From Bacteroidales bacterium (GTDB taxonomy: Bacteria; Bacteroidota; Bacteroidia; Bacteroidales; Marinilabiliaceae): DNA of 37,516 nt. Position 1 is the first letter of the stretch. Each line of letters begins with the position of its first letter. The notes beneath the pieces are model-generated. The model worked only from the letters and a program-made list of their open reading frames with translations. It was not told the DNA's origin and did no database searches. The stretch is taken from assembly GCA_015061285.1 (NCBI GenBank), contig SUWW01000019.1:23899-61414 (forward strand), read 5' to 3'. Made by a program: the position numbers and the translations under genes. Below are positions 1-37,516 of this stretch, in pieces.

Positions 1-469
1 AATCTTGGTGAGGATGCCATCCTTACGAATTGATACAAAAATGCTTCGTTCTATTCGTGTTCATTCGGTGATGGTTTCCAATATTCATTTATCACCGAAT
101 TGAACGAATTGATACAAACAGGAATTCGTGTTAATCTTGGTGAGGATGCCATCCTTACGAATTGATACAAAAATGCTTCGTTCTATTCGTGTTCATTCGG
201 TGATGGTTTTCAATATTCATTTATCACCGAATTGAACGAATTAATACAAACAGGAATTCGTTTAATTCTTGGTGAGGATGCCTTCCTTACGAATTGATAC
301 AAAAATGCTTCGTTCTATTCGTGTCAATTCGGTGATGGTTTACAATATTCATTTATCACCGAATTGAACGAATTAATACAAACAGGAATTCGTGTTAATC
401 TTGGTGAGGATGCCTTTCTTACGAATTGATACAAAAATGCTTCGTTCTATTCGTGTTCATTCGGTGATT
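1..469. repeat. Tandem array of 132-bp units, about 3.5 copies
   Basis: The phrase TTGGTGAGGATGCC recurs at a strict 132-bp interval (units begin at 1, 133, 265 and 397) with only a few substitutions per unit. The array begins before the window and stops inside the fourth unit near 469. Each unit contains both orientations of one core: ATTCGGTGAT and, 18 bases later, ATCACCGAAT, which are exact reverse complements, followed by GAACGAATTGATACAAA. No long reading frame runs through it. A related core builds the 67-bp array at 22701-23102. Confidence 0.95.
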
Positions 470-521
470 TGTATGAGTCTTCTCTGCGAATAAAATCTAC
501 ACACGAAAACTGAACTCTTGT

Positions 522-553
522 TTTGGGCAAACGGGCCTACTTTCTTACTTTCG
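522..553 (+). promoter_or_regulatory. Bacteroidetes-type promoter for the GH28 gene
   Basis: TTTG at 522-525, a 20-base spacer, then TACTTTCG at 546-553 match the Bacteroidetes -33/-7 pattern TTTG-N19-21-TAnnTTTG with one mismatch. Transcription would start near 560, about 20 bases before the ATG at 581. Confidence 0.5.
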
Positions 554-580
554 CACGTATTCTAACGTATTTTATTTATC

Positions 581-1885
581 ATGAAATTATTCTCAGCGGC
601 ACTGTGTGCTATGATTTTGTCTGCCAATGCGTTGGCAGCTGATACTTTCCCTGATGGAACGCCCGTAGATGCTTGGTTTGCGGATTTTTCAGTTCCCGAA
701 CTCGCATCGTTGGGTCAGCAATATGTACTTACGGCTAATGGCATACTAAGCGATGGCAATGTACATACCACAGAAATTCAGTCGCTTATCGACAAAGCTG
801 CCGCAGCTGGTGGTGGCGTGATTGTTGTTCCGGCTGGCGTATATAAAACGGGTGCGCTATTCTTCCGTCAGGGTGTGAATCTGTATGTAGCTGAAGGTGG
901 CGTACTTATGGGCAGCGACGATCCTGCCGATTATCCTGTTATGGAGACGCGCATCGAGGGCGAGACGTGCCAATATTTCCCGGCGCTCATCAACGTTGAT
1001 GGTGTAGATGGCTTCAAGATGTGCGGTCCTGGCACTATTGATGGCAACGGTTTGCGTTCGTGGAAGGCTTTCTGGCTGCGTCGCTCGTGGAATCCTAAAT
1101 GCACAAATAAGGACGAACAGCGTGCTCGCCTTGTATATATATCTAATAGTAAGAATGTTACTGTGGCTCAGCTCAATCTGCAAAATTCGCAGTTTTGGAC
1201 CAACCATATTTATAAGAGCAACCACGTGAAATATATCGGATGCCGCATTTTCTCGCCAGCCGCTCCTGTGAAAGCTCCAAGCACCGATGCCATAGATATT
1301 GACGTATGTACCGACGTGCTTGTGAAGAATTGCTATATGGAGGTCAATGACGATGCTGTGGTTCTGAAAGGTGGCAAAGGTCCTTGGGCCGATACCGCTC
1401 CCGAAAATGGTATGAATGAGCGCATAATTATAGAAGATTGTACATACGGCTTCTGCCACGGTTGCCTCACGTGCGGTTCAGAGTCGGTGCATAACCGTAA
1501 TATTATTCTTCGCCGCATAAATGTTACCACGGGTCAAAACCTCTTGTGGCTCAAGATGCGCCCCGACACGCCTCAGTTGTACGAATACATCACTGTGGAG
1601 AATATCACCGGTTCGATAAAGAATTTCATCACCATAAAACCTTGGACGCAATTCTACGATTTGAAGGGTCGTAAGGATATTCCAATGTCGGCTGCCGACA
1701 ATATTGTTATGCGCAACTGCACTTGCACATGCAACACGTTCTTCAACGTCACGCCACAAGCCGACCAATATAGTTTGTCGAATTTTACGTTCGAAAACCT
1801 CACTATCAATGCAAATAACGATGCTTGCGATGCGTCGAGCGTGAAAAATTTTGTTAGAAAGAAAGTTAGTGTGAAAAAGTTGTAG
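581..1885 (+). CDS. Secreted glycoside hydrolase family 28 (polygalacturonase-like)
   Basis: 434 residues with a signal peptide (about 1-20, ending ANALAA) followed by a right-handed beta-helix. GH28 enzymes hydrolyse galacturonic-acid-containing pectins by inversion. The family's active-site blocks are visible in order: STDAID at 234-239 (the usual NTD region), NDD at 256-258, the catalytic-histidine block CHG at 292-294, and LKM at 324-326, where RIK is usual. The N-terminal domain (21-75) with LxxLGQQY resembles bacterial GH28 enzymes of gut Bacteroidetes. No SusC/SusD or other pectin genes are in the window, so the exact substrate cannot be named. The chosen ATG gives a complete signal peptide and sits just behind a good promoter. 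Confidence 0.9.
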   Translation: MKLFSAALCAMILSANALAADTFPDGTPVDAWFADFSVPELASLGQQYVLTANGILSDGNVHTTEIQSLIDKAAAAGGGVIVVPAGVYKTGALFFRQGVNLYVAEGGVLMGSDDPADYPVMETRIEGETCQYFPALINVDGVDGFKMCGPGTIDGNGLRSWKAFWLRRSWNPKCTNKDEQRARLVYISNSKNVTVAQLNLQNSQFWTNHIYKSNHVKYIGCRIFSPAAPVKAPSTDAIDIDVCTDVLVKNCYMEVNDDAVVLKGGKGPWADTAPENGMNERIIIEDCTYGFCHGCLTCGSESVHNRNIILRRINVTTGQNLLWLKMRPDTPQLYEYITVENITGSIKNFITIKPWTQFYDLKGRKDIPMSAADNIVMRNCTCTCNTFFNVTPQADQYSLSNFTFENLTINANNDACDASSVKNFVRKKVSVKKL

Positions 1886-1942
1886 CTTTATTCCATTCAG
1901 AAACGTATACAACTGCGTACACTCACTAAAAATGTAAATACA

Positions 1943-3874
1943 ATGGTTTCAGGATTTTTGAAAGTTGCGTCAGCTGTGCCAGGAGTCCGCATAGCCGATT
2001 GCCAATATAACGTACAGCAGATTATCGACCGAATGGCAGCAGCCGAAGACGATGGCGTAGCACTCTGTGTGCTTCCCGAACTTTGCATCACAGGCTACAC
2101 TTGCGGCGATTTGTTTGGTCAACCATACTTCATTGCAGCCGCTGAGTCGGCACTCGACGACGTGCTTTCGCTAAGTCATACTATGAATGTTATGGCCGTT
2201 GTGGGTTTGCCAATTCAGATTGATGGTCGCCTATTCAACTGCGCAGTGGTGATTCGCGAAGGCAAAATATACGGCGCTGTGCCTAAGACATATTTACCTA
2301 ATTACAACGAGTTCTACGAGGCTCGCTGGTTTACTTCGGGCGCGGAACTTCCACACGGAACGACCATTACACTCTGCGGGCAAGAGGTGCCTATAGATAC
2401 CAATTTGCTATTCCGTAGTGGCGCAGTTTGCTTTGGCATAGAGATTTGTGAGGATATGTGGAGTCCGATTCCTCCATCGTCGTATCTGGCTTTGGCTGGG
2501 GCGAATATCATTCTCAACCCTTCGGCATCTAACGATATGGTTGGCAAGCACGCCTATCGCAAACAGCTTGTGGTAGGGCAGAGCGCGCGTTGCATGGCGG
2601 CATACGTATATAGCTCGTGCGGCTTCGGCGAATCTACTACGGATATTGTATTTGCTGGAAGCGCCATTATTGCTGAAAATGGCGTGGTTCTGTCGGAGGG
2701 AAATAGATTCCTACTTACGCCGCAAAATGTTGTAGCTGAGGTAGATATTGATAAACTTCAGTCGCAGCGCATGCGCGTAACGACCTTTAGAGATTATTCC
2801 GACGAAGAGCGTAAGTACACCACCGTAAGCGTCAATTTGAAGACGGAGTACGAAGAACATGAAATATCGCGCACGTTTGAGCCGCATCCGTTCATTCCAT
2901 CAAACGAAAAGACGATGGACGAAAATTGCGCCGAGATTTTCAATATACAAACCAACGGTCTTGCTCAGCGTTTTATTGCTTCCCACTCAAAATGTGCTGT
3001 AGTAGGTATTTCTGGAGGTCTCGATTCTACATTAGCGTTGCTTGTGGCGGTGAAGACTATGGATAAGTTGAAGCTACCGCGCGAGAAAATAATAGGCGTA
3101 ACTATGCCAGGCTTTGGTACAACGGATCGTACATATAACAATGCTGTGGGCTTGATTAAGGCTCTTGGTGCCGACTTCCGCGAAGTGAGCATACGCAGTG
3201 CATGCGAGCAACATTTCAAGGATATTTGTCTCGACCCTAATGACCGCAGTGTTACGTATGAAAACTCTCAAGCTCGCGAGCGTACGCAGATACTTATGGA
3301 TATTGCCAATAAAGAGGGTGGCATCGTTGTGGGCACTGGCGATTTGTCGGAGCTTGCGCTTGGTTGGGCTACATACAACGGCGATCACATGTCGATGTAT
3401 GGTGTGAATGCTGGCGTGCCTAAGACTCTTGTGCGTCACCTTGTGCAGTTTGTTGCCGATAAGAATGTTGAGGATGAAATTACGCGTAAAATCTTGCTCG
3501 ATATTATAGATACGCCTATTTCGCCTGAACTTCTTCCTGCCGATAAGAATGGCAAGATAGCCCAAAAGACCGAAGACCTCGTTGGTCCATACGAGTTGCA
3601 CGATTTCTATTTGTATAACTTCGTTCGCTTTGGTTATGCGCCTAAACGATTGATATTTATGGCGGTTCGTGCCTTCGATGGTAAATATTCTGATGAGGTA
3701 GCTACCAAATGGCTAAAGGTGTTCTTCAAACGCTTCTTTGCTCAGCAATTCAAGCGCTCGGCTTTGCCCGATGGGCCTAAAGTAGGCTCTGTAAGTCTGT
3801 CTCCGCGTGGCGATTGGCGTATGCCTTCCGATGCTTCGGCAAATCTTTGGCTCAGCCAACTTCAAGACGATTGA
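1943..3874 (+). CDS. nadE: Glutamine-dependent NAD(+) synthetase
   Basis: 643 residues in two parts. The N-terminal nitrilase-type amidase (about 1-280) frees ammonia from glutamine; its Glu-Lys-Cys triad appears as E46 in LPELCITGY, K115 in PKTYLPNYNEFYE and C169 in IEICEDMW. The C-terminal synthetase (about 325-643) carries the ATP pyrophosphatase loop SGGLDS at 357-362 and the GTGDLSE block. It converts deamido-NAD to NAD in the cytoplasm, the last step of NAD synthesis. The length fits the eukaryote-like fused form usual in Bacteroidetes. It lies 57 bases after the GH28 gene on the same strand; no terminator was seen between them. Confidence 0.97.
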   Translation: MVSGFLKVASAVPGVRIADCQYNVQQIIDRMAAAEDDGVALCVLPELCITGYTCGDLFGQPYFIAAAESALDDVLSLSHTMNVMAVVGLPIQIDGRLFNCAVVIREGKIYGAVPKTYLPNYNEFYEARWFTSGAELPHGTTITLCGQEVPIDTNLLFRSGAVCFGIEICEDMWSPIPPSSYLALAGANIILNPSASNDMVGKHAYRKQLVVGQSARCMAAYVYSSCGFGESTTDIVFAGSAIIAENGVVLSEGNRFLLTPQNVVAEVDIDKLQSQRMRVTTFRDYSDEERKYTTVSVNLKTEYEEHEISRTFEPHPFIPSNEKTMDENCAEIFNIQTNGLAQRFIASHSKCAVVGISGGLDSTLALLVAVKTMDKLKLPREKIIGVTMPGFGTTDRTYNNAVGLIKALGADFREVSIRSACEQHFKDICLDPNDRSVTYENSQARERTQILMDIANKEGGIVVGTGDLSELALGWATYNGDHMSMYGVNAGVPKTLVRHLVQFVADKNVEDEITRKILLDIIDTPISPELLPADKNGKIAQKTEDLVGPYELHDFYLYNFVRFGYAPKRLIFMAVRAFDGKYSDEVATKWLKVFFKRFFAQQFKRSALPDGPKVGSVSLSPRGDWRMPSDASANLWLSQLQDD

Positions 3875-3889
3875 TATTCCTTGGGGAGT

Positions 3890-3953
3890 GTCATGTTGAG
3901 CGAAGCGAAACATCCCCAAACGCTAGGAGTTCCTTCGCTACGCTCAGGATGAC
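3890..3953. repeat. Imperfect inverted repeat with the GAGCGAAGCGAA motif
   Basis: Arms of 20 bases at 3890-3909 and 3934-3953 pair at 17 of 20 positions (arms GTCATGTTGAGCGAAGCGAA and TTCGCTACGCTCAGGATGAC). It follows the nadE stop closely and can form a hairpin. Similar GAGCGAAGCGAA / CTCAGGATGAC sequences are common dispersed intergenic repeats in many bacteria, so this is probably a small mobile or REP-like element that could also act as a 3' hairpin. Confidence 0.75.
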
Positions 3954-4011
3954 ACGATGGAAGGCTTGATAGATAATAATGTGGTTGATGGCATAAATAG
4001 ATAAAATTATT

Positions 4012-4929
4012 GTGGACGAAATAATTGCATACTTTTCTGAAATATTTCACCTGTCGACGACATACGAGTTGCCGCTCAATATTGTAAATGCGCTTAATAA
4101 ACTCGATAGGGTACAGCGCGGCGAGTTGAAATCGAAACTTTTCAACCAAGCCAAGCGCTTAGGGCAAGGCGGAGATGCTGTAAAAGCTATTACTTGGCTT
4201 GAGACTTCATTTGATCAGATTGAAAAGTATTCTTTCCGCCTTCATGATGTGTTATTCAGTCCGGGACAGGATATTCCCGAGAACATAGCATTCTATCTAA
4301 ATCATGCTAAGTCGACAATCGATATTTGTGTATTTACAATAAGCGACGAGCAACTTAGTAAAGCTCTTTTAGCAGCAGTAGCTCGCGGAGTCAAGGTGCG
4401 CCTTATTACAGATAATAATAAGATGCGCGACCATGGTTCGCAAGTGAAAGATCTTGCGCGTGCTGGCGTGGAGGTCCGTGTAGACAATTCGCGCTATCAC
4501 ATGCACAATAAATTTGGCATTGTAGATGGACGAATTGCTTTTACAGGGTCTTACAATTGGACATATACTGCCAAAGCCTACAATCAAGAGAATCTTGTGG
4601 TTACCACCAACTATACCATTGTTCATAAGTTTATAGATGAATTTTCTACTCTTTGGGTAGAGATGTTTCATCTCACTGTGAAGCAAATGCGCGATGGACG
4701 CCTCAAAGCTATCGTGCATATGGGTAAAGCTGCTCAAGAGGTAGATACTTATGCCAATTCGTCAATATTACCATCCGACGACGATGAAGAGAGTTCTCCA
4801 TTTCGTAGTGACGAAGATGATGACCGTCGACAGCGCATAAAGAAAAACCGAGAAAAAAAACGCCGCGAGCGCTCCGAAGAATTTCCTAAATCGCGTAAAG
4901 GAACGCGCCACAAAAATCGACGGAAATAA
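4012..4929 (+). CDS. Phospholipase D-family (single HKD) nuclease-like protein
   Basis: 305 residues. The PLD domain spans about 78-215: H165-x-K167-x4-D172 in the block HMHNKFGIVDG forms one HKD motif, followed by TGSYNWT at 178-184 with the usual asparagine at 182. One HKD per chain means activity would need a dimer, as in Nuc-type endonucleases and cardiolipin hydrolases. The N-terminal 75 residues are helical and charged, matching no family I know. The C-terminus (about 250-305) is acidic, then very rich in Lys/Arg, which suggests nucleic-acid binding. There is no signal peptide, so it is cytoplasmic. GTG is used as start because an in-frame stop lies six codons upstream and no ATG fits. 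Whether it cuts DNA, RNA or lipid is not shown. Confidence 0.8.
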   Translation: MDEIIAYFSEIFHLSTTYELPLNIVNALNKLDRVQRGELKSKLFNQAKRLGQGGDAVKAITWLETSFDQIEKYSFRLHDVLFSPGQDIPENIAFYLNHAKSTIDICVFTISDEQLSKALLAAVARGVKVRLITDNNKMRDHGSQVKDLARAGVEVRVDNSRYHMHNKFGIVDGRIAFTGSYNWTYTAKAYNQENLVVTTNYTIVHKFIDEFSTLWVEMFHLTVKQMRDGRLKAIVHMGKAAQEVDTYANSSILPSDDDEESSPFRSDEDDDRRQRIKKNREKKRRERSEEFPKSRKGTRHKNRRK

Positions 4930-4962
4930 GTATGTATGTGCTACATAACATTCAGAATACAA

Positions 4963-4995
4963 AAAGCCGCTTTCGCATTTTGCGTCAGCGGCTTT
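4963..4995. terminator. Bidirectional terminator between convergent genes
   Basis: AAAGCCGCT at 4963-4971 pairs with AGCGGCTTT at 4987-4995, with an inner CGCA/TGCG pair (4974-4977 and 4981-4984). The A-run on the left and T-rich right flank suit termination from both sides, for the PLD gene (+) and the methyltransferase gene (-). Confidence 0.8.
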
Positions 4996-5022
4996 GATGT
5001 CTTTGCAGAAATTTGCACAATA

Positions 5023-6255
5023 TCACTTTTTCGTGTCTTGATGTCCAATCTTTCGGCAGCGCAACAATACCTTTTTGCCATCGGCTAAAGTCGATGCGAA
5101 GAAATAGTCTTTTCCGCCCTCTTTCAATTTCAGCTTTGCACGCAATTTTTCAGGCGACATTGGGAAGTTGCGCACTGCTATATTGGCTTGTTTTATACCT
5201 CTCAATACCGAAGCTAAGTCGTTGCGGGCAAAACCCGACCATGCTATAACTTCAAAACTGCGACCTGGGAAATCTTCCACTTCGTCGTCCGAAGTGTATA
5301 GGTGACTGTTGACATGAAGTTTCACAAGTCGGTATCTGTCTGCTATAATTTTGAATCCTCCCGATTTCAAAATCGAAGAGTTGGGCTCGTATAGATACAT
5401 ACGAGGAGCGTATGCATATTTACATACAGCCATCAGTTCCTCGCTTGGGGTGAAGTCAAAATGTTCTTCGCGGTCGTGGTGTATGTTATACGTCTTGATT
5501 TCGGTTTGCTGGCGCTCTTTTCTCATCACCAATAACAACTCTTTGCATTCGTTGTCAACCGACACAATATGAATCTCGCAAACACTTTTCAAAGCTTTCA
5601 AAGCTTTCGAGATGTCGAGCATAGGAGAGAGTTTTGCCACTACCATATCGGCGTGTTCAAGTAAAAGAGCTTCGAGATCTTCCAAGTTTGGTTGGCAGTC
5701 AGCTAGTTGGACAGTTTTTTCGCCTTCAGAAGTCCGGCGAGCTGGGTCGATATATATAACCGAAGCGTGTTCGGTCATGTTCTTTAGGTAGTTAATAGCA
5801 TCATCGCATACGTATGTTGCATTCTTTACACCAAAGATTGGAAGATTGTTCTCGGCATAAGCTACCAAATCCTTGTTTTGCTCTACGTATATAGCTTTTT
5901 GAAACTTAGTAGACATAAAGGCAAAGTCGACACCTAAACCGCCAGTAAGGTCCACCAAGAGTTCTCCTTCGACAAGTTTTGCTTTGTATCGAGCTGTTTG
6001 TTCCGACGAACATTGCTCAAATGGAAGCTTGGCAGGCAATAACAATTTTGTAAAATTGGCAACATCGTCTGCTATTGCAGCCCATGATTTTACCTTCTTT
6101 CTAAGCATCTGGCGACCTTGAATTTGGTTAGAAATAACCAAACGCCGTTTAGCTGGAATGGCTTTGAGCTCCAAATCGGCATCATATATGTCCGAATCTT
6201 TGTATTTCAACAATATCTCCGATTCGCTTTCACTGAGTAATTGAATTTTTGGCAT
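5023..6255 (-). CDS. THUMP-like domain class I SAM-dependent methyltransferase
   Basis: 410 residues. A helical N-terminal region (1-95) leads to a Rossmann methyltransferase fold: motif I is LVDLTGGLGVD at 100-110, acidic strand end YVEQ at 123-126, and the catalytic-loop equivalent YIDPARR at 168-174. The C-terminal third (about 300-400) fits the THUMP-like domain common in the Bacteroidetes family annotated as class I SAM methyltransferase / THUMP-like. DPARR resembles the DPPR-type loops of nucleic-acid N-methyltransferases, so an RNA or DNA base is a likely but unproven target. It stands alone on the minus strand, divergent from the sigma-factor operon and convergent with the PLD gene. 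No signal peptide. Confidence 0.85.
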   Translation of the reverse strand: MPKIQLLSESESEILLKYKDSDIYDADLELKAIPAKRRLVISNQIQGRQMLRKKVKSWAAIADDVANFTKLLLPAKLPFEQCSSEQTARYKAKLVEGELLVDLTGGLGVDFAFMSTKFQKAIYVEQNKDLVAYAENNLPIFGVKNATYVCDDAINYLKNMTEHASVIYIDPARRTSEGEKTVQLADCQPNLEDLEALLLEHADMVVAKLSPMLDISKALKALKSVCEIHIVSVDNECKELLLVMRKERQQTEIKTYNIHHDREEHFDFTPSEELMAVCKYAYAPRMYLYEPNSSILKSGGFKIIADRYRLVKLHVNSHLYTSDDEVEDFPGRSFEVIAWSGFARNDLASVLRGIKQANIAVRNFPMSPEKLRAKLKLKEGGKDYFFASTLADGKKVLLRCRKIGHQDTKK

Positions 6256-6389
6256 AAGTATAAAACTACATTTACAAATTATGTATTGAGTGCGTATTTA
6301 TCTTTTGTACTCGTAAATGTCCAATTTTGTTACAATTATCGCAGAAAAAAATCATACGACAAAAGTTATTAAGAATTTTTGGCTTGATA

Positions 6390-6420
6390 TTTGTATATAC
6401 ATAATTATCGTTTATTTTTG
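6390..6420 (+). promoter_or_regulatory. Promoter of the sigma-Hpt-STAS operon
   Basis: TTTG at 6390-6393, a 19-base spacer, then TATTTTTG at 6413-6420 fully match the Bacteroidetes primary-sigma promoter TTTG-N19-TAnnTTTG. Start of transcription would be near 6427, giving a leader of about 60 bases. The remaining sequence from 6256 is AT-rich and shows nothing else I can name. Confidence 0.65.
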
Positions 6421-6488
6421 TCAATAGTTTCAAATCATATAAATATTACTGCATGAAGCACCTCTACCTTTTTTTATAAGGTTAGAAA

Positions 6489-7082
6489 ATGAAAACAAAT
6501 GTTATTACTTGCGATTCAGATTTGATTCGCGGTTTTCAGTTTGGCAATGATGCTTCGTTTGGGGTGTTGTGGAATCGTTATAGATCGCGTCTGCGTGGTT
6601 TTGTGCGTCGACATGTTGATTATAACGATGTAGATGACATCTTGCAGGAGACCTCAGTAAAAGTTTTTTCTTCGTTGCGTGAACATCGCTACAAGGACGA
6701 TGGGCGATTCTTTTCGTGGGTAGCAAAAATTGCCGCAAATTGCGTGAAGGATTACTATCGTAGTCGTAAAAAAATATGCTCATTTACCGATAGTGAACAT
6801 GCGTTGGATTATTTCAACGAGTCGTCGCAAGTAGCGGAAGTGTGTGACAATGTAGAAAGCGAAATAATAAAAGACGAAGAGAAAAAACGCTTGGGTCTTA
6901 TGGTGCAGATGTTGCCCGAGAAAGTGCAACAAGTGGCTATCATGCGATGCTTCAACGATATGAAATTTGAAGAAATAGCAGAGGAAACCAATGTGAGTAT
7001 TAATACTGCTCTTGGGCGTATGCATTCTGCTCGTGTATATTTGCGTCAGTACATGAGATGTGGAACAAGAATATGTATATAA
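6489..7082 (+). CDS. ECF-type RNA polymerase sigma factor
   Basis: 197 residues, the usual ECF length. Region 2 covers about 10-95, with DVDDILQETSVKVF at 47-60 (region 2.2) and the WVAKIAANCVKDYYRSRKK stretch (77-95) for -10 recognition. Region 4 covers about 135-190, with the helix-turn-helix EEIAEETNVSINTALGRMHSAR at 161-182. It directs RNA polymerase to a specific promoter set. No transmembrane anti-sigma gene follows; instead an Hpt protein and a STAS protein lie downstream on the same strand within 45 bases, which suggests control by phosphorylation or partner switching. The operon promoter itself looks like the housekeeping type, so autoregulation is not evident. Confidence 0.93.
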   Translation: MKTNVITCDSDLIRGFQFGNDASFGVLWNRYRSRLRGFVRRHVDYNDVDDILQETSVKVFSSLREHRYKDDGRFFSWVAKIAANCVKDYYRSRKKICSFTDSEHALDYFNESSQVAEVCDNVESEIIKDEEKKRLGLMVQMLPEKVQQVAIMRCFNDMKFEEIAEETNVSINTALGRMHSARVYLRQYMRCGTRICI

Positions 7083-7125
7083 GATGATTCGATAATACAG
7101 AAAACATAGAGTTAAGTGTAGAAAG

Positions 7126-7554
7126 ATGGAGCATGTAGATTTGTCGTATATACGTTCGGTAGCCGATGGAGATGAGGAACTTGTAAAACAGTTTATAGAG
7201 ATATTTGTTTCGCAAGTGCCCGAATTTACTGCGGACATTACGAAGGCGCGACGCGAACAAGATTGGCGAGCATTAGCGGCCTCTGCACATAAAGCCAAGG
7301 CCTCTATAGCCTCTATGGGGCTGGAAGAGTTGGCGTTGAACATGAAGCGCTTAGAAATGCTCTCAAAATCAATATATATTGACACAACAACCGACAACGA
7401 CGCAATGTGCGATTCAATAAAAGCTCAATTGCAAACCATGCCCGATGAACTAAAGTTGTGGATTTCGCAAAACAAAAATCTAAATGCGATAGATGACTTG
7501 ATTAATTTTTATAACTTGCGTCTCGATTACGCACTAAGCGAATTAAAAAAGTGA
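7126..7554 (+). CDS. Histidine phosphotransfer (Hpt) domain protein
   Basis: 142 residues, all-helical, with the Hpt signature around AHKAKASIASMG at 54-65; H55 would carry the phosphoryl group. The preceding segment (5-50) with FVSQVPEF and the following LALNMKRLE helix complete the four-helix bundle, leaving a charged C-terminal tail of about 40 residues. Hpt proteins shuttle phosphate between hybrid histidine kinases and response regulators in the cytoplasm. No kinase or receiver gene lies in the window, so its partners must be encoded elsewhere. It sits between a sigma factor gene and a STAS gene, which is not the usual phosphorelay neighbourhood. Confidence 0.88.
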   Translation: MEHVDLSYIRSVADGDEELVKQFIEIFVSQVPEFTADITKARREQDWRALAASAHKAKASIASMGLEELALNMKRLEMLSKSIYIDTTTDNDAMCDSIKAQLQTMPDELKLWISQNKNLNAIDDLINFYNLRLDYALSELKK

Positions 7555-7574
7555 TTGATTAATTATTGAACGTC

Positions 7575-7883
7575 ATGGTTGATATAAAAACAGAAGGTAA
7601 TGAGGCTGTTATATCGGTGATTAATACGGATCGGATAACTGTTTCAAATGCCAGTGAGCTGAAGTCATCGATGCTCGATGCTATAAACGAGAAGAAATTG
7701 AACGTAATTATAGATTTAGGCAGCATACGCTATATAGATAGCACGGCAATAAGTGTACTTATAAGCGGAGTGAAAGCTTCGCGCATAAATGGATCTTCGT
7801 TTAAGTTGCGCAATTTGCAACCCGAAGTTATGCGTTTGTTGTCGCTAATGAAGATTGATCAAATAATGGATATCGAGAAGTAA
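7575..7883 (+). CDS. STAS-domain anti-sigma factor antagonist
   Basis: 102 residues from the ATG at 7575; a TTG nine bases earlier is in frame but less likely. The whole protein is one STAS domain: beta strands around 9-24, helix 26-40, strand LNVIIDLGS (42-50), then the phosphorylation loop YIDSTAISVL with S56 at the conserved serine position. Such proteins (SpoIIAA/RsbV type) bind an anti-sigma kinase when unphosphorylated and so free a sigma factor or other partner. It is the third gene of the sigma-Hpt-STAS operon, 20 bases after the Hpt gene. A kinase of the expected sort (SiaB-like) is encoded 3 kb downstream. Confidence 0.88.
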   Translation: MVDIKTEGNEAVISVINTDRITVSNASELKSSMLDAINEKKLNVIIDLGSIRYIDSTAISVLISGVKASRINGSSFKLRNLQPEVMRLLSLMKIDQIMDIEK

Positions 7884-7914
7884 TTCTTGATGCCTATATT
7901 CAAATAATATATAG

Positions 7915-7950
7915 CGCGTTGCCCCATAGGAGAGGTGACGCGTATTTTTT
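7915..7950 (+). terminator. Probable terminator after the STAS gene
   Basis: CGCGTTGCCCC at 7915-7925 pairs with GAGGTGACGCG at 7932-7942 if G-U pairs are allowed, leaving one A-C mismatch near the loop. TATTTTTTAT follows at once. It would separate the signalling operon from uvrA. Confidence 0.5.
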
Positions 7951-7980
7951 ATAAATAACATCCTAATAACAATAACGATA

Positions 7981-10773
7981 GTGGCAACGACAAAGAATAT
8001 AGAGATTCACAACGCGCGAGTAAACAATCTCAAAGGGATTTCTATAGATATTCCTCGTAATAAACTAATAGTTATTACCGGAGTGAGTGGCTCTGGTAAA
8101 TCGTCGTTGGCTTTCGATACGCTTTATGCCGAAGGTCAGCGTCGCTATGTTGAGAGCCTTAATTCGTATGCGCGCCAGTTTCTTGGTCGAAATAATAAGC
8201 CTGAGGTGGACTATATAAAGGGAATTCCCCCAGCAATTGCCATAGAACAGAAGGTGAACACTCGCAATCCGCGCTCTACGGTAGGCACTCAAACAGAGAT
8301 ATACGATTATCTACGATTGCTTTTTGCTCGTATAGGTCGAACCATTTCGCCTATAAGTGGTACTATTGTCAAGCGTGATACCGTTACGGATGTCGTGAAT
8401 TTTATCGTTAATCTGCCGCAAGGCACAAAGGTGGCTATACTCACTGACATAAAAGTATCGAAAGGAGGGTCGCTTGAGCAAGTTCTGAAAAGTATCATAC
8501 AACAGGGCTTTAGCCGAGTTGAGCAGGATGGTAGTTTTGTTCGCCTTTCCGAAGAGGAGTTGCCAGTCTTGATAGCAACAAAGAGTCCGTTGCATCTTGT
8601 GGTGGATCGACTTGCCGCCAATAGCGAAGCCGACACTATCACTCGTCTGTCCGATTCGGTTGCTACTGCTTTTTACGAAGGACATGGAGCACTCATAGTG
8701 CGCACATTTGATACCAATAATAAATATACGGATACTCCATTTTCGGATCGTTTTGAAGCTGACGGAATGGTTTTCGAAGAACCCTCGGAGCAGCTATTTA
8801 TGTTCAATAGTCCTATGGGCGCATGTCCACGATGTGAAGGTTTTGGACGTGTAATAGGCATCGATGAAAACCTCGTCATACCCAACAAAGGGTTGAGCGT
8901 TGCCGAAGAGTGTGTAGCTTGTTGGCATGGAACCAAACTTGCCGAGTGGAATAGAGATTTTATGTTGGCTGTTCGTAAAAAGAACTTCCCTGTACATACG
9001 CCCTACTATGAGTTGACGCAAGAGCAAAAAGACTTGCTTTGGCATGGAGCTCCTGGTATATATGGAATAGATGACTTCTTCAAGTTCGCTGAAAGTCAAC
9101 AATATAAAATACAGTATAGAGTTCTTTTAGCGCGCTATAGAGGCAAAACGATATGTCCGGAGTGTCATGGCGCACGATTGCGTAAAGAGGCTTTGTATGT
9201 GCATGTAGCTGGAAAGACGATAGCTGAAGTAGTATCGATGCCAATAAGTAAATTGCGAGAGTGGGTTAATAGTATTACACTCAACGAATATGAGACGAAA
9301 ATAGCAGATCGCCTTCTTACAGAGATTCGAACCCGTGTAGAATACTTATACGAAGTTGGTCTTGAATATCTTACGCTCGATCGTCTTTCTTCGACGCTTT
9401 CGGGTGGCGAGAGTCAGCGCATCAATATAGCTACATCGCTTGGTAGTAGTTTGGTGGGGTCGTTGTATGTACTTGATGAACCAAGTATTGGATTGCATTC
9501 TGCTGATACAGAAAAACTTATATCGGTGTTGCGAAAACTACAAAAACTCGGTAATACAGTGGTAGTTGTAGAACATGAAGAAGAAATCATACGAGCGGCC
9601 GATATGATTATAGATATTGGTCCTGAAGCAGGTAGACTTGGTGGTCAGGTGGTATTTGCTGGAGATTTTGAACAGATGAAATCTGCCGATACGCTTACCA
9701 TAAAATATCTGCGAGGAGAATTAAGTATACCAACGCCCAAATCGCGTCGTTGTTGGACTCATTCGATACGGCTCTCTCACGTAACCGACAATAACTTGAA
9801 AAATCTCAATGTCGAGATACCACTCAATGTGCTTACGGTGGTTACGGGTGTGAGTGGTTCGGGAAAATCAACACTTGTTTCGCGAGTCTTTTATCCGGCA
9901 TTGTGTAAGGCAAAAGGAATGAATATAGGTGAACACTTTTCGTCTAATTGCAGTATCGAAGGGTGTATAGATGCTATAGGAGGTGTGGAATTTATTGATC
10001 AGAATCCAATAGGCAAGTCAACTCGTTCAAACCCAATAACATATTTAGGAGTATACGACGATATACGTAAGCTAATGTGTTCGCAGCAATTGGCAAAGCA
10101 AAACGGATATACAGCGGCTCATTTCTCGTTTAATGCAGCTGGAGGACGTTGCGAGGAGTGCCAAGGAGAAGGAACGATAAAAATAGAAATGCAATTTATG
10201 GCAGACATCACGCTCGAATGTCCGCAATGCCATGGTAAGCGTTTCAAAGATGATGTTCTTGAAGTAAAATATCGCGACAAGAGTATAGCCGACATTTTGG
10301 ATATGACGGTAAATCAAGCTATAGAATTCTTTTCAGAGTCGACCGCAGCACTGGAAAAGCGCATAGTGAATCGATTGAAACCGCTTCAAGACGTTGGATT
10401 AGGTTATATAAAGATGGGACAATCGTCGAGTACACTCTCGGGCGGAGAAAGTCAACGTGTCAAACTTGCCTATTTCCTTGCCGGCGAGACTACAACGCCA
10501 ACACTATTCATCTTTGATGAGCCTACAACAGGTTTGCATTTTCATGATATAAATAAACTCATGAAAGCATTTCAATCACTCATCGAACACGGACATACAT
10601 TGCTTGTAATAGAGCATAACATGGATGTTATAAAATGTGCCGATTGGGTCATAGATCTGGGACCAGTGGGTGGTGAAAATGGTGGATATATAATAGCTCA
10701 AGGTACGCCAGAAGAAGTATCTAAATGCGCCGAATCGAAAACAGGTAAGTATTTGATAGACAAATTGAAATAA
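7981..10773 (+). CDS. uvrA: UvrABC excinuclease subunit A
   Basis: 930 residues. Two ABC ATPase modules are visible: Walker [10 protein letters not shown] at 34-42 and again in the second half, and the ABC signature LSGGESQR twice. UvrA finds helix-distorting DNA lesions, loads UvrB and starts nucleotide excision repair. Zinc-type CxxC pairs are present (CPRC, CPEC, CEEC, CPQC), but the first pair of the first zinc module is replaced by a [11 protein letters not shown]-type segment, as is usual in Bacteroidetes. GTG is the likely start: it gives the conserved N-terminus [13 protein letters not shown], and no upstream ATG is in frame. It is separated from the STAS gene by a probable terminator, so it is most likely its own unit. 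Confidence 0.97.
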
Positions 10774-11025
10774 ACATACTAATGTTATATTGAGGTACGA
10801 AAAAACAAAAACCATCAACCCAACCGACCATTGACGAAAGATGTTTATTAGCACTTTGAGTATTAAGAAATGTTATTGGCGAAGTCGGCAAACATTAAGA
10901 GATGTTTAATTGTTTTTTTGCGGTATTATAGGATAATAGAAGAAAAAGCATAAATTTGCGTTGATTTCTTCGTAGAAGAAAAACACAAATTAACCAAGTT
11001 AGAAGGCAATAAAACAGAATAAGTA
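10774..11025 (+). promoter_or_regulatory. Upstream region of the SiaB operon: -7 element, palindrome, repeated motif
   Basis: This 252-base gap has no gene. TAAATTTG at 10951-10958 is a perfect Bacteroidetes -7 element, but no TTTG is found at the right distance. Just upstream, TATTAT-AGG-ATAATA (10924-10938) is a perfect palindrome. Further up, a motif of the form AAGA(A/G)ATGTT(T)A occurs three times, at about 10837-10847, 10866-10875 and 10898-10908, spaced 29 and 32 bases. These could be binding sites for the LytTR-containing protein of the operon; this is inference only. Confidence 0.4.
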
Positions 11026-11616
11026 ATGACTTGCGAGTGTGCAAATAATAGCATAGCAAGAACGAATTTCGACTTATCGAAATGGGTAGAACAGAAGCGA
11101 GAAGGCAGAGTTCTACTCGAGCATGTTGGCTCATTTACATCTGATTTTATTGATGCGATACTCCCCGAAATGGAACAAGACGTGAATGAGAATGTTGAAA
11201 ACGACGGCATTCGCAAGAAAGTTTTTCATGTTTTTGTGGAGTGTATTCAAAACCTTTACCATCACGTAGAGCCACTCGAAACAATCGAGCAACAATATGG
11301 CGATTGTCGCATGGGTGCGATATTTTTGGTGGTGCAAGGGAATGGTTGTCGTATAACAACTGGAAACTTTGTAAAGAGATCCAAAGTAGAAATTCTCACA
11401 AGTAAAATAGAGAAGATTAATGCGATGGATAGTAATGAGTTGAAGATATTCTATCGAGAAACAATCAGCAAGCAAGCCTTCTCGGCAAAAGGAGGAGCTG
11501 GTATAGGAATGATAGATATTGCGCGAAAGTCGGGCAATAAGCTTGGTTATCAATTCTATTCAGTAGCTGATGCGCCAGATTTGTGCTTCTTCTCTTTTGA
11601 TGTTTTTATAAGCTAA
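11026..11616 (+). CDS. SiaB-family protein kinase
   Basis: 196 residues with a GHKL/HATPase-like fold as in SiaB of Pseudomonas (DUF6272). The N-box is VECIQNLYHHV at 71-81 (E72, N76) and the glycine-rich ATP lid is KGGAGIGMIDIARKSG at 155-170. SiaB phosphorylates SiaC on a Thr/Ser and is a member of the anti-sigma-kinase class used in partner switching. The next gene, 18 bases on, encodes the matching SiaC-type substrate. The classic antagonist phosphatase (SiaA, PP2C type) is not in the window. The segment 83-150 is family-like but less conserved. Cytoplasmic, with no membrane segment. Confidence 0.85.
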   Translation: MTCECANNSIARTNFDLSKWVEQKREGRVLLEHVGSFTSDFIDAILPEMEQDVNENVENDGIRKKVFHVFVECIQNLYHHVEPLETIEQQYGDCRMGAIFLVVQGNGCRITTGNFVKRSKVEILTSKIEKINAMDSNELKIFYRETISKQAFSAKGGAGIGMIDIARKSGNKLGYQFYSVADAPDLCFFSFDVFIS

Positions 11617-11634
11617 AATGATACAATAAATATT

Positions 11635-12216
11635 ATGGATGTTATAACAATTGCTGCAAGCCCCAAGACACCTTATATATGTGCAGACCCTATCAAAGGG
11701 CAAATAGAGATTAAGGGTCGTTCCATTCCGGAGAACTCAATAGAGTTTTATCGTCCGCTTGTTGAATGGTTGGAGCAGTATAGTGGGCAAGAAATGAAGA
11801 CAACCCAAGTGAAGATACAGTTGGAGTATTTCAACACAAGTTCTTCGAAATGTGTGTTGGATATTTTCAAACGTCTCGAAGTTATGTATCGTAAAGGGTG
11901 GAATATTGAAATATATTGGTATTACGACGAAGATGATGAAGATATAGTTATGCTTCAGTCGATGGAGAATTATGTCGCAGTTACGACGAAGCAGATGCGT
12001 ATTACGGTGCACGATACTCTAAAGAACATGCTTGATAAAATTGGCGAGAAGTATGTCATTCAATGTCAGCGCTCGTTTGCCGTAGGTATCCGTTACATAC
12101 AAAGAGTGAAGGGCACGAATATCGTTCTTGGTGATGATAAAAAAATAGCCGACGTACCGATAGGAAAATCGTATAAAGAACGATTGAAAATTTTGATAAA
12201 TTCTTTCAGTTCGTGA
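11635..12216 (+). CDS. SiaC-type phosphoprotein fused to a LytTR DNA-binding domain
   Basis: 193 residues in two recognisable parts. Residues 1-103 follow the SiaC family (DUF1987): GQIEIKGRSIPENSIEFY (22-39), LEYFNTSSSK (63-72) with the expected phospho-acceptor T68, and the strand IEIYWYYDEDDED (91-103). Where SiaC normally ends in a short helix, this protein continues into what looks like a complete LytTR domain: DIVMLQSMENYVAVTT (103-118), DTLKNMLDKIG (127-137), CQRSFAVGIRYIQRV (144-158) and VPIGKSYKERL (174-184), the counterparts of the LytTR ESxxNYV, HRSyiVN and IPvSRsY blocks. Phosphorylation by SiaB could therefore control transcription directly. It overlaps the next gene by four bases. 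Confidence 0.8.
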   Translation: MDVITIAASPKTPYICADPIKGQIEIKGRSIPENSIEFYRPLVEWLEQYSGQEMKTTQVKIQLEYFNTSSSKCVLDIFKRLEVMYRKGWNIEIYWYYDEDDEDIVMLQSMENYVAVTTKQMRITVHDTLKNMLDKIGEKYVIQCQRSFAVGIRYIQRVKGTNIVLGDDKKIADVPIGKSYKERLKILINSFSS

Positions 12217-12776
12217 AACTACCTATAGTGCTGTTGCTTACTTCTTTAGCGATGGCTTTGCCCAACGAGGCTCAAGAAAAATTTCATAGAGATACAGATA
12301 GTAAATTCATAGTCAACGAGGGTGATTTATTACCTCCGTTTTCTTTTGTTACGCTATCGGGTGATTCGCTTGATAGCGACTTTTTTGCCAATAGCGTAGT
12401 TGTGTTGCAGTTTGTTGCTTCGTGGTGTCCGTTTAGCACCTCGGAAATGAAAGCCATAGAACGAGATATATGGCAAAAATATCAAGCAACGGGAAATGTT
12501 CAGGTTTACGGATTTTCTGTTGATGACCCAAGCGACACAACGACGTTTCGCAAATTTTTGGCAGCAAACAACATTACTTATCCCTTTTGCTACGATTGCG
12601 ATGAGCGCATATATAAACTCTTTTCGACGCCTAAAGGAACAGTGCCACGGTGTGTGCTTGTGAATGAAGAGGGGAGAATAGTGCAGCTATCAGACGAGTT
12701 CTACAGAAAAGATTATAAAAGAATGCGACATTTGATACGTGGCATGGTTAAGAAAATGAATAAAAGCAGTAAGTAA
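12213..12776 (+). CDS. Secreted redoxin (TlpA/AhpC-TSA-like) with a WCPFS motif
   Basis: 187 residues. An N-terminal hydrophobic signal (about 1-20) predicts export. A thioredoxin fold follows: GDLLPPFSFVTLSGD (37-51), FVASWCPFS (67-75), GFSVDDP and the cis-proline region TVPRCVLVN. The active site has C72 but serine at the second position (S75) instead of CxxC, so it would act as a one-cysteine peroxidase or redox partner rather than a normal dithiol oxidoreductase. Two further cysteines occur in FCYDCDERIYKLF. The GTG start overlaps the previous stop codon (GTGA), showing translational coupling to the SiaC-LytTR gene. Confidence 0.8.
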   Translation: MKLPIVLLLTSLAMALPNEAQEKFHRDTDSKFIVNEGDLLPPFSFVTLSGDSLDSDFFANSVVVLQFVASWCPFSTSEMKAIERDIWQKYQATGNVQVYGFSVDDPSDTTTFRKFLAANNITYPFCYDCDERIYKLFSTPKGTVPRCVLVNEEGRIVQLSDEFYRKDYKRMRHLIRGMVKKMNKSSK

Positions 12777-12805
12777 ATGCTTATTTTTGCGCGACATTTT
12801 TGAGG

Positions 12806-13450
12806 ATGGAACAACTATCACTATTCATAAATTTGTTCAAGGGCATGTGTATTGGCTTCACAGCGTCGGTGCCATTAGGTCCGATAGGTGTGTTGTGTAT
12901 ACAACGTACGCTAAGCAAAGGGCGTCGGTATGGCTTCGTTAGCGGTGTAGGAGCTGCTACGTCAGATTTTGTATATGCATTGGTAGCGGGTTTCAGTGTG
13001 TCGCTGGTGATGGAGTTTGTTGAGGCTCATCAGCAGATTCTTATCGTAGTAGGAGCATTGGTTCTGTTGGCTTTGGGACTGAAAATATTCTTTACCAATC
13101 CGGCAAAGCAGATGCGAATGCAGCGGCGCAAACGCAATAGTGGATTGTGGCAGAATTATATATCTACATTCTTTCTGACTATAACAAATCCATTAGCAAT
13201 GTTTCTTTTCCTCGGAGCATTTACGTTGGTTGGAGGTGAGCGTGATATATATACTCAATTTGCGCTAATTCTTGGCGTGTTGTTGGGTGCTTCGCTTTGG
13301 TGGCTTGTGCTCACTATGCTTGTTGGCATATTCAGAAAAAAACTGACAATTCGCCGTTTGTACTATATAAATAAAACTGCTGGAGCTATTATAGTTGCAC
13401 TAGTCGTAGTTGCTCTGTTTATGGAGCTATTCAAAGTGATATTCTCATAA
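12806..13450 (+). CDS. LysE-family transporter
   Basis: 214 residues from the ATG at 12806; an in-frame TTG two codons earlier is less likely. The N-terminus FTASVPLGPIGVLCIQRTLSKGRRYGFVSGVGAATSD is the family signature (PxGPxG, then GxxxG). About six membrane segments are visible near 10-30, 38-60, 68-88, 112-135, 143-167 and 180-205. LysE/RhtB proteins export amino acids or similar small molecules across the inner membrane; the substrate cannot be read from the sequence. It is the last gene of the 11026-13450 run, 29 bases after the redoxin gene. Confidence 0.87.
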   Translation: MEQLSLFINLFKGMCIGFTASVPLGPIGVLCIQRTLSKGRRYGFVSGVGAATSDFVYALVAGFSVSLVMEFVEAHQQILIVVGALVLLALGLKIFFTNPAKQMRMQRRKRNSGLWQNYISTFFLTITNPLAMFLFLGAFTLVGGERDIYTQFALILGVLLGASLWWLVLTMLVGIFRKKLTIRRLYYINKTAGAIIVALVVVALFMELFKVIFS

Positions 13451-13522
13451 CAGCGGCAATAAAATCTTTTTCTAAGGCTTAGTCTCCCCGAGGTCAAATT
13501 CGGGTGATAGATACAAATAAAA

Positions 13523-13550
13523 AGCACGATTAGAAAGTTCTAACCGTGCT
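13523..13550 (-). terminator. Terminator of efp
   Basis: AGCACGATTAGAA (13523-13535) pairs with TTCTAACCGTGCT (13538-13550) with a single mismatch and a two-base loop. On the minus strand it is followed by a T-rich run, so it ends efp; the hairpin may also stop transcription of the convergent LysE operon. Confidence 0.75.
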
Positions 13551-13578
13551 GCAAGAATATAAATTCTCGTTGTTCTAT

Positions 13579-14142
13579 TTATCTAACGCGCTCCAAGTAA
13601 GAACCGTCGCGGGTGTCTACAACGATGGTTTCACCTTGTTCGATGAAGAGAGGCACTTTCACAGTAGCGCCCGTTTCAACAGTAGCAGGTTTAAGGGTGT
13701 TAGTTGCAGTATCACCTTTGAGGCCCGGCTCGGTATATGTAACGGTAAGAGTGGTCTTAACAGGCATTTCAGCGTAGAGAACTTGCTCTGAAGAAGCATC
13801 AGTAACAACTTCTACAACGTCGCCTTCTTTCATGAAATCTACGCCAGTAACGAGGTCTGGAGCGAGGTTGATTTGCTCGAAAGTCTCTTGGTTCATAAGA
13901 ACCAAATCTTGACCCTCTTTGTAGAGGAACTGGTGAGGACGACGTTCTACGCGAACATCTTCAAGTTTCTCGCCAATGTCGAAACGACGTTCCAAAACGC
14001 GACCATCGGTAACACATTTAAGCTTAACGCGCATAATAGTGTTGCCTTTGCCTGGCTTTACATGTTGAAAATCAATACAGAAATAGAGTTTTCCGTCGAG
14101 GCGAATGCAGTTGCCTATTTTGATGTCTTGTGAGTTAATCAT
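13579..14142 (-). CDS. efp: Elongation factor P
   Basis: 187 residues, the standard length. Three beta-barrel domains: the KOW-like N-terminal domain (1-63) with the tip loop KPGKGN at 29-34, where K32 is the position that is modified in many species and reaches the peptidyl-transferase centre; then two OB folds (about 65-127 and 128-187) ending in GETIVVDTRDGSYLERVR. EF-P relieves ribosome stalling at polyproline stretches. No EpmA/EpmB or other modification gene is nearby. It stands alone, with its own promoter upstream and terminator downstream. Confidence 0.97.
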   Translation of the reverse strand: MINSQDIKIGNCIRLDGKLYFCIDFQHVKPGKGNTIMRVKLKCVTDGRVLERRFDIGEKLEDVRVERRPHQFLYKEGQDLVLMNQETFEQINLAPDLVTGVDFMKEGDVVEVVTDASSEQVLYAEMPVKTTLTVTYTEPGLKGDTATNTLKPATVETGATVKVPLFIEQGETIVVDTRDGSYLERVR

Positions 14143-14171
14143 AAAATTTTATGGTTTTGAAATTTCGGGTG

Positions 14172-14202
14172 CAAATTTAGCTTGATAGCTTTTTCTTGCA
14201 AT
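14172..14202 (-). promoter_or_regulatory. Promoter of efp
   Basis: On the minus strand ATTG (14202-14199), a 19-base spacer and TAAATTTG (14179-14172) match the Bacteroidetes promoter, about 30 bases before the efp ATG. Confidence 0.6.
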
Positions 14203-14238
14203 AATCCGAAACAGAAAGTTTGAATATTTATGTCCTAT

Positions 14239-14925
14239 TTATGATAGTATTTCGTTTGCAAATTCGTTCCAAGTCAGTGCTTTGAATGAAGAGTCGAAAT
14301 CTTTGGGTAGTTTTGATTTCTCGTTCTTTTTTATGTATACGAAATCTACACCAGCTTTCTTAGCTACAGCGCCATCGGTGTCGGCACGGTCGCCCACCAT
14401 AAGTATCTCATTAGGAGCAAAGCCCAAAGCATTGATAATTTCGTTGAAAGGTCGAGCGGCAGGTTTTAGTGCTCCCATCTCTTCTGCACCCCATTCGAAG
14501 TCGATGCCCGACTCTATGCCAATGGCTTTTAGACGGTTATGTACGTCGCCATAGTCGGAGAAACAAGCCGTTTTTATACCACAATCGTTGAATTTCTTCA
14601 ATATGAGGTTCAAGCGTTCTTGCTTTTGGTAGTGTTTATGAAGAACTTTTAGCATCAATTTGCGATAGTTGTTCATATACCACGATTCAACTTTTTCAGG
14701 AGTGGTATCGACTAGTTTGGCTATTTTGGCGAAATGGGCAGCAAAGAAATCGTGTTGGTTTTTGAAATCCTTGCCTGCGAGTTCAGATCGAGAGACGCGT
14801 TCATAAAAAAGCCATCGCATGTGGCGTAAGTCGTTGAGGACTAAGTGGCATGCGATGGGAGAAGTTTTTGGATAGAGAGTCCCGTCGAAATCGAATACTA
14901 CGGCTTTATATCTATCTGTAATCAT
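14239..14925 (-). CDS. HAD-superfamily hydrolase
   Basis: 228 residues. Motif I is VFDFDGTLYP at 10-19 with the nucleophile D12 and acid/base D14; motif II is FSDYGDV (122-128); the motif III lysine is K154 in GALKPAARPF; motif IV is MVGDRADTDGAVAKKAG (176-192). The helical insertion after motif I (about 20-110) marks a C1-capped phosphoglycolate-phosphatase-like enzyme. It would dephosphorylate a small metabolite that cannot be named. Its ATG overlaps the stop codon of the GH3-family gene by one base, so the two are translated from one mRNA. Confidence 0.9.
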   Translation of the reverse strand: MITDRYKAVVFDFDGTLYPKTSPIACHLVLNDLRHMRWLFYERVSRSELAGKDFKNQHDFFAAHFAKIAKLVDTTPEKVESWYMNNYRKLMLKVLHKHYQKQERLNLILKKFNDCGIKTACFSDYGDVHNRLKAIGIESGIDFEWGAEEMGALKPAARPFNEIINALGFAPNEILMVGDRADTDGAVAKKAGVDFVYIKKNEKSKLPKDFDSSFKALTWNEFANEILS

Positions 14926-16637
14926 TATGCTATTACGAGGTCTTTGAATTTAGCGTGACGTTTTTCGTCGTTGAGCAAGAGCATCAACTTGAATTGTCCG
15001 TCGCGAGCACCTTCGGCAATGCAGCGAGCTTTGAACTTTTCGAACGATTCGTTGACAAGTCGGTGTGTAATAGGATCTTTCACACGGAACGAATTTCGTT
15101 TTGCTGCATATTCGATATTTATCTCTTTTAGAGCTTTGTCGACTTCTACCGAGAATGCTTCAGCTTCAGCTTGCGTAGTAGCTTGGTTTTCAAATTCATA
15201 GTAGAAGTGGTAGCCTGAATATTCGGCATCGGCAAAGCCAATGAAGAATTTTGTAGGCATATTAAGCTTCTTCTCAGTCTCGTGAACTGCAGCTATGAAT
15301 TGGCGCTCGTGGAGCTTTTCGCCTGTAAGCGTAACAATACCATTAACTTTCTGAATGAATTGAATGTTAGGTATTTTGCCGTAGAAACCTGTTACTTCTA
15401 CGAGGTCGTTCATATTATAACGATACAAACCAGCCCAAGTAGTTACGTATAGGCAATAGCGTTTGCCAAGTTCGAGTTGGTCTATAGTTAAGTATTCAGG
15501 ATTTTCGTTGTCGAGATCTTCTTCGCGAGTGAACTCGAAGTAGTGCATGTGAGGGAATAGGGTAGTATCGTCTTTTCCGTTCATCACAAGACCTACACGA
15601 CATTCCGAAGCAAAGTAGCCAAACTCTGGGTGTTTGCTATTTTCGGGGAACGAATCTTTGAATTTATCGAGATAAACTTTGGTGTTGCCCGAGCGCCATG
15701 TGTTGAGCACTTGAAAATCTGGCCAATAGTGTTTAGGAAGCACGGTGCCATATTTTTCCTTCAAAGCGCGGAGTTCTGCCGCACGTTTAGGATTTGGCTT
15801 GAGCATTGCCTCTATAGCGGCGCGAGGACCAGGAGCGATGTTGAGGTCGGCTTTCAGTGTGCCATGCTCAATGTCGTTGCAATAGTCGTCGTAGAATTCA
15901 TTCACATTGTTCTGCATCTCTACAATGGTAGATGGGTTTGCAGTGACTATGAGAGTGGTATTTCTTTCGATGCCGAGGCGCATAATGCAATAGTAGCGCG
16001 CTTTGTAATCAGAAATTTCAAACACTTCGTTAGGTGCGGTGTAAGCCTTCTTCACGAATGCTGGGCATTGTGTGTATGAAACGCCTGATACAGAGCCTAC
16101 TATAGTGCCATCGGGAGCTTCGCCTTCGATTGCTTTGCCTACAATAGACACCACACCACCAGCGAAAGTGTATTTGCTTTGTTGGATCAAAGTCCACAAC
16201 CAAAGCTTGTTTATTTTTCCATAAACATTGCTGAAATATTCATTAGTAATAGGAATCCATTTTGGTTCTTTGGTGGTTCCTGAAGTGGTGGCGTACATTT
16301 TGGGTTTACCTGGGAAAAGTATGTCTTTGCCACCTTGAAGATGTTTGTTGATGTAGGGGCGAAGGTCTTCGTAATCGTTCATCTTCACGTTGTTGCGATA
16401 GGCTTCGAAGAGCTCTTTGTCGCTTTTAGCCTCTAATATTTTAGCAAAATTGTGTTCGCGACCATATTCGGTATCCTTGGCATAATTGAGGATTGCACGA
16501 AGAGTTTTGCCTTGCGACTTAACAACGTCTTTACTTGCACATTTGAGTTTGAAGATCTCTATGTTTCCTACAATCGACATTGCAAGGTTTATCTTACGAT
16601 ACCCCTTGACTTTTTCTCCTTTCATGCTTGGTTTCAT
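14925..16637 (-). CDS. GH3 auxin-responsive-promoter family acyl-adenylating protein
   Basis: 570 residues of the GH3 family, relatives of plant acyl-acid-amido synthetases in the ANL adenylation superfamily. The ATP-binding signature TTSGTTKEPKWIPIT is at 117-131, the second block LYVTTWAGLYRYNMNDLVEVTGF lies in the middle third, and the C-terminal cap begins after LTGEKLHERQF. Plant members join amino acids to carboxylic acids; the bacterial substrate is unknown. The start given keeps a basic N-terminus; internal Met20 is an alternative. A -7 element TAATTTTG lies on the minus strand at 16664-16657, just before the start. It is coupled to the HAD hydrolase downstream. Confidence 0.9.
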   Translation of the reverse strand: MKPSMKGEKVKGYRKINLAMSIVGNIEIFKLKCASKDVVKSQGKTLRAILNYAKDTEYGREHNFAKILEAKSDKELFEAYRNNVKMNDYEDLRPYINKHLQGGKDILFPGKPKMYATTSGTTKEPKWIPITNEYFSNVYGKINKLWLWTLIQQSKYTFAGGVVSIVGKAIEGEAPDGTIVGSVSGVSYTQCPAFVKKAYTAPNEVFEISDYKARYYCIMRLGIERNTTLIVTANPSTIVEMQNNVNEFYDDYCNDIEHGTLKADLNIAPGPRAAIEAMLKPNPKRAAELRALKEKYGTVLPKHYWPDFQVLNTWRSGNTKVYLDKFKDSFPENSKHPEFGYFASECRVGLVMNGKDDTTLFPHMHYFEFTREEDLDNENPEYLTIDQLELGKRYCLYVTTWAGLYRYNMNDLVEVTGFYGKIPNIQFIQKVNGIVTLTGEKLHERQFIAAVHETEKKLNMPTKFFIGFADAEYSGYHFYYEFENQATTQAEAEAFSVEVDKALKEINIEYAAKRNSFRVKDPITHRLVNESFEKFKARCIAEGARDGQFKLMLLLNDEKRHAKFKDLVIA

Positions 16638-16715
16638 ATGTATATAAATAATCGTGCAAAATTAGGCTTTTGGAATTTTTTGTTAGTGGGTGTTTATACT
16701 ACTTATTATGGCCTA

Positions 16716-16736
16716 AAGTGCCCACCAGTGGGCTTA
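16716..16736 (-). terminator. Hairpin after the flavoprotein gene
   Basis: GCCCAC (16720-16725) and GTGGGC (16728-16733) form a tight stem extended by A-T pairs. It lies 15-35 bases past the stop of the minus-strand flavoprotein gene. There is no long T-run, so its strength is uncertain. Confidence 0.4.
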
Positions 16737-16749
16737 TATGAGCATGCAA

Positions 16750-17373
16750 TTATCTAATGAAACTCATCGGTTGCCATGGTTCACGTTCGGGGTAAACAGG
16801 CGCGCCATTGGCATGAATCTTTTTCAATAGAAATGCCATGTTATTAGCGAGAGTTCTCATCGTTTGCATTCCTTCGGTGTCGAGTGCTACTTGTCCCTCT
16901 TCGCGTCCGTAGGCGATATTCCAATATTGTGAAGATACGATAGGCATATTCATCATCTGGAAACCCATGTTGAGCGACTGAAATGCTGCCGATGCGCCAC
17001 CTCTACGGCAAATGGCAACAGAAGCTGCAGGCTTGTTCTGAAAGAGGTTGCCTGCTGCGTAGAACATTCGTTGCATAAGCGATAGTGCTGCACCTGTAGG
17101 TTGTCCATAGTACACTGGCGAACCAATGATGAAAGCGTCGCTAAGAGCCATTTTTTCGATTACTACGTTGCATGCATCATCATTGAATGCACATTGTCCT
17201 AAGTTTTTGCTCTTACATTGTCCGCAAGCAATGCACGAGCGAACGGGTTTTGCTCCAATTTGAACAATTTCGGCTTCGATGCCGTTTTTCTCTAATTGTT
17301 TAGCTATCTCGCTAAGTGCGGTGTAGGTGTTGCCTTTTGTGCGTGGGCTGGCATTTACTAATAATACTCGCAT
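16750..17373 (-). CDS. Iron-sulfur flavoprotein / NADPH-dependent FMN reductase family
   Basis: 207 residues. The FMN-binding loop NASPRTKGNT is at 7-16 and the flavodoxin-type GSPVYYGQPTG segment lies near 99-109. Four cysteines in CIACGQC (47, 50, 53) and C61 match the compact Fe-S cluster motif of archaeal-type iron-sulfur flavoproteins. Such proteins move electrons between reduced carriers and unknown acceptors in the cytoplasm and are often linked with oxidative stress. It is a single gene, head to head with the small hypothetical gene at 17468. Confidence 0.88.
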   Translation of the reverse strand: MRVLLVNASPRTKGNTYTALSEIAKQLEKNGIEAEIVQIGAKPVRSCIACGQCKSKNLGQCAFNDDACNVVIEKMALSDAFIIGSPVYYGQPTGAALSLMQRMFYAAGNLFQNKPAASVAICRRGGASAAFQSLNMGFQMMNMPIVSSQYWNIAYGREEGQVALDTEGMQTMRTLANNMAFLLKKIHANGAPVYPEREPWQPMSFIR

Positions 17374-17467
17374 AAAAATATATTCTTTGGTTTTGTTAAT
17401 ATTGCTTCGTTGCTCTGCTTATGAGGCGTGCAAGTTAAGAATCATTCGCATAAATATTAATGATATT

Positions 17468-17776
17468 ATGAAACTGCCCAAATTCATTATTACTATGAAC
17501 GGATATTTTCGTTTGGGTATGGTAGATATGCACAAAGACCTCCTAATGCACGGTGAACAGTGCATAGGAGGTGGCTACTATCGTTTCGAGCACGATAATA
17601 AATGTCTGATACTTGAGGGCTCGTCCTACGATTTTGGTCAGCCGTTGTGGCATCTTCTCGATTCGCTGATTGTGCCCTTAGCATATAAGGACTATAGCAT
17701 TGTGTATAAATATGATGATGGTTATCACGATGACTATATAATCAACGACGAACTATCGATAGAATACTACGATTGA
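17468..17776 (+). CDS. Small conserved hypothetical protein
   Basis: 102 residues from the ATG at 17468 (MKLPKFIITMNGYFRLGMVD). The reading frame is open further upstream, but that part overlaps the divergent flavoprotein gene and looks non-coding. The protein is compact, rich in Tyr, Gly, Asp and His (GGGYYRFEHD, YKYDDGYHDD), without signal peptide or membrane segment. I recognise no domain; the composition and clean start suggest a small cytoplasmic protein. It ends eight bases from the end of the convergent esterase gene. Confidence 0.65.
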   Translation: MKLPKFIITMNGYFRLGMVDMHKDLLMHGEQCIGGGYYRFEHDNKCLILEGSSYDFGQPLWHLLDSLIVPLAYKDYSIVYKYDDGYHDDYIINDELSIEYYD

Positions 17777-17784
17777 TCTCAGAA

Positions 17785-18612
17785 TTATGGGTTTGTGCTC
17801 TTACCCAACAAGGTGTTAATATGAGTCTCTAAGATATGGAATGCTGGTTCAACCATGGGGCTATGTCCATGACCATCAATCTCGTAGAGGTAGGTCTTTT
17901 TATGCCCAACGAGTTTCATCATTCGAGCTAAATACTGATTCTCGTCGTAGCGTCCGTATAGTTCAAGTTCGCGGTCGCCACAGATGAGCAGAAATGGAGG
18001 ACAATTGTTACGAACCCAATAGATAGGTGCGTATTCGTCGATGGTGGCACGAAGAGGTTCAATGCCTTGCATTTTGCGCACATTGTAGTGGGTGATAGCC
18101 TGACCACTAAATGGAGCATAGAGCATCACTTGGTCAGCATCGGTGCCATAGTTGGCGAGCCACGTTTTGTTGAGGCAAAGCATCATTGATATGTAGCCAC
18201 CAGCCGAATGACCTGTAACCACAATTTTCTTTGCATCGCCATTGTATTTAGAAATATTCTTGAAGACCCAAGCCACAGCTTCGGCTGCATCGTCAAGCGT
18301 CTCGCGAACGGTAACCTTAGGCAATAAGCGATAGTTGACGCCTACAACAACCCAACCTTTATCTCGTAGCTTGGCAGGAATCTCTTTACTGCCAGCCTCT
18401 AACCCGCCTCCATGAAACCAGATTACGACAGGGCAATCTTGTTGATTTTCAGGATAATATATATCCAATTTTAGTCGTTCTTGGGCATAAGAATCGCTCT
18501 TGGTGGTGTAGCTAATATCGCTTACTTGTTTGTAGGTCTGTGCATTAATTGGCGATGTTAACAAACATATCAATGCTGCTATGGATGCAAATGCTGCTAT
18601 GTGGTTTTTCAT
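17785..18612 (-). CDS. Exported alpha/beta-hydrolase (esterase/lipase)
   Basis: 275 residues. A signal peptide (about 1-24, PINAQ) is followed by an alpha/beta-hydrolase of the BD-FAE / hormone-sensitive-lipase-like type. The oxyanion motif WFHGGGLE is at 65-72, the nucleophile elbow TGHSAGGY at 133-140 with S136, the acid is probably in LLICGDRELE, and the base is in IDGHGHSP. It would hydrolyse an ester, possibly a carbohydrate acetyl group, in the periplasm. It follows msrA by 22 bases on the same strand and is probably cotranscribed with it. Confidence 0.88.
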   Translation of the reverse strand: MKNHIAAFASIAALICLLTSPINAQTYKQVSDISYTTKSDSYAQERLKLDIYYPENQQDCPVVIWFHGGGLEAGSKEIPAKLRDKGWVVVGVNYRLLPKVTVRETLDDAAEAVAWVFKNISKYNGDAKKIVVTGHSAGGYISMMLCLNKTWLANYGTDADQVMLYAPFSGQAITHYNVRKMQGIEPLRATIDEYAPIYWVRNNCPPFLLICGDRELELYGRYDENQYLARMMKLVGHKKTYLYEIDGHGHSPMVEPAFHILETHINTLLGKSTNP

Positions 18613-18634
18613 ATCGTTACACTCTACTCTTTAT

Positions 18635-19147
18635 CTATCTCTTTTCTTTGGCATTGCGTGCAAACTCAAAAAGTTCTAATGGCAAATGGCAATATCCAGT
18701 CGGATTTTTATCAAGATAATCTTGGTGATACTCTTCGGCATTGTAGAACTTCTTCAATGGCAACTTTTCAACTGCCAATGGTTGCTGATAGTTTTTTTGT
18801 TCGGCGGCAAATACTTCTTCTATTGTAGGCAAATCTTCGACGTTAGTATAGTAAACGCCTGTGCGATAGCGTGTTCCCTCGTCGTGGCCTTGCTTGTTGA
18901 GGCTTGTAGGATCGATGGCTTTGAAAAACATTTGAAGCAAGAATTTGAGACTTACAACGTCGGAGTTGTATTTTATGCGAACTGTTTCTGCATGACCAGT
19001 CTGATCGGTATAGACCTCTTTATACGTAGGATTTTCGGTATGACCATTAGCAAAACCGACTTCGGTTTCAACCACGCCTTCTATCTGTTTGAAATAGTGC
19101 TCGGTGCCCCAAAAGCAACCTCCAGCTAAGTAAATTTCTTTTATCAT
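18635..19147 (-). CDS. msrA: Peptide methionine-S-sulfoxide reductase
   Basis: 170 residues, typical MsrA. The catalytic GGCFWGTEHYF is at 9-19 with C11; substrate-binding GHAETVRIKY (51-60) and YRTGVYYT (94-101) are present, and C153 in GYCH could serve as resolving cysteine. It reduces the S-form of methionine sulfoxide using thioredoxin. No MsrB domain is fused. First gene of a probable two-gene unit with the esterase; it lies downstream of the terminator of the GC-rich operon. Confidence 0.96.
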   Translation of the reverse strand: MIKEIYLAGGCFWGTEHYFKQIEGVVETEVGFANGHTENPTYKEVYTDQTGHAETVRIKYNSDVVSLKFLLQMFFKAIDPTSLNKQGHDEGTRYRTGVYYTNVEDLPTIEEVFAAEQKNYQQPLAVEKLPLKKFYNAEEYHQDYLDKNPTGYCHLPLELFEFARNAKEKR

Positions 19148-19453
19148 ATGTATTTATTTGAGTTATGTATGTCAAAAAAAATATTTGAACAATTTTGTTG
19201 TTTCTGTTTGTGTATTAGGTATTTATATATACAATAACAATTCCCCTTGCCGTGAACTAAGAAGAAACTTCAGCTCATTATTTTGCAATTGTATACATAT
19301 TTAGGGAGAAGCGTTTTTGTATAAATATTTGTTACAAAAATGGTGTATTTATGATGAAATATAAAACGTATTGTAAAATTTGTTTCTGATACGTACGTAT
19401 TGCTCTTAGAATCTAAGTGTTAGGTATTTATCGCTTTGTAGGTAGAACAAAAA
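19148..19453. other. AT-rich gene-free region upstream of msrA
   Basis: About 300 bases with no gene. Visible structure: an imperfect inverted pair ATATATACAAT (19225-19235) and ATTGTATACAT (19288-19298), a perfect palindrome ATACGTACGTAT at 19389-19400, and a 12-base direct repeat TTAGGTATTTAT near 19216 and 19420. It must contain the msrA promoter, but no convincing -33/-7 pair was found. Confidence 0.5.
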
Positions 19454-19486
19454 AGGAGATAAACACAAGTATTGTGCATATCTCCT
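19454..19486 (-). terminator. Terminator of the RND operon
   Basis: AGGAGATA (19454-19461) pairs with TATCTCCT (19479-19486), with an inner CACAA/TTGTG stem (19464-19468 and 19472-19476). On the minus strand a T-run follows. It lies 26 bases beyond the last gene of the operon. Confidence 0.85.
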
Positions 19487-19511
19487 AATAGAAATGTTTC
19501 TCTTACCTAAT

Positions 19512-20660
19512 CTACTTCTTGCCAATGACGCACATCGCCACGCCGTTGTCGTTGACATCGACTTCGCGGAAACCGGCGGCTTTCATCATGTCGGCAATTT
19601 GCTGTGAGGTATATACATTCATGATGCTGTGGCCATTGGCCCATTTGCTTGCCATCTGCGCGCTGTCGCCAGCCACCATGAAGCGTCCGCCAGGTTTCAC
19701 AATGCGATTTATTCCGTTGAAACACTGCTGAATGTCGGGCCAGAAATAGATGGTCTCGAAGGCGGTCACTACGTCGAAAATGTCGGCCTCGAACGGCAAA
19801 TCGGCCACATCGCCCTGACTGACAATGCATCGGCCAGCCTCAACGGCCTTGGCATTCACCTGCTTCGACAGGGCTACGCTCTTCTCTGAATAGTCGAGCC
19901 CGTAAACCGTTGCTTGTGGCGACATGGCAAGCATTTGGCCGATGTTCATGCCACCACCACAACCGATGTCGAGCAACTTCTGTTCGTTGCCCGTGAGCGA
20001 CAACAAGCTGAAGGCATAGCGCGACAAGGGTCGATGGCCGATGTTCATGCCCCATTTGAGCATCAGTGTGCCAAACCAGTTGTTTGTGGGGCGGGCACAG
20101 GTGTCGAGCATGGTCTGATAGGCTGTTTTTCGATAGCAAAGCAACGCCATTAGCATTGCCAACAACACCGATGCAACTATCATCGCCAACAACAACCACG
20201 GCGAGAGTACTCCGGGCATCTGCGCAGCATATTCATTGCCCATCTCCTCAACGGTTTGTGCCATCGAAACGTCGGGATAAATCCACATACGCAACGTGTT
20301 GGCAAATGGCAGAAGTGTAACTGCGGCGTAGCTCAATATCTTACTCGTCAGCGATTTATACGAACCGATCAGTCTGACCAACTCGGCCGCAACAGCAATT
20401 ACGGCTGCAATGCCGAGGAAGAGTCCATCGCCCTCGCCCATAGCCCAATAGAGCAACGTAGTGACGGCGACAACCAGAAATGCCATGCCGAAGCGCGGAT
20501 GCCTATCGACCAAACGGCAATAGGGCCATGCGCACAACACGGCCGACGTGAGCGACGAATAGACCCACAAGAAGGGGTGGAAAAATCCAAGACAGCAGCA
20601 TGCGAACGATGCCACGAAAAAGAGCAATACAAGCCCTACGATTGAAAAAAACTGTTTCAT
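19512..20660 (-). CDS. ECF-transporter S-component-like membrane domain fused to a SAM methyltransferase
   Basis: 382 residues in two parts. Residues 1-178 hold five or six membrane segments and resemble the MptD/Trep_Strep family of ECF-transporter substrate-binding (S) components: HPFLWV near the start, AAELVRLIGSYKSLTSKILSYA (91-112), and MGNEYAA (140-146). Residues about 190-382 are a class I methyltransferase: motif I LLDIGCGGGMNIGQML (229-244), then GLDYSE (254-259), GDVADLPF, and the post-motif block IVKPGGRFMV. No ECF ATPase or T-component is in the window. It is the last gene of the RND operon, 17 bases after the barrel gene, suggesting that it modifies the lipid or other small molecule that the operon moves (inference). 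Its GC content is clearly above that of genes outside the operon. Confidence 0.78.
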   Translation of the reverse strand: MKQFFSIVGLVLLFFVASFACCCLGFFHPFLWVYSSLTSAVLCAWPYCRLVDRHPRFGMAFLVVAVTTLLYWAMGEGDGLFLGIAAVIAVAAELVRLIGSYKSLTSKILSYAAVTLLPFANTLRMWIYPDVSMAQTVEEMGNEYAAQMPGVLSPWLLLAMIVASVLLAMLMALLCYRKTAYQTMLDTCARPTNNWFGTLMLKWGMNIGHRPLSRYAFSLLSLTGNEQKLLDIGCGGGMNIGQMLAMSPQATVYGLDYSEKSVALSKQVNAKAVEAGRCIVSQGDVADLPFEADIFDVVTAFETIYFWPDIQQCFNGINRIVKPGGRFMVAGDSAQMASKWANGHSIMNVYTSQQIADMMKAAGFREVDVNDNGVAMCVIGKK

Positions 20661-20677
20661 AACTATATCTATGAATA

Positions 20678-21901
20678 TTAGAAATTATACTTCAACCTCA
20701 GCCAAACCTCCGAATTGTCGCCATACATAGCGAACATACCACTGTCGGCACTGAAGAGGTCGTAGCCAATGATGCAATGCAGCTGGTCGGTTACGGAATA
20801 GTCGGCCGAAAGGCGGTTGTAGATGCCCCCGCACGTGACGTCGATGTAGGCGAACGTCTGCACGCTGAGTGTGTTGTTGAGCAGCTCTTTGGCTATGCGC
20901 ACGGTGGCTGTTCCGCTGTTTTTGTATGTACTTATGAGCGCACTATGACTTGCAATGCTTTTATGCGCGTACTGAGCCGATAGACTCCAGTCGTTGCCTG
21001 CATACCAGTCGATGCCGACCAGAGCATTCAGCGAGTTGGCGCATTGAACGTCGAAGCCAAAAACGGGCGTCTGCGCTTCGCCAATGTATTCTGCCACTTC
21101 GGCACGCAACACTATTTTGCTTATCGGAACAGAAATATCGGCACCCAACATCGTCAGGCGCTTGTAATGACCAAGAGCAGAGAGTGTGTCGTTGACTACG
21201 TTGGTTGTAAACACAGGCATCTTGTTCCACGTACGTAGTGCCGACAATGAGAAGTCGATGCCGCTCAGGAAGAACATCAGCCGCCCGCCGATTTCGCCAT
21301 TAGCGATTTTTTTCGATGGCTTTTGGCCGATGTCGATTACGTATGGTATGGTCGCATCGGGCATGTTTATCGACCACGGATTATCGGCGTCGGTGGGCAA
21401 TATGTAGAACGAACTTATGGGCAACGTTACCACTTCGGCACTCCACGCGCTGCGGCTGTAGCGCACTCGTAACCCGTTGACAGGCACACGAATGTCGTCG
21501 TAGTCGTCGGCCAGAAATTCGGTGTACTCCATGGGCGACACCACGTCGGTGAGGCGCAAGGCATCGGCCACACCCCACGTGATGATTTGTCGTCCGGCAC
21601 GAATGTCCCAATTGTCGTCGGCATACGTAACGAAGCACTCGCGCATGTGCAGACCCGATTCTTTGTTCAGCAAGGCATTATAGACGAGGTTGGCCGATGC
21701 GAATGCCCCCACGTTCCCGTGCTTCATGGTCAGTTCGCCTCGCACGTGACTACGCGACGCCATCATGTCGTTCGGGCTCTCGGTGCGCATGGCATGATAC
21801 GTATTTACAAAGCCCTTTACGCCCACGCTCCAATCTGGCGTTTGTGCATACATATCGATGCCGACAAGCAGTAGCGCTATGGCCAATGATGCAAGTTTCA
21901 T
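20678..21901 (-). CDS. Outer-membrane beta-barrel protein of the RND operon
   Basis: 407 residues from an ATG that overlaps the stop of the previous gene (ATGA). A longer frame exists upstream, but only this start gives a signal peptide ([20 protein letters not shown]). The mature protein has many alternating amphipathic strands and ends in the barrel-insertion motif WLRLKYNF with terminal Phe. [21 protein letters not shown] and the overall plan resemble DUF1302-type proteins, which elsewhere sit beside a LolA-like protein and an RND permease. It is likely to form the outer-membrane part of the same export or lipid-transport route. Substrate unknown. Confidence 0.8.
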
Positions 21902-22686
21902 AACCCTTTTTCGAGTTTCGACACGGTAAACATATTCTTGTCCACTCCGCACACGTTGTATTGCGGATTCTTCATCTCGATGATGGTGTTATGTCCCGTC
22001 TGCACGTTCTTCATCTCCATACGCATAACAGTCCAGAAGCCCTGCACCTGCTTGATGTCGCTGACAGAAAAGACGCGATGCAGCTTGTCGAGCTTGTCGT
22101 AGTACTCAACGTAGATTGTCGTGTGGCAATCCTGACGAATCCACATCACCTTGCGGCTGTAAATCTCGCGTTTGTCAACGGGGCGCGACTCTACAACCCA
22201 GCATTTCTGTCCGTCGCGAACCTCCTCGCGTAGCAGCGTGTGCGTGTCTTCATCTACGTTGCGGCTGCCCATGTCGTCGTAGGTGAAGTCGGTGCCCATG
22301 AAGTAGTCGGTCTTCGACGATGAGCCACTTATGCGGCGCGTCTTCTTCATGGCTGGCAAGTAGAGCCATTTGTCGTCGTCTTTGCTGGGGTCGTCGTAGT
22401 CCCACGTGAGGAAGCCCGTACCCTTCACATCGCCCGGATAGGTGAAGAACATGATTTTCTTTGTATCCTTGCCTTCGTCCATAGCCCACGACGTGAGTTT
22501 GCGCTGTCGGGTTGAGCCATTTTTCTTTACGAGCGTCAGTTCCATGTCGGAGCTGCGTGTGTCGCCATCGGCGCGATCTTTTACCATTTGCACTATTGCT
22601 CGGCCGTCGAGTGTTTGAGCCTCAGCCGATACACATAACATTGCGGCAATTATTGCCAAAACATTTACCATTTTCATATTATTCAT
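21898..22686 (-). CDS. LolA-like outer-membrane lipoprotein-sorting protein
   Basis: 262 residues with a signal peptide (cleavage after AEA23). The mature protein matches the PF17131-type LolA-like fold: [64 protein letters not shown] and the late [21 protein letters not shown]. Such proteins carry lipids or lipoproteins across the periplasm and are regularly encoded next to RND/MMPL permeases. Met4 and Met6 are alternative starts. It overlaps the barrel gene by four bases and is separated from the permease by about 600 bases of tandem repeats. Confidence 0.88.
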
Positions 22687-22700
22687 TTTTTAGGATAAAA

Positions 22701-23102
22701 CACCGAATTAATCGAATTGAGACGAAGCTCGTGATGCCCCAGATATTGAACGAATCTTCTTGGGAATCACCGAATTAATCGAATTGATACGAAGCTCGTG
22801 ATGTCGCAAGAATTGAACGAATTTTCTTGGAAATCACCGAATTAATCGAATTGAGACGAAGCTCTTGATGTCGCAAGAATTGAACGAATTTTCTTGGAAA
22901 TCACCGAATTAATCGAATTGAGACGAAGCTCGTGATGCCCCAGATATTGAACGAATTTTCTTGGTAATCACCGAATTAATCGAATTGAGACGAAGCTCTT
23001 GATGTCGCAAGAATTGAACGAATTTTCTTGGAAATCACCGAATTAATCGAATTGAGACGAAGCTCGTGATGCCCCAGATATTGAACGAATTTTCTTGGGA
23101 AC
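22701..23102. repeat. Tandem array of six 67-bp units inside the RND operon
   Basis: The phrase CACCGAATTAATCGAATTGA recurs exactly every 67 bases at 22701, 22768, 22835, 22902, 22969 and 23036. Units come in two versions that differ in the middle: A (ATGCCCCAGATATTGAA) and B (ATGTCGCAAGAATTGAA); a B form with CTCTTG for CTCGTG is B'. The order is A B B' A B' A. CGAATT recurs three times per unit, two of them 10 bases apart. No reading frame is apparent. It occupies the transcript between the permease and LolA-like genes. Confidence 0.95.
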
Positions 23103-23290
23103 CGCCGAATTGAGGCAAAATCTCGCGTAGCCAATTGAAGCATTGTTCATAAATTCAATTTGTATTGATTTGTTCAATTCGGTGATTGATTTATTGTATT
23201 TCGCGTAGCAGGTTTCGTTTAATTCGAAGCCCTAACTGAAGCATCGTTCATAAATTCAATTCGTATTGATTTGTTCAATTCGGTGATAAT
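23103..23290. repeat. 101-bp direct repeat with inverted copies of the array core
   Basis: A segment of about 50 bases starting GAAGCAT(T/C)GTTCATAAATT appears at 23137 and again at 23238, 101 bases apart, with two differences. Each copy ends in TGTTCAATTCGGTGAT, which is the reverse complement of the core of the neighbouring 67-bp array, so the array is flanked by inverted copies. A further degenerate copy runs into the end of the permease gene. Confidence 0.85.
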
Positions 23291-25648
23291 TCAATTCTGT
23301 GATTGATTGTTGTCGGAACCGAATACCTTGAAATACTTCATCAATGCAGGTGTGATGATGAGGTCGGCAGCGAGAGCCGATAGGATACCGATTATTGCCA
23401 ACAGACCGAAATAGAGAATGTTGAGACATTGGTCGGTAATGAACGTGCCGAACACAGCCGAAGTGATGATGCTTGTCGAAACGATGGCTACGCCCACCAC
23501 GCGGAATGTGCGGCGCGAACTCTCGTCGTAGTCGCCAGTGCGGTCGTATTCGAGTTTCGAGTGGTTGAAGAAGTGTATGGTGTCGTCCACCGCCAAGCCG
23601 AGCATCATAGGTATGATGGTAGCCGTCATCATGTCGAGCGGAATGCCTGCCCAACCCATGTAGCCACCCACGAAAATGGCTGGCATAACATTAGGAATCA
23701 TGCCCAAAAGTCCGAGACGAATGCTCTGGAAGGCTATCATCATAATTATACCTATGATGAGTATGGAGATGAAAAACGACTGCATCTGTCCGCGCACCAA
23801 ATACTGCATCATGGTGGTGAATTGAGGCAGATTGCCCACAACGGTCACTTGCGCCGATGGAAACAGCTTGTGCGCCTGGGCCTGTATGTCGGCCATCTCG
23901 TACTCCGAATCGGCCGAGTTGTAGTTCGATATTTCAATCATCAGACGCAGACGTCGATAGTCGTAGTCCACCCAATATTCGGCTTCGGAACCGCCAGCAT
24001 TTTCGTAGAGCATAAGCAGTTGCGCCACCTCCTCTTCGGTTTGCGGAATGGCGTAGAATGCAGTGTCGCCCGCGTTGATCGTCTGGTTGAGGTCTTTCAG
24101 AATGTCGAGAATCGACGTAGTGCGCTTGGTCTGTTTATATCCACGAGCCACCTTCTCCATCTCTTCCAAAGCCCTGAGGTTTTGCGGCTGCTTGGCCTCG
24201 TCGTTGTCGGGAAACTCTATCATAAGGTCGTAGGAGTAGAGCGAGCCGATTTCCGAGCGTCCGACCTGCATCAATTTGCTTACATAATCGACTTCGATGC
24301 CCATCGTGCGTTCAACGTCGAATGCTGGCTCAATCTTGAACATACCTATGCACAGCACTACGCAAACAGCTGCGAAACTGCCGCATAGCACACGCGAATG
24401 GCGCATGTTGAAATCGCCCAAACCGACCATCAGCCGCGACATCCGGCCCTCGCGTGGAGAATCATTGGCCATAATCACCTTCCTGTCTTTGCCGAACGAG
24501 AGCAAAACGGGCGTAATAGTTATGGTTATGAGCAAGATGAACAGCACGCTCAACGAACACATGATGCCCAGATTCTGCATCGGTTTTATGCTGATGGCGA
24601 GGAACGACAGCAGCGACACGATGGTGGTGTGTCCGCAGAAACAGACCGACCAACCAATCTCGCTCACCGTCTCTACTACAGCCTTCAACCGGCATCCGTG
24701 TATGCGCATACGCGAATTGAAGTAGGTGAAGAAATGGATGTTGTAGGCTATCGCCACGGCAAACGCCAAGATGACGGGCACCATGGTTGTGGTCATATCC
24801 ACGTAGTCGAAAATCTTGGTCGATAGGCCGAACATCATGAACAGCCCGCCCACAATGGCTATGATAGGTGCCACCACGCCACGTAGCGACCGCGTCATGA
24901 TGAGCATCACCACAACGCAAATAATCAGAGCCATAACCATCAGTTTGCCCATAGCATGGTTGATGTATTCCACCTTTTGCTGCGAAGTGTAGGGCATGCC
25001 CGTGGCCAATGGGTGAAGCGAGGCATATTCGGGTTTGGTGATGATGCGGTGCGTTTCGGCGCCGGTAATCATGTCGGGCGCGATGTTGGAGGTCTGTTTC
25101 CACACCGAATCTTCGGGGAAGGTGCGCAGTTTGACCAATATCCACGATAGTTTGCCATCGGCCGAAACGAGTTTGCGCGCCACGTTGGGCTTGCTGTAGG
25201 CCCGCATACGCACCGAGTCGAGCGCCGATGCAGATGTTGGAATCTCATCGGGCACAATCTGCTCAATCGTCATACCATCTTCGCTGCCTACCATGAATTC
25301 GATGTCGGTGAGCGACGTGATTTTCTCGGCATACGACAAGCTGTCCATCAGCTCGTTGCAGAGCTTGCGCAGCAGTTGCAGATTGTCGTGCGTGAAATGG
25401 TCGTCGCACTGCGTAAGCACGCCCACGAAATAGTCGTTGCCGAAGTGCGACTTGAACTCGTCGGTCATCTTCAGCACGGGGTCGTCCTCCATAAAATAGT
25501 CGTCGAACGAACTCTCCATCACCATACTCTGCATGGCGTGGAACGAAGCCGCCATAACTACGATAAACGTCGCGATAGCCAACCATCGACGCTTGATTAA
25601 CATTTTGGCGCATGAGCCAAATTTTTCGTTGATTCTCTCTAATTGCAT
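23291..25648 (-). CDS. RND superfamily (MMPL-type) transport permease
   Basis: 785 residues with the two-fold RND plan. TM1 lies near 22-40, a large periplasmic domain covers about 45-232 (SSFDDYFMEDDP near its start), TMs 2-6 lie near 233-385, then TM7 near 420-438, a second periplasmic domain, and the last TM group near 635-770. The second half carries the conserved LGLAVDDTIHF with D688 and D689, the usual proton-relay position; the first half lacks the acid pair. HpnN/MmpL-like members of this group move lipids or hydrophobic molecules out of the inner membrane. It is the first gene of the operon with the LolA-like protein, barrel and methyltransferase. The final residues NQSQN and the stop codon lie in repeat-like sequence. 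Confidence 0.9.
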   Translation of the reverse strand: MQLERINEKFGSCAKMLIKRRWLAIATFIVVMAASFHAMQSMVMESSFDDYFMEDDPVLKMTDEFKSHFGNDYFVGVLTQCDDHFTHDNLQLLRKLCNELMDSLSYAEKITSLTDIEFMVGSEDGMTIEQIVPDEIPTSASALDSVRMRAYSKPNVARKLVSADGKLSWILVKLRTFPEDSVWKQTSNIAPDMITGAETHRIITKPEYASLHPLATGMPYTSQQKVEYINHAMGKLMVMALIICVVVMLIMTRSLRGVVAPIIAIVGGLFMMFGLSTKIFDYVDMTTTMVPVILAFAVAIAYNIHFFTYFNSRMRIHGCRLKAVVETVSEIGWSVCFCGHTTIVSLLSFLAISIKPMQNLGIMCSLSVLFILLITITITPVLLSFGKDRKVIMANDSPREGRMSRLMVGLGDFNMRHSRVLCGSFAAVCVVLCIGMFKIEPAFDVERTMGIEVDYVSKLMQVGRSEIGSLYSYDLMIEFPDNDEAKQPQNLRALEEMEKVARGYKQTKRTTSILDILKDLNQTINAGDTAFYAIPQTEEEVAQLLMLYENAGGSEAEYWVDYDYRRLRLMIEISNYNSADSEYEMADIQAQAHKLFPSAQVTVVGNLPQFTTMMQYLVRGQMQSFFISILIIGIIMMIAFQSIRLGLLGMIPNVMPAIFVGGYMGWAGIPLDMMTATIIPMMLGLAVDDTIHFFNHSKLEYDRTGDYDESSRRTFRVVGVAIVSTSIITSAVFGTFITDQCLNILYFGLLAIIGILSALAADLIITPALMKYFKVFGSDNNQSQN

Positions 25649-25697
25649 ATTTTTTATTGTTTATAGTTGTTATCTGTTAATGCGAAAGTGTAAAAAC

Positions 25698-25708
25698 GAA
25701 CATTGTTC
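25698..25708. promoter_or_regulatory. GAAC-N3-GTTC palindrome in the RND leader
   Basis: GAACATTGTTC is a perfect palindrome 50 bases before the permease start, beside a second near copy at 25706-25718. A palindrome of the same form, GAACAAAGTTC, lies directly before the TetR gene (28449-28459). Possible operator for that TetR protein. Confidence 0.4.
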
Positions 25709-25718
25709 AACTTTGTTC

Positions 25719-25760
25719 AAAAAAAATATGTGGGAACTGCTTTCGGGCAATTCCCACATA
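25719..25760 (-). terminator. Strong intrinsic terminator hairpin in the RND operon leader
   Basis: TATGTGGGAA (25727-25736) and TTCCCACATA (25751-25760) are exact reverse complements with an inner TGC/GCA pair. On the minus strand eight Ts follow (25726-25719). It lies between the inferred RND promoter (25876-25925) and the permease start (25648). It may be an attenuator, the end of a small RNA of about 150 bases, or the terminator of the Abi gene. A 20-codon frame at 25794-25856 (-) precedes it. Confidence 0.75.
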
Positions 25761-25875
25761 TCTGATAAATAGTAGGCGGTAACGTTTATGTATCTACAAT
25801 AAACCATCGCAATTTTTTAGTATGTTTTTTATATGTGCAGTCATAACGCAAAGCATAGCTTTATGTTCATGAGAG

Positions 25876-25925
25876 CAAAATTATTTAGTATGACAAGTGC
25901 GTGCAATACCTAAAAGTGAGTAAAA
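25876..25925 (-). promoter_or_regulatory. RND operon promoter with shared 22-bp box
   Basis: On the minus strand the -7 element TAATTTTG (25883-25876) is a perfect TAnnTTTG; 20 bases upstream lies ATTG as -33 (ending at 25904). This ATTG is the end of a 22-base box (25904-25925, plus strand CAATACCTAAAAGTGAG and on) that occurs identically at 28501-28522 in the TetR promoter, with the same 20-base distance to its -7 element. Confidence 0.65.
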
Positions 25926-25985
25926 ATTGCGATAAGCGGAAGAGAGTAGGGAAATTCGTCTTCTATATGTAGCGCAATCCTATAA

Positions 25986-26909
25986 CTATCTCCATACAGG
26001 TAATTTATCCCAATCGGTAGGAAAGCCCATCTCTTTTATTGAGAGAAGTTTGTTGGGCTGATTAAGTAGCCTGATTAGGTTCTCTTTGAAAGAATTGTCG
26101 GGGCTGATAATGTCAACAATGTATTTGATTGCCGAAAGCAAAACAAACAATTTGTTGTTGCGAATTTTGGTTGTTGCTTTACGAGGTATAAATGGAAATG
26201 TTGTGTTGTATGGCAACTTAAGTTGAATCATGAAACGTCTGTTCCAAATTCTGCTATGATGGGCACAACAATTTCTTAGATTGCTAAAAGCGTGCAACCA
26301 ATTAGCAAAAACGTCTTCGTTGCCTATACCAAATTGTAATGCTAATTCACGTTTCTTTTGGTTAGCAACTAAATTGTTATACAATCGACTTAAGGTGCCT
26401 AACGATACTACCTCCAATGTCATCCAAGATGGCGGCATCGATGGCGAATCGTATTTTTGTTTATAGTGTTTGATAAAATCTTCATTGCTTCTGTCTACAT
26501 CTGAGAAAATATCACCAATGATCTTCTGAAAATGGTTGGCGTTTTTATATATCGCTTCATCTTTATACCAAAATGCATTATTAGTAGAAAGAGAATAGAA
26601 AAGCGAAAGTTTTGTTCGCACAGCTACCTCTATTTTCTCTAATTCGGCAAAAACAAGAGAGCGTAGTCGTTTGTCAAAAACGTATAAATCAATAATATCC
26701 ATAAAGTCAATATCGTTTCTTGTAAATGCATGATTTGCATCTTCGCTATTGTCTTGAAATGGATAAGTGAAGGCTCGTAGTCGATAATAACTGATGTTTT
26801 GTAAATATTTAGATGCTAATACCTTGTCATTGAAAAGCAAGCCACGACTTTCGAGTTTCAAGATTTGTTCGTCTATAGTTAATGGCTGCTTTGTGTACTG
26901 CATATTCAA
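25986..26909 (-). CDS. Abi_2 (AbiD/AbiF-like) abortive-infection family protein
   Basis: 307 residues with the family layout: an N-terminal block LTIDEQILKLESRGLLF (10-26), YLQNISYYRLRAFTYPF (35-51), DLYVFDKRLRSLVFAELEKIEVAVRTKL (74-101), and near the end LRNCCAHHSRIWNRRF (211-226). R212-x4-H217 has the spacing of the RNase active site of HEPN-type toxins, to which Abi_2 proteins are related. Such proteins can abort phage infection. The gene is AT-rich compared with the RND operon and lies between that operon and its likely regulator. A hairpin just upstream (26938-26978) could belong to a regulatory RNA. Confidence 0.9.
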   Translation of the reverse strand: MNMQYTKQPLTIDEQILKLESRGLLFNDKVLASKYLQNISYYRLRAFTYPFQDNSEDANHAFTRNDIDFMDIIDLYVFDKRLRSLVFAELEKIEVAVRTKLSLFYSLSTNNAFWYKDEAIYKNANHFQKIIGDIFSDVDRSNEDFIKHYKQKYDSPSMPPSWMTLEVVSLGTLSRLYNNLVANQKKRELALQFGIGNEDVFANWLHAFSNLRNCCAHHSRIWNRRFMIQLKLPYNTTFPFIPRKATTKIRNNKLFVLLSAIKYIVDIISPDNSFKENLIRLLNQPNKLLSIKEMGFPTDWDKLPVWR

Positions 26910-26937
26910 AGATTTAGGAATGGTTATAAAACTCGAA

Positions 26938-26978
26938 GACCGCTCTGGTGCGCTGTTCTATGGGAAGCGTGAGCGGTC
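26938..26978. other. Stem-loop upstream of the Abi gene
   Basis: GACCGCTC (26938-26945) and GAGCGGTC (26971-26978) are exact complements, with an inner CGCT/AGCG pair (26951-26954 and 26966-26969). It lies 29 bases before the Abi start and would be in its leader or in a separate RNA. No T-run follows on either strand, so a plain terminator is unlikely. Confidence 0.5.
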
Positions 26979-27000
26979 ATATCGAGCGCAAGTATACGTT

Positions 27001-27029
27001 TTTGATTTTATATTTCCAAGCTATCTTTG
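27001..27029 (+). promoter_or_regulatory. Possible promoter of the serine recombinase gene
   Basis: TATCTTTG at 27022-27029 is a perfect -7 element; TTTG at 27001-27004 lies 17 bases upstream, slightly closer than usual. Confidence 0.4.
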
Positions 27030-27125
27030 ATTTACAGTTTTTTCTCTACTCGCCCTTCACCACGCGTACATCTTCCTCTGTGAGCTGGTGTCTTTATTTT
27101 TCATAATGTTATAATCAAAAAAAAT

Positions 27126-27734
27126 ATGATTTACGGATACATACGCGTAAGTAGCGACAAACAAACAGTAGAAAACCAACGCTTTGAAATTTCTAACTTT
27201 TGCAGACGAGAAAAGCTCAATATCGACGGATGGATTGAGGAAACTATAAGTGGAACTAAGAATTACGACAAGCGCAAGCTTGGCACACTTCTCAAGCGCA
27301 TACAGAAAGGTGATTTGATTATTTGCGCTGAACTCTCGCGACTTGGCAGAAATCTATTTATGATTATGGAGATACTGAATATCTGCATGTCTAAGGAGTG
27401 TCGCGTTTGGACTATCAAAGATAACTACCGCCTTGGCGATGACATTCAGAGTAAAGTGCTTGCTTTTGCCTTCGGACTATCAGCAGAGATTGAACGTAAC
27501 CTCATAAGTCAACGCACCAAAGAGGCATTGGCAAGAAAGAAGGATGAAGGTGTTGTACTTGGTCGTCCGAAAGGTCGTAAAAGTTCGCCAGACAAATACA
27601 AACTTTCAAGCAAGGAAGTAGTCATATCAGAGTTGCTGAAGGACGGCGTTTCTCAGCGTAAAATAGCGAAGATATGTAAAGTGGACAGAAACACTGTTGC
27701 GCGGTTTATTGAACTAAGAGGTTTGGCGGGGTGA
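27126..27734 (+). CDS. Serine recombinase, Mpi-type DNA invertase/resolvase
   Basis: 202 residues. The resolvase N-terminal domain begins MIYGYIRVSSDKQTVENQ with the catalytic serine at S9 and R7 beside it; ELSRLGRN (69-76) and the dimer helix region around AEIERNLISQRTKEAL complete the active site. The C-terminal HTH (about 160-200, DGVSQRKIAKICKVDRNTVARFI) binds the crossover site. The sequence resembles Mpi of Bacteroides fragilis, which inverts many surface-polysaccharide promoters. No invertible segment with matched inverted repeats was found beside it, so it may act at distant sites or be part of the island that brought the Abi gene. Confidence 0.9.
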   Translation: MIYGYIRVSSDKQTVENQRFEISNFCRREKLNIDGWIEETISGTKNYDKRKLGTLLKRIQKGDLIICAELSRLGRNLFMIMEILNICMSKECRVWTIKDNYRLGDDIQSKVLAFAFGLSAEIERNLISQRTKEALARKKDEGVVLGRPKGRKSSPDKYKLSSKEVVISELLKDGVSQRKIAKICKVDRNTVARFIELRGLAG

Positions 27735-27793
27735 ACTAATGAACGATTTTTTCAGGTTAATATTCACCTACAGAATAATATATAGCCATTCTT

Positions 27794-28444
27794 TCACACC
27801 CTCGTCATAAACCATCGTGGGTCTACGTTTAGCATTGTGCCCCAACCAAGCATCTGAAACATGCCATATTCATGAAAAATGCGTTTGGCATCGTCGTCGG
27901 ATATGTTGTGGCTGATAATTTCTTCAATCACTGTAAAGAGCCATACGGTGTTGATGTGTACAAAGAAGTCGCTTATTTCTGTTTTGGCTTCGGGCACGCG
28001 GCGTTTGAGGCGTGTAAACCATTCTTGCACCATGTAGGTGCTGCGGTCGGTGAATTCGTCTTTGAAGTGCTCGAGCGATGTGCCTTGCGACTGAAACAGC
28101 AGCAGACGTAGTTGTGGACGATATTTGCGTAGAATATCGGCGTAGCGCTCTGTCATGACGTCGAGAACTTGTTCGGGCGAAATGTTGTCGATGCTCTCGT
28201 TGCTGTTATGCCCCGTGTTGCCGTGATACTCCTCAAGTGTGTTGTTGAAGTGAATAACGACAGGCTCAACAATAGTGCAGAAAATGGCGTCTTTGTTGCG
28301 AAAATAGTTATAAAGATTGCTTACACTAATGTCTACACGTTCGGCTATGTCGCGCATCGAGGCTTTTTGATAACCAGCGCTCAAAAACAACTCTTGCGAC
28401 ACTCGCAGTATCTCGTCTCTAATATTGTCTTTCTGAAATTGCAT
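27794..28444 (-). CDS. TetR/AcrR-family transcriptional regulator
   Basis: 216 residues. The DNA-binding domain is at the N-terminus: DEILRVSQELFLSAGYQKASMRD then the HTH IAERVDISVSNLYNYFRNKDAIF (33-55). The C-terminal two thirds are helical ligand-binding and dimer domain with no recognisable pocket motif. TetR proteins usually repress an exporter and are released by its substrate. Its promoter carries the 22-bp box and the GAAC-N3-GTTC palindrome that also occur before the RND operon, which makes that operon the probable target together with its own gene. Confidence 0.92.
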   Translation of the reverse strand: MQFQKDNIRDEILRVSQELFLSAGYQKASMRDIAERVDISVSNLYNYFRNKDAIFCTIVEPVVIHFNNTLEEYHGNTGHNSNESIDNISPEQVLDVMTERYADILRKYRPQLRLLLFQSQGTSLEHFKDEFTDRSTYMVQEWFTRLKRRVPEAKTEISDFFVHINTVWLFTVIEEIISHNISDDDAKRIFHEYGMFQMLGWGTMLNVDPRWFMTRV

Positions 28445-28448
28445 ATAT

Positions 28449-28459
28449 GAACAAAGTTC
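28449..28459. promoter_or_regulatory. GAAC-N3-GTTC palindrome before the TetR gene
   Basis: GAACAAAGTTC is a perfect palindrome (outer four bases of each side) four bases before the start codon. The same form is found in the RND leader at 25698-25708. Confidence 0.4.
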
Positions 28460-28472
28460 GTTTTTGTTTCTG

Positions 28473-28522
28473 CAATTTTATCAGGTCATAAATAGGTAAA
28501 CAATACCTAAAAGTGAGTAAAA
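28473..28522 (-). promoter_or_regulatory. TetR gene promoter with shared 22-bp box
   Basis: On the minus strand TAAAATTG (28480-28473) is a -7 element with one mismatch; ATTG, the last bases of the 22-base box at 28501-28522, serves as -33 with a 20-base spacer. The box is identical to 25904-25925. On the plus strand AGGTA and TACCT (28494-28508) also form a short inverted repeat across its edge. Confidence 0.6.
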
Positions 28523-28577
28523 GTAACGAGAAAGTGCACTATCATTTCGAACTGGTGTTCTTAGTATAAACAAAAAA

Positions 28578-28613
28578 AGAGCGGCGCAATCCGTCAAAAG
28601 GTTGTGCCGCTCT
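28578..28613 (-). terminator. Terminator of the nitroreductase gene
   Basis: AGAGCGGCGCAA (28578-28589) pairs with TTGTGCCGCTCT (28602-28613) with one G-U pair; a run of seven Ts (28578-28572) follows on the minus strand. Confidence 0.85.
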
Positions 28614-28635
28614 ATTCTATTTCGCTCTGTGAACC

Positions 28636-29259
28636 TTAGAAGAATTTCACAATCTCGTCCAATTCTCTATGTATAGGCTGATTAGGTTCTGCTGCGCGGT
28701 AGCCTAATGCTATAACTGCCATAATAGTTTCATTTTCAGGAATATCGAAGCAATTTCTGAGTTTCTCCGAATCGCGCATACCCATAATAAGCGTATCGAA
28801 GCCCATAGCACGCGCTTTCATAATTAAGTAGCAGTTGCTCAAGCCGTTATCGTATGCGCCCCAACCTTCGCCAATTTCGTTGGTTGCCTCGCCATTGAAG
28901 AAGCCCGACTTGCCTTGCTCGAAAGTAGAAACAATAAGTACAGGCGCATTTTTGATGCGTTCTTTGTTGCCGCCAACCATATCTTGCACAGCTGCGACTT
29001 TCTCTTCGCTTATGGCCACATAATATTTAGTAGGCTGCATATTTGCCCACGATGGAGCCTCTTGTGTAGCCTTGAGTAGTTCGCGTACTTCGTTTTCGGA
29101 GATTTTCTTTGTGGCGTCGTAGCTACGTATGCTTCTGCGTGACGCCAAAACCTCGTCGAACGATGGTGATGATGGCTTTTGAGTGCATTCGTTGCCGTTT
29201 GTGCAGCTTATCAAAGTCAATAGCGCAAATGCAGCGCCGAAAAGGAAAGTTTTTTTCAT
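28636..29259 (-). CDS. Nitroreductase-family lipoprotein
   Basis: 207 residues. The N-terminus MKKTFLFGAAFALLTLISC has a lipobox with C19, so the protein is predicted to be lipid-anchored, unusual for an FMN oxidoreductase. The nitroreductase fold follows: SRRSIRSYD for FMN phosphate binding, EAPSWANMQPTKYYVA, and the late block GFDTLIMGMRD with ALGYRA. Such enzymes reduce nitro compounds, quinones or similar substrates with NAD(P)H; an envelope location would need another electron source. A -7 element TACATTTG lies upstream on the minus strand at 29312-29305. Single gene with its own terminator. Confidence 0.9.
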   Translation of the reverse strand: MKKTFLFGAAFALLTLISCTNGNECTQKPSSPSFDEVLASRRSIRSYDATKKISENEVRELLKATQEAPSWANMQPTKYYVAISEEKVAAVQDMVGGNKERIKNAPVLIVSTFEQGKSGFFNGEATNEIGEGWGAYDNGLSNCYLIMKARAMGFDTLIMGMRDSEKLRNCFDIPENETIMAVIALGYRAAEPNQPIHRELDEIVKFF

Positions 29260-29361
29260 AATACAATACTTTTTTGTGGCTATGGACTAAAATATAGATA
29301 GTTACAAATGTATATAAATATGAAAACTCCTCGTTCTGTTGATATAATTAACGGCAGAAAT

Positions 29362-30603
29362 TTATTCTACACCTATTTTGCTGCCTTTTATGCAGAACCA
29401 GAGTATGTATGCATAGAATACGAACATCACACTCATAGCTGTAACGACTCCAGCCGCATCCACCATGCTACCCATGATAGGCATAAGTATAGCGCCTCCT
29501 ATCACGCCTGTGTTTATCACACCCGATGCTGTCTTGGTGTGAGGTCCGAGGTCTTTCAATCCGAGGTTGAAGATGAGTGGCCACATCACCGAGTGGAATA
29601 GTCCGGCTGCAAGCATAAACCAGATGCCTATCATCATGTTCGACATTGTTAGCGAGATTGCTATGCATAGCGCTCCTGCACCGAGACAAACGCCAAGCAC
29701 TGCGCGTGGATTCATTCGTGTAAGTATGCCAGCGCCAATGAACCTTCCAATCATCATAGCGCCCCAATAGAAGGCGAGATACGAGGTCACGAGGCGTGTT
29801 ATTTCGCTATCTGCCATGTCGGGAAATAGTATGCGAAAACGCGCTGGCAGCATAGAAGGCACGCCAACTTCGAGGCCCAAATACATAAATAGTCCCAACG
29901 CGCTGAACCACACATGCGGATAGTTGAAAATGCTCTTTTTGTACGTATGCTGCATGGCCTCTGTAGCGCTTTGTTGTGCTTCGTTGATTTGCGGAAGTTT
30001 TAGAAAAGTGAGTGTTATGCAGACGAGCAATGTAAATATTCCCAGTCCGATGAATGGCGCTGGAACATGCTCAGGAGCAGGCGTTTTATCACCTATTATT
30101 GCGTATGTAATGAATATTGGGGCGAGGGTAGTGGCTACGGAATAGAGCGCTTGGCTGAGCGTCATGCGGAAAGCTCCATGTCTTTTGTCGCCGAGTGCCA
30201 TGACGTAAGGATTCACCACATTTTGCAGCATCACCACGCCCATAGCTACTATGCACATACATAGCAAGAAGACTACATATACGTTCGCTTGAGCCTCGAT
30301 GGCTGCCTCTATGCCAATGGCGTTGATGATAAAACCTACGCCAGCTACAGCTAAACCCAAAATGAGAGTGCGTTTGTAGCCTATCTTGCTCATAAGCAGC
30401 GCAAAAGGGATAGACAATAAATATGCGCCAAAGAATGCTGTGTTGACATATTGCCCATCTTGTTCGCTGAGGTCGAAGGCTTGTTTGCAGAAGGCTATCA
30501 TGGAGTTGTTCAAAGTAATTATGAAGCCCGTAAGGAAACATACAACAAACACCACCACGAGTGCGAAAGTATAGTTAGGTTGTTTTGCGTTTTCTGTGTT
30601 CAT
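29362..30603 (-). CDS. MFS sugar permease, FHS (FucP-like) family
   Basis: 413 residues with 12 membrane segments. The FHS-family features are visible: NNSMIAFCKQAF near TM1, QYVNTAFFGAYLLSIPFALLMSKIGYKRTL, NVVNPYVMALGDKR after TM4, and a repeat-like LGLFMYLGLEVGVPS in TM7. FucP-type proteins import L-fucose or other hexoses with protons. No fucose catabolic gene lies nearby, so the sugar is not certain. It is on the same strand as the galactose genes but separated from them by a terminator. Confidence 0.85.
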   Translation of the reverse strand: MNTENAKQPNYTFALVVVFVVCFLTGFIITLNNSMIAFCKQAFDLSEQDGQYVNTAFFGAYLLSIPFALLMSKIGYKRTLILGLAVAGVGFIINAIGIEAAIEAQANVYVVFLLCMCIVAMGVVMLQNVVNPYVMALGDKRHGAFRMTLSQALYSVATTLAPIFITYAIIGDKTPAPEHVPAPFIGLGIFTLLVCITLTFLKLPQINEAQQSATEAMQHTYKKSIFNYPHVWFSALGLFMYLGLEVGVPSMLPARFRILFPDMADSEITRLVTSYLAFYWGAMMIGRFIGAGILTRMNPRAVLGVCLGAGALCIAISLTMSNMMIGIWFMLAAGLFHSVMWPLIFNLGLKDLGPHTKTASGVINTGVIGGAILMPIMGSMVDAAGVVTAMSVMFVFYAYILWFCIKGSKIGVE

Positions 30604-30667
30604 ATCTATAAAAATGGGCGGCTAAAATAGTGTAAAAAAAGGAAGTGTGTCAGTTTTGAAAAAAATT

Positions 30668-30696
30668 GAGGTCGCCTGCCATACGCAGACGACCTC
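30668..30696 (-). terminator. Terminator of the galK-transporter operon
   Basis: GAGGTCG (30668-30674) pairs with CGACCTC (30690-30696), with an inner CTGC/GCAG stem. On the minus strand a T-run follows (from about 30665). Confidence 0.8.
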
Positions 30697-30739
30697 ACTG
30701 GATGTATGTCGACGATTATATATCCAGATTTTTTTATCC

Positions 30740-32002
30740 TTATTCCACAGGAATATCCTTATTTACGTTCTTGCAACCTACGAGGCTGTAGAACAATATG
30801 TAAGCCAACATAGCTACGATAAGCCAATATGAGCCGAGGTAGCCAGTGTATGGACGAACAACGAGGTCTTGGAAGAATGGCATCATACCACCACCAAATA
30901 CCATCACCATAAATATACCTGAAGCTTTAGCTGTGTATTTACCAAGTCCCTCGGTAGAGAGGTTGAAGATGCCACCCCACATAACCGATGTGCAAAGACC
31001 GCAAAGGAATATAAATACACATGAGAGTGGAACAGTAGCGTTGGAAATTTCAATGAAACCAAGGTTGATGTTCAATGTGGTAGTGATGTCGCCAGTGAAG
31101 ATAGCTGCGATAATCAGAGCGATTGCAACAGATGATACGGTAATCATTTGTGCACGAGAAGAAACCTTGCCTGAGATAAGCGTTGAGGTGAAACGACCAA
31201 CGAGCATAAGGAACCAGTAGATACCGGCAAGCGCGCCTGCAACAGTAGCAGCACCTTCGAAACCACCATCGCGGCTAATCCATTGATTCATCATACCAGG
31301 AGTAGCAATCTCTACACCTACGTAGAAGAAGATAGCTATGATACCAAGTGTGCAGTGACGGAATGCGAGTGGTGAATGCTCGTAAGTAACATTCTTGAGG
31401 TCGCCCTGTGGCTCTACAATCTTTATGAAAGAGATAACCACGAATGCAGCGAGGAAGATAACTATACCAGTGATGATGAGCGGAGCAACGTTAGGGAAAG
31501 AATCCTTTGTAAGTGTTCCTACAAGAGCACCTGCGAGGATTGGAGTTGCTGTGCCAGCAAGTGAGTTGAGTGTACCACCAGCCTGAACAAGCTGATTACC
31601 TTTGTTGCCACCACCACCAAGGAGGTTAAGCATTGGGTTAACTACAGTGTTGAGCATACATACGCAGAAACCGCAGATGAGAGCACCGAGGAGGTATACG
31701 TATACATTATTTACTATACCCGAAACGAGCTGAATAGCCAAACCTGCTGCACCTACGATGAGGGCAATAAGAGCTGTCTTTTTATAGCCGTATTTTATGA
31801 GCATATTACCAGCTGGAATACCCATGATGAGGTATGCTGTGAAGTTCATAAGGTTACCAGCCATACCTGCCCATTCGTATGACATACCCCAGATGTTGCC
31901 GAAAGGTGCGGCCATGTTGGTAACAAACGAAATCATGGCGAAGATGAAGAACATCGTAACTATCGCCACAAGATTTCCTTGTTTTTGATTCGTATTTTCC
32001 AT
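30740..32002 (-). CDS. MFS hexose (probably galactose/glucose) transporter, FHS family
   Basis: 420 residues, 12 membrane segments, no signal peptide. AAPFGNIWGMSYEWAGMAGN, PAGNMLIKYGYKKTALI, LNTVVNPMLNLLGGGGNKG and VGVEIATPGMMNQW place it in the FHS family with glucose/galactose permeases. The gene lies 25 bases after galK on the same strand, the arrangement found for galactose use in Bacteroides, so galactose is the likely substrate (inference from context). Terminated by the hairpin at 30668. Confidence 0.88.
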   Translation of the reverse strand: MENTNQKQGNLVAIVTMFFIFAMISFVTNMAAPFGNIWGMSYEWAGMAGNLMNFTAYLIMGIPAGNMLIKYGYKKTALIALIVGAAGLAIQLVSGIVNNVYVYLLGALICGFCVCMLNTVVNPMLNLLGGGGNKGNQLVQAGGTLNSLAGTATPILAGALVGTLTKDSFPNVAPLIITGIVIFLAAFVVISFIKIVEPQGDLKNVTYEHSPLAFRHCTLGIIAIFFYVGVEIATPGMMNQWISRDGGFEGAATVAGALAGIYWFLMLVGRFTSTLISGKVSSRAQMITVSSVAIALIIAAIFTGDITTTLNINLGFIEISNATVPLSCVFIFLCGLCTSVMWGGIFNLSTEGLGKYTAKASGIFMVMVFGGGMMPFFQDLVVRPYTGYLGSYWLIVAMLAYILFYSLVGCKNVNKDIPVE

Positions 32003-32027
32003 TTCTATTGAGTTGATTTTTCGTTGA

Positions 32028-33302
32028 TTAGAATTCTACTTTTATTGAGCCTTGAGGGCGGATGAAGAGTTTCCAGCATTTGCCCTTACCAAAGGTGTTC
32101 TCGAGGGTATTGATATACTTATCGAGAAGGTTTTGTGGTACGAAAGCCTGAGTAGTGCCTGCGAAACCACCGCCATGAACGCGGTATGCACCTTCTTCGC
32201 CGAGAACAATGTCGCTGAGTGCGAGAGCCAACGAGATGCCTTGTTCTTCAGGTGCACTTGCTGGATATACGTTCTGGTTATACATAAACGAGCTGCGACC
32301 AGAAGCTTTCACCATCTGAAGGAATGCGTTGAAATCGCCTTTTTCGAGCACTGCAACTTGTTCTGCTACGCGAGCGTTGTCGCCTTCGAAGTGGAGAGCA
32401 CGAAGAAGTGCGCGGTCGGTAACTTTGCCACGGAGCTTAGGAAGGTCGTTGATGATCTGTTCCATAGAAACTTCGCGGAGCACCTCTTTGCCAAATTGCT
32501 TAGCAACGCCTTTCATATCGGCAGGAAGCGAAGCATATTCGTCGTTGAGGTCGGCGTGGTTGCCGCCAGTGTCGGTAATTACGAGTGAATAGCCAGTCTT
32601 GGTGAAGTCGAAGTTTACCTTCTTAACAACAGGATTCTTAGGATCTTTGAAGTCGATGGTGATAAGGCCACCAACCGAGCAAGCTGTTTGGTCCATCAAA
32701 CCGCAAGGTTTGCCAAAGAATACGTTTTCTGCGTATTGACCAATCTGAGCATTGAGCACAGCATCGAGTTTGCCATTGTTGAAGAGGTGGCTGAAGATGG
32801 CGCCAATAAGCACCTCGAACGAAGCCGATGACGACAAACCAGAACCTTTAGGTACGCCACTATTGATAACGGCATCGAAACCACCGATTTTATAACCAAG
32901 TTCGTTCAAGCGAGCTGCAATACCGCGAACGAGAGCTACGGAAGTATAAAATTCGCTCTTGTCGGCTTTCAAGTTGGTAAGATCTACTTCGAACTGAGGA
33001 TAGCCCGACGAAAGGATGCGAACTGTTTGTGTGCCATTTGGTGTGGCAACAGCTACGTTGTCGAGGTTTACAGCGCCAGCGAGCACACGACCGAGCTGAT
33101 GATCGGTGTGGTTACCGCCAATTTCGGTACGTCCAGGCGAACTGAATACCTCAGCTTCGTTATGATTAAATGTCTTTTGAAATTCTTTTACCACCTGAGT
33201 ATAACGGGCTTTCTGAGTGGCAATTGCTTGATTGTCTTCGCCATAGAGAGCTCGTAGGGTTTTCTCGCTCTCTATTGATTTTAGTAATGCGTCTATTTGC
33301 AT
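32028..33302 (-). CDS. galK: Galactokinase
   Basis: 424 residues from the ATG at 33302; the frame is open 18 codons further but that part overlaps the promoter. GHMP-kinase motifs are clear: the galactose-recognition motif GRTEIGGNHTDHQLGRVL (57-74), the ATP loop GVPKGSGLSSSASFEV (149-164), and the late motif RVHGGGFAGTTQAFVP. It phosphorylates alpha-D-galactose at C1 as the first Leloir step. The transporter gene follows at once; epimerase and uridylyltransferase genes are not in the window. A 9-bp inverted repeat surrounds its -7 promoter element, suggesting repression. Confidence 0.97.
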   Translation of the reverse strand: MQIDALLKSIESEKTLRALYGEDNQAIATQKARYTQVVKEFQKTFNHNEAEVFSSPGRTEIGGNHTDHQLGRVLAGAVNLDNVAVATPNGTQTVRILSSGYPQFEVDLTNLKADKSEFYTSVALVRGIAARLNELGYKIGGFDAVINSGVPKGSGLSSSASFEVLIGAIFSHLFNNGKLDAVLNAQIGQYAENVFFGKPCGLMDQTACSVGGLITIDFKDPKNPVVKKVNFDFTKTGYSLVITDTGGNHADLNDEYASLPADMKGVAKQFGKEVLREVSMEQIINDLPKLRGKVTDRALLRALHFEGDNARVAEQVAVLEKGDFNAFLQMVKASGRSSFMYNQNVYPASAPEEQGISLALALSDIVLGEEGAYRVHGGGFAGTTQAFVPQNLLDKYINTLENTFGKGKCWKLFIRPQGSIKVEF

Positions 33303-33320
33303 AGTTAAACGGTTTAGTTT

Positions 33321-33349
33321 TTTATTGGTGAGCAAATGTAACCAATAAA
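33321..33349 (-). promoter_or_regulatory. galK promoter -7 element inside a 9-bp inverted repeat
   Basis: TTTATTGGT (33321-33329) and ACCAATAAA (33341-33349) are exact reverse complements. The 11-base centre contains the -7 element TACATTTG (minus strand, 33340-33333). A dimeric repressor bound here would cover the promoter. No clear -33 element was found. Confidence 0.6.
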
Positions 33350-33466
33350 TTAACATTCGTTATGATAGCTTGAAGTTTTGCGCAATTTGAGTTGAATTTT
33401 GCCGAGTTTAGGATGGTGTGTGACCTTGTTTGTCGCTATCGTCAGCATGTTTTTATGTATAAAAAA

Positions 33467-33496
33467 GAGTGTGTTCGCCAATCGACGGACACACTC
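33467..33496 (-). terminator. Terminator of the lipoprotein gene
   Basis: GAGTGTGT (33467-33474) pairs with ACACACTC (33489-33496), with an inner TCG/CGA pair; six Ts follow on the minus strand. The rest of the gap up to galK shows nothing further apart from the galK promoter. Confidence 0.75.
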
Positions 33497-33516
33497 GGCA
33501 TAATAATGTGATTTGT

Positions 33517-34149
33517 TTATTTTTTAGTGCAAGAGAATTTCATTACCAACTTGTATTTCTCTATTAGCGCATCTACAACATCTACAACGGCATCACCAAC
33601 CTCTTCATCTACTAAATATGTAGCTATCAAAGAGGTCAAAAAATCTTCGTCTGATGCTAATTCTAATGTGATCATTGCTTCAACATATTCTTGCGGCATC
33701 TCCATATAGAACTCTAATTTCTTTGATGCTGCTATATATCCGCCATCATATGAAACTGATTTTCCATCCGACGATTCAAGAGCATAACCCTTGTATCCTG
33801 TGAGTATGAATGTTTTGTCGTCTTCTTTGACTATAAAGTCTTCAACGTCGAAAGTGAAACCATTGGATGCTTCTGCTATTTTTACAATGTTGATGACATC
33901 TTCGTCTGTTTGCAATTGAAGATTACTGCCGTTGAGAACAGCTTTTGCAGATATTTTTTCTTGATCAACTCCCAAATCCTTGTATTCGTTGCCATCGTAT
34001 AGATAAGCAGTGCAAGTAATATTGTAGTCGCCGACAGCTTGTTGGGCGATAGCCGAAGAGTCGTCGTCGTCATCATCATCACTACAAGCAGAAAAAGAGA
34101 AAGCGAAAGCGCTTGCCACAAGAAGCGCAAGGAAAGTTTTTAGTTTCAT
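33517..34149 (-). CDS. Small lipoprotein, calycin-like
   Basis: 210 residues. A lipoprotein signal ends in FSAC with C22, followed by SDDDDDDD, a typical Bacteroidetes surface-exposed lipoprotein spacer rich in acidic residues. The rest has alternating strands beginning AVGDYNITCTAYLYDG and resembles the calycin/lipocalin-like domains of small Bacteroidales lipoproteins, but I cannot assign a family with certainty. It follows the DUF4468 gene by 47 bases and may be in its operon. Function unknown. Confidence 0.75.
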   Translation of the reverse strand: MKLKTFLALLVASAFAFSFSACSDDDDDDDSSAIAQQAVGDYNITCTAYLYDGNEYKDLGVDQEKISAKAVLNGSNLQLQTDEDVINIVKIAEASNGFTFDVEDFIVKEDDKTFILTGYKGYALESSDGKSVSYDGGYIAASKKLEFYMEMPQEYVEAMITLELASDEDFLTSLIATYLVDEEVGDAVVDVVDALIEKYKLVMKFSCTKK

Positions 34150-34196
34150 TTTGTGTAATTCTTATAGATTAATATTGCGTGTATTCGTAATTAATG

Positions 34197-34904
34197 TTAC
34201 CAATCTTCATTTGCAGTGCCGTCGAAGCCTTCTCGAACTACTTTGGTCAATTTGTCTAATATTACGTTGGCGTAAGCATTACTCATTACAAGAGCACGAG
34301 CGTAGGCTTTTTTGCGAGCTTTTTTGTTCATACCAGATATTTCTGCATAGGGATAAGTGGAATCGAGAACCACATTCTGTTTTGTCTGCTGGTTGTTTGG
34401 ATCGTTTTCGCTTCCAGCGATTGCCGACATAATGCTTTTGCTTTCGTCTTGAAATTCAATATAGTAAGGCACAGAGTAGGTTACTCTTATCTTCTCGTTT
34501 TTTATTTGAATTTTGAATGTTGGCGTTATGTCGATATTAATAGCGGTGAATGCACCTGTATATGATGCAGCTTGTTCTATGTAGCCTTTGGCTACAATGA
34601 GACCTCGATCTCTTTCAGACGACACCACAACAGATTTTGTGTCGGTAAATGTCGACGTAAACCACATTTGTAGTTCATCATATATCTTATTTGCATCCAT
34701 ATTGGGAGCTTCAATAACTTCAATGAATGTAAATGCGTTATTAACGTCAAGTGGATGCTCTTGGGCTATTTTTTCGGCAGCTATTAGCCACTCTTTCCCA
34801 AAATTGTTTGTTGCGTATTGCTCAAGTTCATCGGTTCTGACAATTTGAGCAGACAATTGACTAATTGTTACGATTAAGAAACATAATAGTGTATAAGTCT
34901 TCAT
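34197..34904 (-). CDS. DUF4468 (TBP-like fold) exported protein
   Basis: 235 residues from the ATG that begins MKTYTLLCFLIVTISQ; an earlier in-frame start lacks a good signal peptide. Cleavage is expected after about residue 20. The block MWFTSTFTDTKSVVVSSERDRGLIVAKGYIE with the following VTYSVPYYIEFQDE fits DUF4468, a TBP-like domain found in many secreted Bacteroidetes proteins of unknown role. The C-terminal 50 residues are basic. A -7 element TAAATTTG lies at 34939-34932 on the minus strand. Likely cotranscribed with the lipoprotein gene downstream. Confidence 0.85.
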   Translation of the reverse strand: MKTYTLLCFLIVTISQLSAQIVRTDELEQYATNNFGKEWLIAAEKIAQEHPLDVNNAFTFIEVIEAPNMDANKIYDELQMWFTSTFTDTKSVVVSSERDRGLIVAKGYIEQAASYTGAFTAINIDITPTFKIQIKNEKIRVTYSVPYYIEFQDESKSIMSAIAGSENDPNNQQTKQNVVLDSTYPYAEISGMNKKARKKAYARALVMSNAYANVILDKLTKVVREGFDGTANEDW

Positions 34905-35006
34905 ATGTATGTGTATTATAATTAACTGAAGCAAATTTACTTAGCTCATTTTGTCGATACTAAGTATGTGCGTAACGATAATTCCACACAAGTGTTGAAT
35001 TTGTTG

Positions 35007-35228
35007 CTACACAGTGCGCGATGTAGTGGTGCTTTCGCTCAAATCTCTAAAGAAGTCTCTGTTGAGTATGGTAGATATGCGAGCAAGCAGAGCCGTGTCG
35101 ATGCTATCACGTTTGAAGATGTTGTATACGTTGGTTCGTTCGCAATTGAGGTGACGAGCAAACCATGTCACGCTTCTCTCTTGTCGCTTAAGTTCTTCGC
35201 GAATGAGTTTTCCTATGTGTATTGGCAT
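35007..35228 (-). CDS. Short XRE-family HTH regulator
   Basis: 73 residues from the ATG at 35228; a TTG two codons earlier is possible. The sequence MPIHIGKLIREELKRQERSV continues into an XRE-type HTH (WFARHLNCERTNVYNIFKRDSID, about 22-44) and ends with a short basic tail. The same protein type is common and well conserved in Bacteroidales; its target is not known. It is the last chromosomal gene before the insertion sequence, whose left end lies about 85 bases before its start. Confidence 0.85.
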   Translation of the reverse strand: MPIHIGKLIREELKRQERSVTWFARHLNCERTNVYNIFKRDSIDTALLARISTILNRDFFRDLSESTTTSRTV

Positions 35229-35313
35229 AAGCAAGTGTTTTGGTATGTATGTTTTTTCAAAATCACAAGCCCCTTAATTCCGCAACAGTATTATAAATAT
35301 AACTTTTTAAGTA

Positions 35314-35338
35314 CCTGAGCAACAAAAAGTTGCTCAGG
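35314..35338. repeat. Perfect 10-bp palindrome at the left end of the insertion sequence
   Basis: CCTGAGCAAC (35314-35323), AAAAA, GTTGCTCAGG (35329-35338) form a perfect hairpin 69 bases before the transposase start. It could block read-through from outside or mark the transposon tip. Confidence 0.85.
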
Positions 35339-35406
35339 ATTTGTCATGTCAGATTTTTTACCTATCTTAGTGTTGCAAATCAAAATATGTATCAAACCCG
35401 ACAGAC

Positions 35407-36693
35407 ATGGTAAAGGTAGCAATTAAATCTGAGGAACTCACTCCTTTTGGAGGAATATTTTCAATAATGGAGCAATTTGACTCCAAGCTCTCATCTGTTA
35501 TAGACTCAACCCTTGGTATGAGATGCAAGCTGTATGGTTATCAATACAGCGAAATCATCCGTTCGCTTATGAGCGTTTATTTCTGTGGCGGCTCATGCAT
35601 AGAGGATGTCACCACTCATCTGATGTACCACCTCTCGCTTCATCCGACACTTCGCACATGCAGTGCCGACACTATTCTCAGAGCCATAAAGGAACTGACC
35701 CAGGATAACATTTCCTACACATCAGACACGGGCAAGACCTATGACTTCAACACGGCAGACAAGCTGAATACACTGCTCCTCAATTGCCTGTTGTCCACAG
35801 GGCAGCTGAAAGGGGGCGAGGGGTATGACATTGACTTCGACCACCAGTTCATAGAGACTGAAAAGTATGACGCGAAGCCCACATACAAGAAGTTTCTCGG
35901 ATACCGTCCTGGTGTGGCAGTCATTGGCGATATGATTGTCGGCATAGAGAACAGCGACGGCAACACTAACGTTCGTTTCCACCAGAAGGACACGTTGAGG
36001 AGATTCTTTGAGAGGATTGAACAGAAAGGATTGACAGTCAATCGTTTCAGGGCAGATTGCGGATCCTGCTCAGAGGAAATTGTGGAAGAGGTCGGAAAGC
36101 ATTGCATGACTTTCTATATCCGCGCCAGCCGCTGCGGTTCGCTTTACGATGACATCTTTGCGCTCAGAGGGTGGAAGAGAGAGGAACTGGGCGGCAGTGA
36201 GTTTGAACTGAACTCCATTCTTGTTGAGAAATGGAAAGGGAGGGCATACCGTCTTGTAATCCAAAGGCAGAAGCGAATTGACGGTGAGCTTGACCTGTGG
36301 GAAGGCGAATACACCTACCGCTGCATCCTTACAAATGACTACGAGTCTTCAGAGAAAGAGATTGTCAAATTCTATAACCTCCGTGGAGGGAAGGAACGCA
36401 TCTTCGATGAAATGAATAACGGATTCGGCTGGAACAGGCTTCCAAAATCCTTCATGGGAGAAAACACGGTGTTTCTTCTGCTTACGGCACTCATACGCAA
36501 CTTCTATAAATTCATCATGGCGAGGCTTGACGTGAAGAGGTTCGGACTCAAAGCAACAAGCCGCATCAAGGCGTTTGTCTTCAGGTTCATCTCTGTGCCA
36601 GCAAAGTGGATCAGGACATCAAGGCAGTATGTGCTGAATATCTATTCATGCAACAACGCTTATGCTGATGTGTTCCAGAATGACTTTGGATAA
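35407..36693 (+). CDS. IS1380-family DDE transposase
   Basis: 428 residues, full length. RNase H-fold catalytic positions are visible: the first Asp in YDIDFDHQ (D143), the second in RADCGS (D217), and the glutamate in YNLRGGKERIFDEMNNGFGW with Y323, R326, E330, the Y-(2)-R-(3)-E signature of IS4-superfamily elements. The C-terminus NAYADVFQNDFG is that of Bacteroides elements such as IS942/IS612. No frameshift or stop is seen, so the enzyme may be active. It lies tail to tail with tet(Q). Confidence 0.93.
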   Translation: MVKVAIKSEELTPFGGIFSIMEQFDSKLSSVIDSTLGMRCKLYGYQYSEIIRSLMSVYFCGGSCIEDVTTHLMYHLSLHPTLRTCSADTILRAIKELTQDNISYTSDTGKTYDFNTADKLNTLLLNCLLSTGQLKGGEGYDIDFDHQFIETEKYDAKPTYKKFLGYRPGVAVIGDMIVGIENSDGNTNVRFHQKDTLRRFFERIEQKGLTVNRFRADCGSCSEEIVEEVGKHCMTFYIRASRCGSLYDDIFALRGWKREELGGSEFELNSILVEKWKGRAYRLVIQRQKRIDGELDLWEGEYTYRCILTNDYESSEKEIVKFYNLRGGKERIFDEMNNGFGWNRLPKSFMGENTVFLLLTALIRNFYKFIMARLDVKRFGLKATSRIKAFVFRFISVPAKWIRTSRQYVLNIYSCNNAYADVFQNDFG

Positions 36694-36838
36694 CACCGAC
36701 AACTTATGGTCGTGATTCTGCGTATTGCCTCAAGTCGCGTGGTAGGGTAAGGGGAATTTATGCGTCTTTGTGGCGATTTTTGCTGCGTTGCGCCCTCTTT
36801 TGCCGCAGTGACGCTACCTTTTTGACCTCTGTGTCATC
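36694..36838. other. Gap between transposase and tet(Q)
   Basis: 145 bases with no gene. It begins with the remaining IS sequence; a GC-rich stretch around 36770-36830 (GCTGCGTTGCGCCC, GCCGCAGTGACGC) has weak self-complementarity. No clear terminal inverted repeat or tet(Q) terminator was seen. Confidence 0.5.
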
Positions 36839-37516
36839 TTATGAGGGCGGTTGCGGATTTGAGGTTAATGACATTGATTTTTGGAACATGAATAAAAGTT
36901 TATCTTTTTCGTTCATGCGGATATTATCAGAATAACCGTCTTTTGTTATTTGATACCCACATGGCTTAACCATAAAAATGCCTAAGCCCTTAGTGTACGA
37001 ACTTACTTCTGAGGCATAGTCTTTACTTGTATTTAATGGAACTTTCCCTTTAATATGACACCACTCATTATTACAACTGATGTCTTCAATCTCAGACATC
37101 ATTTTTTGCAAATCTGTAATAGCTTTGGAACTCGCTACTTGGGGTATCTGCAACTCAAAACAGAGCATCGGTTCGAGAATGTCCACACCTGACTGTTGCA
37201 AAGCCAGCCTGAAGACATAAGGGGTCAGCTGTCTGAAATCAGCAGGTGTGCTTACCGGGCTATAATACTCGGCTTGAGTGAAAGTTACTTTCAGATCTGT
37301 AACTTCCCAACCATGTAACCCCGATTGGCAAGACATACGAATCCCTTCAAAAACGGCGTTTTGAAAAGAATGGTTCAGATAACCATAGGAGATGTCACTT
37401 TCGATTTGCAACCCTGTCCCTAACGGTAAGGGTTCGAGAGTCAGCCCTATTGTGGCCCAGTAAGGGTTGGGTGGCACTTCGATCTGAATAATCTTATTGA
37501 CCTTTTTTACAGGTCG
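36839..37516 (-). CDS. tet(Q): Tetracycline-resistance ribosomal protection protein Tet(Q), C-terminal part
   Basis: 225 codons and a stop; the gene continues past the window edge, so the GTPase domain is not seen. The visible part (from [20 protein letters not shown] to FMFQKSMS) matches what I recall of Tet(Q) almost residue for residue, including the EF-G-like domain IV/V segments [28 protein letters not shown] and [23 protein letters not shown]. These proteins release tetracycline from the ribosome with GTP hydrolysis. Known proteins end MSSK or MSLK; here the end is [11 protein letters not shown], so the last codons come from the junction with the insertion sequence. Tet(Q) is usually carried by CTnDOT-like conjugative transposons. 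Confidence 0.95.

Follow-up and report, generated by a model that had tools for sequence, protein, structure and literature searches.

A SiaC–LytTR fusion in a Bacteroidales genome and its origin by deletion at a locus of separate siaC and response-regulator genes

Does a single protein in a Bacteroidales genome join the phosphoprotein SiaC to a LytTR DNA-binding domain, and does it place transcription under the control of the SiaB kinase encoded beside it? The locus lies in a stretch of 37,516 nucleotides (contig SUWW01000019.1, assembly GCA_015061285.1), hereafter the window, which contains no N. An earlier note, made from the sequence alone, had proposed that such a fusion exists and that, together with siaB, it forms a dedicated phospho-switch for transcription. 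SiaC and LytTR are indeed united in one protein, and the fusion is real (Table 1). The Pfam SiaC family PF09345 matches aa 6–118 (E 8e-36; 122.8 bits against a cut-off of 24.5) and the LytTR family PF04397 matches aa 102–187 (E 1.5e-12; 48 bits against a cut-off of 22.6), the two matches sharing 17 residues. The motif N67-T68-S69 is retained, with T68 numbered as in SiaC of Pseudomonas aeruginosa, and the SiaB kinase gene recognised by NF038262 ends 18 bases before the start codon of the fusion; the SiaC-like N-terminus with T68 kept and the adjoining kinase gene of the earlier note are thereby confirmed.

Table 1. Coordinates of features at the fusion locus, numbered from the first base of the window (G057, nearest congener in the comparison set)
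Feature	Position	Strand	Details
Conserved non-coding leader before siaB	10894–11025	+	122/132 aligned bases identical to G057
SiaB-family protein kinase gene, 196 aa	11026–11616	+	NF038262, E 8e-40; PF19788, E 4e-35
SiaC–LytTR fusion ORF	11635–12216	+	193 aa, single uninterrupted frame
SiaC portion, aa 1–103, with phospho-site T68, without C-terminal alpha3 and beta6	11635–11943	+	
Deletion junction	11938–11946	+	breakpoint fits equally after 11943, 11944 or 11945; 2-bp ambiguity
Predicted LytTR DNA-binding domain, aa 103–193, output half of the receiver–LytTR response regulator intact in G057	11941–12213	+	
Thioredoxin/redoxin-like gene	12213–12776	+	PF00578, PF08534; 4-base overlap with the fusion stop codon (GTGA, 12213–12216)

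Both domains are clipped where they meet. The fusion scores 94.4 bits against the SiaC equivalog NF038265, below the curated cut-off of 150, and its SiaC portion stops at residue 103, which is 24 residues short of the complete domain of 127 residues in G057, the reference congener. The earlier note had placed the splice exactly where SiaC usually ends, which is contradicted by all 22 of the other aligned SiaCs; each continues past residue 103, and 14 of the 22 do so with DMYES or DMYEA followed by G-x-DYQSI. In P. aeruginosa SiaC, residues 101–103 lie in the flexible beta5–alpha3 loop, L107 and F111 of alpha3 line a pocket beside T68 (PMC7647112), alpha2 and alpha3 provide most contacts with SiaD, and free SiaC is monomeric (PMC8457831); alpha3 and beta6 contribute both to the T68 pocket and to the partner (SiaD) surface (PMC7647112, PMC8457831). 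Because SiaC is cut at residue 103, the phospho-site is kept and the alpha3 helix is gone. Elsewhere in the same genome, a SiaC with a divergent C-terminus (L089:2630–3025) and a tandem SiaC pair (L090) were observed.

The LytTR part of the fusion is no chance resemblance: of its 91 residues, a single one is different in the corresponding half of the G057 regulator at the same locus. The PF04397 model has 98 positions, and the match begins at position 9 in the fusion and at position 3 in the G057 regulator; residues 103–190, which had been read as an entire LytTR domain, do score as LytTR above the cut-off but lack the beginning of the domain. The receiver domain with its phospho-accepting aspartate is present in the G057 regulator gene and absent from the fusion. 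In an alignment made by eye, the position equivalent to a base-contacting Asn of AgrA is occupied by Gly151.

Structure prediction gave a divided answer to whether a LytTR fold is present. AlphaFold model 2 places a LytTR fold, matching AgrA, ComE and 3d6w, beside a SiaC core that superposes on 6k4f/6kkp. In model 1, residues 104–116 are helical, and a fold search with it returned SiaC matches and no LytTR match; in its input alignment (A6) SiaC tails overlie the junction, and the model was accordingly set aside for the LytTR question, while being counted against the LytTR reading. The disagreement of the two models at the junction indicates that the fold predicted there depends on the input alignment. 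Two further alignments (A5, A7) were excluded because their LytTR rows were misaligned, and viral contigs were used as an extra sequence source (12 SiaC loci; 3 LytTR loci from one alignment and none from another). On one IMG/VR contig (L092:1536–2342), a single open frame encodes a SiaC domain together with what appears by eye to be an RpiB-like protein.

Comparison with G057 explains how the two parts came together. The locus of that congener comprises, in order, uvrA, siaB (196 aa), siaC (127 aa), a receiver–LytTR regulator gene (250 aa), a thioredoxin-like gene and a lysE-like gene, uvrA and lysE-like being named by eye. The contig of G057 appears to be publicly available as JAFYCM010000095.1 (L063), from a sheep-rumen Bacteroidales MAG. 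The window aligns to the G057 locus on both flanks of a 649-bp gap, and the G057 sequence absent from the window spans the final 24 siaC codons, the spacer between the two genes, and the receiver domain with its linker. Origin of the fusion by deletion at a locus like that of G057, with its separate genes, is clear. A deletion of approximately 650 bp would have fused siaC, presumably cut at the loop preceding its last helix, in frame with the LytTR-encoding part of the adjacent receiver–LytTR gene; the product would fold into a SiaC core and a LytTR domain, the latter freed from control by aspartate phosphorylation. This account is the best explanation of the fused reading frame, the two domains recognised by sequence, the unfused order in congeners and the missing parts, all of which are observed, and its remaining steps are inferred from them. 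Immediately behind the junction, 31 of 31 bases (11945–11975) are identical to the G057 regulator, and LytTR codons differing from G057 number none in 104–113 and 40 of 80 thereafter (Fisher p 0.002). A search for a second copy of the regulator in the same genome found none close, the other regulator matches being at most 38% identical, and a histidine kinase lost along with the receiver was likewise rejected, as three LytS-type kinase matches were found in both this genome (G000) and G057 and no loss was visible.

It was also considered that the joint is an assembly artefact and that siaC and the regulator gene are both intact in the organism. Although only one genome shows the fusion, this is very improbable, as the joint lies in mid-contig (35.5–36.1 kb of 61.4 kb) and is free of ambiguous bases in an assembly of 25 contigs with 99% completeness and 0 contamination, and a mis-join over 2 bp would, in our judgement, be unusual.

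The unfused order recurs in the genus. In 7 of 14 congeners (G055, G056, G057, G060, G062, G063, G068), siaB, siaC and the regulator gene are consecutive; in 6 others (G058, G059, G064–G067), a related regulator is found at another place, and in G061, which is 74% complete, a close regulator match was not found. The thioredoxin-like gene follows the LytTR regulator in all 13 congeners possessing the regulator, and outside the genus siaC was found within 2–3 kb on each side of none of 10 regulator relatives. The linkage of regulator and thioredoxin-like gene is hence more constant than that of siaC and regulator, and this shallow siaC linkage counts against the functional one-protein switch considered below, whereas a distant metagenome-assembled genome (L064), in which siaC is directly followed by a receiver–LytTR gene, hints at a functional link. 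The earlier note had asked whether homologues would show the C-terminus to be a usual SiaC variant: congeners keep an ordinary SiaC and a separate receiver–LytTR protein.

Scans of family, order and phylum genomes gave no second case of the architecture among the matches listed. Among the matches listed, the full fusion protein in one piece occurred in its own genome only (71 family genomes including its own), as did the junction-spanning region of aa 61–193 at full length (393 order genomes including its own; matches listed to E ~4e-13, scan threshold E up to 1e-5), and in 395 phylum genomes including its own, the own genome gave the only match to aa 61–193 at E up to 1e-16; these scans detect near relatives of the fusion rather than all distant SiaC–LytTR combinations. 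When 295 class genomes were scanned for the SiaC family, 172 matched, and the matches listed, which do not include the window's own, had open frames of 124–174 aa only. Long matches in G068, G036 and G038 (family) and in G266, G397 and others (order) contain in-frame stops. In G068, siaC and the regulator gene are separate, and both G266 and G221 (a 197-aa frame with a stop) have an ordinary SiaC of 126 aa. The G397 match lies at a contig edge, and among the ORFs listed there is no closed ORF of at least 100 aa on that strand beneath it. At eight other loci (L067, L068, L070, L071, L073, L074, L076, L077), the neighbour of siaC is an oppositely oriented gene for a protein of 371–388 aa with two SiaB-like matches.

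Whether the fusion works or is an accident was approached through its divergence from G057. Non-synonymous and synonymous differences number 0 and 23 in the SiaC part (aa 1–102) and 1 and 41 in the LytTR part (aa 103–193), which makes one amino-acid difference in 193 codons. If half of dS is assigned to the window branch, approximately 275 amino-acid-changing substitutions would be expected in the absence of constraint, against at most one seen; the time free of constraint is estimated at less than about 2% of the window branch, a rough figure given that the LytTR dS of 1.9 is near saturation. This near-absence of amino-acid change in both pieces indicates that either selection maintains the fusion or the deletion happened very recently. 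The non-coding leader of siaB (132 bp) is 92% identical to its G057 counterpart, while in six surrounding coding stretches 39–79% of synonymous sites differ, which suggests that control of operon expression was kept until recently or is kept still.

The most likely reading, which we consider probable, is that the deletion is recent and has left a LytTR protein over which SiaB has impaired control or none. Within it falls the narrower reading of a recent inactivating deletion that left a non-functional remnant in one strain, to which we give somewhat less than an even chance; occurrence in one known genome, the clipping of both domains at the joint and a breakpoint ambiguity of just 2 bp are in keeping with it, but 649 is not divisible by 3 and the frame is nevertheless preserved (a chance of about 1 in 3), and neither part has acquired a stop or more than almost no amino-acid change.

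The same conservation can be read as function. The fusion would then be a one-protein switch in which SiaB phosphorylates T68 and the phosphorylation state alters DNA binding by the LytTR domain, replacing the receiver as input. The retained N67-T68-S69 context, a siaB gene whose product is 93% identical to that of G057, the in-frame joint with both halves almost unchanged and the conserved leader agree with such a switch, and there are known LytTR domains whose input is not a receiver. However, the fusion has lost alpha3 and beta6, which in P. aeruginosa belong to the pocket around T68 and to the surface that meets the partner, and the conservation could be older than a very recent deletion. 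We regard the functional switch as unlikely, if worth keeping in view, and set the same low expectation on its central step, direct control of DNA binding through phosphorylation of T68 by SiaB; SiaB-controlled transcription through the fusion is possible. More doubtful still is a one-polypeptide threonine switch evolved in one step by receiver deletion; in its boldest form, residues 104–117 might alternate between a helix standing in for the missing alpha3 of SiaC, as in model 1, and the first LytTR strands, as in model 2, with phosphorylation of T68 tipping the balance. The dedicated phospho-switch of the earlier note is not upheld, given a fusion in one genome only, its origin in a 649-bp deletion and the loss of alpha3/beta6. 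The deletion origin and the anatomy of the fusion, taken together with functional readings that lean towards impaired or absent control and leave direct control the smaller share, form an overall account in which we have good confidence.

Three kinds of known system come closest to the locus. As in SiaABCD of P. aeruginosa, a SiaB-family kinase is encoded beside a SiaC domain that has N67-T68-S69 and a core fitting 6k4f/6kkp; unlike that system, the window's contig (C22) carries no SpoIIE-type phosphatase gene, the SiaC of the window lacks alpha3 and beta6, and the output is an attached LytTR domain instead of a bound diguanylate cyclase. All 11 SpoIIE-domain matches in this genome lie on other contigs, and one adjoins another siaB–siaC pair; at L086:30–2547, a SpoIIE-domain gene, siaB and siaC are consecutive and are followed by an ABC-transporter-like gene, forming a SiaABC-like set. 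With receiver–LytTR regulators of the AgrA and ComE type, the fusion shares a LytTR domain that is recognisable in the sequence and in the fold of one of the two models, and its LytTR part derives from such a gene of the same operon, but a SiaC core replaces the deleted receiver and linker. CoxC, whose LytTR output reportedly stands under a membrane gas sensor, and the LytTR regulatory systems, whose output is said to be under a membrane inhibitor, likewise have a non-receiver input; there, however, it is a membrane sensor or inhibitor, and here a STAS-like phosphoprotein, SiaC. No description of a SiaC–LytTR fusion, or of a partner-switching or STAS domain tied to LytTR, was found in open-licence PMC full texts, in agreement with the earlier note, which knew of no described example; in the same texts, the family names of SiaC and SiaB led to PMC8457831 alone. 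With congeners still unfused, the locus illustrates how a single deletion can exchange a receiver domain for a partner-switch phosphoprotein as the input of a two-component regulator. A functional fusion would wire SiaC directly to transcription and make the output of SiaB readable as DNA binding.

Around the locus, a search for RNA elements at the leader and the junction gave two matches at E < 0.5, each under half its gathering score, and promoter-like sites were as frequent as expected (8 observed, 8.5 expected). Terminator-like sites in the window between 10700 and 13600 numbered 7, against 2.1 expected from shuffles. The repeats ATTAAGAAATGTT/ATTAAGAGATGTT occur at 10862 and 10894, 32 nt apart, and the conserved leader includes the second only. 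The downstream thioredoxin-like protein has CPFS at the usual CxxC site and looks secreted by eye. Upstream of uvrA, genes for an ECF sigma factor, an HPt protein and a STAS protein are consecutive (6489–7883), the latter two resembling the HptB/HsbA pairing of P. aeruginosa.
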